Of a stretch of DNA of 64,000 bases, positions 1 through 64,000 are shown one piece after another. The notes beneath the pieces are model-generated. The model was not told the origin of the DNA and did not search any database. It saw only the letters and a list, made by a program, of their open reading frames with translations. This DNA comes from Hyalangium gracile. Its GTDB lineage: Bacteria > Myxococcota > Myxococcia > Myxococcales > Myxococcaceae. The position numbers and the translations under genes were made by a program. Positions within the stretch are counted from its first letter, which is position 1; each line of letters opens with the position of its first letter. Location: the NCBI RefSeq assembly GCF_020103725.1, contig NZ_JAHXBG010000022.1, positions 1 to 64,000 on the forward strand, given 5' to 3'.

Positions 1-50
1 CGCAGGGGATTGGCGTGCCACTGTCTCTCCCGGGCCCTCACGCCGTATTT

Positions 51-78
51 CGACGGTCTGCTTGTCATACCAGTTCGG
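51..78 (+). repeat. Dispersed palindromic repeat, copy 1
   Basis: Contains the 22-base core TCTGCTTGTCATACCAGTTCGG (split here as TCTGCTTGTCAT + ACCAGTTCGG) also seen near 33353, 63005 and, inverted, 26676. The right arm CCAGTTCG is intact but the left arm is degenerate (CGACGG instead of CGAACTGG). A conserved ACAGGG follows about 18 bases after the right arm, as in other copies. It lies just past the 3' end of the FKBP gene. Nothing else is recognisable in bases 1-168, and the gene to the left is outside the window. Confidence 0.75.
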
Positions 79-168
79 TCCCGGTCCGCTCACAGGGCGC
101 CTCCCTGGCCAGGCCGGTCCCCTGGCACAGGTGAATCCCTCGAGGGGGCAAAACTTCTTTGGATCTGC

Positions 169-651
169 TCAGTGCTCGTGGCCAGGGCTGTGCGCGTGCC
201 CGTGCTCGAGCTCCTCCTCGGTGGCCTTGCGCACCTCGCGCACGGTGACCTCGAAGTGGAGCGTCTTGCCCGCCAGCGGGTGGTTGAAGTCCACCACCAC
301 CGTCTTGTCGCGCACCTCCTTCACCAGGAAGTCCACCTCATCGCCCTCGTCGTCCGTGGCGCTGATGATGCCCCCTTCCTCGATCTCCATGTCCGCGGGG
401 AACTCCTCGCGCGGCACCTCCTCCACGCCGTCCGGGTCGTATTCCCCGTAGCCCTCCTCGGGGGAGACCTTCACCTTCAGGGCGTCGCCCGCCTTCTTGC
501 CCTCGAGCGCCTTCTCCAGCCCCGGGACGATCTCCTCGTACCCGTGCAGGTAGACGAGCGGATCGCTCTCCTCGCTCTCCTCGATGACCTTCCCGTCTCC
601 CAGGGTCAGCCGGTAGTTGATGGTGACGACGCTGTCCTTCGTGATTTCCAT
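169..651 (-). CDS. FKBP-type peptidyl-prolyl cis-trans isomerase, SlyD-like
   Basis: Predicted 160-residue cytoplasmic prolyl isomerase and chaperone of the SlyD branch. The N-terminal half has the FKBP fold signature (VTINYRLTLGDGKVIEES, then LVYLHGYEEIVPGLEKALEG). The middle, about residues 70-125, is the insert-in-flap chaperone domain with the EEGYGEYDPDGVEEVPR stretch and many acidic residues. The tail ends in a short histidine cluster (HGHAHSPGHEH), as in metal-binding SlyD proteins, though much shorter. The ATG at 651 is chosen over an in-frame upstream start because it is preceded by AGGAGAG and because SlyD homologues begin at this point. Divergent from the ADOP permease. Confidence 0.93.
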   Translation of the reverse strand: MEITKDSVVTINYRLTLGDGKVIEESEESDPLVYLHGYEEIVPGLEKALEGKKAGDALKVKVSPEEGYGEYDPDGVEEVPREEFPADMEIEEGGIISATDDEGDEVDFLVKEVRDKTVVVDFNHPLAGKTLHFEVTVREVRKATEEELEHGHAHSPGHEH

Positions 652-742
652 GGATGCTCTCCTCGCCTGCCCGGGGGTGACTCCATCCTCAATGAGGCTC
701 ACCTGCCTTCCAGGCGAGTCCGAGCCGGGGCCGTCTACCACA

Positions 743-782
743 GACACCCTGGGGCGTGTCCGCATTCGGGACAAGGTGTCCC
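743..782. promoter_or_regulatory. Two adjacent inverted repeats between divergent genes
   Basis: In the 305-base gap between the FKBP gene and the permease there are two dyads sharing the half-site TGTC/GACA: GACAC-8-GTGTC at 743-760 and GGGACA-AGG-TGTCCC at 768-782. The position between divergent starts fits an operator. No matching regulator is adjacent, so this is inference from symmetry and position only. Nothing else is recognised in 652-956. Confidence 0.3.
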
Positions 783-956
783 ATCCCCGAACAGTTTCCC
801 TTCCGCCCCGCCTCGCGCCCGCTCCTGTTCCGAGGGGATGGGGCCTCCTCCTGCGGTTGGTGCGGAACCTGCTTGGTATCCTCCCGGGAGTCCCTGAATC
901 CCATGCCTGGCTCGATGTGCGCCAAGGCAGGTTCCCCAGCGGAGGCGGCAGTCACC

Positions 957-3350
957 ATGGAAGCGTTCCTCAGAGATGTCCGCTTTGCCTGGCGAGGCCT
1001 GCGCCGGACCCCCGGCTTCACCCTCGCCGTGGTGCTCACGCTGGGACTGGCGCTGGGGGCCAACACCGTCATCTTCAGCATGGTGCATGCGCTGACGCTG
1101 CGCCCGCTGCCCTTCCCCCACGGCGAGGAGCTGGTGCGGCTGTATTGCATGCAGCCCGAGCAGGGCGGCGTCAGCGCCTCAGAACCCGAGACCGCGGCCT
1201 GGGCCGAGGCGTCCGGGGCCTTCAACGGGGTGGTGGGCTTCCACTACACCCCCGTCAACCGCACGGGAGGCGAGGTGCCCGAGCGGCTCAACGCGGTGCG
1301 CACCACTCCCAATATCTTCTCCGTGGTGGGCGTGGCTCCCCTCGCGGGCCGCCTCTTCGAGGCCGGGGATGCGCAGGCGGGCGCGGCCCCCACGGCAGTC
1401 ATCTCGCACGCGCTGGCCACGCGCCTGTTCGCCACCGCGGAGGCCGCACCCGAGCAGCTGCTCTGGCTGAATGGCGCCGCGGTGCGCATCGCGGGGGTGC
1501 TCCCTCCGGGCTTCACGCTGGGGAACTCCGCTCGTGAGATCGACGTCTGGCTGCCCCTGTCGCTGCGCACCGAGCTGGAGGCGCAGGGGCACCACCACCT
1601 GACGGTGCTCGCCCGGCTGAAGCCGGGGGTGTCTCTGGAGTCCGCGCGTCTGGCCGCCGCCCAGCGCATCGCCCATCTGCGCGCGGGAGAGGACGCGGCC
1701 GAGGATGCCGAGCCTCCGCACGGCGTGCAGGTGCTCTCCTGGCAAGAGGAGATCACCGGACGCGTCCGCCCGGTGGTGTTCGCCCTCTGGGGCGCCGCCG
1801 CCTTCGTCCTCCTCATCGCCTGCGCCAACGTGGCCAACCTGCTGCTGGCGCGCGTGGTGCACCGTCGGCGCGAGGGCGCCATCCGCTCCGCGCTCGGCGC
1901 CAGCCTCAGCCACCGCCTGAGCGAGTCGATCGCCGAGAGCCTGCTGCTGTCGCTGCTGGGCGGGGCGCTCGGGCTGCTGCTGGCGCTCTGGGGCACCGAT
2001 GCGCTCTCCTCGCTGGTGCCGCCCGCCCTGCGGAGCATCGCGAAGCCCGAGCTGCACCTGCCGGTGCTCCTCTTCGCCTCGGGGCTGTGCGTGGGCGTCG
2101 CGCTGCTGCTCGGGCTGGTGCCCGCGATCGACTCCTCTCGCGTCGCGCTGCTGCCGCTGCTGGCCGGGGGCCACGGCACCACCGGTGTCCGCCACCCGCT
2201 CCGCGCGGCGCTGGTGGTGGTGCAGCTCGCGCTGGCCCTCGTGCTGCTCACGGGGGCGGGCCTCCTCGTGCGCACGCTCGGGCACCTCTCCGAGGTGGAT
2301 CTCGGCTTTCGGACCGAGGGCGTGGTGTCCGCGGCGGTGCAGCTGCCCGCCCAGCGCTATCCGGACGAGGATGCGCGCACCCACGCCGCCACCCAGCTGG
2401 AGGCGGCCCTGGCCTCGCTCCCGGGCGCTCAGGCGGTGGGGCTCCTGCGAGAGATCCACCTGGGCGGCTCCACCACCTCGTCGGGCATCCGGGTGGAGGG
2501 GATGGACGACACCGGCACTCGCCGGCACGCCAACCACCGCGTGGCCAGCCCCGGCGCCTTCGCGGCGCTGGGAGTGCCGCTGAAGAGCGGCCGGCTCTTC
2601 GAGGCCACGGATGCGAAGGGCGCGCCTCCCGTGGCCCTGGTCAACGAGACCTTCGTGCGCATGTTCCTCGACAAGAAGCCCGCCCTGGGCTCCCGCCTCT
2701 CCTTCGATGGGACCCACTGGTGGACGGTGGTGGGCGTCGTGGGGGACGTGCGCCACCAGGAGCTGACCCAGCCCCCGGCCCCCTCCTTCTATCTGCCGAT
2801 GGCCCAGGCGGCGCCCGCGGAGATGCACCTCGTCGTCCGGGGCACGCCCGGGCCCACGCTCGCGCAGCTGCGCTCGGCGGTGGCCAGCGTGGACCCCGAG
2901 CTGCCCGTGCCCGCGCTGGAGAAGCTCGACGCGCTGGTGGCGCGCGGCAGGCAGCGGCATGAGCTGATGCTCTCCTTGCTCTCCGGCCTCTCGGGGCTGG
3001 CCCTCCTGCTGGCGGCGCTCGGCATCTGGGGTGTGATGTCCTACAACGTCACGCAGCGCATGCGGGAGCTGTCCATCCGCCGCGCCCTCGGGGCCACCGA
3101 GGGCAGCCTGATCCGGCTGGTGGTGGGCGCCGCCGGGAAGCTGGTGGGGTTCGCGCTCCTGGTGGGGCTGCCGGCGGCGGTGGGGCTCGGGCAGGCGGTG
3201 CGCAGCCTCCTGTATGGCGTCACCCCCACGGACCTCCCCACGCTGCTGGGCGTGGCGGCGCTGCTCGGCGCGGTGGGCCTGATCGCCGCGTGGCTGCCGG
3301 CGAGGCGCGCGGCCCGCGTGGATCCGGGCCTCTCCCTAAGGGCCGAGTAG
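957..3350 (+). CDS. ADOP-family ABC transporter permease (MacB/FtsX type)
   Basis: 797-residue inner-membrane protein with two MacB_PCD/FtsX units in tandem, the architecture of the orphan permeases (ADOP) common in Acidobacteria and Myxococcota. The N-terminus FLRDVRFAWRGLRRTPGFTL followed by a first membrane helix (LAVVLTLGLALGANTVIFSM) is diagnostic. Each half has a periplasmic domain, and there are helix clusters around residues 275-400, 420-450 and 680-790. The end, AAWLPARRAARVDPGLSL, is the usual FtsX terminus. No ATPase gene is adjacent, as is usual for this family, so the partner is unknown. The ATG at 957 is preceded by GGAGG, whereas longer in-frame starts have no such signal. Confidence 0.92.
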   Translation: MEAFLRDVRFAWRGLRRTPGFTLAVVLTLGLALGANTVIFSMVHALTLRPLPFPHGEELVRLYCMQPEQGGVSASEPETAAWAEASGAFNGVVGFHYTPVNRTGGEVPERLNAVRTTPNIFSVVGVAPLAGRLFEAGDAQAGAAPTAVISHALATRLFATAEAAPEQLLWLNGAAVRIAGVLPPGFTLGNSAREIDVWLPLSLRTELEAQGHHHLTVLARLKPGVSLESARLAAAQRIAHLRAGEDAAEDAEPPHGVQVLSWQEEITGRVRPVVFALWGAAAFVLLIACANVANLLLARVVHRRREGAIRSALGASLSHRLSESIAESLLLSLLGGALGLLLALWGTDALSSLVPPALRSIAKPELHLPVLLFASGLCVGVALLLGLVPAIDSSRVALLPLLAGGHGTTGVRHPLRAALVVVQLALALVLLTGAGLLVRTLGHLSEVDLGFRTEGVVSAAVQLPAQRYPDEDARTHAATQLEAALASLPGAQAVGLLREIHLGGSTTSSGIRVEGMDDTGTRRHANHRVASPGAFAALGVPLKSGRLFEATDAKGAPPVALVNETFVRMFLDKKPALGSRLSFDGTHWWTVVGVVGDVRHQELTQPPAPSFYLPMAQAAPAEMHLVVRGTPGPTLAQLRSAVASVDPELPVPALEKLDALVARGRQRHELMLSLLSGLSGLALLLAALGIWGVMSYNVTQRMRELSIRRALGATEGSLIRLVVGAAGKLVGFALLVGLPAAVGLGQAVRSLLYGVTPTDLPTLLGVAALLGAVGLIAAWLPARRAARVDPGLSLRAE

Positions 3351-3375
3351 CTCTCGCGCGGCCCCTCGCGGTGGC

Positions 3376-3870
3376 TCAGCGCGGGCTGCCCAGGGAGGCG
3401 ATGGCGCTCAAGGTGAGCACGGCCAGCGCCACGCCCAGCGACAGCAGCGCCACCAGCAGCACGACGACGCCGACGACCCAGGCCCGGCTGGCACGGCGAG
3501 CGGAACCCGGGGCCTCCAGGTGCTGCTCGAGCAGCCGCACGTTGCGCACGTTGGCCTTCCAGGCCGCGTCGAAGACGTCGCCCAGGAAGGGCACCGCGCC
3601 GATGAGCGCCTCGATCGCCACGTTGCCGAGCATGCGCAGCAGCACCTCGCGCGAGGCCCCCATGCGCACCGCCTGCACGACGATATAGGCGGAGAGCAGG
3701 GCGCCCAGCCCGTCGCCCACGCCCGGCACCAGCCCCAGCACCGCCTCCCAACCGATGCGGAAGCCACCTGGCAGGCGGATGGAGGTGTCCAGCTGATGGG
3801 CCAGGCGCCGCACGTGCTCGAGCGCGGCGGGGGAGGTGGGAGGATTCACGGATGCAGGCGGTGGGCTCAT
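3376..3870 (-). CDS. DUF4112 domain-containing membrane protein
   Basis: 164 residues. The segment WEAVLGLVPGVGDGLGALLS, then ALIGAVPFLGDVFDAAWKANVRN, matches the conserved pattern of DUF4112 proteins, whose function is unknown. One hydrophobic stretch lies around residues 55-70 and a strong C-terminal membrane helix around residues 132-155. It follows the ABC permease-protease gene on the same strand with a 64-base gap and may belong to that operon. Its 3' end converges on the ADOP permease gene 25 bases away. Confidence 0.85.
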   Translation of the reverse strand: MSPPPASVNPPTSPAALEHVRRLAHQLDTSIRLPGGFRIGWEAVLGLVPGVGDGLGALLSAYIVVQAVRMGASREVLLRMLGNVAIEALIGAVPFLGDVFDAAWKANVRNVRLLEQHLEAPGSARRASRAWVVGVVVLLVALLSLGVALAVLTLSAIASLGSPR

Positions 3871-3934
3871 GCGCTCTGCGCAGAGGAGCGCGCACGGGAG
3901 CGGCCGTCAACCGTCCGCGTGCGCTCGCCATCGG

Positions 3935-5974
3935 CTACGTCACAGTCGAGCCTGGCGCTCCCGGCGCAGGGGGCACCGAGGGCCTGGCGGCTTCGTGAGG
4001 CTCCAGCGGGGAGGCTCCTGGCAGCAGCCACAGCCCCACGAGGCCCGGCGCGCACAGCGCGAGCCCCACCATCCACGAGCTCATCCAGGCCGGCTCCACG
4101 CCGCCCCGAGTGACGAGCACGGCGGTGGCGTTGTTGGCGAGGTGGAGGAGCACGCCGGCCAGCAGCGAGCGCGTCCTCAGGGTCACATGTCCCAGGAGGA
4201 GGCCGACCATCGCGGCGAGGACGGCGTGCACCAGGTGCATGTGGAGGATGCCGAAGGCGAGCGCGCTGCCCACCACCGCCACCGTGCGTGAGCCCGTGCG
4301 AGACAGCCCCGCCAGCACCACGCCGCGGAAGGCTGCCTCCTCGCAGATGGCGGGGGCCAGCGCGATCACCGCCAGCGCCAGCGGCAGGGGCCAGGCGGCG
4401 GCTTCCTTCATCCGCTCGTCCATGAGGCGGACGAACTCTTCCATGCCCGGGAGCGAGACGACCCGGAGCGCCGTGTTCAGCAGCACCTGCAGGCCGATGA
4501 TGCCGGGCACGAGCAGCAGGAGCGCCCCCGCGCCGCGCGGTGTGGGGAGCCGCAGCGAGAAGGCCTCACGCAGCTCCGCTCCCGAGCGTCGCACCCACAG
4601 GACCGAGGGCACCAGGAACAGGCCCACCTGCACGATGGCGATGACACCCCACAGTGGCAGCCGCCGCATCAGCAGCACACTCGTATAGAGAGAGCCCGCC
4701 AGCACCACGACGACGAAGAGCAGGGCGCTGCCGGGGGACAGGCGGTCTGCCCGGTGCAGCTTCCGGCCGAAGATGTCGCGCCAGGGCTTCTCTCCGGACA
4801 GCAGCACCTGCTCGCTCTCGAAGACGCGGGCCGCGAAGAGGACCCCCGCCATCGCCCAGACCAGGGTGCTGACGAAGACCAGCGAGAAGGTGGCCACGTC
4901 CACTCCCGTGGTGAGCAATTCCCGCAGCAGCAGGGCCATGTTGAGGAAGGGGATGAGCGCGAGCCCGGGCGTCAGCGCCACGTCCGGCATCATGGCTCCA
5001 TGGGCGGCGACGATGACCAGCAGCAGCACGGGCGTGAGGTAGTTCTGGGCTTCCTTGAAGGTGCGTGCCAGCACGCCCACCGCGACGAGCATGGAGCTCA
5101 CCAGCATCCCCAACGGGATGAGCGCCGCGAAGGCCGCCACGAGCACGCCCGCGCTCACGTGCACGCGCCCCAGCGTTCCGCCCGCGAACCCCAGGAAGGC
5201 CAGCCCGATGCCCAGCAGGTTCACCAGGGCGCCGCCCAGCGTGAAGAGGCTCACCACGCCGTACTTGCCCAGCACCACCTCCAGCGGGTGCACCGGCGCG
5301 CACAGCAGCGTCTGGAGCGTCCCGCGCTCCTTCTCGCCCGCGGTGACGTCGATGGCCGGGTAGAAGCCCGACATCACCAGGGCGAACAGGAGCAGGTACG
5401 GCACGCCCCACGCCAGCCACATGCCCGTGGAGCGGTAGTCCGACTCCTTCACCTGGAGCGGCTCGGCCAGCTCCGGGGCGAGCCCCGCCTGCTGGAAGCG
5501 CGCCTGCACCGCATGGAGGCGCACCGCGTCGAGCACCGTGATCAGCCGCCGGCGGGCGAGCCCTCCTCCGGGCTGCCCCGAGTCGAAGTAGAGCTCCACG
5601 GCGAGGTTCTTCCCGCCGCTCGCCAGCGGCACGGGTGTCACCACGAGCACCGCCTGGGCCTTCCGCGCGTCGATCAGCGCGCGCGCTTCGGGCGAGGGCT
5701 GCGCGGGGACGGCCTCGCGGCGGTCCACCCACTCCACGCGCTCGGCCTGGGCCACCTCCTCCAGCAGCAGCGCGGGAGCGGGGCCCCAGACGGCGAGCTT
5801 CAGCGGCTTCTCCTGGGACTGCCGCGAGAGCATGCCGGACGTCAGCATGGCCAGCCCCAGCAGGAGCGGGTAGAGCAGCAGCGGGACGATGACCAGGAGC
5901 GTGATCATCCGGCGGTCGCGCAGGGCCTCTCGCAGATCCTTGCGGAAGAGGGTGAAGGCGATGGAAGGGCGCAC
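3935..5974 (-). CDS. ABC-2 type permease fused to a CPBP-family intramembrane protease
   Basis: 679 residues. Residues 1 to about 410 form a NatB-like ABC-2 permease: an early helix (ITLLVIVPLLLYPLLLG), a large extracytoplasmic domain, then GEKERGTLQTLLCAPV, the conserved cytoplasmic element of NatB-type exporters, and a helix cluster. The C-terminal part, about 510-650, is a CPBP/Abi protease domain with EEAAFR (EExxxR), FGILH (FxxxH) and HLANN (HxxxN), so the expected catalytic glutamates and histidines are present. The GTG at 5974 is chosen because it follows GAGGAA and lies 11 bases after the stop of the ATPase gene. Together they form a NatAB-like exporter. The substrate is unknown. Confidence 0.9.
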   Translation of the reverse strand: MRPSIAFTLFRKDLREALRDRRMITLLVIVPLLLYPLLLGLAMLTSGMLSRQSQEKPLKLAVWGPAPALLLEEVAQAERVEWVDRREAVPAQPSPEARALIDARKAQAVLVVTPVPLASGGKNLAVELYFDSGQPGGGLARRRLITVLDAVRLHAVQARFQQAGLAPELAEPLQVKESDYRSTGMWLAWGVPYLLLFALVMSGFYPAIDVTAGEKERGTLQTLLCAPVHPLEVVLGKYGVVSLFTLGGALVNLLGIGLAFLGFAGGTLGRVHVSAGVLVAAFAALIPLGMLVSSMLVAVGVLARTFKEAQNYLTPVLLLVIVAAHGAMMPDVALTPGLALIPFLNMALLLRELLTTGVDVATFSLVFVSTLVWAMAGVLFAARVFESEQVLLSGEKPWRDIFGRKLHRADRLSPGSALLFVVVVLAGSLYTSVLLMRRLPLWGVIAIVQVGLFLVPSVLWVRRSGAELREAFSLRLPTPRGAGALLLLVPGIIGLQVLLNTALRVVSLPGMEEFVRLMDERMKEAAAWPLPLALAVIALAPAICEEAAFRGVVLAGLSRTGSRTVAVVGSALAFGILHMHLVHAVLAAMVGLLLGHVTLRTRSLLAGVLLHLANNATAVLVTRGGVEPAWMSSWMVGLALCAPGLVGLWLLPGASPLEPHEAARPSVPPAPGAPGSTVT

Positions 5975-5985
5975 GGGCGGCTTCC

Positions 5986-6711
5986 TCAGGCGGACCGCGA
6001 GGGCAGGTAGTGGAGGAAGGCCTCGGTGAGCGTGCGGACGCCCGCTCGGGCGCACACCTCGGGGATGGGGCCCTGGTCGAGCACCTGTCCCTGGTGCAGC
6101 AGCACCACCCGATCACAGAGGTAGTCGACCTCTCCCATCACGTGCGTGGAGAAGAGGATGGCCTTGCCCGCGTCTCGCGCGGCACGGATGGCGTCCAGCA
6201 GGAAGCGCCCGGAGAGCACATCGAGCGCCGTGGTGGGCTCGTCCAGAATGAGCGCCGGTGGATCGTGCAGGAACGCGCGCGCCACGTTCGCCCGCTGCTT
6301 CTGCCCCGCCGACAGCGTGCCGCACGGCTTGTCAGCGAAGGGCCCCATCTCGAACAGGGTGATGAGCTCGTCCGTGCGCCGCTTCAGCTCGGCGGGCTTC
6401 AGCTCGTGCAGCTCGCCGAAGAAGGTGAGCACCTCGCGAGGCGTCAGCCGCTGGGAGATCGCCGTGTCCCCGGAGAGGAAGCCCAGCCGCTGCTTGACGC
6501 GGAAGGGCGCCTCCGCGGTGCTCGCCCCGGCGATGAGCCCCTCACCCTCGGAGGGCGTGAGGATGCCGGCCAGCATGCGCAGGAGCGTCGTCTTCCCCGC
6601 GCCGTTGGGCCCGAGCAGGCCCACCACCTCTCCGGCGGCCACCGTGAAGCTGGCCTCCCGGACGGCGGTGAAGGTTCCGTAGTGCTTCGTCAGCTTTCGG
6701 GCTTCGATCAT
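5986..6711 (-). CDS. ABC transporter ATP-binding protein (NatA-like)
   Basis: 241 residues forming a single nucleotide-binding domain. Walker A is GPNGAGKTT (about residue 34), the signature is LSAGQKQR, Walker B is ALILDEPT, and the switch histidine is in ILFSTHVMGE. It belongs to the NatA/CcmA group that drives ABC-2 exporters. The permease-protease gene follows after 11 bases on the same strand, so the two are almost certainly co-translated partners. It starts 49 bases from the divergent YqaA-type gene, so both promoters must share that short space. Confidence 0.95.
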   Translation of the reverse strand: MIEARKLTKHYGTFTAVREASFTVAAGEVVGLLGPNGAGKTTLLRMLAGILTPSEGEGLIAGASTAEAPFRVKQRLGFLSGDTAISQRLTPREVLTFFGELHELKPAELKRRTDELITLFEMGPFADKPCGTLSAGQKQRANVARAFLHDPPALILDEPTTALDVLSGRFLLDAIRAARDAGKAILFSTHVMGEVDYLCDRVVLLHQGQVLDQGPIPEVCARAGVRTLTEAFLHYLPSRSA

Positions 6712-6760
6712 GGCGTGTCCACTAGGCGGCGAATGAATCTACACCCTGGAGTGAAGGCAT

Positions 6761-7255
6761 GTGACGTACCCTGCGTGCCGCGTGCTGCCTGATCCTTCCA
6801 CGCTCGCCGCCTGGGGCCTCCCCGGCCTCTTCGTCGTCGCGATGCTGGCGGGCTCGATCGTGCCCATGCCCTCGGAGGCGTTGCTGGTGGCCATCATCTC
6901 CGGTGGCGTCTCGCCCGTGGCGGCCGTCACGGTGGCCACCGTGGGCAACGTCCTCGGAGCGCTGTCTCTCTACCTGCTCGGGCGGTGGGTGGCGCGGGGC
7001 GGGGGAGGGCGCCTGGGCCGGTGGCTCGAGCGCCGGAGTGCCCGCGAGGGGCCTCGGCTCGAGCGCGCCCGGCAGCGGCTGCGGACCTGGGGCTCTCCGA
7101 TGCTCGTGCTCTCGTGGCTGCCCGTGATCGGAGATGCCTTCGTGCTCGCGGCGGGGCTCGTCGGCGTCCGCGCCGCTCCCTTCCTCGTGTTCACCACGGT
7201 GGGCAAGGGGCTGCGCTACCTCTTCGTGGCGGCGTCCACCCTGGCCGCGATGTGA
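6761..7255 (+). CDS. YqaA/DedA-like (SNARE-associated, VTT) membrane protein
   Basis: 164 residues with helices near 18-40 (GLPGLFVVAMLAGSIVPMPSE), 48-75 and 110-160. The segment IVPMPSEALLVAIISGG and the later WGSPMLVLSWLPVIGDAFVLAAG match the YqaA branch of the DedA/VTT superfamily. These are inner-membrane proteins linked to membrane potential and to lipid or polyamine handling. The start is uncertain: GTG at 6761 gives the longest form, and GTG at 6782 would trim seven residues that are not conserved-looking. Convergent with the next gene, 18 bases away. Confidence 0.85.
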   Translation: MTYPACRVLPDPSTLAAWGLPGLFVVAMLAGSIVPMPSEALLVAIISGGVSPVAAVTVATVGNVLGALSLYLLGRWVARGGGGRLGRWLERRSAREGPRLERARQRLRTWGSPMLVLSWLPVIGDAFVLAAGLVGVRAAPFLVFTTVGKGLRYLFVAASTLAAM

Positions 7256-7273
7256 GCCTCGGCGGGCGCAGGC

Positions 7274-7933
7274 TCACCGCAAGAACTGCTCGGTCTGCGC
7301 GAAGAGGCGCTTGAGCTCGTCGGCTCGGTCGATCAGCGGGTCCACGTCCAGCTCCTCCTGGCGCGAGGGCGTGTCGATGATCTTCGCTCCCCGCATGCGG
7401 CGCAGCTCGCGGCCGTCCTTGAAGTAGAAGCGCCACTCGCCGCGCGGCTGGAGGAAGTCCTCCTCTCCCTCGGCGTCCTCGGGCTCGGCGGGCCGCGAGT
7501 GGCAGAAGATGACCTTGCCGTCCGGGCCGAAGAGGAAGGTCAGGCGATAGCTTCGCCCGGCGATCACCGACTCCTCCGTGGCTCGGAGCAGGCGCACGTC
7601 ATACGGCTTCTCCTCCGTGTCCTCGTTCCACTCCCACTCGTAGGTGATCGTGCTGTGCCGGACGCCGACGGCCGGGAAACCGCCGGTGGCGCGAGCGTTC
7701 GCCTTCACCTCGGTGATGTAGAAGCCTCCTTCCTCCGTGGAGGCGCGGGCTCGCTGCTCCACCGCCTGCCAGCGGTTGCGGATGCTCGCCACCTCCGCCT
7801 CGTTCTTCCCCTTGGCGGCGGAAGCCGGAGGCGCGGCGAGGGCCGAGCCTCCCACGAGGCACAGCATCAGGAGGCAGGAGCGCACGGAGGTGGCGCGGGC
7901 GGGAGTGAGAGGGCGCATGGCACCGGACATCAT
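7274..7933 (-). CDS. Secreted protein of unknown function
   Basis: About 219 residues, not recognised. The N-terminus carries a Sec signal peptide (RSCLLMLCLVGGSALA, then a likely cleavage before APPASA). The mature part starts with a charged helix (IRNRWQAVEQRARAS), then reads like a beta-rich domain with FYITEVKANA, ITYEWEW and YRLTFLFGPDGKVIF, and ends in a helical segment. The protein is probably periplasmic. The start may be either of two ATGs at 7933/7930 or the ATG at 7918; the shorter form gives a more typical signal peptide. The alginate-lyase-like gene lies upstream on the same strand, 50 bases away. Confidence 0.7.
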   Translation of the reverse strand: MMSGAMRPLTPARATSVRSCLLMLCLVGGSALAAPPASAAKGKNEAEVASIRNRWQAVEQRARASTEEGGFYITEVKANARATGGFPAVGVRHSTITYEWEWNEDTEEKPYDVRLLRATEESVIAGRSYRLTFLFGPDGKVIFCHSRPAEPEDAEGEEDFLQPRGEWRFYFKDGRELRRMRGAKIIDTPSRQEELDVDPLIDRADELKRLFAQTEQFLR

Positions 7934-7983
7934 CCCTCGATTCAGCCCTTGGCTTCACCTCCGCCGAGCCGTCTGCGCCCGGA

Positions 7984-9501
7984 TCATCCGAAGAGCATGA
8001 GGTTGGGGAGGGGGAAGCCCACGGCGGAGCCGTCCTTCATCTGCCCGCGGACGCGCTCGCCGAGCCAGCCGCTGTTCTTCTCCGCCTTCGACAGGAGGCC
8101 GGAGGCCACCGTGCGCAGCTCGCTCGAGTGGAAGCGCTCGGCGGCCAGCTGGTAGACGGCCTCCATTCCGTGCGAGGCGTTGCGCTTCATCTCCTTATAG
8201 GGCCACTTGCCCTGGTCGAGCGTGGCGGGGCCCACCGCCTCCAGCCCCTTGCGAAGGAGCTGCCCCTCGCGGGTGTTGTAGAGATCGTACCCCTCGGAGC
8301 GCGCCAGCTCGGCGAAGGCCACGAGCGGCTTGAGGGCATAGAGGTGGTAGTGCAGGGACTGGGTCCGCTTGAGCTCCGCGGGCTGCAGGCCGTCCGAGGC
8401 GCGGATGGAGTGCGACACGGCGTCGCGCCACTCCGCCACCTGCTTGTTCAGGAGCGACTTGTTGCCCGTGAGCGACGCCGCCGAGGCGATGAAGAGCATC
8501 CGCCAGTCGTGCCGGTTGTTGTACTTGTCCCCGTTGAAGATGGCGCGCTCGCCGTACTTGGAGACCCAGTCCATCACCTGGGCCTTGGATTCGGGCTTCC
8601 AGCCCGGGTAGTCCTTCAGCGCCTTCATCGAGGTGAAGACCGAGGCCAGCGGGTGGTAGCTGGAGATGCCCGCCTGGCTGGAGCCGAACCCCGGCGTCGT
8701 CGTCTTCGCCCACGCGTCCATGATGCTGATGGCCTTGTCCGCGTACTTCGAGTCCCCCGTCATCGCGTAGGCGTGCGTGAGCGAGTTCATCTGCTCCGTG
8801 AACCGGTTGAGCTGGTGGGTCTGCGTCATGTCGCGGTTCGGGTTCACCACGCCGTCCTGGCCGGGCAGGTAGCGCGGCTCGGGCTTGAAGATGCCGCGGA
8901 TGGGATCTGGCGAGGACTTCAGGTAGCGGTCGGCCATCGCGATGACCTGCTTGCCCGCGGGCGTGTGGGCCTTGGCGCGCAGCGCGGCGTGGTTGCGCGG
9001 ATCCAGCGCGTTGCCATACGGCACCAGCAAGTCCTTGCCGCCCGCGCTCGCGGAGGCCGGAGGCGGCGTGCCGGTGGCCCCCGTCGTCGGAGGAGGCGGC
9101 GTGCCAGGACGGGGCGTCGCGGGCGCGCCGGAGAACCCGTCATTCTCCACCTTGAAGCTCACCGTGTGGACGGTGGGCTTGCCGGACGGATCCGTCACCG
9201 TGACCTTCAGGCTGTACTGCCCGGAGGGGAAGCCCTGGGTGTCCCACCCGTTGGGCTTGCCGTTCTTGTCGCCGAACAGGGCGAAGGGCGGGTGGATCTC
9301 CCGGTGGGAGAAGGACTTGGGGCCCTGGAGGGCGAAGTCGACGCTCTTCACCGAGCCACGGTCCCCCGGCACGTCGACGAACACGCGCCCCTTCACGGTC
9401 TGTCCGTCCGTCAGGCCCCGGATGCCAGCGCGGTTGGCGCGCTCCGGAGCGCGAGCTTCCGGGGACACAGCCAGGGACTGCCGGGTGGAGGTGACGTGCA
9501 T
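7984..9501 (-). CDS. Alginate-lyase-like polysaccharide lyase with N-terminal Ig-like domain
   Basis: 505 residues. Residues about 25-125 look like an Ig-like (Big) domain (GLTDGQTVKGRVFVDV ... YSLKVTVTDPSGK). A Pro/Thr/Gly linker follows at about 130-155, then an alpha/alpha barrel domain of the Alginate_lyase type at about 165-500. Typical elements are LNRFTEQMNSLTHAYAMTGD, KYNNRHDWRM and SLHYHLYALKPL, which resemble the Asn-His and Tyr-containing active-site regions of PL5 lyases. That residue-level assignment is from memory and not aligned. No signal peptide is visible, which is odd for a secreted lyase. The substrate need not be alginate. Confidence 0.8.
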   Translation of the reverse strand: MHVTSTRQSLAVSPEARAPERANRAGIRGLTDGQTVKGRVFVDVPGDRGSVKSVDFALQGPKSFSHREIHPPFALFGDKNGKPNGWDTQGFPSGQYSLKVTVTDPSGKPTVHTVSFKVENDGFSGAPATPRPGTPPPPTTGATGTPPPASASAGGKDLLVPYGNALDPRNHAALRAKAHTPAGKQVIAMADRYLKSSPDPIRGIFKPEPRYLPGQDGVVNPNRDMTQTHQLNRFTEQMNSLTHAYAMTGDSKYADKAISIMDAWAKTTTPGFGSSQAGISSYHPLASVFTSMKALKDYPGWKPESKAQVMDWVSKYGERAIFNGDKYNNRHDWRMLFIASAASLTGNKSLLNKQVAEWRDAVSHSIRASDGLQPAELKRTQSLHYHLYALKPLVAFAELARSEGYDLYNTREGQLLRKGLEAVGPATLDQGKWPYKEMKRNASHGMEAVYQLAAERFHSSELRTVASGLLSKAEKNSGWLGERVRGQMKDGSAVGFPLPNLMLFG

Positions 9502-9701
9502 GGCGGAGGACCTCGTGAGGGGGAGGAGCCGGAGGCCGGATTCCTCGAAGAAGGCGTCGAGGGGCCTCTGTGCAACTCCATGGCCACACGGAAGGTCCTG
9601 GAATCACTGGGGTTGGAGTGCGCCCGCACCCGCGCTGGAGCGGAGGGGCGCAGTCCACGTGTCCCAGGTTGGGGACAGCCGCTGGGGCTTCCCGGGCGGG
9701 C

Positions 9702-10547
9702 CTACGGCTTGCGGCTCGGCGCCTCGGGAGCGAACCACTTGCGCAGCACCTGCGGCGATGAGGAGCGGTAGATGTTGTCGTGGCGCAGGTCCGGCCTGGG
9801 CTCGTACTGCCACTTCAGCTCGGCCGGGGCCTTCTTGCGGAGCACCTCCGCCAGGCTCGCGGCCGCCGGGGCGATGTTGTCCTCGTCGGCGGACGACAGG
9901 TACAGCCTGGCGCGCGGCGCGGGCCAGCGCTCGAGCCGCTGGCTGGCCTTCTTCACCAGCGCCTCGTTGTTCCACCACAGGCTCGGGCTCAAGGCGATGT
10001 AGGTGCCGAACAGCTTCGGCTCCAGGAAGAAGGTCTCGACGATGAACAGCCCCGCCAGCGACTCGCCGATGATCGCCGTCTCGCTCGTCACGCGATACTT
10101 GCGGCTCACGTGGGGCATCAGCTCGTCGCGGATGAAGGCGCGGAACGCCGCCGACCCGCCCACCCGCTTGGCGATCTTGCGGTCCTCGTCGACCTCGGTG
10201 GGGCCAGTCATGTCGCGTCGCCGCTCGGTATTCTCGATGCCCACCAGGACTAGCGGGCGCATCTCCCCGGCCCGGATGGCCGTGTCGATGGTGGTGGCCA
10301 CGTGCGGGAAGTCCTCCTGCAGGCCACCATCCGGCATGTACAGCACCGGATAGCTCGTGGAGCCCGCCGCGTCGTAGCCCGGCGGCGTGTAGACGTTGAT
10401 GCGCCGGGTCTCCTTGAGCTTCGCCGACTCGAGGGTGAACGACTGGTGCGGAGGGGTTGGCTCGGTCTCGGCCAGGGCACGGCCCGCCAGGCCCAGGGTG
10501 AGCACGGCGAACAGGAACAGGCGGGCCAGCTTCATCGACGGTTGCAT
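9702..10547 (-). CDS. Secreted esterase, enterochelin-esterase D-like alpha/beta hydrolase
   Basis: 281 residues. A signal peptide (KLARLFLFAVLTLGLAGRALA) is followed by an esterase_D fold: INVYTPPGYDAAGSTSYPVLYMPDG near the start, the nucleophile elbow IIGESLAG around residue 160, and a late His in LRHDNIYRS. Homologues hydrolyse siderophore, acyl or feruloyl esters, and the substrate here cannot be told. The ATG at 10547 is preferred because GGAGAG lies at the right distance; the GTG directly before it and the ATG at 10535 are alternatives. A roughly 200-base gap separates it from the lyase gene. It is divergent from folC. Confidence 0.85.
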   Translation of the reverse strand: MQPSMKLARLFLFAVLTLGLAGRALAETEPTPPHQSFTLESAKLKETRRINVYTPPGYDAAGSTSYPVLYMPDGGLQEDFPHVATTIDTAIRAGEMRPLVLVGIENTERRRDMTGPTEVDEDRKIAKRVGGSAAFRAFIRDELMPHVSRKYRVTSETAIIGESLAGLFIVETFFLEPKLFGTYIALSPSLWWNNEALVKKASQRLERWPAPRARLYLSSADEDNIAPAAASLAEVLRKKAPAELKWQYEPRPDLRHDNIYRSSSPQVLRKWFAPEAPSRKP

Positions 10548-10609
10548 CACAGGGCTCTCCTTGGCGCGTTTGCGGCGCGCAGGCGCGAGAGTGTAAGCCT
10601 CGCGGCCTC

Positions 10610-11923
10610 ATGACGATGCCCCGAACACCGGACGAGGCGCTGGACTTCTTCTCCCGGCTCAACCCCTCCGTCATCAAGCCGGGCCTGGAGCGCATGCGAG
10701 TGGCGCTCGAGGCCCTGGGCCACCCGGAGCGCCGCTATCGCTCGCTCCATGTGGCGGGCACCAATGGCAAGGGCAGCACCTGCGCCTTCTCCGCTACCGT
10801 CCTGCGCGCCGCCGGCCACAAGGTGGGCCTCTACACCTCGCCGCACCTGGAGCGCGTCACCGAGCGCATCCAGGTGGATGGGGCGGAGATTCCCCGCGAG
10901 CTGCTCGGCCGGCGCATCCTCGAAGTCCTGGAGCGCTACCCCGACGCCGCCGGCACGCCCGCGCCCCTCACGTACTTCGAGTTCGGCACCGTGGTGGCCT
11001 TCTGGCACTTCGCCCAGGAGGCCGTGGACATCGCCGTGCTGGAGACGGGGCTCGGCGGGCGCCTGGACGCCACCAACACCGTGACGCCGCTCGTCACCGC
11101 CATCACGCCCATCTCCTTCGATCATATGGAGTACCTGGGCAACACCCTCGGGGCCATCGCCGGCGAGAAGGCCGGCATCCTCAAGCCCGGCGTCCCCGTC
11201 ATCGTCAGCCGCCAGGAACCCGAGGCCCTCGAGGCCATCACCCGCATCGCCGCGCAGGTGGGCGCCCCCGTGCTGCTGGAGGGCAGGGACTTCACCGGGG
11301 CAGACGCTCCCGGCGGAGGGCTCTCCTACCGGGGGCCGAGGTGGAGCCTGGAGGGCCTCTCGCTCTCCCTGCGTGGGCCCCACCAGCGGCAGAACGCGGC
11401 CGTGGCGCTCGCCGTGCTGGAGCAGCTCGACGCGCGCGGCGTCACCGTCCCTCCGGACGCGGCGCGGACCGGGCTGGCCTCGGCGTACTGGCCCGGCCGG
11501 TTGGAGGAACTGAGCAGGCGACCCACCGTCGTCCTGGACGGTGCCCACAACCCGGGCGGCGTGGCCGTGCTTCTCGAATCGCTCGACTCCGTGTACCCCG
11601 GGCGGCGGCTCCACCTTGTATTCGGCGTGGTGGCCGACAAGGACCGCGCTCTAATGATGCGGGCCCTCTTCCCGCGCTGCGCCTCCGTCCACCTCACGCC
11701 GCTGGACACTCCTCGCTCCCTGGCCCCCGAGCGCTACCTCGAGGAGGCGCGGGCTCTGTGCGCGAATGTACGTGCCTATGCCAGCCTGGACGAGGCCCTG
11801 GCAGGCGCAAGGGCCCTCGTGATGGAGGATGACGTCCTCTTATGTGCGGGCTCCCTGTTTCTGGTGGGAGCAGCCCGCGTTCGGCTCGTGCGAAGCCTTG
11901 GCGCGGTGCAGCAGCGGCAGTAA
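10610..11923 (+). CDS. folC: Bifunctional folylpolyglutamate synthase / dihydrofolate synthase
   Basis: 437 residues, typical of FolC. It adds glutamate to dihydropteroate and to reduced folates in the cytoplasm using ATP. Visible motifs are the P-loop VAGTNGKGSTCAF (about residue 47), YTSPHLERVTERI (omega loop region), ETGLGGRLDATN, ISFDHMEYLGNT, and the Mur-ligase C-terminal element VLDGAHNPGG. No Shine-Dalgarno sequence precedes the ATG; TGTAAG lies 11 bases upstream, so the message may be nearly leaderless. The ATG two codons downstream is an alternative start. The alpha/beta hydrolase follows after 9 bases. Confidence 0.95.
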   Translation: MTMPRTPDEALDFFSRLNPSVIKPGLERMRVALEALGHPERRYRSLHVAGTNGKGSTCAFSATVLRAAGHKVGLYTSPHLERVTERIQVDGAEIPRELLGRRILEVLERYPDAAGTPAPLTYFEFGTVVAFWHFAQEAVDIAVLETGLGGRLDATNTVTPLVTAITPISFDHMEYLGNTLGAIAGEKAGILKPGVPVIVSRQEPEALEAITRIAAQVGAPVLLEGRDFTGADAPGGGLSYRGPRWSLEGLSLSLRGPHQRQNAAVALAVLEQLDARGVTVPPDAARTGLASAYWPGRLEELSRRPTVVLDGAHNPGGVAVLLESLDSVYPGRRLHLVFGVVADKDRALMMRALFPRCASVHLTPLDTPRSLAPERYLEEARALCANVRAYASLDEALAGARALVMEDDVLLCAGSLFLVGAARVRLVRSLGAVQQRQ

Positions 11924-11926
11924 ATT
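11898..11926 (+). promoter_or_regulatory. Sigma-70-like promoter inside the end of folC
   Basis: TTGGCG (11898-11903), a 17-base spacer, then TAAATT (11921-11926), six bases before the ATG of the alpha/beta hydrolase gene. Spacing is ideal and the -10 box matches five of six positions. With the ATG this close, the transcript would be leaderless or nearly so. Read from sequence only. Confidence 0.45.
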
Positions 11927-11932
11927 TCAGAC

Positions 11933-13210
11933 ATGCGCCTGCCGGATGATTGGAGAAACGCAGCTCCAGGTCCGCGGTTACCGACCGTGGACGAGGTGGA
12001 CTTCCGGGCGCTGTACCAGAAGACCAAGTACGTGGTGGAGACGGCGGACGGCTGGTCGCTGATGATGACGCGCTACCGGCCGGTGAAGCAGCCCTTCCCG
12101 CAGCCGCTGTTCGGCGAGGTGCTGCTGCTGGTCCACGGCTTCTCGCAGAACCGCCACGCGTGGACGAGCGGGCAGTTCGTGAAGAACCTGCTCTTCTTCG
12201 GCGTGGACATCCACATCCTGGAGCTGCGCGGCCATGGCAAGAGCTCGCTGGAGTTCCAGCGCGAGCGCGCCGAGCGCTTCCGCCGCCCGCTGCCGCCGGA
12301 CCTCGACTACGACTGGGACATCGACAGCTACTTCCTCTATGACCTGCCCGCGGCCGTCTCCGGGGTGAAGCGCATCACCCGGCGCGACAAGATCTTCTAC
12401 TGCGGGCACTCGATGGGCGGGATGCTGGGCTACGGCTACGCCGGCATCCACGACGACTTCGAGGGCCTCATCACCATCGGCTCGCCGGCGGACCTGGGCC
12501 GCGGCTTCTTCATGCTCAAGGCGCTGGCCATGAGCGCGCCGGCCCTGGGCGGCATGGTGGACATGACGCTGGCCGGGCTCAACGTGCAGGGCAAGCTGGG
12601 CCACCTCGGCCGCTCGCTGCTGGCCAGGGGCGCCAAGGTGGTGAGCGGCGAGCTCGGCAAGCGGCTCGCTCCCCAGCAGGAGCACCGCGACACGCGCTTC
12701 AACTACGTGCCGGTGGACACCTGGCTCAAGTTCGCGGAGAAGCAGCTGGCCCGCGCCGAGGGTCACCCGCTCTACGAGCGGCTGGCCGCGCGCATCAACC
12801 GGCTGAGCAACCCCGCCCGCGTCAGCGGCAAGGACATCCGCTGGCTGCTGCGAGAGGGCGGCGAGCGCGAGCCGCGCAAGGTGCTGGAGCAGTTCGCCCG
12901 GTGGATCCGCCGGGGGGAGATGGTCTGCTACCGCACCGACTACGACTTCAAGCGCGGGTTCTCGAAGATCAAGGTCCCCATGGCCATCATCTTCGGGGAT
13001 CTGGATCCGCTGGCCTCGGTGGAGTCCACCCGGAGCGTCTACCGCGCCGCCAAGAGCGAGTACCTGCTGTGGCGGCCAGTCAAGGGCAACAGCCACATCG
13101 AGCTGACGATGGGGCACGACATCCGGCAGATCTGCTACGACATCAAGAACCTGATCGAGTACGCACGCACCCACCGTGTGCGGTCGCCGGTGCTCCCGCG
13201 CATCCGGTAG
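11933..13210 (+). CDS. Alpha/beta hydrolase (serine hydrolase)
   Basis: 425 residues, long for the fold, with a roughly 55-residue N-terminal extension before LLLVHGFSQNRHAW (oxyanion loop HGF). The nucleophile elbow is FYCGHSMGG around residue 160, the acid is probably the Asp in IIFGDLDPLAS, and the catalytic His is in GNSHIELTMG near the end. A long helical cap region lies between residues about 190 and 330. No signal peptide is seen, so it is probably cytoplasmic or loosely membrane-associated. The substrate is unknown. No ribosome binding site precedes the ATG, but a promoter-like pair ends six bases upstream. Confidence 0.88.
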   Translation: MRLPDDWRNAAPGPRLPTVDEVDFRALYQKTKYVVETADGWSLMMTRYRPVKQPFPQPLFGEVLLLVHGFSQNRHAWTSGQFVKNLLFFGVDIHILELRGHGKSSLEFQRERAERFRRPLPPDLDYDWDIDSYFLYDLPAAVSGVKRITRRDKIFYCGHSMGGMLGYGYAGIHDDFEGLITIGSPADLGRGFFMLKALAMSAPALGGMVDMTLAGLNVQGKLGHLGRSLLARGAKVVSGELGKRLAPQQEHRDTRFNYVPVDTWLKFAEKQLARAEGHPLYERLAARINRLSNPARVSGKDIRWLLREGGEREPRKVLEQFARWIRRGEMVCYRTDYDFKRGFSKIKVPMAIIFGDLDPLASVESTRSVYRAAKSEYLLWRPVKGNSHIELTMGHDIRQICYDIKNLIEYARTHRVRSPVLPRIR

Positions 13211-13238
13211 CCCGTCGAACAGGTCCAGGGCCGGGAAA

Positions 13239-13267
13239 TTGGAGCCAGGGGGCGCTTGCTCTACATT
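13239..13267 (+). promoter_or_regulatory. Sigma-70-like promoter for the AMIN-domain gene
   Basis: TTGGAG (13239-13244), a 17-base spacer and TACATT (13262-13267). It lies 29 bases upstream of the ATG at 13297, in the 86-base gap after the hydrolase gene. Each box matches four of six consensus positions with ideal spacing. Confidence 0.42.
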
Positions 13268-13296
13268 CGCGCTCTCTGAAGAAGGGGTGTCGTTCG

Positions 13297-14793
13297 ATGA
13301 GGTCCCTGGCGGTGTTCATGCTCGGCTGGGTGCTGGTTCCCCTCCTTGCGTTCGCGCAAGAGAAGGTGGAGCTCAACACCATCACGGGCGTGAAGGTGAA
13401 CGGCAGCACGGTGGAGATCACCGGCACCAAGAAGCCGAACTTCACCACCTTCACCATGACGGATCCGCCGCGCCTGGTCATCGACATCTCCGAGGCCATC
13501 CTCAAGGGGGTGCCGGAGGAGACGCGGGTGACCAGCGGCCTCATCACCGGCCTGCGCTCGGCCAACTACGGCTCGGACTCGGCCGCCCTGGCCCGGGTGC
13601 TCATCGGCTACGACCGGGAGGTGGAGACCGACATCCAGGTGACGGGCAACGTCCTGATGGTGAGGGTGCTGGAGGGCGGAGGGCCGCTCGTGGCCCAGGT
13701 GTTCCCCGGCCCCGAGCAGTCCGGCGAGGCCGCCACGGGCCCCACCGCGGCGGAGGCCCAGGCGGGCGCCAACCAGGCGACCGTGGCGGCCCAGCAGGAC
13801 CGGGCGGCGCAGGAGAAGGCCGCCGCGGATTCGGCCGCCGCGGCCCAGCAGGACCGGGCAGCCCAGGAGAAGGCCCAGGCGGATGCGACCGCCGCGGCGA
13901 AGCAGGCCGAGGAGGATCGCCGCAAGCAGGAGGAGGCCGCGCGCGCCGAGGCGGCGAAGAAGGCCGAGGACGAGCGCCGCGCCCAGGAGCTGGCCGCCGC
14001 CGAGGACAAGAAGCGCCAGCAGGAGATTGCCCGCGCGGAGGAGGAGGCCCGCAAGCAGGCCGCGGCCGAGGAGAAGAAGCGCAAGGAGGCGGAGGCGCGC
14101 GCGGAGGCCGAGGTTCGCAAGCAGCAGGAGGCCGACGAGAAGAAGCGAAAGGCGGAGGAGGCCGAGCAGAAGCGTCTGGCCGCCCTGGAGGAGAAGAAGC
14201 GCCGGGCGGAGGAGGCGCGCGCGGAGGTCGAGGCCCGCAAACAGCAGGAGGCCGACGAGAAGAAGCGCAAGGCCGAGGAGGCCGAGCAGAAGCGCCTGGC
14301 CGCCCTGGAGGAGAAGAAGCGCCGGGCGGAGGAGGCCGAGCAGAAGCGCCTGGCCCAGGCCGAGCCGAAGCCGCGTGACGAGGGCGCGCGCCCACCCCGA
14401 GTGGCCGCCGCCGAGCCGCCTCGCCGGGAGGAGCCGGAGAGCCCCTCGGCGGGCTCCGTCTCCGGGCGCCGCGGCATCCTGGAGATCGTCGGTTTCCAAC
14501 AGCGGGACGGCGGCTCGCGTGTCTACGTGCGCACCAGCGAGCCGGTGAGCTACAAGGTCTCCGAGGGCCGCAACGAGATCGTCCTCATGCTGGAGAACAC
14601 GCAGATCGGCAAGGGCAACAACACCCGTGCGCTCGACACCTCGTTCTTCGACACCGCCGTCACTCGCGTGGACCCCACCGTCGGGCCGGATCGCTCCGTG
14701 CGCGTGTCCATCAAGCTCAAGGAGCAGGTGCCCGTCCAGACGCGCCAGGAGGGCAACACCATCTCCCTGGAGTTCGCGCGCCCGAGCCGCTGA
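13297..14793 (+). CDS. Periplasmic AMIN-domain protein with long charged helical repeat
   Basis: 498 residues. A signal peptide (SLAVFMLGWVLVPLLAFAQ) leads into an AMIN domain at about residues 22-130 (VELNTITGVKVNGSTVEITG ... PPRLVIDISEA). Residues about 150-375 are an Ala/Glu/Lys/Gln/Arg-rich coiled coil resembling TolA, built from near-identical repeats such as EEKKRRAEEA and EADEKKRKAEEAEQKRLAALE. A second AMIN-like domain closes the protein (GILEIVGFQQRDGGSRVYVR). AMIN domains bind the cell wall or target proteins to it. The arrangement suggests a periplasm-spanning spacer. lptD follows 12 bases after the stop, so a shared operon for outer-membrane assembly is likely. Confidence 0.85.
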   Translation: MRSLAVFMLGWVLVPLLAFAQEKVELNTITGVKVNGSTVEITGTKKPNFTTFTMTDPPRLVIDISEAILKGVPEETRVTSGLITGLRSANYGSDSAALARVLIGYDREVETDIQVTGNVLMVRVLEGGGPLVAQVFPGPEQSGEAATGPTAAEAQAGANQATVAAQQDRAAQEKAAADSAAAAQQDRAAQEKAQADATAAAKQAEEDRRKQEEAARAEAAKKAEDERRAQELAAAEDKKRQQEIARAEEEARKQAAAEEKKRKEAEARAEAEVRKQQEADEKKRKAEEAEQKRLAALEEKKRRAEEARAEVEARKQQEADEKKRKAEEAEQKRLAALEEKKRRAEEAEQKRLAQAEPKPRDEGARPPRVAAAEPPRREEPESPSAGSVSGRRGILEIVGFQQRDGGSRVYVRTSEPVSYKVSEGRNEIVLMLENTQIGKGNNTRALDTSFFDTAVTRVDPTVGPDRSVRVSIKLKEQVPVQTRQEGNTISLEFARPSR

Positions 14794-14805
14794 GCCGAGA
14801 GGCCC

Positions 14806-17367
14806 ATGAGCCTGTTGCTTCCGGCGACCGTCGCGCTGCTCGTCTCGGCGCAGATTCCGCTGTCCACCCAGATCCAGCTCCCCACCGGGGAGACGGTCGA
14901 GGTGGCGGCGGACTACGTCGTCTACGAGCCAGACCGCCAGCTGCTCACCGCCAAGGGCCACACCGAGCTGCGCACCGCCGAGACGCTGCTGCGCGCGGAC
15001 GAGGTGACGTACGACCAGTCCGCCCAGACGGCGCGCGCCAGCGGCAGTGTGATGTTCGTGAGCGGACAGTTCGCCGCCGTGGCGGACGAGGTGACGGTCG
15101 ACCTCCAGTCCAACGAGGCCAACGTCAAGGGCGGCCTCTTCATGCAGAAGCGCAACGTCACCGCCGAGGCCCTGCGCGCCGCGGAGACGCCCCAGCAGCT
15201 GCGCCAGATGGGCGAGACGCCCGTCCTCATCAGCGGCACCCGCATCAAGCGCACCGGCCCCAACGCCTTCCAGGTGGATGATCTCGCCTTCACCCCGTGC
15301 GAGTGCGGCCCCGGCGAGCCGAGCTGGCGCGTGGAGGCCAACAACGCGAACGTGGCGATGGGCGAGCGCGCCATCCTCACCTGGCCCGTCGTCTACGTGC
15401 ACTCGGTGCCGGTGTTCGCGCTGCCCTGGCTGTACCTGCCGCTGGCCGAGCGCCGCTCCGGCCTGCTGGTGCCGCGCCCCACCACCTCCGGGCTCAACGG
15501 CTTCAGCATCGACCAGCCCGTCTTCTTCACGCTCGGGCGCAGCTACGACATCACCTTCACGCCCGGCTACTACACCGGCGCCTCCCGCGAGAATCACGAT
15601 CTCGGCGGCGGCATCACCCGGCTCGAGCCTCGCTATACGGGCATCCGCGGCCCCCGCCTGCTCACCGAGTTCCGCTACGTGCCCAGCGAGCAGACCCGCG
15701 GGCGGGCCACGCTGGGCGTCGTCTATGATCTGCAGCCCGTCCGCAACCCGGTGGACGGCCTGTTCTTCCGTCCGGGAGGCCCCACCGAGGAGGCCGTCAC
15801 CGAGGCGCGCGGGCTGCGCGGCGAGGCCTCCTGGCAGCACGTGCAGGATCTCGGCAACGGCTTCCGCAACCGGATCGACGCGGCGTTCGTCTCGGACGGC
15901 TACTACACGCGCGATCTCACCGCGGACATCGTCGCCCGGGAGAACCAGTACCTGCGCAGCACCGGCGTGCTCTACCACCGGGGCGAGGAGCACTACGCCG
16001 GCGTGGAGGTCTCCCTCCGCCAGGACATCCGCTGGGCCTTCCACTTCCTGCGCGAGGATCGCGTCCCCGCCGCGGTGGATCCCTCCCGGCCCGTCATCCC
16101 GGGCCCCATCACCTTCCAGGAGCTGCCCGCCCTCACGGTGGCGCTGCCCGAGCAGCGGCTCTTCGGCAGCCGCTGGGCCGCCGGGCTGCGCGCGGAGTTC
16201 ACCCGCCTGTCTCCCTTCACCCGGAGCTTCGGGGACGAGGGAGAGGATGGCCTCTTCGAGCCCTCCCGCCTTCGCGTCATCCCCGGCCCCGATGGGACGC
16301 CCCAGGTCCTCGTGGAGGAGACCCAGTCCGATGGCGTCTTCAACGCCTCGGACCGCGAGGCCCGCGACCGGCTGGACTTCTTCCCCCGGATCGCCACGTC
16401 CTTCGGGGTGGGGCCCTACGCGCGGGTGACGCCCTCGCTGGCGCTCCGGCAGGACTTCTATGTGGGGGAGGTGTCCGGGCGCGTGGCCCAGCGCGGCTAT
16501 CCCTTGCTGGGCGTCGTCGCGGACTCGGAGCTGGCGCGCACCTACGAGCGGGGCGACTCCGCCTGGCGCCACACACTCATGCCCTCCGTGGAGCTGCGAT
16601 ACGTACCCGGCGTGTGGGGAGGCGTCCCCTCGCCAGGTGCCTCGCCCGACCGACCGCCGCAAATCTACGACGAGATTGACGCGGCGCTTCCGGTGGGAGC
16701 CGACGGCCAGGGGCAAGGCTTCCTCCAGGCGGTCGTCGAGGTCGCCCAGTCCCTTCAAATCAAGAAGGGCGACCAGCGCCGCGAGGTGCTCCGCCTGCGC
16801 CTCGGCCAGGGGTTTGATCTGACCCGGCCGGGTCTGACTTTCGGAAACTCAACACAGACCGAGCAGGCTCGAAGGGTGCTGCGCGACTCCTACGCTCGCC
16901 TCCATGCCAGCGCGGGCGTGCTCAACGGCGGGGCCCTGGTCCGCTTCGACCCGAACACCACTCGCATCACCCAGCTCAGCGCGGATGCCTCTATAGACAA
17001 CGGGAAGGGCGAGGCGCTCTACGCCCGTTACGATGATCTGCTGGCGGTGGGGCCTGACCGGCTGCGTCGAGGCATCGACGCCCTGGTTGGTCCGGCTGCG
17101 GAGAGCCAGGCCCGCGCCCAGCTCCTCGTGGCGGGCGCGCGTTTGTCGCTCGGAATCGGACTCGGTCTGCGGTACGAAGCCATCGTGCAGCCACTCGCGA
17201 AGACGGAGTCGCCGCTCGCCCAGCAGGTTCTGGGCGTGTCGTACGGTCCCGCGTGTGACTGCTGGCGCATCGAGGGAGTTGCCACGCTGCGCCGTGGGCA
17301 GAGCAGGCCGGACTTCGGGATGAACCTGAATGTGGCCGGAGTCGGTGCCTTCGGGTCTGGAGGTTGA
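14806..17367 (+). CDS. lptD: LPS-assembly outer-membrane protein LptD
   Basis: 853 residues. A signal peptide (LLLPATVALLVSAQ) precedes an OstA/LptA-like beta-jellyroll (about residues 25-190: ADYVVYEPDRQLLTAKGHTE, GSVMFVSGQFAAVADEV). A long C-terminal beta-barrel follows, with the LptD hallmark VHSVPVFALPWLYLPLAERRSGLLVP. LptD inserts LPS into the outer leaflet with LptE, and the gene implies an LPS-bearing outer membrane. A CEC pair near residues 165-167 could take part in disulphide formation. GAGAGG lies before the ATG. It is transcribed with the AMIN-domain gene. G+C at third positions drops toward the 3' end but the frame stays intact. Confidence 0.92.
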   Translation: MSLLLPATVALLVSAQIPLSTQIQLPTGETVEVAADYVVYEPDRQLLTAKGHTELRTAETLLRADEVTYDQSAQTARASGSVMFVSGQFAAVADEVTVDLQSNEANVKGGLFMQKRNVTAEALRAAETPQQLRQMGETPVLISGTRIKRTGPNAFQVDDLAFTPCECGPGEPSWRVEANNANVAMGERAILTWPVVYVHSVPVFALPWLYLPLAERRSGLLVPRPTTSGLNGFSIDQPVFFTLGRSYDITFTPGYYTGASRENHDLGGGITRLEPRYTGIRGPRLLTEFRYVPSEQTRGRATLGVVYDLQPVRNPVDGLFFRPGGPTEEAVTEARGLRGEASWQHVQDLGNGFRNRIDAAFVSDGYYTRDLTADIVARENQYLRSTGVLYHRGEEHYAGVEVSLRQDIRWAFHFLREDRVPAAVDPSRPVIPGPITFQELPALTVALPEQRLFGSRWAAGLRAEFTRLSPFTRSFGDEGEDGLFEPSRLRVIPGPDGTPQVLVEETQSDGVFNASDREARDRLDFFPRIATSFGVGPYARVTPSLALRQDFYVGEVSGRVAQRGYPLLGVVADSELARTYERGDSAWRHTLMPSVELRYVPGVWGGVPSPGASPDRPPQIYDEIDAALPVGADGQGQGFLQAVVEVAQSLQIKKGDQRREVLRLRLGQGFDLTRPGLTFGNSTQTEQARRVLRDSYARLHASAGVLNGGALVRFDPNTTRITQLSADASIDNGKGEALYARYDDLLAVGPDRLRRGIDALVGPAAESQARAQLLVAGARLSLGIGLGLRYEAIVQPLAKTESPLAQQVLGVSYGPACDCWRIEGVATLRRGQSRPDFGMNLNVAGVGAFGSGG

Positions 17368-17398
17368 CGGACAGAGGAATCCCCGAACGCCGACAGTG

Positions 17399-17417
17399 GT
17401 TGTCATAACCTTACAAC
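17399..17417. promoter_or_regulatory. Inverted repeat upstream of the XRE regulator
   Basis: GTTGT (17399-17403) and ACAAC (17413-17417) flank CATAACCTT, an AT-rich island 24 bases upstream of the regulator's GTG start. Small Cro/C1-type proteins often bind such dyads at their own promoters, so autoregulation is plausible. The assignment rests on position and symmetry only. Confidence 0.3.
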
Positions 17418-17441
17418 GACCCCCAGGAGGGCAGGATTTTC

Positions 17442-17792
17442 GTGTCGGAACTCGGAAAACGTATCGGCCAACGCATCCGCGAGCTTCGCACGCAGCGGCC
17501 TGAGCGTTGGACCCAGGAAGAGCTCGCGGAGCGGGCTCAGATCAGTGTGTCCTTTCTCTCCATGATCGAGCGAGGTGAGCGTGTTGCCCATGTGGAGACG
17601 CTCGCCGCGCTCGCCAGCGCCCTGGGCGTGAGCCTCGGGGAGCTGTTTGCCGGAACGGAGCAGTCCCTGGCTCAGACCGAGGATCTGCTCCGCCCGCTGT
17701 CGGATTTTGCCCGCGCTCGAGGGCTGACGGCTCGAGATGTCGATCGCCTGCTCGGCGTGGCGCGGGTGATGTTCAACGGATCCACCGCCTAG
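17442..17792 (+). CDS. XRE-family (Cro/C1-type) transcriptional regulator
   Basis: 116 residues. A Cro/C1 helix-turn-helix spans about residues 6-66, with WTQEELAERAQISVSFLSMIERGERVAHVETLAALASALGVSL as its core (quoted in parts: WTQEELAERAQISVSFLSM and IERGERVAHVETLAALASAL). A short helical tail of about 45 residues could mediate dimerisation. The GTG start at 17442 is supported by AGGAGGGCAGG upstream. No phage genes are nearby, so this is a stand-alone regulator rather than a prophage repressor. A strong G/C hairpin follows the stop. Target genes are unknown. Confidence 0.9.
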   Translation: MSELGKRIGQRIRELRTQRPERWTQEELAERAQISVSFLSMIERGERVAHVETLAALASALGVSLGELFAGTEQSLAQTEDLLRPLSDFARARGLTARDVDRLLGVARVMFNGSTA

Positions 17793-17796
17793 CCAT

Positions 17797-17830
17797 GGCG
17801 CCGCGGTGCCTGGAGCAGGCCCGCGGCGCC
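17797..17830 (+). terminator. Hairpin after the XRE gene
   Basis: Perfect 10-base stem GGCGCCGCGG / CCGCGGCGCC with a 14-base loop, starting four bases after the TAG stop. A second 7-base stem (GCCCTGT / ACAGGGC) follows at 17833-17858. There is no long T run, so termination may be weak or factor-assisted. Confidence 0.45.
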
Positions 17831-17938
17831 GTGCCCTGTCCTTGACTCGACACAGGGCAGCCCTGGAAGATGGGGAACTGTTGGCTGGGCGCCATCTGTG
17901 GCGCGCGGTCGTTCCTCTTCCGACAGGAGTAACAGCAG

Positions 17939-19489
17939 ATGCGTCTGGGTCTGGCCTCATGCGTGGTGCTCGCGAGCGCCTTCATGGCGTGCTCGCCGCC
18001 GCCCCCCGCCACGCTGGAGTTCGTCGATCAATCTCCGACCAATCCCAGGCTGGGGGAGATCACCACCCTGCGATTCCGGGCGATCGACAGTCGCGGCGCT
18101 CCTCAGGCGGGAACGCCGGTTCATTTCGAGCTGCAGTCTCCGGTGCCGGGGGTGACCCTGTCTCCGACGGACTCCTCCACCAACGTGGGCGACGGCATCG
18201 TGTCCACCCAGCTGGTGGCCAATGGCCGCGTGGCCTCGGTGGTGGTGATCGCCTCCTCCGGGGACAAGGTGGCCATCAGCCCGGCGGTCTCCTTCGCCGG
18301 CGCGGGCGCCAACGGCAAGCAGTTCACCTTCCAGTGCGGCCAGATCGCGGGCGACGCCTCGGGCGGCTTGCACGCCCTGGGCGCCTGGGATGACACGCGC
18401 TACCTCATCGCGGGCGTGAAGGCGCGCTGCGTGGCCCACGTGGGCGACCGCAACGGTGACGGCATCGCCGGCGCCCAGGTGTCCTTCCTCACCGAGGCGG
18501 GCACCGTGGGCCCGACGGCCACCTCCGTGTCGGACGTGGTGGGCAACGCGGAGATCCTCTACAAGACGTCCTACCCGCTGCCGGTGGAGACGGATCCGGG
18601 CACGTTCACCTGGAATCCTCCCAACGACGCCACCCACACGGGCGAGTACCTGGCCCCGCTGTGGATGCACCCCTTCTACTGGACGCAGAACCCCATCCGG
18701 GACTACGGCACCCTCATCAACCCGCAGGAGCCGCGCCCCGAGCCGTTCCGCGACGACCCGATCCGCCCCAACCAGCGCAACAACCCGCGCGACAACCTGG
18801 TGGCGATGATCGCCGTCACCACGGGCGAGGAGGGCTACAACGACAAGAACAACAACGGCGTGTTCGACGAGGCCGGCGGCGAGTTCGATCCGAGGTTCGA
18901 TCTGACCGAGCCCTTCGTGGACAACAACGACGACGGCACCTGGCAGGACACCGAGCGCTACGTCGACACCAACGGCAACGGCCGGTGGGACGGCAAGAAC
19001 GGCAAGTACGACAACTCCACCCTCATCTGGGTGCAGGAGCGCATCATCTGGACGGGCTGGCCGCACCCGCTGGACCGCGAGGAGTCCGCGCTCAACCGCG
19101 CGCCCGTCGTCCGGCAGCTCAAGCCGCCCTCCGGCACCACCATCACCCTGCAGCACTTCGGCGCGACGGATGCCGTCTTCCTGCTGGCCGACCCCTGGTT
19201 CAACCGCCTCGCCCAGAACGACGGCGGTGACGGCTGCGAGGGCGGCAATGTGGGCCCCGTCATCGTGGAGAACCTGCCCAAGGGTGTGGCCTTCACCTAC
19301 CCGTCCTACTCGGTGGAGCAGTTCTCCATCCGCGATCAGCACGATCCGGCCACCAACCCGCAGCCGGCGCCGTACCCGGCCCCGGGCATCCCGTTCTCGG
19401 TGGCGGCGGCCTGCTCGTACACGGCGGCCCAGGAGGACGGGCACATCGTGCAGGTCCCCTCGCCGACGATTCCGGGCGTGGTGTTCTAG
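17939..19489 (+). CDS. Lipoprotein with Ig-like domain and Asp/Asn-rich calcium-type loops
   Basis: 516 residues. The signal peptide ends in a lipobox (FMAC, Cys about residue 18), so the protein is an envelope lipoprotein. Residues about 25-110 resemble an invasin/Ig-like domain (FVDQSPTNPRLGEITTLRFR ... STQLVANGRVAS), and a second such unit covers about 135-215. Residues about 300-365 hold three Asp/Asn/Gly loops (DKNNNGVFDE, DNNDDGTWQD, DTNGNGRWDG) that look like EF-hand or dockerin-type calcium loops. No catalytic motif is seen. The function is unknown; a surface or matrix role is inference. It stands alone in its transcription unit. Confidence 0.78.
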   Translation: MRLGLASCVVLASAFMACSPPPPATLEFVDQSPTNPRLGEITTLRFRAIDSRGAPQAGTPVHFELQSPVPGVTLSPTDSSTNVGDGIVSTQLVANGRVASVVVIASSGDKVAISPAVSFAGAGANGKQFTFQCGQIAGDASGGLHALGAWDDTRYLIAGVKARCVAHVGDRNGDGIAGAQVSFLTEAGTVGPTATSVSDVVGNAEILYKTSYPLPVETDPGTFTWNPPNDATHTGEYLAPLWMHPFYWTQNPIRDYGTLINPQEPRPEPFRDDPIRPNQRNNPRDNLVAMIAVTTGEEGYNDKNNNGVFDEAGGEFDPRFDLTEPFVDNNDDGTWQDTERYVDTNGNGRWDGKNGKYDNSTLIWVQERIIWTGWPHPLDREESALNRAPVVRQLKPPSGTTITLQHFGATDAVFLLADPWFNRLAQNDGGDGCEGGNVGPVIVENLPKGVAFTYPSYSVEQFSIRDQHDPATNPQPAPYPAPGIPFSVAAACSYTAAQEDGHIVQVPSPTIPGVVF

Positions 19490-19576
19490 CCACCGCGCAA
19501 GGGCATTGACCGGCGGCCCCGCCGTCCGTAGGGTCCTCCGCGGCTGATTTCCGAGTCAATCGGCCGCGGAGGGCGT

Positions 19577-20287
19577 GTGAGCCAGCAGCAGAGCAGCAAT
19601 GCGGCCGACGGAGGAGGGCGTGAAGGCGAGCGCCGCCGCACCATCCTCCGCGCCGCGATCAACGTCTTCGCGAGCAAGGGCTACCACGGCTGCCGCATCG
19701 CGGACGTCGCCAAAGAGGCGGGCGTGGCCTACGGGCTCGTCTACCACTACTTCAAGAACAAGGATGAGCTGCTGGAGACCGTCTTCGAGACGGGCTGGAG
19801 CGGCTTCGTCTCGCGCGTGAGCGCGGTGGCCCTGGGCGAGGGCACGCTGGCGCAGAAGGTGCGCGGCATCACCGAGGTGGCCTTCGAGGCGTACCGGGTG
19901 GATCCGCGGGCGGTGAAGGTGCTCATCCTCGAGATCGCCCGCAGCCCCGGCGGCCGGGTGAACCGGCAGACGGCCTTCCTGGATGCCATCCGCCTGTGCT
20001 CGGAGATGCTGTCGCGGGCCCAGGCCCAGGGCGAGCTGCGGCCGGAGGTGGACCCTCAGCTGGCCGCGGCGCTCTTCTTCGGCAACATCGAGATGGGGTT
20101 CACCGCGCTGGTGATGGGGCTGGTGGATCCCCGGGACACCGAGAAGCTGGAGCGGGCCAAGGAGCAGATCGCCGGCTCCTTCCTGCACGGCGTCCTCGCC
20201 GTGGACGGTGACGCAGACCCGGAGGTGCCATGGAAGAAGGAGCAGGGGAAGTCCGCTACGCGGTCCAAGGTAGCCAGGCGCTCATAA
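19577..20287 (+). CDS. TetR/AcrR-family transcriptional regulator
   Basis: 236 residues. The N-terminal helix-turn-helix is clear at about residues 20-65 (RRTILRAAINVFASKGYHGC, then IADVAKEAGVAYGLVYHYFKNKDELLETVF). The ligand-binding helices are of the fatty-acid-regulator type (FadR/YsiA-like: PRAVKVLILEIARSPGGRVN). The GTG start at 19577 follows GGAGG. The 3' end overlaps the enoyl-CoA hydratase-like gene by 58 bases in another frame, so the two are translationally linked, and a role in acyl-CoA-responsive control of that gene is likely by analogy. Confidence 0.9.
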   Translation: MSQQQSSNAADGGGREGERRRTILRAAINVFASKGYHGCRIADVAKEAGVAYGLVYHYFKNKDELLETVFETGWSGFVSRVSAVALGEGTLAQKVRGITEVAFEAYRVDPRAVKVLILEIARSPGGRVNRQTAFLDAIRLCSEMLSRAQAQGELRPEVDPQLAAALFFGNIEMGFTALVMGLVDPRDTEKLERAKEQIAGSFLHGVLAVDGDADPEVPWKKEQGKSATRSKVARRS

Positions 20288-21015
20288 CCATCGACCGGCC
20301 GCGGGCGCGCAACGCGCTGTCGCACGCCGTGGTGCAGGCGCTGATGGAGGCGCTGGGCCGCGCGGAGGCGGACGCGGCGGCGCGGGTGGTGGTGCTCACC
20401 GGCGCCGGGGAGAAGGTGTTCTGCGCCGGAGGCGACTTGGGGCAGATGGGGGAGGGCGGCTTCCTGGCCACCCATGACGGCCGGCGCGCCTACGCCGCGC
20501 TGCTCGCCCGGGTGCAGGGGTGCCGCAAGCCCACGGTGGCGCGGGTGAACGGGCACGCGCTCGCCGGAGGGCTGGGGTTGATGCTGGCGTGCGACCTGGC
20601 GGTGGCCGTCGAGACGGCGGAGTTCGGCACCCCGGAGATCGACGTGGGGCTGTTCCCCATGATGATGATGGCGCTGCTGCAGCGGCACGTGGGCCGCAAG
20701 CGGACGCTGGAGATGGTGATGACGGGCGAGCGGCTGCCGGCGCGCGAGGCGCTGGCGCTGGGCATGCTCAACCGGGTGGTGCCGGCGGCGGAGCTGGACG
20801 CGGCCGTGGGCGCGCTGGCCACGAAGCTTGCGGGGAAGAGCCAGGCGGTGCTGGCGCTCGGCAAGCGGGCCTTCTTCACCGCCGAGGATCTGCCGCTGCC
20901 CGCGGCCCTGGAGTTCCTGGCGTCCCAGCTCTCGCTCAACGTGATGGCGGAGGACGCCGCCGAGGGCATCACCGCCTTCCTGGAGAAGCGCCCCCCGAAG
21001 TGGAACGACCGGTAG
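20230..21015 (+). CDS. Enoyl-CoA hydratase/isomerase-family (crotonase fold) protein
   Basis: 261 residues with the crotonase fold. ARNALSHAVVQAL opens the CoA-binding region; the first oxyanion element is FCAGGDLGQMGEG and the second is VNGHALAGGLGLMLACDLAVAVE. The glutamate in AEFGTPEIDVG, equivalent to Glu164 of rat hydratase, is present. The position of Glu144 is glycine (GGLGLML rather than GGxELxM), so a classical hydratase reaction is doubtful and an isomerase or other crotonase reaction is possible. It overlaps the TetR gene, which suggests a short operon for acyl-CoA metabolism. Confidence 0.88.
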   Translation: MEEGAGEVRYAVQGSQALITIDRPRARNALSHAVVQALMEALGRAEADAAARVVVLTGAGEKVFCAGGDLGQMGEGGFLATHDGRRAYAALLARVQGCRKPTVARVNGHALAGGLGLMLACDLAVAVETAEFGTPEIDVGLFPMMMMALLQRHVGRKRTLEMVMTGERLPAREALALGMLNRVVPAAELDAAVGALATKLAGKSQAVLALGKRAFFTAEDLPLPAALEFLASQLSLNVMAEDAAEGITAFLEKRPPKWNDR

Positions 21016-21028
21016 GCGCTCTTCCGGG

Positions 21029-22030
21029 CTACGGGCTGCCGCTGGTGGTGACGGGAGCGGCCGGCTCGCCCTTGCCGGCGAGCGGCTCGGTGGGTGCGGC
21101 CTGGACCGGGCCGGGCGCGGCGGTGGCCACGCGGGGCTCCGGCGTGCCGAAGAAGTCCAGCTTGAGCAGCGACAGGCCGTCCACCCAGAGCCCATCCACC
21201 TTCACGCCCCAGTGGAGGTGGGGGCCGGTGACGCGGCCCGTCTTGCCCACCAGGCCCAGCTTGTCGCCCTGCTTCACCTGGGTGCCCGACTTCACGTCCA
21301 TGCGCGACATGTGGAAGTACGTGGTGTACAGGCCCGCGCCGTGGTGGAGGATCACCGTGCCGCCCGAGCTGTAGCAGTCGCGCGTGAGCACCACCTCGCC
21401 GTCGTTGGCGGCGTAGATCGGATCGCCCGTGTTGCCGTCGATGTCCGTGCCGAAGTGCTGGCTCTGGAGCTTGCCGTTGAAGGAGCGCCGGTCGCCGTAG
21501 GGCGCGGTGATGCGATCCTGGCGCGGCCAGGCGAAGTTGCCCTGGAAGCGCGGCGGGCTGAACTCCTGGGAGAAGGCGGTGGCGAAGGCGGCGCGATCCT
21601 CGGCCATGCGGGCCTTCACGGAAGGGGGCGGCTTGACGTACTTGCCCGCCACCTGGAGCTGGCGCTCCGGGTAGCCCGGCTCCACCACGTCCAGCGTGCC
21701 CGCGAGCTCAACGCGGGAGCCGTCCCGCTGGCGGGGGGCCGTCACCTTCACCGCCACGGTGCCCACGGCCTGCTCCACCGCGAGCCCGGAGAGGGCCTGC
21801 CACGCGCCGCCCGCGGCCTCGAAGAAGCGCAGGGGCCGGCCCGCCACGGTGCCCGAGGGGAGGTTGTCCACGCCGCGCACGGTGATCAGCACCGGATCTC
21901 CCGGCTTCGCCGTCCCGGGCTGCACGGAGAGGCTCGGCTGGGCGTCCGCCCCGAAGGCCACCAGGCCCAGGGAGAGCAGCGCGAAGGGGAGCAGGCAGCA
22001 GGAGCGGGGAAGAAAGGGCGCAAGCGGCAT
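21029..22030 (-). CDS. M23-family (LytM) peptidase
   Basis: 333 residues from the ATG at 22030, which is preferred for its AAGGCGG and better signal peptide (CCLLPFALLSLGLVAFGADA); an ATG at 22048 adds six residues. The N-terminal half is a beta-rich domain like those that present M23 domains (PAKPGDPVLITVRG style). The C-terminal peptidase, about residues 170-295, has zinc ligands in QHFGTDID (H and D) and HLHWGVK (HxH), with ITAPYGDRRSF upstream. It should cut peptidoglycan cross-links in the periplasm or, for a predator, in prey. A Pro/Ala-rich tail ends the protein. Convergent with the hydratase gene, 13 bases apart. Confidence 0.9.
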   Translation of the reverse strand: MPLAPFLPRSCCLLPFALLSLGLVAFGADAQPSLSVQPGTAKPGDPVLITVRGVDNLPSGTVAGRPLRFFEAAGGAWQALSGLAVEQAVGTVAVKVTAPRQRDGSRVELAGTLDVVEPGYPERQLQVAGKYVKPPPSVKARMAEDRAAFATAFSQEFSPPRFQGNFAWPRQDRITAPYGDRRSFNGKLQSQHFGTDIDGNTGDPIYAANDGEVVLTRDCYSSGGTVILHHGAGLYTTYFHMSRMDVKSGTQVKQGDKLGLVGKTGRVTGPHLHWGVKVDGLWVDGLSLLKLDFFGTPEPRVATAAPGPVQAAPTEPLAGKGEPAAPVTTSGSP

Positions 22031-22290
22031 GTGGCCGCCTTTGTACACCGGGATTCGTGACGCGCCGACTTCCCGAATGCCTCGCTCGCTCGGGCGCCTG
22101 CTCCTCGTGGCGACCAGGCGTCAGTGCGAGCGGCGGAGCGCCGCCTGGTGAACACCCAGGCCGTACTTCGGGCCGCGCTGGTCGAGGAGCGAACGTCCGA
22201 GCGTCTTGGCCTCTCGCGCGGTGTTCCGAGGGACAGGTGGGCTCCCTAGCTTCTCGGACGGACTCGCTTCCACAACTTGGGGGATGTTGG

Positions 22291-22773
22291 ATGCCTCGTT
22301 CCTATAGCTTTGATCATTTCCAGGTGCCTGCCGCCGAGCCTCGCAGCCGGAGCCTGCGCCGCCAGGACAAGCAGCACCTGGCGGACTCGCGTCACGCGCT
22401 GCCGGAGCAGGATGGGGGCATCCACTACGGCAAGAGCCACGCGCAGACGGAGGAGATCCTCAAGGCGCGCGCCCTGGCGCCGCCGCCGCCGCCGCGCAAG
22501 GAGCCGGAGGTCGCCGCTCCGCGCGCCGAGCCGGAGAAGGTGGCCACCACGCCACGGATCAACCGGAACACCACGCCCATTGGCGCGCTGCCGGCCACCG
22601 ACGAGCTGCCGCCTCGCGGGCGCTTCCAGGACCTGATGGACGAGGCCACGCGCCAGCTCGAGGCGCTCCAGAGCGGCATCGGCGATGTGAGCAAGGCGGC
22701 GGTGAGGCTGGCCTCGCTCCCGCTCGAGGTGGTGCGACTGGCGGCGCGCCGTCTGCGCCTCGTGCACGGCTGA
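22291..22773 (+). CDS. Conserved hypothetical, proline/charged-rich protein
   Basis: 160 residues, not recognised. The N-terminal 100 residues are low-complexity, rich in Arg, Pro, Glu and Ala (APPPPPRKEPEVAAPRAEP). The last 60 form a predicted amphipathic helix pair (RFQDLMDEATRQLEALQSG ... VVRLAARRLRLVHG). No signal peptide or membrane helix is visible. The ATG at 22291 is chosen because GGGGG lies a few bases upstream; longer in-frame starts have no support. The EEP gene follows 13 bases later, so the two may be co-transcribed. The 260-base gap on the left shows no gene. Confidence 0.65.
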   Translation: MPRSYSFDHFQVPAAEPRSRSLRRQDKQHLADSRHALPEQDGGIHYGKSHAQTEEILKARALAPPPPPRKEPEVAAPRAEPEKVATTPRINRNTTPIGALPATDELPPRGRFQDLMDEATRQLEALQSGIGDVSKAAVRLASLPLEVVRLAARRLRLVHG

Positions 22774-22786
22774 GGAACGCGCGTCC

Positions 22787-23554
22787 GTGGAGCTGACGCT
22801 CGTCTCGTACAACATCCACAGCGGGATCGGCACCGACGGGCGCTTCGATCTCCACCGCGTGGGCGAGGTGCTGCGGGAGATCGACGCGGACATCATCGCC
22901 CTGCAGGAGGTGGGGGACTTCCGGGGCAAGACGTCCCGGGAGGACCAGCCCGAGCACCTGGCGGATCTGCTCGGGCTGCACATGGCCTTCGGCCCGAACG
23001 TGGTGCGCCAGGGCCGCCGCTACGGCAACGCCGTCCTCACCCGGCTGCCCATCCTCAAGTCGAAGAACTACGACTTGAGCGTGGAGAGCCGCGAGCCGCG
23101 CGGGGCGCTGCGCTGCGATCTGGATCTGGGCGGGGGGCGGCAGCTGCACATCTTCTGCCTCCACCTGGGGCTGTCGCTGGGGGAGCGCCGGCGGCAGGAG
23201 GGGCTGCTGCTGTCGTCGGACATCCTCCGGGACACGGTGCGCAAGGATCCGGTGGTGGTGTGCGGCGACTTCAACTACTGGGGGAACAAGCCGGTGCCCG
23301 CGCTGGTGCGCCGGGCCATCCATGATGCGGCGCTGGAGCTGCGCATGCCTGCACGCACCTACCCCTCCCGACTTCCGCTGCTGCGGCTGGACCGCATCTT
23401 CGTGGACACGCAAGTCCGCCCGCTGACCATCCGGCCTCACCGTTCCCCTTTGGCCACGGTCGCTTCGGACCACCTGCCGCTGGTGATGCGCTTCGAGGCG
23501 CCCATCGCCACCGAGCCCATGGCGGTCTCGGCACCCGTGCAGCTCATCGGGTAG
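22787..23554 (+). CDS. Endonuclease/exonuclease/phosphatase-family hydrolase
   Basis: 255 residues covering a whole EEP domain. Metal and catalytic motifs are SYNIHSGIG, ALQEVGD (the Glu ligand), CLHLGLSLGERRRQ, VVCGDFNYWG (Asp and Asn), LRLDRIFV and ASDHLPLVM (the Asp-His pair). Relatives act on phosphodiester bonds in DNA, phosphoinositides or sphingomyelin, and no signal peptide is visible, so it is probably cytoplasmic. The GTG start at 22787 fits the domain start. The substrate cannot be told from sequence alone. Confidence 0.88.
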   Translation: MELTLVSYNIHSGIGTDGRFDLHRVGEVLREIDADIIALQEVGDFRGKTSREDQPEHLADLLGLHMAFGPNVVRQGRRYGNAVLTRLPILKSKNYDLSVESREPRGALRCDLDLGGGRQLHIFCLHLGLSLGERRRQEGLLLSSDILRDTVRKDPVVVCGDFNYWGNKPVPALVRRAIHDAALELRMPARTYPSRLPLLRLDRIFVDTQVRPLTIRPHRSPLATVASDHLPLVMRFEAPIATEPMAVSAPVQLIG

Positions 23555-23693
23555 CGTTGTCCCGCCGGTGGCGTTCAATGGCCGACGCTTACGACCGCCG
23601 GACACAAGAAGCACGCGACGGGTTGTCGTGGCGAGGATGGATGCCTAGGTTGGCTCCGCCTGTGGGACACCAGCAGCGCCGGCCGGAGAGCAG

Positions 23694-24146
23694 ATGAACT
23701 TGGGGACGGAACAGACGGATCGCGGAATCTCCGCGCTCGTCGGACGGATGGCGGACAGCTTCAGCCGCCTGGTGTCCCAGCACATCACCCTGGCGCGCAT
23801 GGAGCTGGCCGAGGATGCCAAGGCCATGGGCCTGGACGCGGCGCGCATCATCGCGTTCGTGCCCTTCCTGCTGGTGGGCTACGTCTTCCTGTGCGGAGCG
23901 CTCTCGGTGGTGCTCGGCGCGTGGATGGGCTACGCCGGGGCGCTGGCGGTGGTGGGCGGGCTCAACCTGGTGGGGGGCGGCATCGGCATCTGGCATGCCG
24001 TGGCGCGCCTGCAGAACCGCCAGGTGATGGATGACACCAGCGACGAGATTTCTCGAAGCGTGGCGGCGCTCACCACGGTGAGCGCGCCCGCGGCAGTGCC
24101 TTCGCAGCCCCGGAACGTGCTCAAGGAGCCCTCGAATGCCCAGTAA
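23694..24146 (+). CDS. Phage-holin-3-family membrane protein (Phage_holin_3_6)
   Basis: 150 residues. A short amphipathic N-terminus (SALVGRMADSFSRLVSQHIT, then LARMELAED) is followed by two close membrane helices at about 52-75 and 80-105 (FVPFLLVGYVFLCGALSVVL; AGALAVVGGLNLVGGGIGIW). This matches the Phage_holin_3_6 (Actinobacteriophage holin) family, which is widespread in bacterial chromosomes and usually not a lysis gene. No lysin or phage gene is nearby. It heads a cluster of five small envelope genes and overlaps the next by 11 bases. Confidence 0.85.
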   Translation: MNLGTEQTDRGISALVGRMADSFSRLVSQHITLARMELAEDAKAMGLDAARIIAFVPFLLVGYVFLCGALSVVLGAWMGYAGALAVVGGLNLVGGGIGIWHAVARLQNRQVMDDTSDEISRSVAALTTVSAPAAVPSQPRNVLKEPSNAQ

Positions 24147-24351
24147 TGGACAGCCCAAGATCGCGCCTCGCAACCCCGCCGCCCTGCGCGCCGAGATCGA
24201 GCGCACCCGAGCGGAGCTGGCCACGTCGGTCAGCGCGCTGCGCGAGGAGGTGGCCACCGTCACCGACTGGCGCGCCTGGGTGGACAAGCGCCCGCTGCTG
24301 TGCGTGGGGGCGGCCTTCATGATCGGCTTCCTGCTCGGCCAGCGGCGCTAG
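24136..24351 (+). CDS. DUF3618-like small membrane protein
   Basis: 71 residues. A helix with the pattern LRAEIERTRAELATSVSALR typical of DUF3618 precedes one C-terminal membrane segment (PLLCVGAAFMIGFLLGQRR) with small-residue spacing. The gene starts inside the end of the holin-like gene, so translation is coupled. The family has no known biochemical function; it is often found beside the holin-like and YtxH genes. Confidence 0.8.
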   Translation: MPSNGQPKIAPRNPAALRAEIERTRAELATSVSALREEVATVTDWRAWVDKRPLLCVGAAFMIGFLLGQRR

Positions 24352-24397
24352 CCCGAGCCCGGCTTTACCCAACACCCGTATTTCCAACCGATAGGAG

Positions 24398-24607
24398 ATG
24401 GCCTCGATGGAAGTGAATCCTCAGCAGATCCAGGACCGCGCGCGGGAGATCCAGGAGCGTATCGTGCCGCAGATCGACGAGGCGCGGCGCAACCTGATGG
24501 ACATCAACAACCGGGCGGTGAGCTTCATCCGAGCCAACCCGGGCACGTGCCTGCTGGGCGCGGTGGCGGTGGGCTTCCTCATCGGCAAGATCGCCTCGCG
24601 CCGCTGA
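24398..24607 (+). CDS. ElaB/YqjD (DUF883)-like small membrane protein
   Basis: 69 residues. An amphipathic helix (IQDRAREIQERIVPQIDEAR) leads to a single C-terminal glycine-zipper membrane segment (GTCLLGAVAVGFLIGKIASRR minus its ends), the plan of ElaB/YqjD/YgaM proteins. In Escherichia coli those associate with the inner membrane and ribosomes in stationary phase. The similarity is in architecture; family membership is not proven. The ATG at 24398 has a downstream alternative three codons later (24407). Confidence 0.7.
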   Translation: MASMEVNPQQIQDRAREIQERIVPQIDEARRNLMDINNRAVSFIRANPGTCLLGAVAVGFLIGKIASRR

Positions 24608-24641
24608 GCCTTCCAGTTTCCTGCCTCTTCGAGAGAACGAC

Positions 24642-25091
24642 ATGACGACCTTTCAGAACCCCCCAAGCAATGGCACGGGCGTGAGCAGCGACAACCAGGG
24701 ATTTGGCCAGCGCGTGGACCAGATCGGTTCGGAGGCCCAGCACCTGTGGAGCAACGCGCGCGGCGCGGTGTCGGATCTGGGCCAGACGCTGGACATCAAG
24801 GGCCGGGTGGAGCGCAACCCGTACGGCATGGTGGCCGCGGCGCTGGGCGTGGGCTACGTGCTGGGCGGTGGGCTCTTCACGCCGCTGACGGGGCGCATCC
24901 TGAAGCTGGGCGTGCGCCTGGCGATGCTGCCCTTCGTCAAGGACGAGCTGCTCGGCATGGCCGAGGCGGCGCTGCAGGGCTACCAGGCGGGCCAGTCCAG
25001 CGTGGGCGGGGGCTCCAACGTGGGGGGACAGGTCGGTGCTTCCGGCATTGGCACGTCGCCTCGGACGGGTGGCTCTGGCAACATCAGCTGA
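24642..25091 (+). CDS. Small glycine-rich membrane-associated protein
   Basis: 149 residues, not recognised by name. The N-terminus is polar and the centre reads as an amphipathic helix (FGQRVDQIGSEAQHLWSNAR). A glycine-zipper membrane segment follows (NPYGMVAAALGVGYVLGGG), then a second weakly hydrophobic helix (LGVRLAMLPFVKDELLGMAE) and a Gly/Ser-rich disordered tail. The membrane segment resembles those of the neighbouring small genes, suggesting a common location or assembly. Confidence 0.7.
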   Translation: MTTFQNPPSNGTGVSSDNQGFGQRVDQIGSEAQHLWSNARGAVSDLGQTLDIKGRVERNPYGMVAAALGVGYVLGGGLFTPLTGRILKLGVRLAMLPFVKDELLGMAEAALQGYQAGQSSVGGGSNVGGQVGASGIGTSPRTGGSGNIS

Positions 25092-25139
25092 CCCGTCGTA
25101 CGCGCGCCTCACCTTCACCTCAACCCGGGGAGTTGCCTC

Positions 25140-25421
25140 ATGTTCGGAGTCAGTGATCTCAAGGAGCTGAAGAAGCTGGACAAGGATGATCTGCTCAACC
25201 TGATCGGGCTGGAGACTCGGAAGGAGACGACGGACTATCTCCTGCCGGCGCTGGGCGCGTTCACGGTGGGCGTGCTGCTGGGCGTGGGAGTCGGCCTGAT
25301 GCTGGCGCCCAAGCCGGGCAACGAGCTGCGCAATGATCTGCGCAACCGGTTCGAGGGCGGCAAGGACACGCTCACGGGCGCGGGCACCCAGCGCACCGAG
25401 ACCGTCACGCGCGGCGTGTAG
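25140..25421 (+). CDS. YtxH-domain-like small membrane protein
   Basis: 93 residues. A charged N-terminus (LKELKKLDKDDLLNLIGLE) precedes one glycine-rich membrane segment (LGAFTVGVLLGVGVGLMLAP) ending in LAPKPGNELRNDL, the characteristic pattern after the YtxH helix. YtxH proteins are general-stress proteins of unknown mechanism. It is last of the five-gene cluster, with GGGGAG eight bases before the ATG. Confidence 0.75.
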   Translation: MFGVSDLKELKKLDKDDLLNLIGLETRKETTDYLLPALGAFTVGVLLGVGVGLMLAPKPGNELRNDLRNRFEGGKDTLTGAGTQRTETVTRGV

Positions 25422-25542
25422 CAGGACGTTCGAGGCCTTGAGCCTCGGTTCGGGCCTCCCTGGGCGCGCCACCCGCGCTCGGTGGAGGCCCGTCGTCTTT
25501 GCGGGGTGAGGTGGACGAGGGCTTGGGGGTAGACTCCGCGCC

Positions 25543-26634
25543 ATGGCCAAGGGCAGGACCCCGAAGCAGCGTCGGGCGGCGTCAGGCGGCAAGCGCAAGT
25601 CCGACCCGTCAGCGTCGAAGAAAGCCACTGCCGTCGTCACCACGGGACGGCGGAGGCCCGTCCCGCCACAGCCGAGCCCCAAGCCCCCACCGCCCGCGCG
25701 GGGGCTGGCGCGCCTCCGCCGGGACACTCCGAAGGATCTGCCCGCCGTCGTCCCCCCGGCGCAGGAAGGGGAGGGCGCCCACTCTGTCCTCGCCCGGCTG
25801 CGCAGCCTGGAGCACCTGGAGACCGCTTATGAGGCCTGGCTGGCCCTGAAGCTCGAGCACGGCACCGCCCGGCTCCGCTTCCAGGAGGAGCGCGAGCGCC
25901 TGGATCAGCAGGGCGCCTTCCTCGTGGGGGCCGTCCGGGCCGCTGGCGTCGAGCCCAAGCCCGGCAGTCAGCCCGGCATCATGCCCGCGGGCGCGGACAC
26001 CTTCCTGCGTGGCGCCGAGGCCCGGCTCTCCCAGGCCCGCGAGGAGCTCGCGCGCAAGGAGGCGGAGTCGGAGTCCTTCTACCAGCAGGCCTTCGCGGAG
26101 ATCCGTACCACCCTCTCCGATCGTGTCCGGCGTTACCTCGACGGCTCGCGCCCGCGTCTCCACCTGCTCCTGCGCAAGGTGGGCGCCACGCGCTCCATCC
26201 TCCATGTGGCCCGCGTCGGCGGCGACGAGGCCGTGCTGCTCTGCTTCCTCTTCAGCGGCCGGATTCCCTCCCGTTACGGCTTCCTCTTCGACGACTCCAC
26301 CGAGGATGTCGCGCTGCCACCCGCGCCGCTCTACCCGGACGAAGGCGTCACGCCGCGGGACACCCGTCCGGAGCCCGCCGCCCTGGAGGCGCGGCTGGGC
26401 GCTCCCGGAGAGGTGATTCCCCTCAAGGGATTCCTCCCCGTGTTCGTGCCGCGTCCGGCGGGCGGTGAGGACTTCTTCCGCATGCTCCAGCGCGGACCCG
26501 TGATGGAGGTGGAAGTGGCCGACGGGGCCCAGTTCCGCAACATCCTCTCGCGCGAGGAGGCGGAGCGCTTCGCCGGCCACCTCTTGCGCCTCAAGCTCGA
26601 AGGGAAGCTCGAGCTCGAGGTCGAGGCGGGCTGA
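25543..26634 (+). CDS. Conserved hypothetical protein with basic N-terminus
   Basis: 363 residues, not recognised. Residues 1-60 are Lys/Arg/Pro-rich and probably disordered (GKRKSDPSASKKATAVVTTG). Residues about 85-190 are long helices with coiled-coil character (LEHLETAYEAWLALKLEHGT; ARLSQAREELARKEAESESF). The last 160 residues look like a mixed alpha/beta domain (LHVARVGGDEAVLLCFLFSG ... FLPVFVPRPAGGEDFFRMLQ). No signal peptide or catalytic motif is seen. TAGACT lies seven bases before the ATG and no ribosome binding site is evident. Confidence 0.7.
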   Translation: MAKGRTPKQRRAASGGKRKSDPSASKKATAVVTTGRRRPVPPQPSPKPPPPARGLARLRRDTPKDLPAVVPPAQEGEGAHSVLARLRSLEHLETAYEAWLALKLEHGTARLRFQEERERLDQQGAFLVGAVRAAGVEPKPGSQPGIMPAGADTFLRGAEARLSQAREELARKEAESESFYQQAFAEIRTTLSDRVRRYLDGSRPRLHLLLRKVGATRSILHVARVGGDEAVLLCFLFSGRIPSRYGFLFDDSTEDVALPPAPLYPDEGVTPRDTRPEPAALEARLGAPGEVIPLKGFLPVFVPRPAGGEDFFRMLQRGPVMEVEVADGAQFRNILSREEAERFAGHLLRLKLEGKLELEVEAG

Positions 26635-26675
26635 GGCTCGCTCAGTCCTGGACGCCCCCTGGGCGCGGACCAGTA

Positions 26676-26706
26676 GCGAACTGGTATGACAAGCAGACCA
26701 GTTCGC
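26676..26706 (-). repeat. Dispersed palindromic repeat, copy 2 (inverted)
   Basis: Perfect 9-base stem GCGAACTGG / CCAGTTCGC around a 13-base loop. Read on the minus strand it contains TCTGCTTGTCATACCAGTTCG, shared with copies 1, 3 and 4 (given as TCTGCTTGTCAT + ACCAGTTCG). It sits in the 88-base gap between two converging genes. This is the best-formed hairpin of the set. Confidence 0.8.
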
Positions 26707-26722
26707 ACAGCTTCGGACCGCC

Positions 26723-27586
26723 TCAGTAGGTGCGCACCACTCCCACGTCCGCCGTGCCCGCCAGCAGCGCGCTGCCGATGAACAGGTTGTCCGTCTCGGG
26801 GTCGCCGAGCCGCACCGCCTGGAAGATCACCATGTACGTCTGGTTCGCCTGTGGGAAGGCCGAGCCGGGGATGGTGACGCGCTTGGCCCGCCACTCGGTG
26901 GGCACGGCGACGAGCTTCAGGAAGTCGAGCGGCGCCTTCGGGGCGTTGGTGTAGGTGGGCTCGCCCCGCTGCCCGTTGTCGCTCACCGGCACCACCGTGA
27001 CGAAGCCCAGCGTCCGGTCCTGGTCCTGCGGCGGATCCGCCCGGTCGAACGAGAGCTCCGTGTTGGCCTGCTTGCGGACGATTCCTCCGGGCGGGTGCAG
27101 CGCCGGGATGTTCTCGCGGGTGGGCGCGTTCTTCACCTGGCCCACGTACTGCTGACCCTGGTGGTCCGCGATGAACTGGTAGGTGGCGCCATCCTGGTAC
27201 TCCAGCGAGTCGTCGCCGTTGTTGGTGCGGCTGTACGAGCCGGACCCATCGCTGGGGAGCGGCACCTTCTGGGTGCCGTTGATCTGCAGGGTGACGGTGG
27301 CGCCCGTCAGGCCCTGGGGCGCGGAGTTCTCCCCCTTGCGGGTGCCCAGGAAGACGATGGCCGCCGTCTGGCCCGGAATGGTGACGTTGTACAGCCCTCC
27401 GTCCGGGTTGACGCCCCCGTCGAAGCCCGCGGCGACTTCGGGCGAGAAGGGGACGTCCGGGGTGGAGAGCATGGTGCCCACCATCACCGTCTCGGCGGAG
27501 ATCTGGTTGGCGGTCTTCTCGAGATCGCAAGCCAGGGGAGCGAGGAAGCAGGCGGAAACAGCGGAGAACAGCAAGAGGCGTTTCAT
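26723..27586 (-). CDS. Putative lipoprotein of unknown function
   Basis: 287 residues. The signal peptide (RLLLFSAVSACFLAPLAC) ends in a lipobox with Cys at about residue 20. The mature protein appears beta-rich (GATVTLQINGTQKVPLPSDG; ATYQFIADHQGQQYVGQVKN) with a carboxypeptidase-regulatory or Ig-like flavour, and shows no catalytic motif. It is not recognised as a named family and is probably anchored in the envelope. Its start lies 94 bases from the divergent CHASE2 gene. Confidence 0.72.
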   Translation of the reverse strand: MKRLLLFSAVSACFLAPLACDLEKTANQISAETVMVGTMLSTPDVPFSPEVAAGFDGGVNPDGGLYNVTIPGQTAAIVFLGTRKGENSAPQGLTGATVTLQINGTQKVPLPSDGSGSYSRTNNGDDSLEYQDGATYQFIADHQGQQYVGQVKNAPTRENIPALHPPGGIVRKQANTELSFDRADPPQDQDRTLGFVTVVPVSDNGQRGEPTYTNAPKAPLDFLKLVAVPTEWRAKRVTIPGSAFPQANQTYMVIFQAVRLGDPETDNLFIGSALLAGTADVGVVRTY

Positions 27587-27680
27587 CGGAATCGAATCCT
27601 TCCGGAAGGTGGCCGGCCCACCGAAGGACCATATCAGTCCCCAGGCAGGACGCGCGTGAGCGCGCTATCCTCGCGCCCCC

Positions 27681-30272
27681 GTGCAGAACCCCTCCGTCCA
27701 GTCTCCCGGCCGCCGCTTCCTCAAGCGGCTGGGGTTTGCCCTGCTCCAGATGGCCATCTTCGGTGGCCTCATGGGAGGGCTCGTCTCCGTTCGCGTGCCG
27801 CGGACGCAGCTCGAGACGGAAGGCGCGCCCCAGACGGTGCTGGCCCACCTGGTCGAGCTGCTCGACCGCCCCGAGCGCGTCACCTACGACGCGCGCGTCC
27901 GTGCCCTGGGCGAGTCGCTCCAGCGCCAGCGCCCCAAGGAGTCCAAGCCGCAGGACCGCGTCGTCGTGGTGACGGTGGACGACGACACGCTGAGCAGCGC
28001 GCGCCAGAGCCAGCACCCGGGGCTCGCCTCCTACCCGTGGCCGCGGGAGCTCATCGGTCAGATGACAGGGCGGCTGGTGGAGGAGGGCGCCTCCGTCGTG
28101 CTGATCGACATGCTCTTCCCCGAGCTGAGCCCGCGCGGGTGCTCCGCCTCGCAGCCCGGCGCCGAGGAGGCCTCCGATGACGGCTCCTTCCGCCGCCTGC
28201 TGAACCAGGAGCCCGGCCACTCCGCGCTCGCCTTCTCCTGGAGCGTGCCCCGCGTCAGCCCGCCCGCGTTCCAGCTCTGGCCCTACCGGGTGCGGCTGGG
28301 CAGTCACGCCAACCAGTCCCAGGCGCGCACCCAGGCCCAGGAGGTGCTCGCGGCGCAGCGGCCCGCCTTCTTCATCCCCTCGGAGGACAAGGTGGAGGTG
28401 TGGGCCGGCGTGGAGGACGAGCGCGAGGGCCAGACGCTCGCCGCGCGGTTCGGCGCCAGCCCTGCGCCCGTGCGCGAGCGCCGTAACTCCGACGACGCCT
28501 CGCGCTTCACGGCCTTGGATCTCTTCGTCTCCCTGGCCGAGGTGGAGGTGGAGGGGCTGGATGCCTCCCGGCTGCTGCAGGTGCGCACGCTCCAGCACCC
28601 CGTGGTGCAGCTGCTGGGCTCGCAGAGCCTCTATGGCGCGGTGACCGGCTTCCCGGACGCGGACGGCACCGTGCGCGGCATGCTCCACCTGGTCAGCTAC
28701 GCCCCGCGCGAGGGCGAGCGCCACGTGCTGCCCTCCCTGCCGCTGGCCGCGGCCATGAAGCTGGCCGGCACCCGGAAGCTGCGCTACGCCGACGGCCGGC
28801 TCCACGTGGGGGACGCCTACTCCTTCCCCATGGACGAGACGGGCTACAGCCTCATGCGCTGGGAGGCGGGGGACGCGGGCCGCACGGCGGGCGCCTCGGT
28901 GTTCCGCTCCATCCGCGCGTGGAACATCCTGCTCAACCTCTTCGACGTCAGCGAGGGGCGGCCCGCGCGCTCGGCGCACGATCTCGAGAAGCGCGCCGTC
29001 ATCCTCACCAACACCTCCACCTACGCCACCGACTACAAGGCCACGCCCATCGGCAAGGCGACGCCCGGTGGCTCCGTGCTGGCCCAGTCGCTGGAGAACA
29101 TCCTCCAGTCCCAGGGCATCCGCCGCGCGGCGCCCCGGCTGGATCTCCAGGCCACCATGGGCATGGCCTTCCTCGGGGCCGCCTTCGCCTTCTTCTTCAG
29201 CCGCAGCTTCCGCTCGGGCTTCGGCGCCGTCCTCTACTTCTCCAGCGCGGTGCTGCTGGGCGTGGGCTACTTCCTGGTGGCCCGCTACGTCTTCATCGAG
29301 CGGCAGCTGTGGATCGCCGTGGCGGGCCCGGTGCTCGCGATGGTGGCTACGTTCGGGTTCACCACCCTGTACACCGTGCGCACGGAGGATGAGATCCGCG
29401 ACTTCGTGAACCACGCGCTCGGGCGCTACGTGAGCCCCGAGGTGGCGCGGCTGGTGACGCGCGACCTCACCCTGCTGGTGCACCCCGAGCGCCGGCAGAT
29501 GACGATGTTCTTCTCCGACATCGCCGGCTTCACCCGGCTCTCCGAGCAGATGGAGCCGGAGCGGCTCGTGCAGTTCCTCAACGAGTACCTCACGGAGATG
29601 ACCATGGCCGTGCGCTCCTCGGGCGGCCAGGTGGACAAGTACATCGGCGACACGGTGATGGCCTTCTGGGGCGCTCCGGTGCGCACGGACCGGCACGCGC
29701 ACCTGGCCTGCGAGGCCGCCCTGAAGATGCGCGCCGTGCTGCTGGAGCGCCAGCCGCTCTGGGAGAAGAAGTACGGCCACCGCATCCAGTTCCGCGCCGG
29801 CATCAACAGCGGGACGGTGGTGGTGGGCGACATGGGCACCGAGCTCAAGTCCAACTACACCGTCTTCGGCGACGCGGTGGGCGTGGCCTCGTGGCTCGAG
29901 GGCTGCAACAAGTTCTATGGCACCCTCGTGCTGGTGGGCGAGAGCACCGCGCAGATCGCGCGCGACGCCTATGTCTTCCGCGAGGTGGATCGGGTGCTGG
30001 TGCGCGGCAAGACGGCGCCCATCCGCCTTCATGAGCTGCTGGGGCGCCACGGAGAGATCTCCCCGCGCATGCAGGAGATGCTCGGCGTGTACGAGCAGGC
30101 GCAGACGGCCTATCACCACCGCCGCTTCGACGAGGCGCTCGCGCTGTTCGAGCGCTGCGCCTCGGAGTATCAGGACTCGGTCGCGGACGTGTTCGCGGGC
30201 CGGTGCCGGCGCTTCCTGATCGCGGCTCCGTCGGAGGACTGGGATGGTGTCTACGAGGTCGGAGAGAAGTGA
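27681..30272 (+). CDS. CHASE2-domain class III cyclase-like protein with altered catalytic residues
   Basis: 863 residues. A membrane helix at about 20-35 is followed by an extracytoplasmic CHASE2 sensor at about 90-440 (RVVVVTVDDDTLSS ... VVLIDMLFPELSP ... AVTGFPDADGTVRGMLHLV). Three helices occupy about 490-570 and a cyclase domain about 600-790. Metal aspartates are present in MFFSDIAGFTRL and KYIGDTVMAFWG. The usual GDxVNxAxRLEG is GDAVGVASWLEG here, near residues 728-739, so the transition-state Asn is Gly and the Arg is Trp; catalysis is doubtful. The GTG start is 9 bases after TATCCT. It overlaps the M48 gene by 29 bases, suggesting coupled expression. Confidence 0.88.
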   Translation: MQNPSVQSPGRRFLKRLGFALLQMAIFGGLMGGLVSVRVPRTQLETEGAPQTVLAHLVELLDRPERVTYDARVRALGESLQRQRPKESKPQDRVVVVTVDDDTLSSARQSQHPGLASYPWPRELIGQMTGRLVEEGASVVLIDMLFPELSPRGCSASQPGAEEASDDGSFRRLLNQEPGHSALAFSWSVPRVSPPAFQLWPYRVRLGSHANQSQARTQAQEVLAAQRPAFFIPSEDKVEVWAGVEDEREGQTLAARFGASPAPVRERRNSDDASRFTALDLFVSLAEVEVEGLDASRLLQVRTLQHPVVQLLGSQSLYGAVTGFPDADGTVRGMLHLVSYAPREGERHVLPSLPLAAAMKLAGTRKLRYADGRLHVGDAYSFPMDETGYSLMRWEAGDAGRTAGASVFRSIRAWNILLNLFDVSEGRPARSAHDLEKRAVILTNTSTYATDYKATPIGKATPGGSVLAQSLENILQSQGIRRAAPRLDLQATMGMAFLGAAFAFFFSRSFRSGFGAVLYFSSAVLLGVGYFLVARYVFIERQLWIAVAGPVLAMVATFGFTTLYTVRTEDEIRDFVNHALGRYVSPEVARLVTRDLTLLVHPERRQMTMFFSDIAGFTRLSEQMEPERLVQFLNEYLTEMTMAVRSSGGQVDKYIGDTVMAFWGAPVRTDRHAHLACEAALKMRAVLLERQPLWEKKYGHRIQFRAGINSGTVVVGDMGTELKSNYTVFGDAVGVASWLEGCNKFYGTLVLVGESTAQIARDAYVFREVDRVLVRGKTAPIRLHELLGRHGEISPRMQEMLGVYEQAQTAYHHRRFDEALALFERCASEYQDSVADVFAGRCRRFLIAAPSEDWDGVYEVGEK

Positions 30273-31392
30273 GCGGAGCCCGTGGCGGCTCGGAGCCGGC
30301 GCGCTGCTCGCCGGGCTGCTCTCGGCCTGCCAGGCGACGGACAAGCCCGCCTTCATCGCTCGGGCGGAGGAGAAGATCGAGGTCCAGCGGCGCAAGCTCA
30401 ACCGCACGCTGGCCGAGCGCACGGAGTGGCTCGGCTCGATGTCGTCCGTGCTCTCGGGCTGCGACCTGGAGCGGCGCAAGGCCTACGAGCTGGGGCCGGA
30501 GCAGGAGGATGCGCTCGGCCGCGGGGTGACGCAGCGCCAGCTCGCCGCGCTCGGGGCGGAGCCGCTGCCGGCCAGCGATCCGGTGGCCCGCTACGTGGAG
30601 CAGGTGGGCCAGTACCTCGCGCTGGTCGCCGAGGCGGTGGGAAATGGCAACGGGCCGGACCGAGCCCGGCGCCCCGAGCGCTACCTCGACAACCGCCCGT
30701 GGCCGCTGGCGGGCTACCAGTTCGTGGTGATGCCCTCGGAGGAGCCTCGGGCCGTCGGCAATCCGGGGGGCGTGGTGATGATCTCCACCGGCTTCCTGCG
30801 CTCGCTCGAGAGCGAGGAGGAGCTGGCGGCGGTGCTCGCGCACGAGGTGGCGCACGTGCAGCGGGGCCATGGCGTGGAGGTGCTCAAGGCCTTCATGTGC
30901 GATCACGCGTCGCGCAAGGAGTCCTCGCCCGCGCTCACTGCCTTCGGCCAGGGCTCCCCGCCCCAGGAGGGCTCCGCCTCCGGTGCTCCCCCGAGCGGGT
31001 CGGAGACGGGAGGCACCGAGTCGCTGCTCGGAGGCGCCGGGCTGGAAGCCGCGAACCTGTACCGGGAGGGCTTCCCCCGAGACTTCGAGCTGGAGGCGGA
31101 CCGCATCAGCGTCCGCATCCTTCAGGCCGCGGGGTATGACGCGCGAGCGCTCCCCGCGCTGCTCCAGCGGATGGCCCGGGAAGTCCCGGCGAAGCATGCC
31201 TGGCTCCGGATGCACCCTCCACCCGTGGAGCGGCTGGAGATCATCGGCGAGCGGCTCGAAGCGCTCGGCGCGGCGAGGAGCTGGCCCTCGGCGGAGGCGG
31301 TGTCCGCGCGCACCAGGCGCTTCCTGGAGGCCATGGCGTCCGTGAAGGCTTCGCCTGAGGTGCGGGCCTCACATGGAGCGCAGAGCCCTTGA
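30244..31392 (+). CDS. M48-family zinc metalloprotease, lipoprotein
   Basis: 382 residues. The signal sequence ends in LLSAC, a lipobox with Cys at about residue 29. The peptidase active site is LAHEVAHVQRGH (HExxH plus the later His) at about residue 198, and the third zinc ligand is the Glu in FELEADRISVRIL near residue 285, with the VVMISTGFLRSLESEEELAA segment typical of M48C (BepA/LoiP-like) proteases. Such enzymes survey outer-membrane assembly in the periplasm. The gene overlaps the end of the CHASE2 cyclase gene. Its own 3' end overlaps the OmpA gene on the other strand by 24 bases. Confidence 0.9.
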   Translation: MVSTRSERSERSPWRLGAGALLAGLLSACQATDKPAFIARAEEKIEVQRRKLNRTLAERTEWLGSMSSVLSGCDLERRKAYELGPEQEDALGRGVTQRQLAALGAEPLPASDPVARYVEQVGQYLALVAEAVGNGNGPDRARRPERYLDNRPWPLAGYQFVVMPSEEPRAVGNPGGVVMISTGFLRSLESEEELAAVLAHEVAHVQRGHGVEVLKAFMCDHASRKESSPALTAFGQGSPPQEGSASGAPPSGSETGGTESLLGGAGLEAANLYREGFPRDFELEADRISVRILQAAGYDARALPALLQRMAREVPAKHAWLRMHPPPVERLEIIGERLEALGAARSWPSAEAVSARTRRFLEAMASVKASPEVRASHGAQSP

Positions 31393-32061
31393 GGAGGTTC
31401 GGCCCCGCTCGTCAGGGCGCGTGTTCTGGCTCACGCCCTGCGCATCCGGGGGCACCGAGATGTGGAGCTCGACGCGGCGGTTGGCGGAGCGGCCCGCCGA
31501 GTTGTCGTTCGAGGCGACCGGCTGGTTCTCGCCCATTCCCAGGACCAGGATCTGGTTCGGGGCCACCCCGCGTGAGGTGAGCACTCGCGCGACGGCCTCG
31601 GCGCGGCGGAGGGAGAGCGCCTCGTTGTAGGAGAGGGTGCCTCGGCTGTCGGTGTGGCCCTCGATGCGGAGCTGGTCCTCCGGGTACTTCACCAGGATGT
31701 CGCCGATGCGGGTCACCTGGGTGATGGCGTCCTCGGTGAGCACGGCGCTGTCGGTCTCGAAGAGCAGCTCGCTGCGCAGGTTCAGGAGGATTCCGTGGTC
31801 CGTCCGCTCGGTCTCCGCGACCTGCTCCAGCTCGCGCGCCTGCTTGTCGAGGTAGTTGCCCACGGCCGCGCCGGCTGCCGCGCCGGCCGCCGCGCCAACG
31901 GCGGCTCCCTCGAAGTCCTCTCCGATCAGCCCACCCGCGGCGCCGCCCACGATGGCTCCCGCCGCGGCCCCGGTGGCCGTCCGCTTGCCAGGAGTCGCGC
32001 AGCCCGCCGCGCCCAGGAGCACCACTGGCACCAGCACCCAGCCCATCTTCCTTGCGTTCAC
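31369..32061 (-). CDS. OmpA-family lipoprotein with glycine-zipper segment
   Basis: 230 residues. The lipobox is LLGAAGC with Cys at about residue 21. A glycine/alanine zipper follows (TGAAAGAIVGGAAGGLIG ... AAAGAAAGAAVGNYL). The OmpA C-terminal domain, about 95-205, carries LRIEGHTDSRG and the NxxLSxxRAxxV pattern (NEALSLRRAEAVARVL), then SANRRVEL. It should anchor the outer membrane to peptidoglycan, like Pal or YiaD. The GTG at 32061 has AGGAGG six bases upstream; the ATG at 32046 is the alternative. Confidence 0.9.
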   Translation of the reverse strand: MNARKMGWVLVPVVLLGAAGCATPGKRTATGAAAGAIVGGAAGGLIGEDFEGAAVGAAAGAAAGAAVGNYLDKQARELEQVAETERTDHGILLNLRSELLFETDSAVLTEDAITQVTRIGDILVKYPEDQLRIEGHTDSRGTLSYNEALSLRRAEAVARVLTSRGVAPNQILVLGMGENQPVASNDNSAGRSANRRVELHISVPPDAQGVSQNTRPDERGRTSSRALRSM

Positions 32062-32235
32062 GTGAAGCCTCCTTGTGTCTCCTGATTCGAAGGGACTTCA
32101 GGAGTGGGCATTCACGGAGCCGTCTTCATGCCTCGACCGCTTGCTCGCTGGCCTGCAGGCAGGAGCAGGCAGGGGAGCGTGAGCCACAGGGAGAGGGGAG
32201 GGGTGTCGCTCGTCGGACTCCTTGGCCCTCAAAGC

Positions 32236-32263
32236 TTGTGTGAGGAGATCGCGCTGTTATCAT
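32236..32263 (+). promoter_or_regulatory. Sigma-70-like promoter in the OmpA-rnk gap
   Basis: TTGTGT (32236-32241), a 16-base spacer and TATCAT (32258-32263, five of six matches). It lies about 30 bases upstream of a GTG that opens a short frame with an RtcB-like beginning, and could now drive rnk about 330 bases downstream. The 532-base stretch 32062-32593 otherwise holds no intact gene. Confidence 0.38.
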
Positions 32264-32293
32264 CCGCGATGTGTGCCACGCACACGTGTCCAG

Positions 32294-32425
32294 GTGATTG
32301 AGCCCGTGAAGCCCTCGTACCCAGTGCCGATGAAGTCGTGGACGCACGGGGCGGCGGTGCGCCGGGTGCTGTTCGCCCACAGTCAGGCCACGGCTTGGCT
32401 TGGGCTCCACGCCGCCCGTCGCTGA
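32294..32425 (+). pseudogene. Possible rtcB 5' remnant
   Basis: A 43-codon frame from GTG begins VIEPVKPSYPVPMKSWTHG, which resembles the N-terminus of RtcB RNA ligases (typical wording VPVKxWTRGVPxEE). It then turns into unrelated Arg/Ala-rich sequence and stops. RtcB proteins are about 400-480 residues, so only the first 20 or so codons would survive. A promoter-like pair stands at the expected distance upstream. The call rests on about eight matching residues remembered from the family and may be chance. Confidence 0.25.
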
Positions 32426-32593
32426 CTTCCAGGTCTCGGCGAGCGGCGTTTCCGGGACTCCCGCGCGTCTCCGAAGGAGGAAGCGGGAGGCTGTCTTCGG
32501 CCGTGCCCCACGGGGCGGGCCGTGGCCCCGTTCCACCTCACCTCGACTGAACCCGGGCCGCGACGCGGCCCCTCTGCACAGGAGGAGCACCCC

Positions 32594-33013
32594 ATGACGA
32601 CCCAGGAGCGCCGCATCATCGTGACGGAGACAGACCTCGACCGCCTGCAGCGAGTGATCGAGGTGCATGGCGCCGGGCGGAACGCGGAGCTGGCCGAGAT
32701 GCTGGAGCAGGAGCTGGCCAGGGCCGAGGTGCGCAGCTCGCATGATGTCCCACCGGGGGTGGTGACGATGAACAGCACCGTCATCTACGAGGACGTGGAG
32801 ACGGGCCAGCGGCGGCAGGTCACGCTCTGCTACCCGCAGGATGCGAGCAGCGATGAGGGACGCATCTCCGTGCTGGCGCCGATTGGGAGCGCGCTCATCG
32901 GACTCTCCGAGGGCCAGGCCATCGAGTGGCCCGTGCCCGGCGGGCGCACCCGCCACCTGCGCATCGTCGCGGTGCCCTATCAGCCCGAGGCCGCTGGCCA
33001 CTTCCACCTGTAG
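32594..33013 (+). CDS. Rnk-like GreA/GreB-fold regulator
   Basis: 139 residues. The C-terminal two thirds carry the GreA/GreB FKBP-like domain as in Rnk (VTMNSTVIYEDVETGQRRQV; SVLAPIGSALIGLSEGQAIE, then WPVPGGRTRHLRIVAV). The short N-terminal helix pair (TDLDRLQRVIEVHGAGRN) is the truncated coiled coil of Rnk rather than the long finger of GreA. Rnk binds RNA polymerase and influences nucleotide pools. AGGAGGAG precedes the ATG at 32594. A small gene follows 29 bases later. Confidence 0.88.
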   Translation: MTTQERRIIVTETDLDRLQRVIEVHGAGRNAELAEMLEQELARAEVRSSHDVPPGVVTMNSTVIYEDVETGQRRQVTLCYPQDASSDEGRISVLAPIGSALIGLSEGQAIEWPVPGGRTRHLRIVAVPYQPEAAGHFHL

Positions 33014-33042
33014 CCCGGGCCTCGCGCCCAGGAGTGAACGAC

Positions 33043-33300
33043 ATGCGCCAGGACCGATGGCAGAACGTCATCCACGCCGCCTTCCTGCTCGAAGAGGCGC
33101 CAGAGAACGAGGCAGGCGGCGCGGCCGGGGCGGAGGAGCGCCTGCGCCGGGTGCAGGCCATGCTCGACAGCCTCCTCGAGGTGTTCCCCGCGAGCATCGA
33201 CCCGGTGGATGACTTCGAGGGGTTCGCGATGCGGCGACTCGCGCAGGCGCTGCGGCGGACGCTCGGCGAGGAGCTGGAGCCTCCCTCCAAGGAGTGCTGA
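33043..33300 (+). CDS. Small hypothetical protein downstream of rnk
   Basis: 85 residues, not recognised. Acidic, with predicted helices (WQNVIHAAFLLEEAPENEAG; EERLRRVQAMLDSLLEVFPA) and no signal peptide or membrane segment. CAGGAG lies at proper distance before the ATG at 33043. Co-transcription with rnk is likely from the 29-base gap. Confidence 0.65.
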   Translation: MRQDRWQNVIHAAFLLEEAPENEAGGAAGAEERLRRVQAMLDSLLEVFPASIDPVDDFEGFAMRRLAQALRRTLGEELEPPSKEC

Positions 33301-33352
33301 GCCGACGGCGCTCCGAAGCCGCCGGAGAGGGAGCCCGTCGGGCGCGTCGTTC

Positions 33353-33383
33353 CCGAACCTGTCTGCTTGTCATACCAGTTCGG
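33353..33383 (+). repeat. Dispersed palindromic repeat, copy 3
   Basis: Contains TCTGCTTGTCAT + ACCAGTTCGG with outer arms CCGAAC / GTTCGG; two inner stem positions are mismatched (CCTG against CCAG). ACAGGG follows about 18 bases after the right arm. It sits in the 122-base gap between two converging genes. Confidence 0.78.
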
Positions 33384-33422
33384 AAACCGCGCTCGGGACA
33401 GGGGGCTCCCCGAAGGTGTGGC

Positions 33423-33779
33423 CTACTCCTGCTCGTCCGGATCGCCGAAGAACTCGCGCACGGGCTTGTCCTGCGCGATGTGCTCGGCCACCACGCGGCG
33501 CATCTTCTCCGGCGTCATGCGCGAGTAGTAGACCTCGCCCGGCCAGCCCATCAGCTGGTAGTCCTCGGGCGAGAGCGGATCGCGCTTGCGGCCCGTGTCC
33601 TCGCGGATCACCACGTTGGGACCCATGTGGCAGAAGCCGTAGCAGCCTCCGCGGTACGCCTCGCAGCGAGGCCCCACCGCGTGCTTCGCCAGCTCTTCCT
33701 TCGCCGCGGCGAACACGGCATCGGACCCATTGCCCTTGCAGTCCATGCCCTTGCACACGGAGAGGCGGTAGCGCTTCAT
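33423..33779 (-). CDS. Thioredoxin-like [2Fe-2S] ferredoxin
   Basis: 118 residues with the thioredoxin-like ferredoxin fold. Candidate cluster ligands are Cys9 and Cys14 (VCKGMDCKG) and Cys46 and Cys50 (GGCYGFCHMGPNVVI); the CxxxC before HMGP is typical of NuoE and of stand-alone ferredoxins of this family. Cys39 is extra. It is shorter than NuoE, which has an N-terminal helical domain, so it is not a standard NuoE. It lies downstream of nuoI on the same strand after a hairpin, and an electron-carrier role near complex I is possible but unproven. Confidence 0.82.
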   Translation of the reverse strand: MKRYRLSVCKGMDCKGNGSDAVFAAAKEELAKHAVGPRCEAYRGGCYGFCHMGPNVVIREDTGRKRDPLSPEDYQLMGWPGEVYYSRMTPEKMRRVVAEHIAQDKPVREFFGDPDEQE

Positions 33780-33886
33780 CGAGGCTTCAACCTACGGGAC
33801 TTGTCTCCAGTGGGGAAGGTGCGCTGCCGTAGGCCTCCAAGCTTTCTCATTCGGTGAGAGAGCACCCGGGCAGCCCCGAAACGGCA

Positions 33887-33928
33887 CCGGCCCGCCAGCT
33901 CCACCGGGGACGGAGGAGGGCGGGCCGG
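33887..33928 (-). terminator. Hairpin after nuoI
   Basis: A 10-base perfect stem CCGGCCCGCC / GGCGGGCCGG with a 22-base loop begins about 20 bases past the nuoI stop on the minus strand. Only a short T tract follows (GTTTC), so it may be a weak or factor-dependent terminator that partly insulates the ferredoxin gene. Confidence 0.45.
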
Positions 33929-33947
33929 AGGCACGTCAGGCTGGTTG

Positions 33948-34676
33948 CTACTTGGTGGGGTGTGACTTCTGGGACTCGCCGGAGCCCAGCTTCTTCGGCT
34001 CGTGGCCGTGGCCCACCGAGTGCGGCGTCTTGAGCTGCACCAGGCCCTCGCCGATGCGCGTGTGGGCCTCCTTGTGCACGTGGTGCGGCTGCTCCGAGCC
34101 CTCGCGCTTGTTCCACGGATCCGACGGGTGCGACACCGCCGGGCCCTTCAGCAGCTTGGGGATGTCGTAGACGAAGCCCTGCCGGTTGTACTCGGGCTTG
34201 GTGTGCTCGTAGGTGTCCATGCGGATGGCGTCCTTGGGGCACGCCTCCACGCACAGGCCGCAGACGATGCACCGCAGCTCGTCGATGACGAACTGGGTCG
34301 GGAACTTCTCGATGACGCGCGACTCGCCATCCTTGGCGTCGTGCTCGTACTCGCCCGCCTCGATGTAGATGCACTGCGCCGGGCAGATCGTCGCGCACAT
34401 GTAGCAGGCCACGCAGCGCGGCTTGCCGTCATCTCGAGGCACCAGGCGGTGCAGCCCTCGGTAGCCCGGAGGGTAGGGGATCTTCTCCTCCGGGTACTCG
34501 ACGGTGGTGATGAGGCTGGTGCCCTTGCGGTCTATCACCTGCGTGTTCGTGTCCCGCGTTCCGAAGAGGTTCCGGAAGAAGTGACGCGCGGTGATGCCCA
34601 GGCCCTTGAGAAGCTCCGGGAGGTAGGCCCGCTCGCGGACATCCGTGCGGGGATCTTGGGTCGCCTTGTAGGCCAT
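33948..34676 (-). CDS. nuoI: NADH-quinone oxidoreductase subunit I
   Basis: 242 residues. Two [4Fe-4S] motifs are intact: [15 protein letters not shown] and [15 protein letters not shown], the N6a/N6b clusters that pass electrons from NuoG to NuoB. The N-terminal amphipathic segment ([20 protein letters not shown]) packs on the membrane arm. The protein is longer than typical NuoI (about 160-180) because of a C-terminal tail of about 60 residues with clustered histidines ([21 protein letters not shown]). It is last gene of the nuoCDGHI group and starts 36 bases after nuoH. Confidence 0.96.
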
Positions 34677-34712
34677 GGCCGTCCTTGTCTCGCTTCCTCG
34701 AAAGACTGATGC

Positions 34713-36209
34713 CTAATGCGTGGAGCCCGCGTGCGCCGCCGGCGCGTGCCCGCCCGCGTGAGAAGCCGCGTGGCCGTGGGGCAGCGCGTGACCGTGCGCG
34801 GCGCCGGGCAGCCCGTGGGGATCATGTCCATGCCCCAGCGCCCCGTGCCCGTCCCCGTGGCCGTGGGTCGTCTCTCCGCTCTCCTTCCGAGAGAGCGTGA
34901 GCGCCACCAGGATGCCGATCTCCAGGATGCCGAACAGCGCCAACGAGCGCAGCGTCGGATCCCACAGCACCAGCGCGCCGCTGACGAACACGTTCACCAG
35001 TCCCACGGGCAGCAGCATCTTCCAGCCCAGCGTCTGGATCTGGTCGTAGCGGAAGCGCGGGAACGTCCAGCGGATGAGCAGCTGGATGAAGCAGAGCACC
35101 AGGACCTTGATCCAGAAGAAGGTGCCCAGCAGCGTGGCGTACACCAGCGGGTAGTCCTTGAGCTGGCTGGCCACCCACTCGCCGCCGAAGGGCAGGTGGT
35201 AGCCGCCGAAGAAGAGCGCCGCGGTGACGCCCGAGAGCACCACCACCTCCACGAACTCGGAGATCATGAAGAGGCCGAACTGCATGCCCGAGTACTCCAC
35301 GAAGTAGCCGATGATCTCGGACTCGCCCTCGGGCACGTCGAACGGGGCGCGCTTGGTCTCCGCGAAGGCCGCGGCGAAGAAGAGGATGAAGCCCAGCGGC
35401 TGCAGGAAGATGCCCCAGGCCGGCAGGCCGAAGTCGAAGCCCTGGCCCGCGGCGCCGCCCGTCCACTGCCACAGGTAGCGCGCCTGGCCGGAGGACTCGC
35501 CGCCCGTCTCCGCCGCCAGGTTGCCGACGATGGCCGGCAGCTGCACCGAGGAGAACGCCAGCATGATGCCCACCAGCGACAGGCCCAGCGCCACCTCGTA
35601 GGAGATCATCTGCGAGGAGGCGCGCACGCCGCCCAGCAGGGCGAACTTGTTGTTGGAGGCCCAGCCCGCCAGCGCCGTGCCGTACACCGCCAGCGAGGCG
35701 ATGGCGAACAGGTAGAGCAGGCCGAAGTCCGGGGTGGCCACCACCATGTCCACGTTGGCGCCCCACAGCGTGACGCTCGGGCCCGCCGGCACGATGGCGA
35801 ACAGGGCGAACACCGGCGCGAAGGCCAGCATGGGGCCCAGGTTGAAGAGGAACTTGTTGGCGTTCTCCGGGTGGAAGGCCTCCTTGGTCAGCATCTTCAA
35901 GGAGTCCGCCGCCACGAAGGGCAGGCCCGCCAGCGAGCGGTTCTTCAGGCCCGGCAGGGCGATGCGCGCGCGGTTGGGGCCGATGCGATCCTGCATCAGC
36001 GCGCTCCACTTGCGCTCGGCCAGCGTGAGCAGCGTGGCGATGATCATCACGAAGACGAGCATCAGGAAGAGGATGTTCGTCAGGCGGCTGGCGCCGGCGA
36101 ACCCGTGCTTCTCCGCGAGCCCGCCCACGGCGTAGGAGGCCAGCACCACGCCCGCGAGCAGGGCGATGATGAAGCCGATGGCGAAGAGGACTGTGATGAC
36201 GCGCTTCAT
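34713..36209 (-). CDS. nuoH: NADH-quinone oxidoreductase subunit H
   Basis: 498 residues. Core of about 430 residues with eight or more membrane helices. Conserved segments are DRIGPNRARI near the start, the quinone-site loop with FDVPEGESEIIGYFVEYSGM and the C-terminal WTFPRFRYDQIQTLGWK. The protein is extended by a C-terminal tail of about 50 residues made mostly of His, Gly and Ala (HGHGDGHGALGHGHDPHG and onward), which is not part of the usual subunit. The ATG follows the nuoG stop with no gap. It forms the proton-linking heel of complex I. Confidence 0.96.
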   Translation of the reverse strand: MKRVITVLFAIGFIIALLAGVVLASYAVGGLAEKHGFAGASRLTNILFLMLVFVMIIATLLTLAERKWSALMQDRIGPNRARIALPGLKNRSLAGLPFVAADSLKMLTKEAFHPENANKFLFNLGPMLAFAPVFALFAIVPAGPSVTLWGANVDMVVATPDFGLLYLFAIASLAVYGTALAGWASNNKFALLGGVRASSQMISYEVALGLSLVGIMLAFSSVQLPAIVGNLAAETGGESSGQARYLWQWTGGAAGQGFDFGLPAWGIFLQPLGFILFFAAAFAETKRAPFDVPEGESEIIGYFVEYSGMQFGLFMISEFVEVVVLSGVTAALFFGGYHLPFGGEWVASQLKDYPLVYATLLGTFFWIKVLVLCFIQLLIRWTFPRFRYDQIQTLGWKMLLPVGLVNVFVSGALVLWDPTLRSLALFGILEIGILVALTLSRKESGETTHGHGDGHGALGHGHDPHGLPGAAHGHALPHGHAASHAGGHAPAAHAGSTH

Positions 36210-38089
<1,880 letters not shown>

Positions 38090-38093
<4 letters not shown>

Positions 38094-39346
38094 TGCTCGA
38101 CCTCGCCGCCGATCATGTTGATCATGTCAAAGGTGGGGATGAGGTCCGCCAGCATCTTCCCCTCGATGATGTGAGGGATGGCGGAGAGGATGGGGAAGCC
38201 CGGCGCGCGGACGTGGACCTTGTAGGGCCGGCCGCCGCCGTCGCTCACCAGGTACCAGCCCAGCTCGCCGTTGGACGCCTCGGTGCTGTCGTACACCTCG
38301 CCCGGGGGCACGGGGATGCCCTCCATCACCAGCTTGAAGTGCGACATGACGCCCTCGATGGTGCCGTACACCTCGGGCTTGGGCGGCAGCGCGATGCGCC
38401 AGTCGTCCACGATGATGGGGCCCGCCGGCAGCTTCTGGAGCGCCTGGCGGATGATGCGGTCGGACTGCTTCAGCTCCTCCAGCCGCATGATGTAGCGATC
38501 GTAGTTGTCGCCGTGCTCGCCCACCGGCACGTCGAAGTCCAGCTGATCATAGACCCAGTAGGGCCGCGCCTTGCGGATGTCGTAGTCCACGCCGCTGGCG
38601 CGCAGGCACGGGCCGGTGTAGCCGAAGTCCAGCGCGTCCTCGGCCGAGAGGATGCCGGTGCCCTTCATGCGGTCCACGAAGATGCGGTTCTTCATCAGCA
38701 GCCCCTCGACCTCCACGAGGAGCTCCTGGATCTTGTCCAGCGACTTGATCGTCTTGGGGATCCACCCCTCGGGCAGATCGCGGTTGAGCCCGCCCACGCG
38801 GCCGTAGCTGGTGGTGAGCCGGGCGCCCGTCAGCTCCGTCACCCGGTCCATGATGAGCTCACGGCCCTCGATGGAGTAGAGGAACGGCGCGAAGCCACCC
38901 AGCTCCAGCGCCGTGGCGCCCACGCACGTGAGGTGATCGTGCATGCGGTGCAGCTCGGAGGCGATGACGCGGATGAACCTGGCGCGCTCGGGGATCTCCA
39001 GGCCGATGAGCTTCTCCACGGCGTTGAGGAACCCGAAGTTGTTCATCATCGCCGAGTTGTAGTTGAGCCGGTCCGTGTACGGCAGGCACTGCGTCCACGT
39101 GACGTTCTCGCAGCTCTTCTGGAAGCCTCGGTGGAGGAAGCCGATCTCCGGGTCCGCCTTGACGATCGTCTCTCCCTCCAGCTCCACCTTCATGCGCACG
39201 GTGCCGTGCATGGCCGGGTGGGAGGGGCCCATGTTGATGTACATCCGCTTGGTCTGGAGGTGGGCCTCCAGCTCCGACTCATGGGCGTACGCGTCGGTGT
39301 CCGGGTTGGGAACGGCGGGCTGCGGATGCTTGGAGGGGTCCGACAT
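38090..39346 (-). CDS. nuoD: NADH-quinone oxidoreductase subunit D
   Basis: 418 residues, normal length. The quinone-binding histidine motif is NMGPSHPAMHGTVRM at about residue 37. Further NuoD segments are GFLHRGFQKSCENVTWTQCL, YGRVGGLNRDLPEGW and the C-terminal HIIEGKMLADLIPTFDMINM, with the terminal Asp conserved. It lies 15 bases after nuoC and overlaps nuoG by four bases, indicating one transcript. Together with nuoB and nuoC it forms the quinone-reducing module. Confidence 0.97.
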
Positions 39347-39361
39347 GAAGTCCTCGCGAAC

Positions 39362-39895
39362 TCAGGAGAGGCCGCTGGTGCCAGGGCCGCGGAAGATGTC
39401 CTTGATGGGGCGCTCGGGGATCAGCGGCTGCCTGTCGCGCAGGGCGTAGTCCTTGCGCAGCGGGTGGCCCTGGAACTCGTCGTACAGGAGGATCCGGCGC
39501 AGATCCGGGTGGCCTACGAACTTGATGCCGTAGAAGTCGTAGGTGAGGCGCTCCCACCAGTTGGCGCCCTTGAAGAGAGGAACAAGCGAGGGCACCTCGG
39601 GATTCGACTCGGTGACGCGCACCTTCAGGCGCACGTGCTCATGCCGCGTGAGCGAGTAGAGGAAGTAGACCACCTCGAAGCGCGGATCGTTCTCGGCCAG
39701 GTGCAGCCGGTCCACCGCGTCGATGGAGACGAAGAGCTTGAAGTTCAGCTCGGGGTCGTTCTTCAGATACGCCACCACCTTCGGCAGGTGCTGGGCATGG
39801 ATGACGGACCAGGCGCCGCCAGCCCGGTCGACATAGCGCTCCGCGACCGCCTCCGGGAGGTGGGCGGAGACCCTGTCCAACGCGAATGTGCTCAA
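39362..39895 (-). CDS. nuoC: NADH-quinone oxidoreductase subunit C
   Basis: 177 residues from a TTG at 39895. Recognised by FKLFVSIDAVDRLHL, EVVYFLYSLTRHEHVRLKVR and the signature WWERLTYDFYGIKFVGHPDL, then RRILLYDEFQGHPLRKDY. No ATG or GTG lies in frame near the domain start; an ATG at 40132 would overlap the archease gene and add about 79 low-complexity residues, so it was not used. A GGGG lies five bases before the TTG. It is first gene of the nuoCDGHI group and is separated from nuoAB. Confidence 0.92.
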   Translation of the reverse strand: MSTFALDRVSAHLPEAVAERYVDRAGGAWSVIHAQHLPKVVAYLKNDPELNFKLFVSIDAVDRLHLAENDPRFEVVYFLYSLTRHEHVRLKVRVTESNPEVPSLVPLFKGANWWERLTYDFYGIKFVGHPDLRRILLYDEFQGHPLRKDYALRDRQPLIPERPIKDIFRGPGTSGLS

Positions 39896-40044
39896 GGGGG
39901 CCCCAATGGCAGAAGAATCCGCGGCTTTATAGGGACGAGGGCCCGGGGCGTCAACGTAAAACCCCCAACCATGTAGGGCACTTACGCGCGCTAGAAGTGT
40001 GGGTCCCCTGGGACGCCAGCACCGGTGGAAGCGGCGGGAATGAC

Positions 40045-40464
40045 TCACAGGGTGAGCGCGAGGGTGGCGCGGAAGCCGTCCTCGTGCTCGTGGATCTCCA
40101 GCCCGTGGCACGTGGCCGACTTCACCGGCCACTCGAGCATCAGCGGCTGGAAGCCCCGGATGCGCGCGCGCAGGCTGCGCTCGGACAGCTCATCCACCAG
40201 GAACCAGGCGTAGACCTTGCCCGTGGACCCCCATCGCGCCAGCAGCGCGTTGAGCCAGTCCACCATGAGGGAGTGGGTGTCCGCGGACTCCAGGGTGAGC
40301 AGCTCCTCCTGCCCGTCGAGCGGCACGTCCCACGGCGCCTCGCCCAGCAGCACTTCCGCCAGGGCGTACCCGGCCTCCTCGAACAGCTCGGGGAGATCGG
40401 CGCCTTCGATGGGGAGCTGGACCTCGGGGGGGTGAGACTCGAACGACTGGGGGCTCGTCTCCAT
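40045..40464 (-). CDS. Archease-family protein
   Basis: 139 residues from the ATG at 40464, supported by GGGGAGG. Recognised by DLPELFEEAGYALAEVLLGE, THSLMVDWLNALLARW and the C-terminal VKSATCHGLEI...GFRATLALTL. Archease activates the RNA ligase RtcB through acidic metal-binding residues. The usual N-terminal HTAD motif reads HPPE here, so the family aspartate is Glu and two neighbours are Pro. No rtcB is adjacent; a possible rtcB remnant lies at 32294. The gene interrupts the nuo cluster. Confidence 0.78.
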   Translation of the reverse strand: METSPQSFESHPPEVQLPIEGADLPELFEEAGYALAEVLLGEAPWDVPLDGQEELLTLESADTHSLMVDWLNALLARWGSTGKVYAWFLVDELSERSLRARIRGFQPLMLEWPVKSATCHGLEIHEHEDGFRATLALTL

Positions 40465-40551
40465 GGGGGCCTCCCCGGGGTAGGGGGATATCACCAAAGG
40501 TGGGGCCGCGCGGGGGTGGGGGCAATGAGAGGGAGAGCGTTCGCCGGGGGC

Positions 40552-41826
40552 TCAGGCGGCGGCGGAGGTGTCGCCGGGCAGGAGGGCGCCACGGGGCTCG
40601 GGGATGAAGAGGGCCACGGGCAGGCTCTTTCCGGGCACCATGGCGGCAGGGGCCTCGCGCCACTGGAAGGCCTCGCCTGCCTGCTCGTGCGTGGCGCGGG
40701 AGACGAGCACGGGCGTGCCCACCGTCTTGGTGAGGCGCTCGATGCGGCTGGCCAGGTTCACCGTGTCTCCGATGGCCGTGTACTCCATGCGCCGCGAGGC
40801 GGAGCCGATGTTGCCCAGCACCACCGGGCCGGTGTGCACGCCCACGCCCATGCGCAGCCCCGGCTCGCCCCGAGCCTCGCGCTCGGCGTTGACGGCCTCC
40901 AGCTCGCGCACCATGTCCAGCGCGCACTGCACGCCCTGGCGGGCGTGGGCCGCATCCGCGATGGGCGCGCCGAAGTACACCATCAGCGCGTCCCCGATGA
41001 ACTTGTCCAGGGTGCCGCCGTGGCGGAACACCACCTCCACCATGCGCCCGTAGTACTCGTTGAGGATGGCCACCACCTGCTGTGGCGGCAGCCGCTCGCT
41101 CAGGGCGGTGAAGTCCCGGATGTCCGCGAAGAGCACCGTCACCTCGCGCAGCTCTCCCACCGTCTTCGAGATGGCCAGATCCTGCAGGCGCTCGGCCACG
41201 GCGGGGGAGAAGTAGCGGCCGAGCCGGGCGCGCTTGAGCTCCTCGCGCGTCACCGCCGTCAGCAGCGCGCGGATGCGCACCAGCAGCTGCGAGGCTCCTC
41301 CCGCGCTCGCCGCCAGCACCACCACCGCGGTGATCTGCGCCCCGACGGAGATGTCCGCCAGCGCCTGCAGCCGCACCTCCGCCAGCGACGCCGTCACGGT
41401 GACGATCACCGTCACCAGCCGGCGCAGCGTCAGGGCCGACAGGAGCACCAGCGTGACGTAGATGCCCAGCGTGAAGCCCGCCACGCCGCCCGGAGACGGC
41501 GACAGCGGCAGCGACAGCGACTGGAGCCAGAAGATCGCCGGCACATCCACCACGGCCAGCATCAGCCCCGCCCACTGCGTCAGCCACCGGGAGCGGTAGA
41601 CGCCCACCATCGCCACGGCCGTGGCCGCCCAGTACGCGGCGAAGGGCGTGATGTAGATGGCCCAGTCGGCCAGCCCGCGCAGGAGGCCCAGGTAGAGGGT
41701 GATGCCGAAGATGGCCGTCACCGCCAGGAAGCGCACCCACGACAGGCGCACGGCGTTGCGCACGCGCTCCGCATCCAGCGCGCGCGTCAGGCTCTCGTCC
41801 GTGCTCTGTCCCGAGACTTCCTTCAT
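40552..41826 (-). CDS. Membrane-anchored class III adenylate/guanylate cyclase
   Basis: 424 residues from the ATG at 41826 (an ATG at 41901 would add 25 unlikely residues). About six membrane helices fill residues 30-190 ([19 protein letters not shown] onward), followed by a linker and a cyclase domain at about 230-400. Metal aspartates lie in [12 protein letters not shown] and [12 protein letters not shown], and [14 protein letters not shown] has both the Asn and Arg needed for catalysis. It should therefore be active, unlike the CHASE2 protein at 27681. The Lys in LDKFIGD suggests ATP as substrate. Confidence 0.9.
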
Positions 41827-42026
41827 GCGCCGGGCTGCCCCACGCTCTGTGTGTAACGCGGTTGCACACTCTGGCATGGGTCCCGTGCCCGTGCACCTCA
41901 CTGGCAGCGAGGGCCGGCTCGCCTGCCAGCGCAGGAAGTTTCTCGGAGGTAACCGGGTGGGTAGGGTGAGGTAGGCAGCCAGGCGTGGCGGGGCGGAGGT
42001 TTTTCGGGTAGAGGCCGCGCGTCGCC

Positions 42027-44032
42027 ATGTCCGCGCCCGCTGCTCCCAGTCGCCTGCGTTGGTTGCTCCGCCTCGTCCTGCTGGGCGCCGGGCTGGGGCT
42101 CGCGCTCTTCGGGCTGGAGACGGAGCGGCTGCTCAGCGCCGGGGTGGTGGGCGTGGGCATCGACGTGCAGGGCCCCTATGCGGCGCTGATGGGCGCCATC
42201 CGCCCCCTGCTGCCGGGCCTGCTCGTCCGAGTGGCCCTCGTGTACGCGGTGGGGGGCGCCGCGCTGGCGCTCGTGGCGGGGGCGCTTGCCCGGGTGTGGG
42301 GGCCCACGGCGGTGCGGTGGGTGGTGCCGCACTGGCTCGTGCTGCTGGCGCTGCTGGCGTGGCACCGCGCCATTACCCGGCCCGCCCTCTTCGATGATCT
42401 GCCCGCGCTGCGGCCGGTGCTGGGCTGGCTCGTGGACCGAGGAGAGCCCTGGCACCCGTGGGTGGCCCTGGGGCTGTGGCTCGCGCTCCACCTGGGCCTG
42501 TACTTCTGGCGCGCGTACAAGAAGGAGCGCGTCATCTCCCTGGTCCTGTCCCTGTGGGCCCTGGGCGGGGTGGCGGTGCTCGCGGGGGATGGTTCCTCGC
42601 CCGGAAGGACACAGGCCGGCACCACCCGCTCGTCGTCATCATCGGCGTGGATGCGTTCCGCCCGGATCGGCTCCGAGCGCTCGGAGGCAGCGGCGAGGTG
42701 GCGCCGAACCTCGATCGCTTCGTGGCGGAGGACGCCACGCTCTTCACCCGCGCGTACACGCCCATCGCCCAGACGGAGCCCGCCTGGCGCTCCCTGCTCA
42801 CCGCGCGCTGGCCGCACCGCACGGGCGTGCGCTACTCGCTGGCCGCCGAGTCCCGCCACGTCAGCGCCCCCACCTTCGCCCAGCGCTTCGCGGAGGCCGG
42901 CTGGCGCACCGTGTTCGCCACGGACTGCTCGCGCTTCCACTTCGAGGGGCCGGACTCCGGCTTCACCACGCGCCTGCAGCCGCCCCGCGGCGCGGTGAAC
43001 TTCCTGCTGGAGAAGCTGCGCTACCGGGCCGTGGGCCTGTTCGCCGACAACCGGCTCGGCGCCGCGTGGCTGCCCGAGTTCATCGACAACCGCGCCCTGG
43101 CCGGCATCCATGATCCGGTGGGCTACGCGGAGCGGCTCTCCGAGCGGCTCGTCTCCGAGGCGGGCCAGGGGCCCACGCTGTTCGCCTTCCACGCCACGGC
43201 GGCGCACTTCCCGGGGGACCCCACCTATCCCTTCTACCGGCGCTTCGTGCCGCCCTCCGAGCCGCTCGAGCGCCGGCTGCGCATGCACTTCTCCCCGGTG
43301 GTGCCGGGCGCCGCAGGAGGCGCCGGGAGCTGGAGCCGCTCGGGCGCGGAGGGCCTCTATGACGAGCTGCTCGCGCAGGCGGACGCGCAGGTGGGCCAGC
43401 TCTTCGCCGCGCTGAGGAAGTCCGGGCGCTACGACGATGCGCTCATCCTCGTGCTCTCGGACCATGGCGAGAGCTTCCACGCGGACCGGCCGGAGCTGGC
43501 CGGAGCCACCTCCGTGCACGGCGCCCGGCTCTCGGAGGAGGAGAACCGCGTGCTGCTGGCGGTGAAGCTCCCGGGATGGAGCCGCGAGCTCGCCCAGGTG
43601 GACACGCTGGTGCGCCTCATCGACATCGGGCCCACGCTGCTGGAGCGGTTCGAGCTGCCGGCGCTGCCGGGCGACGTGGACGGCGTGTCGCTGATGCCGC
43701 TGCTGCGCGGAGAGCCCTTCCTGCCCTCGCCGCTGTACGCCGAGACGGGCTTCACCCACGTGAGCCCGGAGGTGTTCGATGCGGGCCACTGGCCGGGCGC
43801 CCCTCGGAGCTTCGACACCTACCGCATCCGCCCGGATGGCGTGGTGGAGGTGGAGGGCGCCGCGCACGAGGCCATGGTGCGCGAGAAGGATCGCGGCGCC
43901 TTCGACGGGCAGCGGTGGCTGGTGGATCGCCCCCGGGCCGATGGCACTGTCCAGCGCGCCTGCTCCGGCGAGTGCGAGCAGACCGCCGTGTTGTCTTCCT
44001 GGCTGGACGCTGTGCTGACGCGCGCCCCCTGA
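42027..44032 (+). pseudogene. Sulfatase-fold membrane protein, frame broken near 42588
   Basis: The region encodes one apparent protein in two frames. From ATG 42027 the first frame gives five membrane helices ([50 protein letters not shown]; and two more) up to about 42590. The second frame then gives GGWFLARKDTGRHHPLVVII and the whole catalytic domain to 44032. The frames join if one G is added to the run at 42584-42588. The 5-helix plus alkaline-phosphatase-fold layout matches LtaS/EptA-type transferases. This may be a real mutation, a sequencing error or programmed slippage. Confidence 0.6.
42458..44032 (+). CDS. Sulfatase / phosphoethanolamine-transferase-like catalytic domain (downstream frame)
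   Basis: The alkaline-phosphatase-superfamily domain is real from about base 42600; the residues before that in this frame are out-of-frame translation. Metal and catalytic elements are VVIIGVDAFRPDRL, PIAQTEPAWRSLLTARWPHR and VLSDHGESFHAD. At the formylglycine position of sulfatases (CxPxR) the residue is Thr (TEPAWR), as in Thr-nucleophile transferases of the LtaS/EptA type, so sulfate-ester hydrolysis is doubtful. Residues LYDELLAQADAQVGQLF and IGPTLLERFELP are typical of the family. See the broken-frame entry for the membrane part. Confidence 0.75.
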   Translation: MGGPGAVARAPPGPVLLARVQEGARHLPGPVPVGPGRGGGARGGWFLARKDTGRHHPLVVIIGVDAFRPDRLRALGGSGEVAPNLDRFVAEDATLFTRAYTPIAQTEPAWRSLLTARWPHRTGVRYSLAAESRHVSAPTFAQRFAEAGWRTVFATDCSRFHFEGPDSGFTTRLQPPRGAVNFLLEKLRYRAVGLFADNRLGAAWLPEFIDNRALAGIHDPVGYAERLSERLVSEAGQGPTLFAFHATAAHFPGDPTYPFYRRFVPPSEPLERRLRMHFSPVVPGAAGGAGSWSRSGAEGLYDELLAQADAQVGQLFAALRKSGRYDDALILVLSDHGESFHADRPELAGATSVHGARLSEEENRVLLAVKLPGWSRELAQVDTLVRLIDIGPTLLERFELPALPGDVDGVSLMPLLRGEPFLPSPLYAETGFTHVSPEVFDAGHWPGAPRSFDTYRIRPDGVVEVEGAAHEAMVREKDRGAFDGQRWLVDRPRADGTVQRACSGECEQTAVLSSWLDAVLTRAP

Positions 44033-44058
44033 CACCGGCTGGAGTAGGGTGCGGCGCC

Positions 44059-44529
44059 ATGTCGACGACGAACACCCAGAGCCTTCAAGAGCGCTACGCC
44101 CCCCACAACGCCTGCTTCGGCTGCGGCCCCGCCAACGAGAAGGGCCTGCGCATCCGCAGCCTGCTGGAGGGAGAGCTCGTGGTCGCCGAGTGGACGCCCG
44201 CCGAGCACCACCAGGCCGTCCCCGGAGTGCTCAACGGGGGAATCATCGGCTCGCTGCTGGACTGTCACTGCAACTGGACGGCGGCCTACCACCTGATGAA
44301 GCAGAGCGGCCAGGAGTCGCCGCCGTGCACGGTGACGGCCGACTACAGCATCCAGCTCAAGCGCCCCACGCCCATGGGCCTGGTGCGCCTGGAGGCCCGG
44401 CCCGTGGAGCTGAAGGAGGACCGGGCCGTCATCGAAGGCAAGCTCACGGCGGGCGGCAAGGTGACCGCCCTGTGCCGGGGCACCTTCGTGGCCGTGAAGC
44501 CGGGCCACCCCGCCTACCACCGCTGGTAG
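44059..44529 (+). CDS. Hotdog-fold (PaaI-type) thioesterase-like protein
   Basis: 156 residues. The hotdog signature is HHQAVPGVLNGGIIGSLLDC, followed by ADYSIQLKRPTPMGLVRLEA and GKVTALCRGTFVAVKPG. The N-terminal CFGCGPANEKGLRI is the Cys motif common in this PaaI subgroup and may bind a metal. Relatives hydrolyse acyl-CoA; the substrate here is unknown. TAGGGT lies eight bases before the ATG and there is no clear ribosome binding site. Convergent with the response regulator, 18 bases apart. Confidence 0.85.
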   Translation: MSTTNTQSLQERYAPHNACFGCGPANEKGLRIRSLLEGELVVAEWTPAEHHQAVPGVLNGGIIGSLLDCHCNWTAAYHLMKQSGQESPPCTVTADYSIQLKRPTPMGLVRLEARPVELKEDRAVIEGKLTAGGKVTALCRGTFVAVKPGHPAYHRW

Positions 44530-44547
44530 CCCGGCGCGACGGCTCGC

Positions 44548-45057
44548 TCAGGCCGCCGGAGCGGGCGCCATGTCGGGGGTGAGGGTCTGCGCCAGCCGGC
44601 GTAGCTCATGGCCGTTGAACGGCTTGCGCAGCTCTCGCAGCTGCGGCAGGTCCCCGAACTCCTGGAGCACTTCCTCCCACGAGTAGTCGGAGTAGGCGGA
44701 GCAGAGCACCACCCGGAGCTCGGGCGCGATCTTCCGCAGGTGTCGCAGCGTCTGGATGCCGTTCCACCCGGGAGGCATCCGGTAGTCCAGGAACACCATC
44801 GAGTAGGGGCGGCCCGTGTTCATGGCGTGCTGCACCTTGGCGATGGCCTCCTGGCCCTGGAAGGCCGAGTCCAGCTCGAACATCGGACTGACGGGAGTGC
44901 TGATGGCCTGCGCCGCGCCGAAGAGCACCTCTTCCATGAGATCGAGATCGGCGCTCCGGTCGAGCCGCGGTGGACAGAGAATCCGCCGGAAGTCCCGATG
45001 GATCGCTTCGGAGTCATCAATGACGAGAATGCGTCTCGTGCTCTCGGAGCTGCTCAT
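44548..45057 (-). CDS. Single-domain response regulator with a long insertion
   Basis: 169 residues. A receiver domain with the acidic pair in ILVIDDSEAI, phosphoacceptor Asp in MVFLDYRMPPG, Ser/Thr-type switch in VVLCSAYSD and the conserved Lys in ELRKPFNG. Between the first helix and the third strand there is an extra segment of roughly 40 residues (RLDRSADLDLMEEVLFGAAQ and on), so it is longer than the usual 120. There is no output domain. GGAG precedes the ATG at 45057, and an AT-rich promoter lies about 62 bases upstream. The partner kinase is unknown. Confidence 0.87.
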   Translation of the reverse strand: MSSSESTRRILVIDDSEAIHRDFRRILCPPRLDRSADLDLMEEVLFGAAQAISTPVSPMFELDSAFQGQEAIAKVQHAMNTGRPYSMVFLDYRMPPGWNGIQTLRHLRKIAPELRVVLCSAYSDYSWEEVLQEFGDLPQLRELRKPFNGHELRRLAQTLTPDMAPAPAA

Positions 45058-45118
45058 GTCGACTCCTGGGCCGGAAGTCGGGGCCCCCCCATGACATGGG
45101 AACTGGAAAATTATTTCT

Positions 45119-45146
45119 ATAATATAAGGGAGACTCCTAATGTGCA
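45119..45146 (-). promoter_or_regulatory. AT-rich promoter for the response regulator
   Basis: On the minus strand TGCACA (45146-45141), a 16-base spacer and TATTAT (45124-45119) lie in a strikingly AT-rich patch (45105-45130) in a 70% G+C setting. It is between the nuoB terminator and the regulator start, so it must serve the regulator. Confidence 0.5.
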
Positions 45147-45194
45147 GCAGTGGCCACATTGAGGCGGAGCCGAAGGGGCAGGTGCTCCTGGCCG

Positions 45195-45243
45195 TAAAAA
45201 ACCGAAGGCCCCGGCACCTCCGATGGGGGAGGTACGCGGGGCC
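45195..45243 (-). terminator. Intrinsic terminator after nuoB
   Basis: On the minus strand GGCCCCG ... CGGGGCC encloses an inner CCTCC/GGAGG stem, followed by TTCGG and six T residues. This is the clearest rho-independent terminator in the window. It begins about 30 bases past the nuoB stop and ends the nuoAB transcript, separating it from the rest of the nuo genes. Confidence 0.85.
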
Positions 45244-45273
45244 CTGGGCTCACCCGGTATCGGGAGATGTGCG

Positions 45274-45840
<567 letters not shown>

Positions 45841-45846
45841 GTGTCC

Positions 45847-46215
45847 TCAGTGCTCCCACTCGAGAGCGCCCTTCTTCCATACGTAGATAAGGCCCACCAC
45901 CAGCGTCGCCGCGAAAACCACCATCTCGGCGTAGCCGAACCAGCCGAGCGCCTGGAAGTTCACCGCCCAGGGGTACAGGAACACGGCTTCCACGTCGAAC
46001 ACGATGAACAGCAGCGCCACCACGTAGAACTTCACCGCGAAGCGCTGGCGCGCCAGACCGCTCGACTCGGAGCCGGCCTCGAAGGTGGCCGACTTCACGG
46101 CGCTGGGCCGACGGGGACCGAGCAGGCCCGCGAGCGTGGGGATGATCAGCGCCAGGATGCCCGACAGCAGCAGCACCACGGCCATTGGCAGATAGGGAGC
46201 GAGGGGAGTGCTCAT
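45847..46215 (-). CDS. nuoA: NADH-quinone oxidoreductase subunit A
   Basis: 122 residues with three membrane helices (LPMAVVLLLSGILALIIPTL; KFYVVALLFIVFDVEAVFLY; YAEMVVFAATLVVGLIYVWK) and the loop FEAGSESSGLARQRFAVKFY that lines the quinone channel. The acidic pair in FDVEAVFLYPW is conserved. The ATG at 46215 has no ribosome binding site; a TTGACA/TATGGT promoter ends nine bases upstream, so the transcript may be leaderless. Confidence 0.96.
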   Translation of the reverse strand: MSTPLAPYLPMAVVLLLSGILALIIPTLAGLLGPRRPSAVKSATFEAGSESSGLARQRFAVKFYVVALLFIVFDVEAVFLYPWAVNFQALGWFGYAEMVVFAATLVVGLIYVWKKGALEWEH

Positions 46216-46224
46216 CGGCGGCGG

Positions 46225-46254
46225 ACCATAGGAAGACCCGCCGCGCGCTGTCAA
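46225..46254 (-). promoter_or_regulatory. Promoter of nuoAB
   Basis: On the minus strand a perfect TTGACA (46254-46249), an 18-base spacer and TATGGT (46230-46225). Only nine bases separate the -10 box from the nuoA ATG, so the start of transcription should fall at or next to the start codon. Confidence 0.55.
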
Positions 46255-46393
46255 AGAGAAAGTCCGTCCTCGCCGAGGCCTAAACCGTTGAGATGACAGT
46301 GAAAAGCCAGCCCGCGCGCGGCCCCTTCCGCCGCGCTGCCCGGCCGGTGCCCGGACGGGCGGCAGAGAGTGCGACCGGGCGCGCACTGTGGGT

Positions 46394-46423
46394 TTGACGC
46401 TCTGCGCCCGTGGGGCCTACCGT
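46394..46423 (+). promoter_or_regulatory. Candidate promoter of the chemoreceptor gene
   Basis: TTGACG (46394-46399), an 18-base spacer and TACCGT (46418-46423), 37 bases before the receptor's ATG. The -35 box is strong, the -10 box weak. Confidence 0.38.
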
Positions 46424-46460
46424 CGCATCCGTTTCGCTCGAGGTACCGGGAGAAGAAGGC

Positions 46461-48020
46461 ATGTGGGGTCGGCTCAGTCTTCGGTGGCAGGTCGCGCTGG
46501 CGGTGCTGGTGCCCTCCCTCGTCATTTCCGCCCTCAGCAGCTTCTACTTCCCGAAGCAGCAGGGGGAGATCGGGCTGAACCGGTTGAGGGAGCGCGCCAA
46601 GGCCGTGGGGCTGCTCGCCCAGGAGCAGACGGCGTCCATCCTCGAGGGGCCCGAGGCCGAGCGCCAGGAGCGCTTCAGGCACCTGTTCGCCCTGGTGGAC
46701 AAGGGCGGCAACGTGGTGAGCCAGGCGGTGCTCGAGCCCAACGGCAGCCCGCTCATCCAGCACGGCGCCGCCCTGCCGTCGGGGCTGAGCTCGAGCCGGG
46801 CCTCCGAGGGGTGCGCGGACGCGCTCATCAAGGACAAGGACGAGGACAAGGACGTCCTCGTGGTGCGCTGCGCGCTGGCCAATGGGCGCAGCTACGTGAT
46901 GGGCCTGAACTCCTCCGTCGTGGGGCAAGACGTCCAAGCCTTCATGGCGCCGGGGGCGCTCGTCTTCGCGGGCGCGGCGCTGGTGGGCCTGGTGCTGGCC
47001 TTCTTCATCGGCCGGGCCATCACCGAGCCCGTGTCGCGGATGACGCGAGCGGCGCAGGACGTGGCCAAGGGGGACGTGTCCCGCAGCGAGCTGGACGTCA
47101 CCCAGGCGGCCGGCGAGGTGAAGATGATGGCGCAGAGCTTCAGCGAGATGCTGGGCACGCTGCGCGGCACGGTGGCGGAGCTGGTGTCGCGCACCGAGCA
47201 GCTCTCCAGCGCCTCGCGTGGGCTGACGGGGGCCTCCGCGGACCAGGAGCACGTCATCAGCCAGCAGGCGGCGTACGCGCAGCAGATCGCCGCCACCTTC
47301 GAGGAGCTGAGCCGCACCGCCGAGCAGATCTCCAGCTCCACCGAGGTGGTGGAGTCCTCCGCCCGCCGCACGCACGAGGCGGTGGCCGAGGCGATGGCCG
47401 TGGTGGCGCAGGTGGTGGCCGGCATCAACGACATCCGCATCGAGTCCAAGGGCGTGGCGGACGCCATCGTCGGGCTGAACCAGGACCTGCAGCAGGTGTC
47501 GAAGATCGCCCAGGTCATCAACCAGGTGGCGGAGCGCTCGGACCTGCTGGCGCTCAACGCGGCGCTCGAGGGCACCAAGGCGGGCGAGGTGGGGCGGGGC
47601 TTCTCGCTGGTGGCCGCGGAGATGCGCAAGCTGGCCGAGAACGTGTCGGGCTCGGCGCGGGACATCGCCCGCATCGTCGAGAAGGTGCAGGACTCGGGCG
47701 AGGAGGCCGCCACCAAGGCGCGCGTGGGCATGGCCACCTCGGATCGCGGCGTGGAGGTGGCCGAGCAGGCCTCGTCCGTGTTCGAGCGCATCGTCGAGCT
47801 GGCGCGCGGCACCAGCGAGGCGGCGCGGCAGATCACCATCGCCACGCGCCAGCAGCGCCAGTCCAGCGAGCAGGCCGTGCAGGGCGCGCGCAACGTGGCC
47901 GAGCTGGTGAAGCAGGGCGTGGACGCCACCGGCCGCACCACGCGCATCGCCCAGGATCTGCAGGCGGTGGCCGAGGGGCTCACCGCCGTCACCAGCCGCT
48001 TCAAGGTGGCGCGCGACTGA
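46461..48020 (+). CDS. Methyl-accepting chemotaxis protein
   Basis: 519 residues from the ATG at 46461, preceded by GGGAGAAGAAGG. First helix about 12-32 (VALAVLVPSLVISALSSFYF), a small sensor region of about 120 residues, and second helix about 155-180 (GALVFAGAALVGLVLAFFIG). A HAMP domain follows (GRAITEPVSRMTRAAQDVAK) and then a long coiled-coil signalling domain. The tip reads ERSDLLALNAALEGTKAGEV and GRGFSLVAAEMRKLAENV, a variant of the usual QTNLLALNAAIEAARAGE, so the CheA/CheW contact surface differs. It converges on the KaiC-like operon 11 bases away. Confidence 0.93.
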   Translation: MWGRLSLRWQVALAVLVPSLVISALSSFYFPKQQGEIGLNRLRERAKAVGLLAQEQTASILEGPEAERQERFRHLFALVDKGGNVVSQAVLEPNGSPLIQHGAALPSGLSSSRASEGCADALIKDKDEDKDVLVVRCALANGRSYVMGLNSSVVGQDVQAFMAPGALVFAGAALVGLVLAFFIGRAITEPVSRMTRAAQDVAKGDVSRSELDVTQAAGEVKMMAQSFSEMLGTLRGTVAELVSRTEQLSSASRGLTGASADQEHVISQQAAYAQQIAATFEELSRTAEQISSSTEVVESSARRTHEAVAEAMAVVAQVVAGINDIRIESKGVADAIVGLNQDLQQVSKIAQVINQVAERSDLLALNAALEGTKAGEVGRGFSLVAAEMRKLAENVSGSARDIARIVEKVQDSGEEAATKARVGMATSDRGVEVAEQASSVFERIVELARGTSEAARQITIATRQQRQSSEQAVQGARNVAELVKQGVDATGRTTRIAQDLQAVAEGLTAVTSRFKVARD

Positions 48021-48031
48021 GCGCCCCTGGC

Positions 48032-48409
48032 CTACGCGGACTCCTGATCCGGATCCTTGGGGGCCAGCGTGTGCACGTGGGAGAGCAGCTCCTTGAGGGA
48101 GAAGGGCTTCTTGAGGAAGCCCGCCCACGAGTAGTCCCTGGCCTTCACCGTGGGGGCGATGGCGCTCATGATGAGGATGGGGAGCTTCTCGAACTCGCTC
48201 TTCTGGCGGATGGCCTTGATCGTCTCGTAGCCGTTCATCACCGGCATCATGATGTCCACGATGGCCAGGTCCGGCCGGGTCTCCATGAGGCACTTGAGCG
48301 CCTCGCGGCCGTTGCCGCAGGTGAGGACCTTGTAGCGCTCCTCCTCGAGGATGGCCTTCACCGCCTCCACGATGTCCAGCTCGTCGTCGACGATGAGGAT
48401 GGTCTTCAT
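48032..48409 (-). CDS. Single-domain response regulator (receiver only)
   Basis: 125 residues. A complete CheY-like domain: acidic pair in TILIVDDELD, phosphoacceptor in LAIVDIMMPVMNG, switch Ser in ILIMSAIAP and Lys in GFLKKPFS. GGAGGAAG precedes the ATG, which overlaps the KaiC-like stop by four bases, so it is translated with that gene. It is the last member of the kinase / KaiC-like / receiver operon and a natural phosphate acceptor for the upstream kinase. Confidence 0.93.
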   Translation of the reverse strand: MKTILIVDDELDIVEAVKAILEEERYKVLTCGNGREALKCLMETRPDLAIVDIMMPVMNGYETIKAIRQKSEFEKLPILIMSAIAPTVKARDYSWAGFLKKPFSLKELLSHVHTLAPKDPDQESA

Positions 48410-49986
48410 GACTTCCTCCGCCGCAGCAGGCCCCGCCGCTTGGACTTCTTCTTCGCCCCGTCCGAACCCATGGGCGGCGCGACATCCTCCGCGCGGGCGC
48501 CCTCGCGCAGCCGGGCGTGGCCGGTGAGGATGGCCTCGGCGCTCTCGAACGTGTCGGCGACGTTGATGCCCTCGTCGGTGATGGCGAACTCGCGGATGCC
48601 GCTGTCGTACTGGCTCTCGCGCATCTTCATGATGGAGATGAGCCGGTACAGCTGCGAGCGCAGCTCCACGTAGCGCATGAGGATGATGTTCTCCACGTAC
48701 GCCGCGGCCTCCGGCAGCGGGGCGTCCACCCCGGAGCTGAGCAGGGGCGTCTCCTCGGAGTAGATGGTGGTGGAGTCCAGCATGCGCAGTTGGTGCGAGA
48801 GGGCGGAGAAGAAGCGGCCGATCCGGTCCGGGTACACGGCGGCGGAGCGGAAGCCGGACACCCCGTCGATGAAGAGCCGCAGCCGCTTCACGTTCCGCTC
48901 CTGGATGCGCTCCAGCAGCCGCTCGGCGAGCGAGTCCATGTTGTGCTCCAGCGGGGGCTGCCACTGGATCTCGATGAGGCCCTTGTCCACGTACTTCTTG
49001 AGGTCCTTCATCCCCACGCCGGCGGCCTTCTCCAGCAGCCGGGGAGGCGTCTCGTAGAAGCCGAAGTAGACGCCGGGCTGTCCCTCGCGGGCGCCCTGGA
49101 GGAGGAAGTGGAGCCCCAGCAGCGTCTTGCCGGTGCCGGGAGCGCCCAGCAGCATGGTGGTGGAGCCGGACAGCAGCCCGCCATGGAGCGACTCGTCCAG
49201 GCGGGGGATGCCGAAGGACATCCGGATGCGATCCTCGCGGCCCTTCTCCTCCGGGTTGGCGAACTGCACCTCCGTGCGCGGGTGGATGACGATGCCCCTC
49301 TCGGAGATCTCCACCTCGTGGCGGCCCAGCAGCGAGTCACTGCCGCGGAACTTGAGCGCGACGAGCTCTCGCACCGCCCGCGGTCCGGAGAGCCAGAGCG
49401 ACAGCTCGAAGACGCCGTCCACGGCGGTGTTCTCCGGGTGGAGCTCTCCCTCGTGGTGGGGGGACAAGAGCAGGGTGGTGCACCCGAGCAGGCCCACGAA
49501 CGTCTGGAGATCCTGGAGGAAGCGCTTGAACGTCAGGTCCGAGCGGGCGAACTCCTTGGCCGCGTCCATGCCGTCGATGATGAGCAGGGAGGCCTGGTGC
49601 TGGAGGGCGGTGCGCCGCACCATGTCCAGCAGGCCCTTGAGGCCCTCCTTCTCCAGCTCGGCGTAGCCGCTGATGTAGTGGAGCCTCTCGGGGATGACGC
49701 TCGCGTCGAAGAACGTCATCTCCTGGAGGTTGGCGAGCATGCGCGCGTGAGACTCGGACAGGAGCGTCACGTAGAGGGCACGGCCACCGTTCTTGACGTG
49801 GTTGAAGGCGATCTGGTTGGCCAGCACCGTCTTTCCGGAGCCGGGCGGGCCCAGCACCGAGTACGAGGCCCCCTTCAGCAGGCCGCCCTTGGTGATGAAG
49901 TCCAGCCGCGGGACGCCGGTGATCAGGCGCTCGTGGCCCGTCTTCCGGTCCTTCTCTCCTTGTCCAGCGCCTTGTCCTGTCGACAC
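48406..49986 (-). CDS. KaiC-like double RecA-fold ATPase
   Basis: 526 residues from a GTG at 49986 (GGGAG upstream). Two KaiC domains: Walker A GPPGSGKT (about residue 45) with LLIIDGMDAA, and Walker A GAPGTGKT (about 285) with LFIDGVSGF. The C-terminal run YVELRSQLYRLISIMKMRES and IREFAITDEGI is the KaiC CII signature. At the positions of the cyanobacterial autophosphorylation sites Ser431/Thr432 an ungapped reading gives Ala-Ala (PEAAAYVENIILM). The tail is basic. It is flanked in the operon by a kinase and a receiver; clock function is not implied. Confidence 0.9.
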   Translation of the reverse strand: MSTGQGAGQGEKDRKTGHERLITGVPRLDFITKGGLLKGASYSVLGPPGSGKTVLANQIAFNHVKNGGRALYVTLLSESHARMLANLQEMTFFDASVIPERLHYISGYAELEKEGLKGLLDMVRRTALQHQASLLIIDGMDAAKEFARSDLTFKRFLQDLQTFVGLLGCTTLLLSPHHEGELHPENTAVDGVFELSLWLSGPRAVRELVALKFRGSDSLLGRHEVEISERGIVIHPRTEVQFANPEEKGREDRIRMSFGIPRLDESLHGGLLSGSTTMLLGAPGTGKTLLGLHFLLQGAREGQPGVYFGFYETPPRLLEKAAGVGMKDLKKYVDKGLIEIQWQPPLEHNMDSLAERLLERIQERNVKRLRLFIDGVSGFRSAAVYPDRIGRFFSALSHQLRMLDSTTIYSEETPLLSSGVDAPLPEAAAYVENIILMRYVELRSQLYRLISIMKMRESQYDSGIREFAITDEGINVADTFESAEAILTGHARLREGARAEDVAPPMGSDGAKKKSKRRGLLRRRKS

Positions 49987-50002
49987 CGCACGTTCTCCCT
50001 TC

Positions 50003-51133
50003 TCAATACCGCTCGGTCCGGCGCCGGGGCAGGAGCACCTGGAAGGTGGCCCCCTGGCCGGGCTGGCTGGTGACCGAGATCGTCCCTCCGTGCGCCGTGA
50101 CGATCTCCTTGGTGATGTAGAGGCCCAGCCCCAGGCTCTGGGACTGCTGGGTGCTCGTGGCGCGCTCGAAGCGGCCGAAGATGCGGGACTGATCCTCCGG
50201 GGCGATGCCGATGCCCTCGTCGCGGACCTGGAGCATGGCCCACTCGGGGCGCTCCTCCACGCTGATGTGCACCGGCCGGCCGGCGCCATACTTGATGGCG
50301 TTGGTGACCAGGTTGGTGACCACCTGCTCCAGGCGCAGGCGGTCTCCGAAGAGGACGACGGGCTCGTGAGGCAGCTCGAACTGGAGCTTGACGCCCACGG
50401 CGCGGGCCTGGGCCTCCAGGCGCAGGGCCATCTCGCCGACGACCTCCACGAGATCCACGGCGCTCACCTCCAGGCGAAGCCGGTGGCTGGTGACGCGCGA
50501 GACGTCCAGCAGGGCGTCGAGCAGCTGCTGCAGCCGTTCGATCTGACGGACGGCGGGCGAGAGGCTCTTCTCGACGGAGGACTTGGGGATGGTGTCGGTG
50601 GAGCTGCGGAGGGCCAGGTAGAGGGCGCGCTCGAGGTTGAGGCGCAGGGCGGTGAGGGGCGTCTTCAGCTCGTGGGCGGCGACGGAGAGGAACTCGTCCC
50701 GGGCGCGGATGGCGCTCTGGGCGCGGCCTTGCAGGCGCAGGAGCGCCTCGATGTTGGCGAGCAGCTCCTCCTCGTCCATGGGAGTCGTCCAGTAGGCGTC
50801 GGCGCCATGGGCGAGGCCCCGGATGCGGTCCTCGTGCTGGACGGAGACGGCCGAGAGGTGGGCGATGAGGAGATCCCGGGTGTCTTCGTTCTGGCGCAGG
50901 CGGCGGCACACCTCGTAGCCGTCCAGGTCCGGCAGGTGGACGTCGAGCAGGACGAGATCCGGCTGGCCCGCGGCGATGGTGAGCGCCTGCCGTCCGTTGG
51001 CGGCCTCCAGCACCTGGTAGCCCGCCATGCGCAGCATGTGGGAGACCATGTAGAGGGTCGCCGGGTGGTCGTTGACGTTGAGGATGGTGGCCTTCGGAGG
51101 TGGCCGTTCACCCGTATGTCCAGGCGCGTTCAC
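50003..51133 (-). CDS. Hybrid receiver-histidine kinase
   Basis: 376 residues, cytoplasmic. An N-terminal receiver (about 15-135) has the phosphoacceptor in LVLLDVHLPDLDG, but the conserved Lys is Thr (YWTTPMDEEEL) and the acidic pair is Asn-Asp, so its chemistry may be altered. The kinase core follows directly: H-box EFLSVAAHELKTPLTAL, N-box NLVTNAIKYG, G1 DEGIGIAPEDQSRIFGRFER and G2 GLGLGLYITKEIV. The GTG start is preceded by AGGAAG. It is first gene of the operon, with the KaiC-like gene 16 bases downstream. Confidence 0.92.
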   Translation of the reverse strand: MNAPGHTGERPPPKATILNVNDHPATLYMVSHMLRMAGYQVLEAANGRQALTIAAGQPDLVLLDVHLPDLDGYEVCRRLRQNEDTRDLLIAHLSAVSVQHEDRIRGLAHGADAYWTTPMDEEELLANIEALLRLQGRAQSAIRARDEFLSVAAHELKTPLTALRLNLERALYLALRSSTDTIPKSSVEKSLSPAVRQIERLQQLLDALLDVSRVTSHRLRLEVSAVDLVEVVGEMALRLEAQARAVGVKLQFELPHEPVVLFGDRLRLEQVVTNLVTNAIKYGAGRPVHISVEERPEWAMLQVRDEGIGIAPEDQSRIFGRFERATSTQQSQSLGLGLYITKEIVTAHGGTISVTSQPGQGATFQVLLPRRRTERY

Positions 51134-51300
51134 AATTCTTCCTGCCAGGAAGAGTGCAGACCGTAGTGCAGAAGCGGAATCCCCGAATGTGCGCGCGCAT
51201 GCACGATTTTTGCTGAATCCCGCGCCGGTGTTGGGTGGTGGTCAGAAGCGGGGCGGCCGGTAGCCGAAGGTAGCCGGGAGGACGAACCTGGGTAGTGGCC

Positions 51301-51816
51301 ATGAGCGCTCTTGCTTCTTTCTATCTGCTCGATAGCGACCAACTTCGTCCTCTCCTCAATGCGGCGGCTCCTCGAAGGCACGAGGTGAGGCGGGCGCTGG
51401 GGCTCCTCAAGCCGAAGGTGATCGAGACCTACCCCATCCATCCGTTTCTCGAGGAGCACGCCACCCGATTGCCGACCTTCTGTGACTCGGGATGGGCCTT
51501 TGTCCCTCTGGAGCTCATGCTGGAGGCCCAGGGGGTCAGCCTCTTCCGTGGTGCCGCCCTCGCAGCCGAGAGCGAGCAGCTTTCAGCTCACCTGAAGAAC
51601 TCGTTGGCCCTCTTCGACTACGCCCGCGCCCAGGCACTCCTCACGCAGCTCCAGGCTGTTGCGTTGACGCCGAACCAGGTCACTGAGTTTCTCGTAGCTG
51701 AATACGGCGAGGCCGAGCCCCTATCGGTTGAAGCTGTCTTGGCCGCATTCCGCCAGGCTCAAGCGTGGCTGGGGCAAGTAGGCCCCCATGGCCTAGGGCT
51801 GCTCTGGGTGGGGTAA
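51301..51816 (+). CDS. Hypothetical protein, relaxed third-position bias
   Basis: 171 residues, not recognised. Mostly helical (LASFYLLDSDQLRPLLNAAA; LLTQLQAVALTPNQVTEFLV), with no signal peptide or membrane helix. Codons ending in A or T are far more common than in neighbouring genes (gct ctt gct tct at the start), suggesting transfer. The TAA stop is followed in the same frame by 35 more sense codons that look like real protein, and an SMI1/KNR4 gene comes next. A GTG at 51295 is an alternative start. Confidence 0.6.
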   Translation: MSALASFYLLDSDQLRPLLNAAAPRRHEVRRALGLLKPKVIETYPIHPFLEEHATRLPTFCDSGWAFVPLELMLEAQGVSLFRGAALAAESEQLSAHLKNSLALFDYARAQALLTQLQAVALTPNQVTEFLVAEYGEAEPLSVEAVLAAFRQAQAWLGQVGPHGLGLLWVG

Positions 51817-51924
51817 GCAGCGGTACGAATCCACATCGTCTTCAACAGGGAGTACGACATCTGCTACGCGGGTGGTGCACCCTGGAATACGGTGGGGCCT
51901 GATCTGCCCTACGCGGACAAGTGA
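51817..51924 (+). pseudogene. Coding remnant: C-terminal end of a lost or interrupted gene
   Basis: In frame with the preceding gene but after its TAA stop, 35 codons read AAVRIHIVFNREYDICYAGG then APWNTVGPDLPYADK and a TGA. Residue make-up (Ile, Phe, Asn, Tyr, Trp, Asp) and G/C-ending codons are those of genuine protein, not of the Arg/Ala/Pro-rich noise usual here. The SMI1/KNR4 gene starts two bases after this TGA, the spacing expected between a toxin gene and its immunity gene. Its parent protein is unknown. Confidence 0.45.
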
Positions 51925-51926
51925 CG

Positions 51927-52409
51927 ATGCCAACGGCCATGAGGGCGCTCCTCGAAGAGATCTCCCGTCGCCATTTCCCGCATCCACCCGCGACGCTCGA
52001 GGAGATCGCGGCTCTCGAGAAGAGGATGGGCTGGCGGTTGGATCCGGATCTCCGTGACTTCTATCTGCACTGCAATGGAGCGGAGCTGTTCAAGCGACTC
52101 CCGGACGCGCCCTACCAGATCCTTCCGCTGTCGGAGATCGTTCGAGCTCGGGTCGCTGTTTTCGGCAAGGACGAGGATCGGCTGGGGCCCGTCTCCCAAT
52201 ACGCCATCTGCGATGTGCAGGATGGGAACTATGTCCTGATCGACGTGTCCAGGCAGGAGCAGGGGCGCTATCCGATCATCGATTGTGACCATGAGGCCTT
52301 CCCGGATCCGGCGTACTGCCCGCAGATCGCGGCATCGTTCGCGGAGTTCCTGGAAGGAGCGCTGCGCAGCCAGGGCCGGCACTTCTACTTGCAGACGGAG
52401 AAGAACTAG
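51927..52409 (+). CDS. SMI1/KNR4-family protein, probable immunity protein
   Basis: 160 residues. The SMI1/KNR4 pattern is clear: ATLEEIAALEKRMGWRLDPD, LRDFYLHCNGAELFKRLPDA, PYQILPLSEIVRARVAVFGK and the later FAEFLEGALRSQGRHFYLQ. In bacteria this superfamily commonly supplies immunity to polymorphic or contact-delivered toxins. No complete toxin gene is adjacent, only the remnant at 51817. The ATG at 51927 is chosen; GTG at 51921 overlaps the remnant's stop. The 3' end overlaps the PHP gene by four bases on the other strand. Confidence 0.85.
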   Translation: MPTAMRALLEEISRRHFPHPPATLEEIAALEKRMGWRLDPDLRDFYLHCNGAELFKRLPDAPYQILPLSEIVRARVAVFGKDEDRLGPVSQYAICDVQDGNYVLIDVSRQEQGRYPIIDCDHEAFPDPAYCPQIAASFAEFLEGALRSQGRHFYLQTEKN

Positions 52410-53236
52410 GAAGCGCGCTGGGAATCCGCCCGGGACCGCAGCTTCGCGAACAGCTCTTGCGGCATGGAGGCCGTGCCCAGGTGCCGCCCCGGTGCCACCT
52501 TCTCGCCGTGGAAATCGCTGCCGGCGGTGGGCACCAGATCGAACTCCCTGGCCAGCGACAGGTACTTCTCCCGCACGCTCGGGTTGTGATCCGAGTGGTG
52601 CACCTCCAGCCCCGCCAACCCCGCCTTCGCCAGCGTCTCCACCTCCATCCGGTTCATCTTCGAGGTGCCCGGGTGGGCGAGGGTGGCCGTGCCTCCCGCG
52701 TTGCGGATGAGCTTGATGGCGTCCGCCCCGTCCAGCCGGAAGCGATCCACCCACGCGGGCCGCCCGTCCCCCAGGAACCGGTCGAACGCCTCCTTCGTGT
52801 CCACGCACCAGCCCTTCTCCACCAGCACCCGCGCCAGGTGCGGCCGCGCCAGGTGTCCCTTCTCCGCGATGGCGTACACGTCCTCCATCCGCACCGGGAA
52901 GCCCAGCTTGCGCATCTTCTCCACCATCTGCTCCATGCGCTGTTGGCGCTCGGTGCGCAGCATGTCCGCGAACCGCGAGATGTCCGGATCCTCCGGCCGC
53001 AGGAAGTGTCCCAGGATGTGCGCCTCGCGCCCCAGCACGAAGGCGGACAGCTCGATGCCCGGCACCAGCTCCATCCCCCGGGCCTTCGCCGCCTCCTTCG
53101 CCGCCGCCAGCCCCGCCACAGTGTCGTGGTCCGTCACCGCCAGCACCGTGACCCCGGCCGCGGACGCCAGCGCCAGCAGCTCCTCCGGCGAGTGCTGGCC
53201 ATCACTGGCGGTGGTGTGGGAGTGGAGATCGATCAC
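52406..53236 (-). CDS. PHP-domain phosphoesterase (TrpH/YciV-like)
   Basis: 276 residues from the GTG at 53236, preceded by CGGAG; longer starts add a non-conserved extension. PHP metal motifs are VIDLHSHTTASDGQHSPEE, VTDHDTVAGL, GIELSA, REAHILGHF, ATLAHPG and TAGSDFHG. Relatives are 3',5'-nucleoside bisphosphate phosphatase and RNase AM, which removes 5' ends of short RNAs. The protein should be cytoplasmic and manganese-dependent. It is divergent from the small gene at 53393. Confidence 0.92.
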   Translation of the reverse strand: MIDLHSHTTASDGQHSPEELLALASAAGVTVLAVTDHDTVAGLAAAKEAAKARGMELVPGIELSAFVLGREAHILGHFLRPEDPDISRFADMLRTERQQRMEQMVEKMRKLGFPVRMEDVYAIAEKGHLARPHLARVLVEKGWCVDTKEAFDRFLGDGRPAWVDRFRLDGADAIKLIRNAGGTATLAHPGTSKMNRMEVETLAKAGLAGLEVHHSDHNPSVREKYLSLAREFDLVPTAGSDFHGEKVAPGRHLGTASMPQELFAKLRSRADSQRAS

Positions 53237-53392
53237 GACAGGCTCCGGGGCTCGGGTGGAAGGGCTCCACTCCCTCTCATAGCCGAAGCCCGGTCCCCGG
53301 CGCACACCTTGCCGCCGACTGGCCATGACTGAACTGCGGGCCTCCGAGCCCTCGCCCGGCCCGACCGCCTGCGCGTAGATTCCTGGACACCT

Positions 53393-53659
53393 ATGGCCAA
53401 GACGGACGACACCATCGAGAACCGGGTCTATCTCTTCGAGTCACTCGCCAGCAGCTATGTGGCGGCGGCCTCCGAGCTGCTGGGCTCCGAGGATGAGGCG
53501 GTGCGCCAGCGGGCCATGCGCGCGCTGGCCGAGCTGGCCTACGTCTCCTGTGTCGTCGCCGACACCCAGCACCTCACCCCCGAGCAGGTCCGCGAGCGCG
53601 TCCTGGGCTCCTTCGCGCCGGAAGAGGCTCCCAAGGCCCGGGCGGCAAAGCGCCGCTGA
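53393..53659 (+). CDS. Small hypothetical helical protein
   Basis: 88 residues, not recognised. Two or three predicted helices (ENRVYLFESLASSYVAAASE; RQRAMRALAELAYVSCVVAD) and a basic tail (PKARAAKRR). No signal peptide. TAGATT lies 11 bases upstream of the ATG and no ribosome binding site is seen. The DHS-like gene follows 43 bases later on the same strand. Confidence 0.65.
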   Translation: MAKTDDTIENRVYLFESLASSYVAAASELLGSEDEAVRQRAMRALAELAYVSCVVADTQHLTPEQVRERVLGSFAPEEAPKARAAKRR

Positions 53660-53702
53660 GCGTGCTCCCCACGACGCGCCGCGAGTGCTATAGCCGCGCG
53701 CC

Positions 53703-54923
53703 ATGGCCAAGACCTCGAACCCCAAGAAGTCCCTGCGCTCCGCCTACTCGGGAGCGCGCAAGGCGGATCCTCGTCCCATCACGGGCAAGGAGAAGCCCAC
53801 CGAGCTGCTCGCCCATGCCTTCAGCGCCTACGTGGGCCGGCAGGAGCGCACCGCCTTCGAGCTGATGACGAAGTCGCTCGAGCAGGACGCCTCCATCTTC
53901 CTCACCCTCTCGGGCGCCATGACGCCGGCGGGCCTGCACCAGAGCTGCCTCATCCCGCTCATCGAGAAGGGCGTCATCTCCGCGCTCACCACCACCGGCG
54001 CCAACCTCTACCACGACGCCCACCGCATCATCGGCCACGCCATCCGCGAGGTGAACCCCAACGCGGGCGATCTCCAGTACCGGCTGGCGCGCATCATCCG
54101 CATCTACGACCTGGGCTTCTGGGAGGAGGCGCTGCTGGACACCGACCGGCTCTTCTCCGCCATCATCCGCGGCCCCGAGTTCCAGCGGAAGATGACCACG
54201 CCCGAGTTCCACTACCTGCTGGGCAAGGCCGTCTACCAGATCGAGAAGAAGCTCGGGGTGAAGCAGCCCTCGCTGCTGTCCACCTGCTACAAGCACGCGG
54301 TGCCCATCTGGGTGGGCGCGGTGCAGGACGGCTCCATCTTCCTCAACGTCGTGAAGCTCAAGCGCCTGCTGGGCGCCGAGTTCAAGTTCGAGCTCGACAT
54401 CAACGACGACGTCTACTCCATGGCGGCGATGCAGCACTTCTGCCGCCACCACGGCTCGAAGAAGCTGGCGATCTGGATCCTCGGCGGCGGCGTGCCCAAG
54501 AACTACACGCTCCAGGGCGAGCCCCTGCTGGATCAGATCCTCAACGTGCCCACCACGGGCTTCGACATCGACGTGCAGTTCTGCGTGGACCCGGTGGACA
54601 ACGGCGCGCTGTCGAGCTGCCCGGCCGGTGAGGGCCACACCTGGGGCAAGGTCTCCGTGGAGGCGGTGGAGACGGGCTCCATGTACGTGCACTGCGACGT
54701 GACGGCCGTCTTCCCCTGGCTCACCCACGCGCTGCTGTCCGAGCCGAAGAACAAGCGCAAGCCCATGCGGCTGATGGACAAGATGCAGGAGGCCATCGGC
54801 TTCCTGGACGCGGACGTGAAGAAGCGCAGCAAGACGCTGATGAAGACCCTGGACTGGAGCATCCAGGACGCCGAGCCCTCCACCGCGGAGGACGCGGAGA
54901 AGCACGAGGCCTACGTCCGCTGA
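53703..54923 (+). CDS. Deoxyhypusine-synthase-like protein (possible homospermidine synthase)
   Basis: 406 residues with the DHS Rossmann-like fold. Recognised by FLTLSGAMTPAGLHQSCLIP then LIEKGVISALTTTGANLYHD, the NAD-binding region, and by GEGHTWGKVSVEAV, whose Lys316 matches the enamine-forming lysine in the WGK of eukaryotic DHS. Bacteria lack eIF5A, and bacterial members of this family can transfer aminobutyl groups to make homospermidine or related polyamines. speA lies 1.2 kb away, which fits. TATAGC sits eight bases before the ATG. Confidence 0.85.
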   Translation: MAKTSNPKKSLRSAYSGARKADPRPITGKEKPTELLAHAFSAYVGRQERTAFELMTKSLEQDASIFLTLSGAMTPAGLHQSCLIPLIEKGVISALTTTGANLYHDAHRIIGHAIREVNPNAGDLQYRLARIIRIYDLGFWEEALLDTDRLFSAIIRGPEFQRKMTTPEFHYLLGKAVYQIEKKLGVKQPSLLSTCYKHAVPIWVGAVQDGSIFLNVVKLKRLLGAEFKFELDINDDVYSMAAMQHFCRHHGSKKLAIWILGGGVPKNYTLQGEPLLDQILNVPTTGFDIDVQFCVDPVDNGALSSCPAGEGHTWGKVSVEAVETGSMYVHCDVTAVFPWLTHALLSEPKNKRKPMRLMDKMQEAIGFLDADVKKRSKTLMKTLDWSIQDAEPSTAEDAEKHEAYVR

Positions 54924-54951
54924 AGCCACCCCCGCGCACAGGAGCACCGCC

Positions 54952-55398
54952 ATGAGCCAGCCCTCGCAGCCCACCGGCGTGGTGATGACCGCCACCACCG
55001 CCCCGGCCTTCAAGACGCAGCTCCAGCACGGGCCCTCGGGCTCGTCCTTCGCCACCGAGGCCCCCAAGGACAACGGTGGCACGGGCGGCTCGTTCTCCCC
55101 CACGGACCTGGTGGGCGCGGCGCTCGCCTCGTGCGCGCTCACCACCATGGCCCTGGCCGCCTCGCGGGAGAACATCCCCTTCGGTGAGGCCAAGGCCACG
55201 GTGGAGAAGCGGATGACGCCTCCGCCGCGCCGCATCGGCGAGCTGGTGCTGAACATCCAGATGCCCGCGGGCTTGTCTCGCGCCCACCGGGCCCGGCTGG
55301 AGGAGGTAGCCCATGGCTGCCCCGTGGCGCGCAGCCTCCACCCGGACCTGAAGCTCCCCGTCACCTTCAGCTACCCGGACGAGCCTCGCGAGGGCTGA
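54952..55398 (+). CDS. OsmC-family peroxiredoxin-like protein
   Basis: 148 residues. The two redox cysteines of OsmC/Ohr proteins are visible in AALASCALTTMALAAS and in VAHGCPVARSLHPDL, with the GGSFSPTDLVGAALAS lead-in typical of the YhfA/OsmC branch. It should reduce organic hydroperoxides in the cytoplasm. AGGAGCACCGCC precedes the ATG. It lies 28 bases after the DHS-like gene and may share its transcript. Confidence 0.92.
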   Translation: MSQPSQPTGVVMTATTAPAFKTQLQHGPSGSSFATEAPKDNGGTGGSFSPTDLVGAALASCALTTMALAASRENIPFGEAKATVEKRMTPPPRRIGELVLNIQMPAGLSRAHRARLEEVAHGCPVARSLHPDLKLPVTFSYPDEPREG

Positions 55399-55523
55399 AG
55401 GCCTTCACGACCCAGGGGGACGCTCGGCCGCCCGGATGCTCTTCAGCCACGGGAGCCGGGCGTCCTGCATCCTGCTCGTGGAATGCCGACTCTGGCGGGT
55501 AACGCTCGCGAGGGAGGCAAGAC

Positions 55524-56054
55524 GTGGACGTCAAGCTGCTGGGCATCTACCTGAATGATCATCTGTCTGGCGCACGCGCGGGCATCGACCTCGCCCGCCG
55601 GGCCGCGCGGGAGAACCAGGGCAACCCGCTGGGCGACTTCCTCGCCACGCTGAGCGCCGAGCTGGAGCAGGATCGCGCGCTCGTCGAGCAGGTGCTGCGC
55701 ACGCTGAAGGTGCCGCGCGACACGCTCAAGCAGAGCGTGGCCTGGGTGGGGGAGAAGGTGGCGCGGCTGAAGCTCAACGGCCGTCTGGTGCGCTACTCCC
55801 CGCTGAGCCGCTTCGAGGAGTTGGAGGCGCTGTTCCTGGGCACCCAGGGCCGGCGCGCGATGTGGCGCATGCTCAGGCGGCTGGCGCGCACGGAGCGGCA
55901 GCTGGCGGGCTTCGACTTCGAGGTCCTCGTCGCCCGCACGGAGATGCAGCTGAGGAACCTGGAGCGCTGGCGCCTGCAGGCGGCGGACACCGCCTTCACC
56001 CACGCTCCGTTCATCTCCACCTCGCTGTTCCCCGCGGAGAACGCAGGGCAGTGA
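55524..56054 (+). CDS. Hypothetical all-helical protein
   Basis: 176 residues, not named. The pattern of four long helices (LGIYLNDHLSGARAGIDLAR; LGDFLATLSAELEQDRALVE; RFEELEALFLGTQGRRAMWR; EVLVARTEMQLRNLERWRLQ) suggests a ferritin-like bundle, but metal ligands are not clear. GTG start, with GAGGGAGG at a good distance. It is followed by an AT-rich palindromic element and converges on speA. Confidence 0.68.
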   Translation: MDVKLLGIYLNDHLSGARAGIDLARRAARENQGNPLGDFLATLSAELEQDRALVEQVLRTLKVPRDTLKQSVAWVGEKVARLKLNGRLVRYSPLSRFEELEALFLGTQGRRAMWRMLRRLARTERQLAGFDFEVLVARTEMQLRNLERWRLQAADTAFTHAPFISTSLFPAENAGQ

Positions 56055-56116
56055 AAAGACAGAGCTGTCTTTCACTTATGAACGTTCATAAGTAAAAGAC
56101 AGCGTCATCTTTCAGC
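56051..56116. repeat. AT-rich nested palindrome between converging genes
   Basis: Centre is a perfect 20-base palindrome ACTTATGAACGTTCATAAGT at 56074-56093. It is flanked by CTGTCTTT and AAAGACAG, making a 38-base near-palindrome at 56065-56102 with one mismatched pair. A further AAAGACAG lies to the left (56055-56062) and a partial TCTTT to the right, so each CTGTCTTT/AAAGACAG arm could pair inside or outside. The composition is far from the local 70% G+C. It spans the gap between the helical gene and speA and could act as a two-way terminator or a protein-binding site. Confidence 0.85.
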
Positions 56117-56151
56117 AGCCCTGGAAGAGAGCCTCAGTGGCTCTCGGGCTC

Positions 56152-58170
<2,019 letters not shown>

Positions 58171-58235
58171 TGCGTCTCAGGGCCTCCGGGGAGGGGTGGG
58201 TGGCTGGAGTGCCAACAACCCGTGGAACGCGCGCA

Positions 58236-58262
58236 ACTATAGGGAAAGCGTCCCGGCTTCAA
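58236..58262 (-). promoter_or_regulatory. Promoter of speA
   Basis: On the minus strand TTGAAG (58262-58257), a 15-base spacer and TATAGT (58241-58236), 65 bases upstream of the speA ATG. The -10 box matches five of six positions. Spacing is short; ATTGAA one base upstream gives 16. The divergent ClpX-like gene starts on the other side. Confidence 0.45.
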
Positions 58263-58396
58263 TAGCCGACTGATCGGAGAGCAGCCGAGCAGGCGGCGCT
58301 ACAGGCCCGTGGGGCCGTTCAGGTGGGCCTGCTCGCGTTTCATTCCTACCCTTCTGTCGAACGCTGGGAGGACGCGTGGACCGAAGGGGAGGGTAC

Positions 58397-59470
58397 ATGG
58401 AGTCGTCCGTACGCAGGGAAGAAGAGCCGGTCCTCACACCCCGGCAGATCTTCGAGCGGTTGGATCGCTACGTGATCGGCCAGGAAGAGGCCAAGCGCGC
58501 GGTGGCCATCGCCGCGCACAACCACCTCAAGCGCATCCAGGCGCGCAGGATGCGCCGGGGGTCGCTGATCAAGAAGTCCAACATCCTGCTGATCGGGCCT
58601 ACGGGGAGCGGCAAGACGCACATCGCCCGCAACCTGGCGGAGATCCTCTCCGTCCCGTTCACCACCGTGGACGCCACCGAGTACACGGAGGCCGGCTACT
58701 ACGGCAAGGACGTGGAGGTGATGATCTCGGATCTGCTCTTCAAGGCGAACCACTCCGTCGAGGACACGCAGCGGGGCATCATCTTCGTGGACGAGGTGGA
58801 CAAGATCGCCCGGCGCACCCAGGGGGCGCGCAATGGCGCGGGCAGCCGGGACATCGGCGGCGAGGGCGTGCAGCAGGCGCTGCTCAAGCTGCTCGAGGGG
58901 CGCGAGGTGTTCGTCCCCATGAACGTCACCCAGGCGTGGAACAAGAGCGACTTCGTCCAGATCGACACCAAGGACATCCTCTTCATCTGCGCCGGCACGT
59001 TCTCGGATCTCCACGACTACGGGGACGGGGGCTCGCGCCCGCTGGGCTTCGGGGCCGAGGAGGCCGTGCGGCGGGTGCAGAAGCGCATCAGCGTCAAGCA
59101 GCTCGTGGACTTCGGGATGCTCGCGGAGTTCCTGGGCCGCCTGCCGGTGATGGTGCAGCTCCACGCGCTGGGCGAGCAGGATCTGCTGCGCGTGCTCACC
59201 GAGCCGCCGGACTCCGTGCTGCGCGAGCTGCGGGAGCTGCTCTCGTATGACGAGATCGAGCTGGACTTCACCGAGGAGGCCCTGCGCGCGGTGGTGCGCT
59301 TCTCCGCGGAGAAGGGGCTGGGGGCGCGTGGCCTGCGCTCCATCCTGGAGCACGTCATGGCGGACGTGATGTTCGACGCGCCCGAGCTGCGGCGCCGCCG
59401 GCTGACGGTGGACGCGGACTTCGTGCGCGGTCGCCTGGCCGGCCTGGACACGGCCCAGCTCAGCGTCTGA
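58397..59470 (+). CDS. ClpX-like AAA+ unfoldase without zinc-binding domain
   Basis: 357 residues from the ATG at 58397 (GGGGAGGG just upstream). Normal ClpX is about 420 residues with an N-terminal C4 zinc domain; here the protein opens at the AAA+ core (TPRQIFERLDRYVIGQEEAK). Walker A is GPTGSGKT, Walker B IIFVDEVDKIARR, pore loop GYYG (usually GYVG), and sensor 2 GLGARGLRSILE. The ClpP-docking tripeptide appears as LGF in SRPLGFGAEEA, a permitted variant of IGF. It is probably a ClpX paralogue that recognises substrates differently. HslU was considered but has a different I domain. Confidence 0.88.
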   Translation: MESSVRREEEPVLTPRQIFERLDRYVIGQEEAKRAVAIAAHNHLKRIQARRMRRGSLIKKSNILLIGPTGSGKTHIARNLAEILSVPFTTVDATEYTEAGYYGKDVEVMISDLLFKANHSVEDTQRGIIFVDEVDKIARRTQGARNGAGSRDIGGEGVQQALLKLLEGREVFVPMNVTQAWNKSDFVQIDTKDILFICAGTFSDLHDYGDGGSRPLGFGAEEAVRRVQKRISVKQLVDFGMLAEFLGRLPVMVQLHALGEQDLLRVLTEPPDSVLRELRELLSYDEIELDFTEEALRAVVRFSAEKGLGARGLRSILEHVMADVMFDAPELRRRRLTVDADFVRGRLAGLDTAQLSV

Positions 59471-59477
59471 GCCCTCG

Positions 59478-59498
59478 CCAGTCCTGCGAGAGGACTGG
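59478..59498 (+). terminator. Hairpin after the ClpX-like gene
   Basis: Perfect stem CCAGTCCT / AGGACTGG with a five-base loop, eight bases after the stop codon. No T run follows, so termination would be weak; it could also stabilise the 3' end. Confidence 0.4.
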
Positions 59499-59595
59499 AC
59501 CTGGAGGGGTGGGCTTCTGTAAGACCTCCGAACCTGGGAAGATCGCTTCCCAGCGTGGGCCTGCGGTGGGGCGGCTCGCGAGCGGAGGCGTTGTC

Positions 59596-62500
59596 ATGAG
59601 CGGCCCGGAGCAAGAGCCCAAGGCGGGCCCACCCCCCATTCCTTCGCCGGAGTCCTCCGAGCCCGCCGCATTGCAGGCGGTGACGGTGCGGCGCGCCAGT
59701 GACTCTTCGGGGGAGTGGGAATCGCCCACCGTGGTGCGCCCGGGGCCTCCGGTGCCGAACGAGGCCGAGCAGGAGGCTCGGTTCGCGGAGGGCTCGGAGC
59801 TGGGAGACGTGCCCGGCTCGCTCATTCCCGGGCACACCCTGGCGGGCCGGTACACCGTGCTGGACAAGCTGGGGCAGGGGGGCATGGGCGTGGTGGTCGC
59901 CGCCTATGACTCGCGGCTGGACCGGCGCGTGGCGCTCAAGCTGCTGCGCCGCAGCCTGAAGGCGGAGGGCACCGAGGGCGAGGAGACGCGGCTGGTGCGC
60001 GAGGCCCAGGCCATGGCGCGCCTGAGCCACCCCCACGTGGTGGCCGTCTACGACGCGGGAGCGCTGGAGGACAGCTCGCTCTTCATCGCCATGGAGTACA
60101 TCCAGGGGCAGACGCTGCGCCGCTGGAAGAACCAGGCGCCGCGTACCTGGCGCGAGGTGCTGGGGGCCTACATTGCCGCCGGGCGCGGGCTGGCGGCGGC
60201 GCACGCGGCGGGCCTCATCCACCGCGACTTCAAGGCCGACAACGTGCTGGTGGGCGAGGACGGGCGTGCGCGGGTGACGGACTTCGGCCTGGCGCGAGCC
60301 CAGAGCGCGCTGGACTCCTCGGACAAGGGCCCCGCCCCGGTGCAGCAGGAGCCCGTGAATGTGCCGGAGGCGGCGCTGCCCACGGACCTGACGGTGACGG
60401 CGCGTCCCTCGGGCTCGTGGTCCAGCGTGCTGACGCTTCCGGGCATGTTCATGGGCACGCCGGCCTACATGGCGCCGGAGCTCTTCCGGGGCCGTCCGGC
60501 GGACGTGCGCAGCGATCTGTTCGCCTTCTGCGCGTCGCTGTACGAGGCGCTCTTCGGGCAGCTGCCCTTCCGGGGCTCCTCGCCGACCGAGCTCACCCGC
60601 GCCCAGCTCGAGGGCAAGGTGGTGACGCCGCCGGACTCCTCCGAGGTGCCGGCGTGGGTGACACGCACGGTGCTGTGGGGGCTGCAGCCGGATCCCCAGA
60701 AGCGCCCTGCCTCCATGGAGCCGCTGCTGGCGGCGCTGGCGGATGACCCGGAGCTGCGGCGCAGGGCGCTGCTTCGCCGTGGAGGCGTGGCGGTGGCCAT
60801 GGCGGGGCTGGCGGCGCTGGCGGTCTGGGGGTGGGTACGCCAGGAAGGGCCGGCGGGAGGGTGTACGCAGGTGGGGCGACAGCTCTCGGGCATCTGGGAC
60901 GCGGACGTGCAGGCCCAGGTGCGTCAGGCGATGCTCGGTACGGAGCTGCCCTACGCGGCGGACACCTTCACGCGCGTGTCCTCGGTGCTGGAGGGCTACG
61001 CGGGGGCCTGGGTGAAGCAGCGCGCGGAGGTGTGCGAGCTCGTCCTGCAGGAGGGTGCCCAGCCCCGGAGCCTGGCGGTGCGTCGGGAGTACTGCCTGGA
61101 GCGGCGGCGCAGTCAGCTCCGCGCCCTCACGGGGCTGTTCGCGCGAGGGCCGGACAGGGAGCTGCTCCCCCGGGCCGTGCAGGTGGCGCAGTCGCTGCCG
61201 CCGCTGGAGTACTGCGCGGATGCCAAGGCGCTGTCGGCGGCGGTGCCTCCTCCGGAGGACCCCGCGCTCCGGGCGAAGGCGGATGCGCTTCAGCAGCAGC
61301 TCGACACGGTGGAGACGCTGCTGGATACGGGCAAGTACAAGGAGGGGATGACGCGCGCGGATGAGCTGCTGCGGCAGGCCGAGCAGGTGGGCCACCCGCC
61401 GCTCCACGCGCGAGCCCTGTTCCTGGGGGCGCTCTCGCGGGATGGCACCGGGGACTACAAGGCGGCTGGAGAGATGGCGCGCCAGGCCATCGCCCAGGCG
61501 GCTCGTGGCAAGGATCTGACGATCGGAGCTCGGGCGTCGGGCCTGCTGTACTTCCTCGTGGGGTATCGCGAGGCCCGACACCAGGATGCGGCGCTCCTGC
61601 AGCTGGGCATGGAGACGGCGGTGGAGCTGGCCGATGACGATCTCCTCCGAGCCAACGCCTGCAACAGCCAGGGGGTCATCCTCACGGACCTGGGGCGCTA
61701 CGAGGAGGCCCGGCAGAAGTACGAGTGCGCGCTGTCGCAGCGGGAGAAGGTGTTCGGGCCCGAGCACCCGATGATGACGCCGCCACTCAACAACCTGGGC
61801 GGCGTGCTCGAGGAGCTGGGGCGCTACGAGGAGGCGGTGCGAATGCACGAGCGCGTCCTGGCCATTCGGGAGAAGGCGCTTGGCCCGCGGCACCCGGACC
61901 TGGCCAGCGCGCTCGGCAACCTGGGCAACGCGCTCACCTCGCTGGGGCGCTACGAGGAGGCGCTGAAGCGGCATGAGCGAGCGCTGGCCGTGCGTGAGCA
62001 GGCCCTGGGCCCCGAGCATCCCCTCGTCGCCAACTCGCTCATCAACCTGGGCAATACCTTGAGGACGCTGGGACGCCATGAGGAGGCGCTGAAGCAGGGC
62101 GAGCGCGCGCTGGCGCTCCAGATGAAGACCCTTGGCCCCGAGCATCCCCGGCAGGCCTCGACCCTCGCCAGCCTGGGCGTCATCCTCGAGGACCTGGGCC
62201 GGTACGACGAGGCCCGGCAGCGCTACGAGCGCGCGCTGGCGCTGGAGGAGAAGGCGCTGGGCAAGGAGCACTCCGATCTGGCGGACCCGATCAGCGGTCT
62301 TGGGCGGGTGGCCGAGGCCCTGGGGCGCTACGACGAGGCTCGGCGGCACCACGAGCGCGCGCTGGCCTTGCGAGAGAAGGCGCTGGGGGCGGACCATGCC
62401 ATCGTCGCCACCTCGCTCCATGAGCTGGGCTCGGCGCTGACGGCCCTGGGGCGGTACGACGAGGCGGAGCGGCTGCTGGAGCGCGCTCGGAAGATCCAGG

Positions 62501-62802
62501 AGAAGGCGCTCGGTCCGCAGAACCCCGAGATCGCGGAGACGCTGCTGGTCTCGGGCAATCTCCTGTTGGCGCGGGGGCGGACCGTCGGGGCGGTTCCGTT
62601 GCTGGAGCAGGCCCTGAAGCTGGGGCAGCCCCGGCTGCGCGCCCGCATCCAGTTCCTGTTGGCCCGGGTGCTCTGGGAAGGTGGCCAGGAGCGTCCCCGC
62701 GCGGTGGAACTGGCCAACGCCGCCCGGGCCCAATGGGAAGGCATGCACCACCCGAGGCTGACCGAGGCATCGAAGTGGCTCGCCGCTCACAGCTCACCCT
62801 GA
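59596..62802 (+). CDS. Ser/Thr protein kinase with transmembrane helix and TPR sensor region
   Basis: 1068 residues from the ATG at 59596 (GGAGG upstream). An acidic, Pro-rich N-terminus is followed by a Hanks-type kinase at about 84-375: P-loop GQGGMGVV, Lys in VALKLLRR, catalytic loop IHRDFKADNVL, DFG and TPAYMAPE. The HRD is followed by Phe, as is common in this lineage. A membrane helix lies at about 396-412. The C-terminal part contains about eight TPRs of 42 residues of kinesin-light-chain type (LGRYEEA...ALxxREKALGPEHP), coded by a DNA repeat of about 126 bases in 61690-62520. The TPRs are probably periplasmic. Confidence 0.93.
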   Translation: MSGPEQEPKAGPPPIPSPESSEPAALQAVTVRRASDSSGEWESPTVVRPGPPVPNEAEQEARFAEGSELGDVPGSLIPGHTLAGRYTVLDKLGQGGMGVVVAAYDSRLDRRVALKLLRRSLKAEGTEGEETRLVREAQAMARLSHPHVVAVYDAGALEDSSLFIAMEYIQGQTLRRWKNQAPRTWREVLGAYIAAGRGLAAAHAAGLIHRDFKADNVLVGEDGRARVTDFGLARAQSALDSSDKGPAPVQQEPVNVPEAALPTDLTVTARPSGSWSSVLTLPGMFMGTPAYMAPELFRGRPADVRSDLFAFCASLYEALFGQLPFRGSSPTELTRAQLEGKVVTPPDSSEVPAWVTRTVLWGLQPDPQKRPASMEPLLAALADDPELRRRALLRRGGVAVAMAGLAALAVWGWVRQEGPAGGCTQVGRQLSGIWDADVQAQVRQAMLGTELPYAADTFTRVSSVLEGYAGAWVKQRAEVCELVLQEGAQPRSLAVRREYCLERRRSQLRALTGLFARGPDRELLPRAVQVAQSLPPLEYCADAKALSAAVPPPEDPALRAKADALQQQLDTVETLLDTGKYKEGMTRADELLRQAEQVGHPPLHARALFLGALSRDGTGDYKAAGEMARQAIAQAARGKDLTIGARASGLLYFLVGYREARHQDAALLQLGMETAVELADDDLLRANACNSQGVILTDLGRYEEARQKYECALSQREKVFGPEHPMMTPPLNNLGGVLEELGRYEEAVRMHERVLAIREKALGPRHPDLASALGNLGNALTSLGRYEEALKRHERALAVREQALGPEHPLVANSLINLGNTLRTLGRHEEALKQGERALALQMKTLGPEHPRQASTLASLGVILEDLGRYDEARQRYERALALEEKALGKEHSDLADPISGLGRVAEALGRYDEARRHHERALALREKALGADHAIVATSLHELGSALTALGRYDEAERLLERARKIQEKALGPQNPEIAETLLVSGNLLLARGRTVGAVPLLEQALKLGQPRLRARIQFLLARVLWEGGQERPRAVELANAARAQWEGMHHPRLTEASKWLAAHSSP

Positions 62803-62841
62803 GCCCACCTGCGCTTGAGCCCCTGGCTTCCGGGAGAGAGG

Positions 62842-62875
62842 CGGACAAACCTGTCTGACAACCCTACCGGTTCGC
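62842..62875 (+). repeat. Diverged copy of the dispersed palindromic repeat
   Basis: AACCTGTCTGACAACCCTAC followed by CGGTTCGCC resembles GAACCTGTCTGCTTGTCATA + CCAGTTCGG of copy 3 in order and spacing, with several changes. The ends GGACAAACC / GGTTCGCC still pair partly. It lies 130 bases before copy 4 in the same gap. Confidence 0.45.
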
Positions 62876-63004
62876 CAGGACTGCGCCCCAAGCAGGTCCA
62901 AAAAGTCTTTCCGACTCCTGTCAGAGGCTGCTCCCCCTGAAATGGGCACACGGCCCGAGTCCGCCCCCGCATCCGGTCCGCCCTCGTGCCGGGCGCATCC
63001 GGTT

Positions 63005-63034
63005 CGAACTGGTCTGCTTGTCATACCAGTTCGG
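63005..63034 (+). repeat. Dispersed palindromic repeat, copy 4
   Basis: CGAACTGG, then TCTGCTTGTCATA, then CCAGTTCG and G: a perfect 8-base stem with the same 13-base loop as copy 2. ACAGGG follows about 18 bases later. It is located in the gap between the converging kinase-TPR and CvpA-like genes. Confidence 0.8.
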
Positions 63035-63309
63035 TGCCGGTTCGCAGACAGGGTGGTTCCATGGCTGGGCAGTCGCGTTGGCACAAGAGCCGCTCTCAGG
63101 GGGCAAGAATTTCTTCCGGTCTCCTTGGGGGTGAGCCAGGAGGAAACCTGGGCACGCTGGAGGCCGTGGTCCGAGGGAGAGCGGGACGCCGGGGCGGGCG
63201 GACCCGTTAGCGACGGGGGGACCCGCCCCGCAGCGAGGGACCCGCGACCTGTGTCCCTGGGATGTGGGCCCGTGCCCAGGCCGTGCCTTCAAGGACCTGC
63301 CTGAGGGGA

Positions 63310-64000
63310 TTAACGCTCGGCCGCCTTCGACGCGGCGCCCAGCCGGGCCGCGAACTCCGGATCCTGGATGAGCTGGAGGATCAGGTTGTTGCTCAGCAGG
63401 GCCCGGGTGTCGCCCTCCTGGAGCGAGCGGCGCAGGGACTCGTCCTTGAGCGCCCGCTGGAAGCGCGGGTCCTGCCGCAGCGCCTTGTAGGCCGGGTCAT
63501 TCGCCAGCTTCGCGGCCTGCTCCGGGTTCGTGCTGGCCTGCGCCACCTGGACGAAGTCCTTGAGCGACGAGAACTGCGTCATCTCGAAGAGGTTGTGGTT
63601 CCGCGCGAGGGAGAAGAAGCGCGAGTCCTTCGGCGACAGCCCCAGCTTCTTCCCCGCCACCGCCACGTGCTGGTCCACGAAGGTCAGCGCGCTGAGCAGC
63701 ACGTACGAGATGACGGCCACCTTCGCCCCGCCGAGCACGAAGCCGATGACCCGGTCCGGTCCGCGGTTGTTGGGATCCTTGCCCGTCATCACCCGCTGGA
63801 GCAGCGCGCCCAGCGCGTAGCGCACCGACACCAGCACGACGAGGAAGATCAGCACCGTGCCCACCAGCACGCCCACGAGCTCGGACGCGCCGAGCGAGCC
63901 CGCCAGCTTCGGGCCCACCACCGTCCCGAGCTTCCGGGACACGTAGTAGGCCAGCGCCAGCCCCACCATGTGGGCGATCTGCTTCGCCGCACCGGTGAAG
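63310..64000 (-). CDS. CvpA-family membrane protein (5' end outside window)
   Basis: At least 229 residues; the frame is still open at the window edge (FTGAAKQIAHMVGLALAYYV), so the true start lies beyond. Helices at about VGLALAYYVSRKLG, LVGVLVGTVLIFLVVLVSVR and VIGFVLGGAKVAVISYVLLS, with the GFVLGGAKVAV element typical of CvpA/colicin V production proteins. A long soluble C-terminal region (about 110 residues) ends in helices such as QAAKLANDPAYKALRQDPRF. CvpA proteins affect envelope integrity by unknown means. Confidence 0.82.
   Translation of the reverse strand, partial: FTGAAKQIAHMVGLALAYYVSRKLGTVVGPKLAGSLGASELVGVLVGTVLIFLVVLVSVRYALGALLQRVMTGKDPNNRGPDRVIGFVLGGAKVAVISYVLLSALTFVDQHVAVAGKKLGLSPKDSRFFSLARNHNLFEMTQFSSLKDFVQVAQASTNPEQAAKLANDPAYKALRQDPRFQRALKDESLRRSLQEGDTRALLSNNLILQLIQDPEFAARLGAASKAAER

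Follow-up and report, generated by a model that had tools for sequence, protein, structure and literature searches.

The window, i.e., the whole stretch of 64,000 nucleotides that was analysed, covers positions 1 to 64,000 of the forward strand of contig NZ_JAHXBG010000022.1 of Hyalangium gracile (GCF_020103725.1). It contains a gene for a protein that combines a CHASE2 sensory domain with a class III cyclase-like domain, an M48 peptidase gene sharing 29 bases (30244-30272) with it as noted in a preliminary description of the sequence, a divergent lipoprotein-like gene whose product has no match in Pfam or NCBIfam, a 363-aa gene next to the latter, and a second class III cyclase gene (Table 1).

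Table 1. Genes, domains and active-site positions in the window.
Feature	Positions	Strand	Basis
CHASE2 plus class III cyclase-like protein, 863 aa, GTG start	27681..30272	+	full-length orthologs
CHASE2 sensory domain, residues 61-484	27861..29132	+	Pfam PF05226, E 1.1e-28
Helical stretch 485-580 ahead of cyclase domain, taken to be membrane helices plus linker	29133..29420	+	AlphaFold2 helices 485-505, 513-541, 548-580; membrane location presumed from these
Class III cyclase-like domain, residues 603-778	29487..30014	+	Pfam PF00211 Guanylate_cyc, E 4.4e-25; predicted fold similar to 3r5g CyaB
Asp613, metal ligand, kept	29517..29519	+	
Lys653, base-binding, kept	29637..29639	+	
Asp657, metal ligand, kept	29649..29651	+	
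Thr727, base-binding, kept	29859..29861	+	
GDAVGVASWLEG, residues 730-741, degenerate transition-state helix	29868..29903	+	
Gly734 (GGC) where catalytic Asn is expected	29880..29882	+	alignment to CyaB/CyaC
Trp738 (TGG) where catalytic Arg is expected	29892..29894	+	alignment to CyaB/CyaC
Lys777, kept	30009..30011	+	
C-terminal helical tail, DWDGV motif close to its end	30051..30269	+	AlphaFold2 helices
M48 peptidase gene overlapping the receptor gene, lineage-specific neighbour (5/96 genomes)	30244..31392	+	
Divergent lipoprotein-like gene, 287 aa, adjoins most ortholog loci	26723..27586	-	lipobox read by eye
363-aa gene adjoining the lipoprotein gene, also syntenic	25543..26634	+	
Second class III cyclase, with its catalytic residues in place	40552..41901	-	

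The roles of the active-site residues of class III cyclases, which concern the metal, the base, the transition state and the phosphate, are well established. The domain of the window protein is recognized by the Guanylate_cyc profile and contains both metal aspartates and the base-binding Lys and Thr, and its NxxxR motif is absent; in addition it keeps Lys777, which we take to be the phosphate-contacting position. The preliminary description had reported the replacement of Asn by Gly and of Arg by Trp, the retention of both metal aspartates, and an intact Asn and Arg in the second cyclase of the window, all of which are borne out by the codons and, for the second cyclase, by the sequence read at its locus. 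Alignments with the solved structures of CyaB from Pseudomonas aeruginosa (3r5g) and CyaC from Spirulina (1wc1), enzymes with the same fold, span most of the catalytic domain and run without register shift; both enzymes have Asn and Arg at the places where the window protein has Gly and Trp, and a supply of these residues from a shifted position is thereby ruled out. The Asp of the GD pair, D731, was given up as an indicator of an inactive domain, since its place is taken by Arg in CyaB and by Pro in CyaC. A sequencing error or a one-off event is likewise ruled out by identical Gly and Trp codons in two other genomes, with 90% and 81% protein identity.

The AlphaFold2 model of the protein has a mean pLDDT of 87, and the altered positions fall into its helix 731-746. 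The predicted cyclase fold superimposes on 3r5g with a TM score of 0.90 by target length, its Foldseek matches are CyaB, CyaC and Cya2, and the cyclase domain is thus modelled as intact in fold despite the lost catalytic residues. Long helices predicted at residues 9-36 and within 485-580 may serve as membrane anchors. A motif like the DWDGV of the C-terminal tail also occurs in the paralogs L009 and L016.

Orthologs of the receptor and their active sites

Orthologs were searched in the GTDB family of the window organism, which consists of predatory soil bacteria (96 genomes, threshold E 1e-115 or better), and beyond the order the survey consisted of one pattern-based contig scan. The receptor was found in 92 of the 96 family genomes, nearly always as a single copy; the sole genome with two matches is G070, in which the gene is split across two contigs and whose CHASE2 half, having no cyclase domain, is excluded from the 92. 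Two genomes with no match (G064, G067) are 79-80% complete and a third (G018) is 93% complete, and the match in G024 contains one stop and falls short of the E-value threshold. A stop inside the listed match occurs in one of the 92 orthologs, in a draft assembly. Since most ortholog loci, even at protein identities of about 35%, have the divergent 287-aa gene, the 363-aa gene or both on their upstream side, the receptors form a set of syntenic orthologs and are not merely similar cyclases. The lipoprotein-like gene is present in 82 of the 96 genomes; as an obligate partner it is unsupported, being absent from some receptor-bearing genomes, among them G014, G025 and G034. Three small genomes of 2.1-2.7 Mb (G025, G113, G114) retain the receptor among just three class III domains, of which the other two have a non-CHASE2 architecture, and their receptor carries further active-site damage (D657E and Arg to Lys).

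Both metal aspartates, Asn and Arg occur together in five of the 92 orthologs (G014, G020, G022, G029, G068). Asn is the sole one of the four residues to be lost in 64 orthologs, Asn and Arg are both lost next to an intact metal site in 15, Arg alone is lost in one, and the metal site is changed in seven. Considered residue by residue, the positions of Asp613 and Asp657 are retained in 87/92 and 89/92 orthologs, respectively, versus 10/92 for Asn, and the Lys777 position, at which most orthologs have lost the residue, is Lys in 7/92. Controls in the same alignment have all four residues almost throughout: 49 of 50 for P2 (the G000:C19-type CHASE2-cyclase paralog; 50 of 93 places taken), 29 of 30 for P3 (the G000:C48-type; 30 of 38 places taken) and 64 of 64 for distant CHASE2 cyclases, the latter drawn from the best 80 of the pattern-based scan and picked by the second metal motif, not by Asn or Arg.

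The lesions differ between clades. The window clade (G000/G002/G006) combines Asn to Gly with Arg to Trp, while its sister clade (G001/G003/G004/G005, presumably Stigmatella) has a metal Asp replaced by Ala and retains Asn and Arg. Eleven genomes of g4/g8/g12 have Asn to Lys plus Arg to Phe or Tyr; in Corallococcus g43 (16 genomes, the genus name being extended from G083 and G073) the Asn position holds Gly in 12, Ser in three and Arg in one; Myxococcus g23 (27 genomes, name extended from G095) has Asn to Gly; and G030 has Arg to Ala. Lys653 is deleted and Asn changed to Ala or Thr in G012/G026/G032, and a deep clade of 22 genomes, which includes the three small ones, mostly has Asn to Ala. 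The base-binding Lys653 position is Thr in three Corallococcus genomes (G074, G077, G079).

The catalytic columns (Asn, Arg, Lys777) underwent a mean of 13.7 changes on the tree versus 4.4 for other conserved columns (P 0.013, by sampling and post hoc). With a mean of 2.0, the columns for the metal and base ligands (both Asp, Lys and Thr) do not fall significantly below the latter (P 0.17), and both metal Asp, Lys and Thr/Ser are kept in 74 of the 87 degenerate orthologs. The nucleotide binding proposed in the preliminary description is consistent with this retention, whose excess is not significant at the P value given; in the reading favoured below the receptor probably still binds nucleotide.

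Retained ligands for substrate and metal, together with the 64 orthologs in which Asn is the sole loss, are also what one would see if some cyclic nucleotide were still made without Asn and Arg, and Rv1900c, with His in place of Asn, is described as active (PMC4886424). Orthologs that have lost Asn alone may for this reason retain some activity. The window protein, however, has lost Asn and Arg, Trp is no chemical substitute for the latter, and the alignments to CyaB and CyaC offer no alternative residue. Yan et al. are said to have found in 1997 that both residues are essential, which counts against residual activity as well. With Arg also replaced by Trp, a residual or altered cyclase activity is therefore unlikely in the window protein, and we regard it as a poor explanation of the receptor.

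Selection on the cyclase domain and history of the lesions

Pairwise dN/dS values (Nei-Gojobori) of the cyclase domain range from 0.02 to 0.30 over 18 pairs, which are not independent of each other and include one pair of two intact receptors and one pair of the window protein with the intact ortholog of G020. The value of the cyclase domain is lower than that of the CHASE2 domain of the same protein in 15 of the 18 pairs; in the comparison with the paralogs it is the lower one in 11 of 16 pairs for P2 and in eight of 10 for P3. The damaged cyclase domain is under purifying selection, and its low dN/dS shows that it is not decaying. These values bear on the view that the receptor, as one of about 31 class III domains, became a redundant enzyme and now drifts towards loss under relaxed selection, a view to which the 31 Guanylate_cyc matches in the genome of H. 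gracile, the diversity of the lesions and the loss of further ligands in some orthologs would lend themselves. Yet the domain is as constrained as its intact paralogs, the gene persists in nearly all family genomes with a single stop in a draft assembly, and even the reduced genomes retain it, so that relaxed decay appears improbable.

The order of events was addressed with a tree of 91 orthologs and nine paralogs, from which eight active-site columns were removed and both pieces of the G070 gene were left out. Intact orthologs are scattered over this tree. If losses are irreversible, at least seven are counted, and eight by lesion type, because the window clade and its sister carry different lesions; unordered parsimony gives five changes. 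A two-state model does not separate losses from gains, with log-likelihoods of -19.99 for loss only, -19.82 for gain only and -18.73 for both. Loss is nevertheless favoured because all outgroup paralogs used are intact, because L332, a sequence from another family that is sister to the entire family set, is intact, and because replacements and codons vary between clades. Asn is missing as well from a second group (L330, L333, L334, L335), which belongs to another family. The exact placement of intact genes has weak SH-aLRT values (38.7 for G020 and 19.7 for G014), and on the re-rooted tree a support of 100 each is obtained for the window clade, for the window clade with its sister, and for Corallococcus with G022/G068. 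Since catalysis was broken in different ways in different clades while the protein was kept, the function that was preserved had probably been non-catalytic already before the breaks.

A receptor with a candidate pseudo-cyclase output

The cyclase domain of the window protein has the signs of a pseudoenzyme, i.e., catalytic residues that are gone, a fold that is kept in the model, and purifying selection. The reading we favour, and hold to be rather more probable than all others together, is that of a CHASE2 membrane receptor with a pseudoenzyme class III cyclase domain, the output of which needs no cAMP synthesis. According to this proposal the periplasmic CHASE2 domain would sense a signal, the cyclase-fold dimer would still form and probably bind nucleotide with Mg2+, and its conformational state would serve as the output instead of cAMP and be relayed to a partner protein. 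A strictly co-conserved partner gene was not found among P2, P3, the divergent lipoprotein and the M48 gene over the 96 family genomes.

The preliminary description had suggested a role as sensor or regulator rather than enzyme and had pointed to the overlapping M48 protease gene. The suggested regulatory role gains from the loss shared by the window clade, the recurrent losses elsewhere and the purifying selection. As to the protease, the overlap suggests co-translation in the window, and wherever the M48 gene is present, in five genomes, it follows the receptor gene at a short distance downstream, as a dedicated regulator of the protease would lead one to expect. These are, however, just five of 96 genomes (E 1e-40 or better), three with a lesion in the cyclase and two without, and 84 of the 87 degenerate orthologs have no such gene nearby or elsewhere at this threshold. 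A functional tie to the protease is thus unsupported, the M48 link is ruled out as a general explanation, and a dedicated M48 regulator is very improbable. In G006 (Hyalangium versicolor; L204) the M48 ortholog appears as two same-strand matches with a gap and may have diverged or been rearranged.

Among eukaryotic class III cyclases, inactive subunits are a familiar feature. The receptor might pair with an intact cyclase and contribute the metal-binding half of a shared site, as fungal NeoR or mammalian C1 do. In the rhodopsin guanylyl cyclases NeoR/RGC of chytrids one subunit, like the window protein, has no NxxxR and keeps its metal aspartates, which it supplies to active heterodimers (PMC12264004). 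The high retention of both metal aspartates versus Asn points in the same direction, as does the damage to opposite halves of the site in the window clade and its sister. On the other hand, NeoR/RGC are eukaryotic, have a rhodopsin sensor and form a proven heterodimer with an intact partner, whereas the window receptor has no strictly co-conserved partner. The two paralogs tested family-wide reach 38/96 (P3) and 88/96 (P2) genomes at the thresholds used, so that an obligate CHASE2 partner was not found and P3 in particular is ruled out as one. Moreover, the three reduced genomes keep a receptor with D657E and Arg to Lys next to two non-CHASE2 domains, and most orthologs also retain the Lys and Thr/Ser that bind the base and form part of the other half. 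A half-site subunit is therefore doubtful, albeit less so than the other alternatives weighed here. In several genomes, such as G006, G014, G020 and G096, the intact P3 (L270-L284) is located some 20-50 kb away from the receptor; most others do not have it.

Returning to the receptor with a non-catalytic output, other known systems resemble it in part. CyaD1, CyaD2 and CyaK of Sinorhizobium meliloti likewise join a CHASE2 sensor and a class III cyclase in one membrane protein, but they make cAMP upon a signal that arrives via an outer-membrane protein (PMC13001267), whereas the window protein has neither transition-state residue. A replaced Asn with metal ligands that mostly stay is shared with Rv1900c (His) and with a mycobacterial set (Ile); the members of the latter are described as soluble, with Arg kept, and proposed to be active (PMC4886424), while the window protein is a CHASE2 receptor that has lost Arg. 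A description of this receptor family was not found in the open-access literature searched, and PMC10211241 gave no match to cyclase terms; subscription papers were mostly outside the search, so that one may have been published.

Extended to the whole family, the proposal would read as follows: the receptor has dropped catalysis at least eight times by differing lesions, including opposite halves of the site in sister clades, and has kept its fold, most nucleotide ligands and its place in the genome; non-catalytic signalling would then be ancestral and its main function, and the five intact copies would be remnants or dual-function proteins. We consider the case for and against this wider scenario to be evenly balanced. 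If it is true, a conserved bacterial receptor family shows that a cyclase domain itself can act as a signalling output, and such genes should not be counted as cAMP producers. The orthologs with an intact site, with loss of Asn only, with loss of Asn plus Arg, and with a changed metal site would furthermore provide a natural comparison set that could split cAMP-dependent from cAMP-independent roles.

Some observations concern CHASE2 proteins and class III domains other than the receptor. In Myxococcus xanthus the CHASE2 protein WP_011554259.1, which is not necessarily the receptor ortholog, is among the genes affected by prey quorum signals and is named in a passage on down-regulation (PMC9257966). 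Within the genome of H. gracile, 30 of the 31 class III domains were read, and Trp occupies the position of the catalytic Arg in five of these 30 (L018, L020, L025, L028, L008), with Asn retained in L018 and L020. Five further domains of the same genome (L019, L022, L023, L026, L030) are without Asn and/or Arg.

Follow-up and report, generated by a model that had tools for sequence, protein, structure and literature searches.

Three adjacent genes of Hyalangium gracile, lying in a 64,000-nucleotide stretch (the window) of a genome of 11.7 Mb, encode a histidine kinase, a KaiC-like ATPase and a receiver-only protein. There is about an even chance that they form a two-component pathway, running from the kinase to the receiver, with a KaiC-type double ring as its output partner. 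This reading is based on gene order, residues, predicted fold, co-occurrence and paired inheritance, from which we infer that the kinase hands its phosphoryl group to the receiver and that the receiver binds the ring, as well as the direction of control and a downstream target. The initial annotation had proposed a non-clock signalling ATPase tied to phosphotransfer, and both parts of the proposal are supported. The KaiC-like protein has lost the phosphosites, E318 and the B-loop of clock KaiC, the genome has no KaiA and keeps its only KaiB beside another, clock-type KaiC, and a receiver gene adjoins the KaiC gene in nearly all related loci and is co-inherited with it.

Organization of the locus

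The three genes lie on the minus strand in the order kinase (376 aa, 50003..51133), KaiC-like ATPase (526 aa with a GTG start, 48406..49986) and receiver (125 aa, 48032..48409). Sixteen bases (49987-50002) separate the first two genes, and the last two share a 4-base ATGA overlap (48406-48409), confirming the tight coupling of the initial annotation in both coordinates and strands. Pfam describes the products as REC-HisKA-HATPase_c, tandem KaiC and a lone REC, respectively. A purine-rich stretch in the last codons of the KaiC-like gene may serve as the ribosome-binding site of the receiver gene. A scan for promoters and terminators gave nothing clearly above shuffled sequences.

Residues and predicted fold of the KaiC-like protein

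Two tandem domains matched PF06745 with a score of 211.7 bits against a cut-off of 26.6, which places the protein in the KaiC ATPase superfamily. The two Walker A motifs (GPPGSGKT and GAPGTGKT) and the C-terminal K-x-R signature of CII are where the initial annotation had seen them. An AlphaFold2 model built from 28 sequences (mean pLDDT 83.4, pTM 0.79) predicts a double RecA-like KaiC fold, and over residues 14-492 the best-matching KaiC structures give Z of 36-38; comparison with 2gbl gave Z 36.4 and an rmsd of 3.2 over 466 residues.

The phosphosites were assigned by sequence alignment to S. elongatus-type KaiC (PDB 9ofh), in which Glu-Glu at 431/432 marks both sites; the alignment was anchored by the conserved RYVE...KMR motifs, and the structural comparison supplied the ranges and Z values. 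Positions 431/432 correspond to Ala428-Ala429 (48700..48705, minus strand; codons 48703-48705 and 48700-48702, respectively), as the initial annotation had read them, with no Ser or Thr at either site. Thr426 of KaiC is likewise replaced. The same alignment shows that one glutamate is lost from each catalytic pair. In CI, E77 is replaced by Ser77 and E78 is kept (49753..49758, minus strand), and in CII, E318 is replaced by Tyr311 and E319 is kept as Glu312 (49051..49056, minus strand). In KaiC, E318 is the base that activates Thr432 and Ser431, an E318A protein shows no phosphoryl transfer, and the catalytic glutamate pairs take part in ATP turnover (PMC2777353). The B-loop, at which KaiB docks, is deleted. 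Judged from these residues, the entire kinase chemistry is gone, acceptor and E318 alike; what is retained suggests ATP binding, and hydrolysis is uncertain.

The protein ends in a Lys/Arg-rich, histone-H1-like tail (about residues 495-526, 48409..48500, minus strand), recognized by its charge and predicted to be disordered (pLDDT < 50). The tail is rich in Lys, Arg, Ala and Pro in most myxobacterial members of the receiver-linked group, with a net charge of about +10 over the last 25 residues; outside the myxobacteria it is mostly close to neutral. Its basic character may hint at nucleic acid or another polyanion as the downstream target.

The kinase and the free receiver

The kinase carries His154 in HisKA, followed by HATPase_c, and its His, N (NLVTNAIKYG), G1 (DEGIGIA) and G2 (GLGLGLYI) boxes can be read in the sequence, so that it is a histidine kinase of the HisKA type. 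Its N-terminal receiver (residues 17-128, 50750..51085, minus strand) is degenerate. The initial annotation had noticed Thr in place of the conserved Lys, which is Thr117 (codon 50783-50785), and the first residue of the acidic pair is also lost, being Asn21 (codon 51071-51073). Asp64 and Ser94 are retained. All 14 orthologues have the Asn, and in all 14 the Lys is replaced by T, R or L. With neither the first acidic residue nor the Lys, the domain fits the published definition of a pseudo-receiver, and the same paper assigns these two positions to a single covariation network of pseudo-receivers (PMC12632262).

The free receiver, by comparison with the pseudo-receiver of the kinase, retains the complete set of five active-site residues (D8, D9, D52, S82 and K101), as does that of every orthologue of the trio. 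It has no output domain and is thus a canonical receiver-only response regulator.

Conservation and paired inheritance

The trio of kinase, KaiC and receiver genes is kept in 14 genomes of the same and nearby genera, including the window genome, with KaiC identities of 63-89%. In distant myxobacteria the kinase has another N-terminus or is absent, and the KaiC and receiver genes stay. Scanning a species genome collection with the KaiC alignment gave 80 related loci from Myxococcota, Pseudomonadota, Chloroflexota and further groups (Corallococcus, Pyxidicoccus, Archangium, Sorangium, Ramlibacter, Pseudomonas, Steroidobacter, Azospirillum, Dictyobacter and others). The genes do co-occur across genomes: the receiver gene lies directly downstream of KaiC in 78 of the 80 loci and a kinase gene directly upstream in 47, against a background of other receiver or kinase matches in the flanks of about 3% per gene-sized kilobase. 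The arrangement is therefore not due to chance. Kinase input domains vary from locus to locus, being a pseudo-receiver, PAS or none recognised. Receivers could be delimited at 77 loci and are all single-domain proteins (median 121 aa, none above 160 aa); the 4-base overlap with KaiC is found in 27 of these 77, as well as in most of the closer relatives compared.

Across 110 pairs, distances between KaiC proteins and between their receivers correlate with r = 0.89, where permutation gave at most 0.07; the value is not corrected for kinship and is inflated by shared ancestry alone. Better evidence of paired inheritance comes from the paralogues of the window genome. For each of its four KaiC-receiver pairs, the nearest relatives of both members come from one and the same locus. 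KaiC and receiver are thus inherited as pairs.

Several loci and genomes have unusual features. Locus L070, in a metagenome-assembled genome labelled Bdellovibrionales, has a tandem KaiC-REC-KaiC-REC arrangement with two genes of each kind. Loci L072 and L090 (BNCN01000010 and BNCN01000012) are myxobacterial KaiC loci, and the title of their record, Comamonas sp. KCTC 72670, seems wrong. In genomes G013, G017, G033, G034, G041, G048, G053 and G054, KaiC-like matches fall in open frames of about 750-900 aa. Two of these genomes, G017 and G041, have a single frame matched twice in succession by overlapping parts of the query, as if it held three KaiC domains.

Residue pattern of the KaiC family

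Of 116 aligned relatives, 115 have lost E77 and 115 have lost E318. All 116 retain E78, and the position of E319 holds Glu or, in some CII domains, Asp. The Walker A and Walker B motifs and the K-x-R fingers hardly vary at all, and the B-loop is deleted in those receiver-linked members that were inspected. Positions 431/432 are far more variable (SS in 30, SM in 14, AN in 12, AA in 11, SA in 11, and others), and Ser is still present at position 431 in 63 relatives, some of which may be phosphorylated. The altered phosphosites to which the initial annotation drew attention are therefore real in the window protein, but they do not set its operon apart, since weak phosphosites are common to most of the family.

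Proposed pathway and direction of control

In the proposed pathway, the soluble kinase would autophosphorylate on His154, gated by its own pseudo-receiver, and would pass the phosphoryl group to Asp52 of the free receiver. The phosphorylated receiver would then bind the KaiC-like ring and alter its assembly or the state of its nucleotides. Lacking both the acceptor residues and E318, the ring should be unable to run the KaiC phosphorylation cycle, and a ring with no such cycle of its own would leave the receiver to replace autophosphorylation as the switch of an ATP-binding ring. The receivers delimited at 77 loci have no output domain and would therefore need a protein partner for output, and KaiC is the protein that accompanies them. 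The pathway is also suggested by the constancy of KaiC and receiver across loci that differ in the kinase and in its input domain. KaiC-REC fusions in Methanosarcinaceae fit it as well (PMC5847659). Against it, about 40% of the loci have no adjacent kinase, and Ser431 persists in more than half of the relatives.

The main rival is a reversal of direction, in which KaiC acts on the kinase. The cyanobacterial clock output path runs from KaiC to SasA to RpaA, and by analogy the ring would sense ATP/ADP or another cue and tune the kinase, perhaps through its pseudo-receiver, with the receiver signalling elsewhere. We consider this somewhat unlikely. The frequent placement of a kinase gene directly before KaiC speaks for it, as do the kinases at loci L081, L087, L097 and L129, which have no recognised input domain, so that their input must come from elsewhere. 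The pseudo-receiver of CikA, moreover, inhibits autophosphorylation and binds KaiB (PMC12632262). A target of the ring should, however, be the more constant partner, and the kinase adjoins KaiC in 47 of the 80 loci, compared with 78 for the receiver; the B-loop, which is the docking site of KaiC for KaiB, is also deleted here.

A second alternative, which appears unlikely, takes the ring as a pseudo-ATPase, that is, a non-hydrolysing ATP-binding scaffold that holds the kinase and receiver together or is anchored to nucleic acid through its basic tail. The almost universal loss of the first catalytic glutamate from both halves is in its favour, given the part that these pairs play in ATP turnover by KaiC (PMC2777353), and so is the H1-like tail of most myxobacterial members. 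Against this, the second glutamate (replaced by Asp in part of the CII domains), the Walker A Lys, the Walker B Asp and the K-x-R fingers are almost invariant, which exceeds the needs of a scaffold, and the near-neutral tail of most non-myxobacterial members puts the tail outside the general function of the group.

The kinase-to-receiver-to-ring pathway can tentatively be extended to the family. The window protein may possibly represent a widespread bacterial class of KaiC rings that have lost autokinase chemistry, in the form of E318 and, to a varying extent, the acceptor sites, and handed the switch to a dedicated, co-inherited receiver, acting as direct two-component effectors, with the H1-like tail of the myxobacterial members leading to nucleic acid.

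Relation to known systems

The 2011 Ramlibacter genome paper describes a third context of bacterial kaiC genes (black group), in which kaiC often has a receiver gene after it or a signalling protein such as a histidine kinase nearby, and the phosphosites are poorly conserved (PMC3164672). The window operon resembles this context in all these respects, having an adjacent receiver gene, a histidine kinase nearby and weak phosphosites. The available text of that paper contains no mention of glutamate loss or of a test of mechanism, and the operon adds the pseudo-receiver kinase and the basic tail. A 2024 study of Myxococcus macrosporus reports fifty myxobacterial KaiCs without phosphosites, with the B-loop missing and several copies per genome (PMC11832031). 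These share lineage and the absence of phosphosites and B-loop with the window protein, whereas the study focuses on clocks and phytochromes, and the available text does not mention pairing with a receiver or kinase. The operon is thus a further, well-preserved example of a little-studied kind outlined in 2011, and phosphosite-less myxobacterial KaiCs have been known since 2024. Four features are additions not found in the portions of the literature consulted: the near-universal loss of the first glutamate, how strongly KaiC and receiver are paired, the pseudo-receiver conserved in the kinase, and the H1-like tail of myxobacterial members. Beyond the initial annotation, the present analysis adds the glutamate lost from either half of the KaiC-like protein, the deletion of the B-loop, the basic tail and the local nature of the chemoreceptor linkage.

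Archaeal KaiC-like ATPases are described as signal hubs, among them the KaiC-REC fusions, in PMC5847659. These fusions combine a KaiC-family ATPase with a receiver as the window operon does, but the operon is bacterial, encodes the two as separate proteins and has a dedicated kinase. CikA of cyanobacteria is, like the window kinase, a pseudo-receiver histidine kinase near a KaiC system; the window kinase, by contrast, has its pseudo-receiver at the N-terminus with the Asp retained, and there is no photosensory domain. BcsE, which combines a RecA-like fold with a degenerate receiver (PMC7439463), was considered as a parallel and dropped, its nucleotide motifs being severely diverged.

Non-cyanobacterial relatives of KaiC are common and mostly have no known function, and annotations frequently call them circadian clock proteins. 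The glutamate loss (115/116) together with the receiver adjacency (78/80) provides a simple sequence rule that separates receiver-linked from clock-type KaiC. The rule works even among paralogues of one genome and names a testable partner for KaiC.

The neighbouring chemoreceptor gene

A chemoreceptor gene (HAMP and MCPsignal by Pfam; 46410..48020, plus strand) converges on the receiver gene at a distance of 11 bases, as the initial annotation had noted in suggesting a possible link to motility. That link was not supported, and a motility or chemosensory module of the trio and the chemoreceptor is very unlikely. The convergence and the short distance would suit such a module, and the adjacency is kept in the same genus and in genome G020. 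It is confined to this clade, in which the NuoA, NuoB and PHP hydrolase genes equally keep their local order, and in genomes G028, G049, G045 and G014, as well as in all more distant loci examined, the trio sits elsewhere and this chemoreceptor is not beside it. The linkage is thus a feature of one clade, as opposed to the conserved linkage of a chemosensory operon, and the gene was judged to lie outside the module.

Clock-type KaiC and KaiB in the same genome

Cyanobacterial clock KaiC (KaiC1, TIGR02655) and the window protein have in common two RecA-like domains, the Walker motifs and the K-x-R fingers. The window protein differs in having no E77, E318, T426, S431, T432 or B-loop, so that neither the E77/E78 nor the E318/E319 pair is complete, and its operon contains no KaiA or KaiB. 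A KaiC-type timer, whether clock or hourglass, which the clear homology and predicted fold might recall and for which single-site KaiC variants that keep time in cyanobacteria offer some precedent (cited in PMC11832031), is highly improbable and was rejected on residues and partners: no phosphorylatable residue stands at 431/432, E318 and the B-loop are gone, the genome has no KaiA, its single KaiB, which is fused to a receiver, lies next to a different KaiC, and the TIGR02655 (circ_KaiC) score is 129 bits against a cut-off of 546.

The window genome encodes seven two-domain KaiC paralogues. Six of them have lost the glutamates; the seventh, with EE, EE and Ser-Thr still in place, adjoins the sole KaiB gene of the genome, providing an internal control within the genome. 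This KaiB is part of a 264-aa fusion with an intact receiver domain (L045:5745-6539, plus strand), whose gene overlaps that of the clock-type KaiC (L045:6536-7954, plus strand) by 4 bases; the two genes together lie at about 137744-139953 of contig C1. The clock-type KaiC has retained the B-loop region as well as both pairs of glutamates and Ser-Thr at 431/432, and its CI P-loop reads GKSGAAKS, with Ala for Gly before the Lys. By its domain composition, the fusion would place KaiB under phosphorelay control. Full-length receiver-KaiB fusions recur in genomes G020, G033, G013 and G058.
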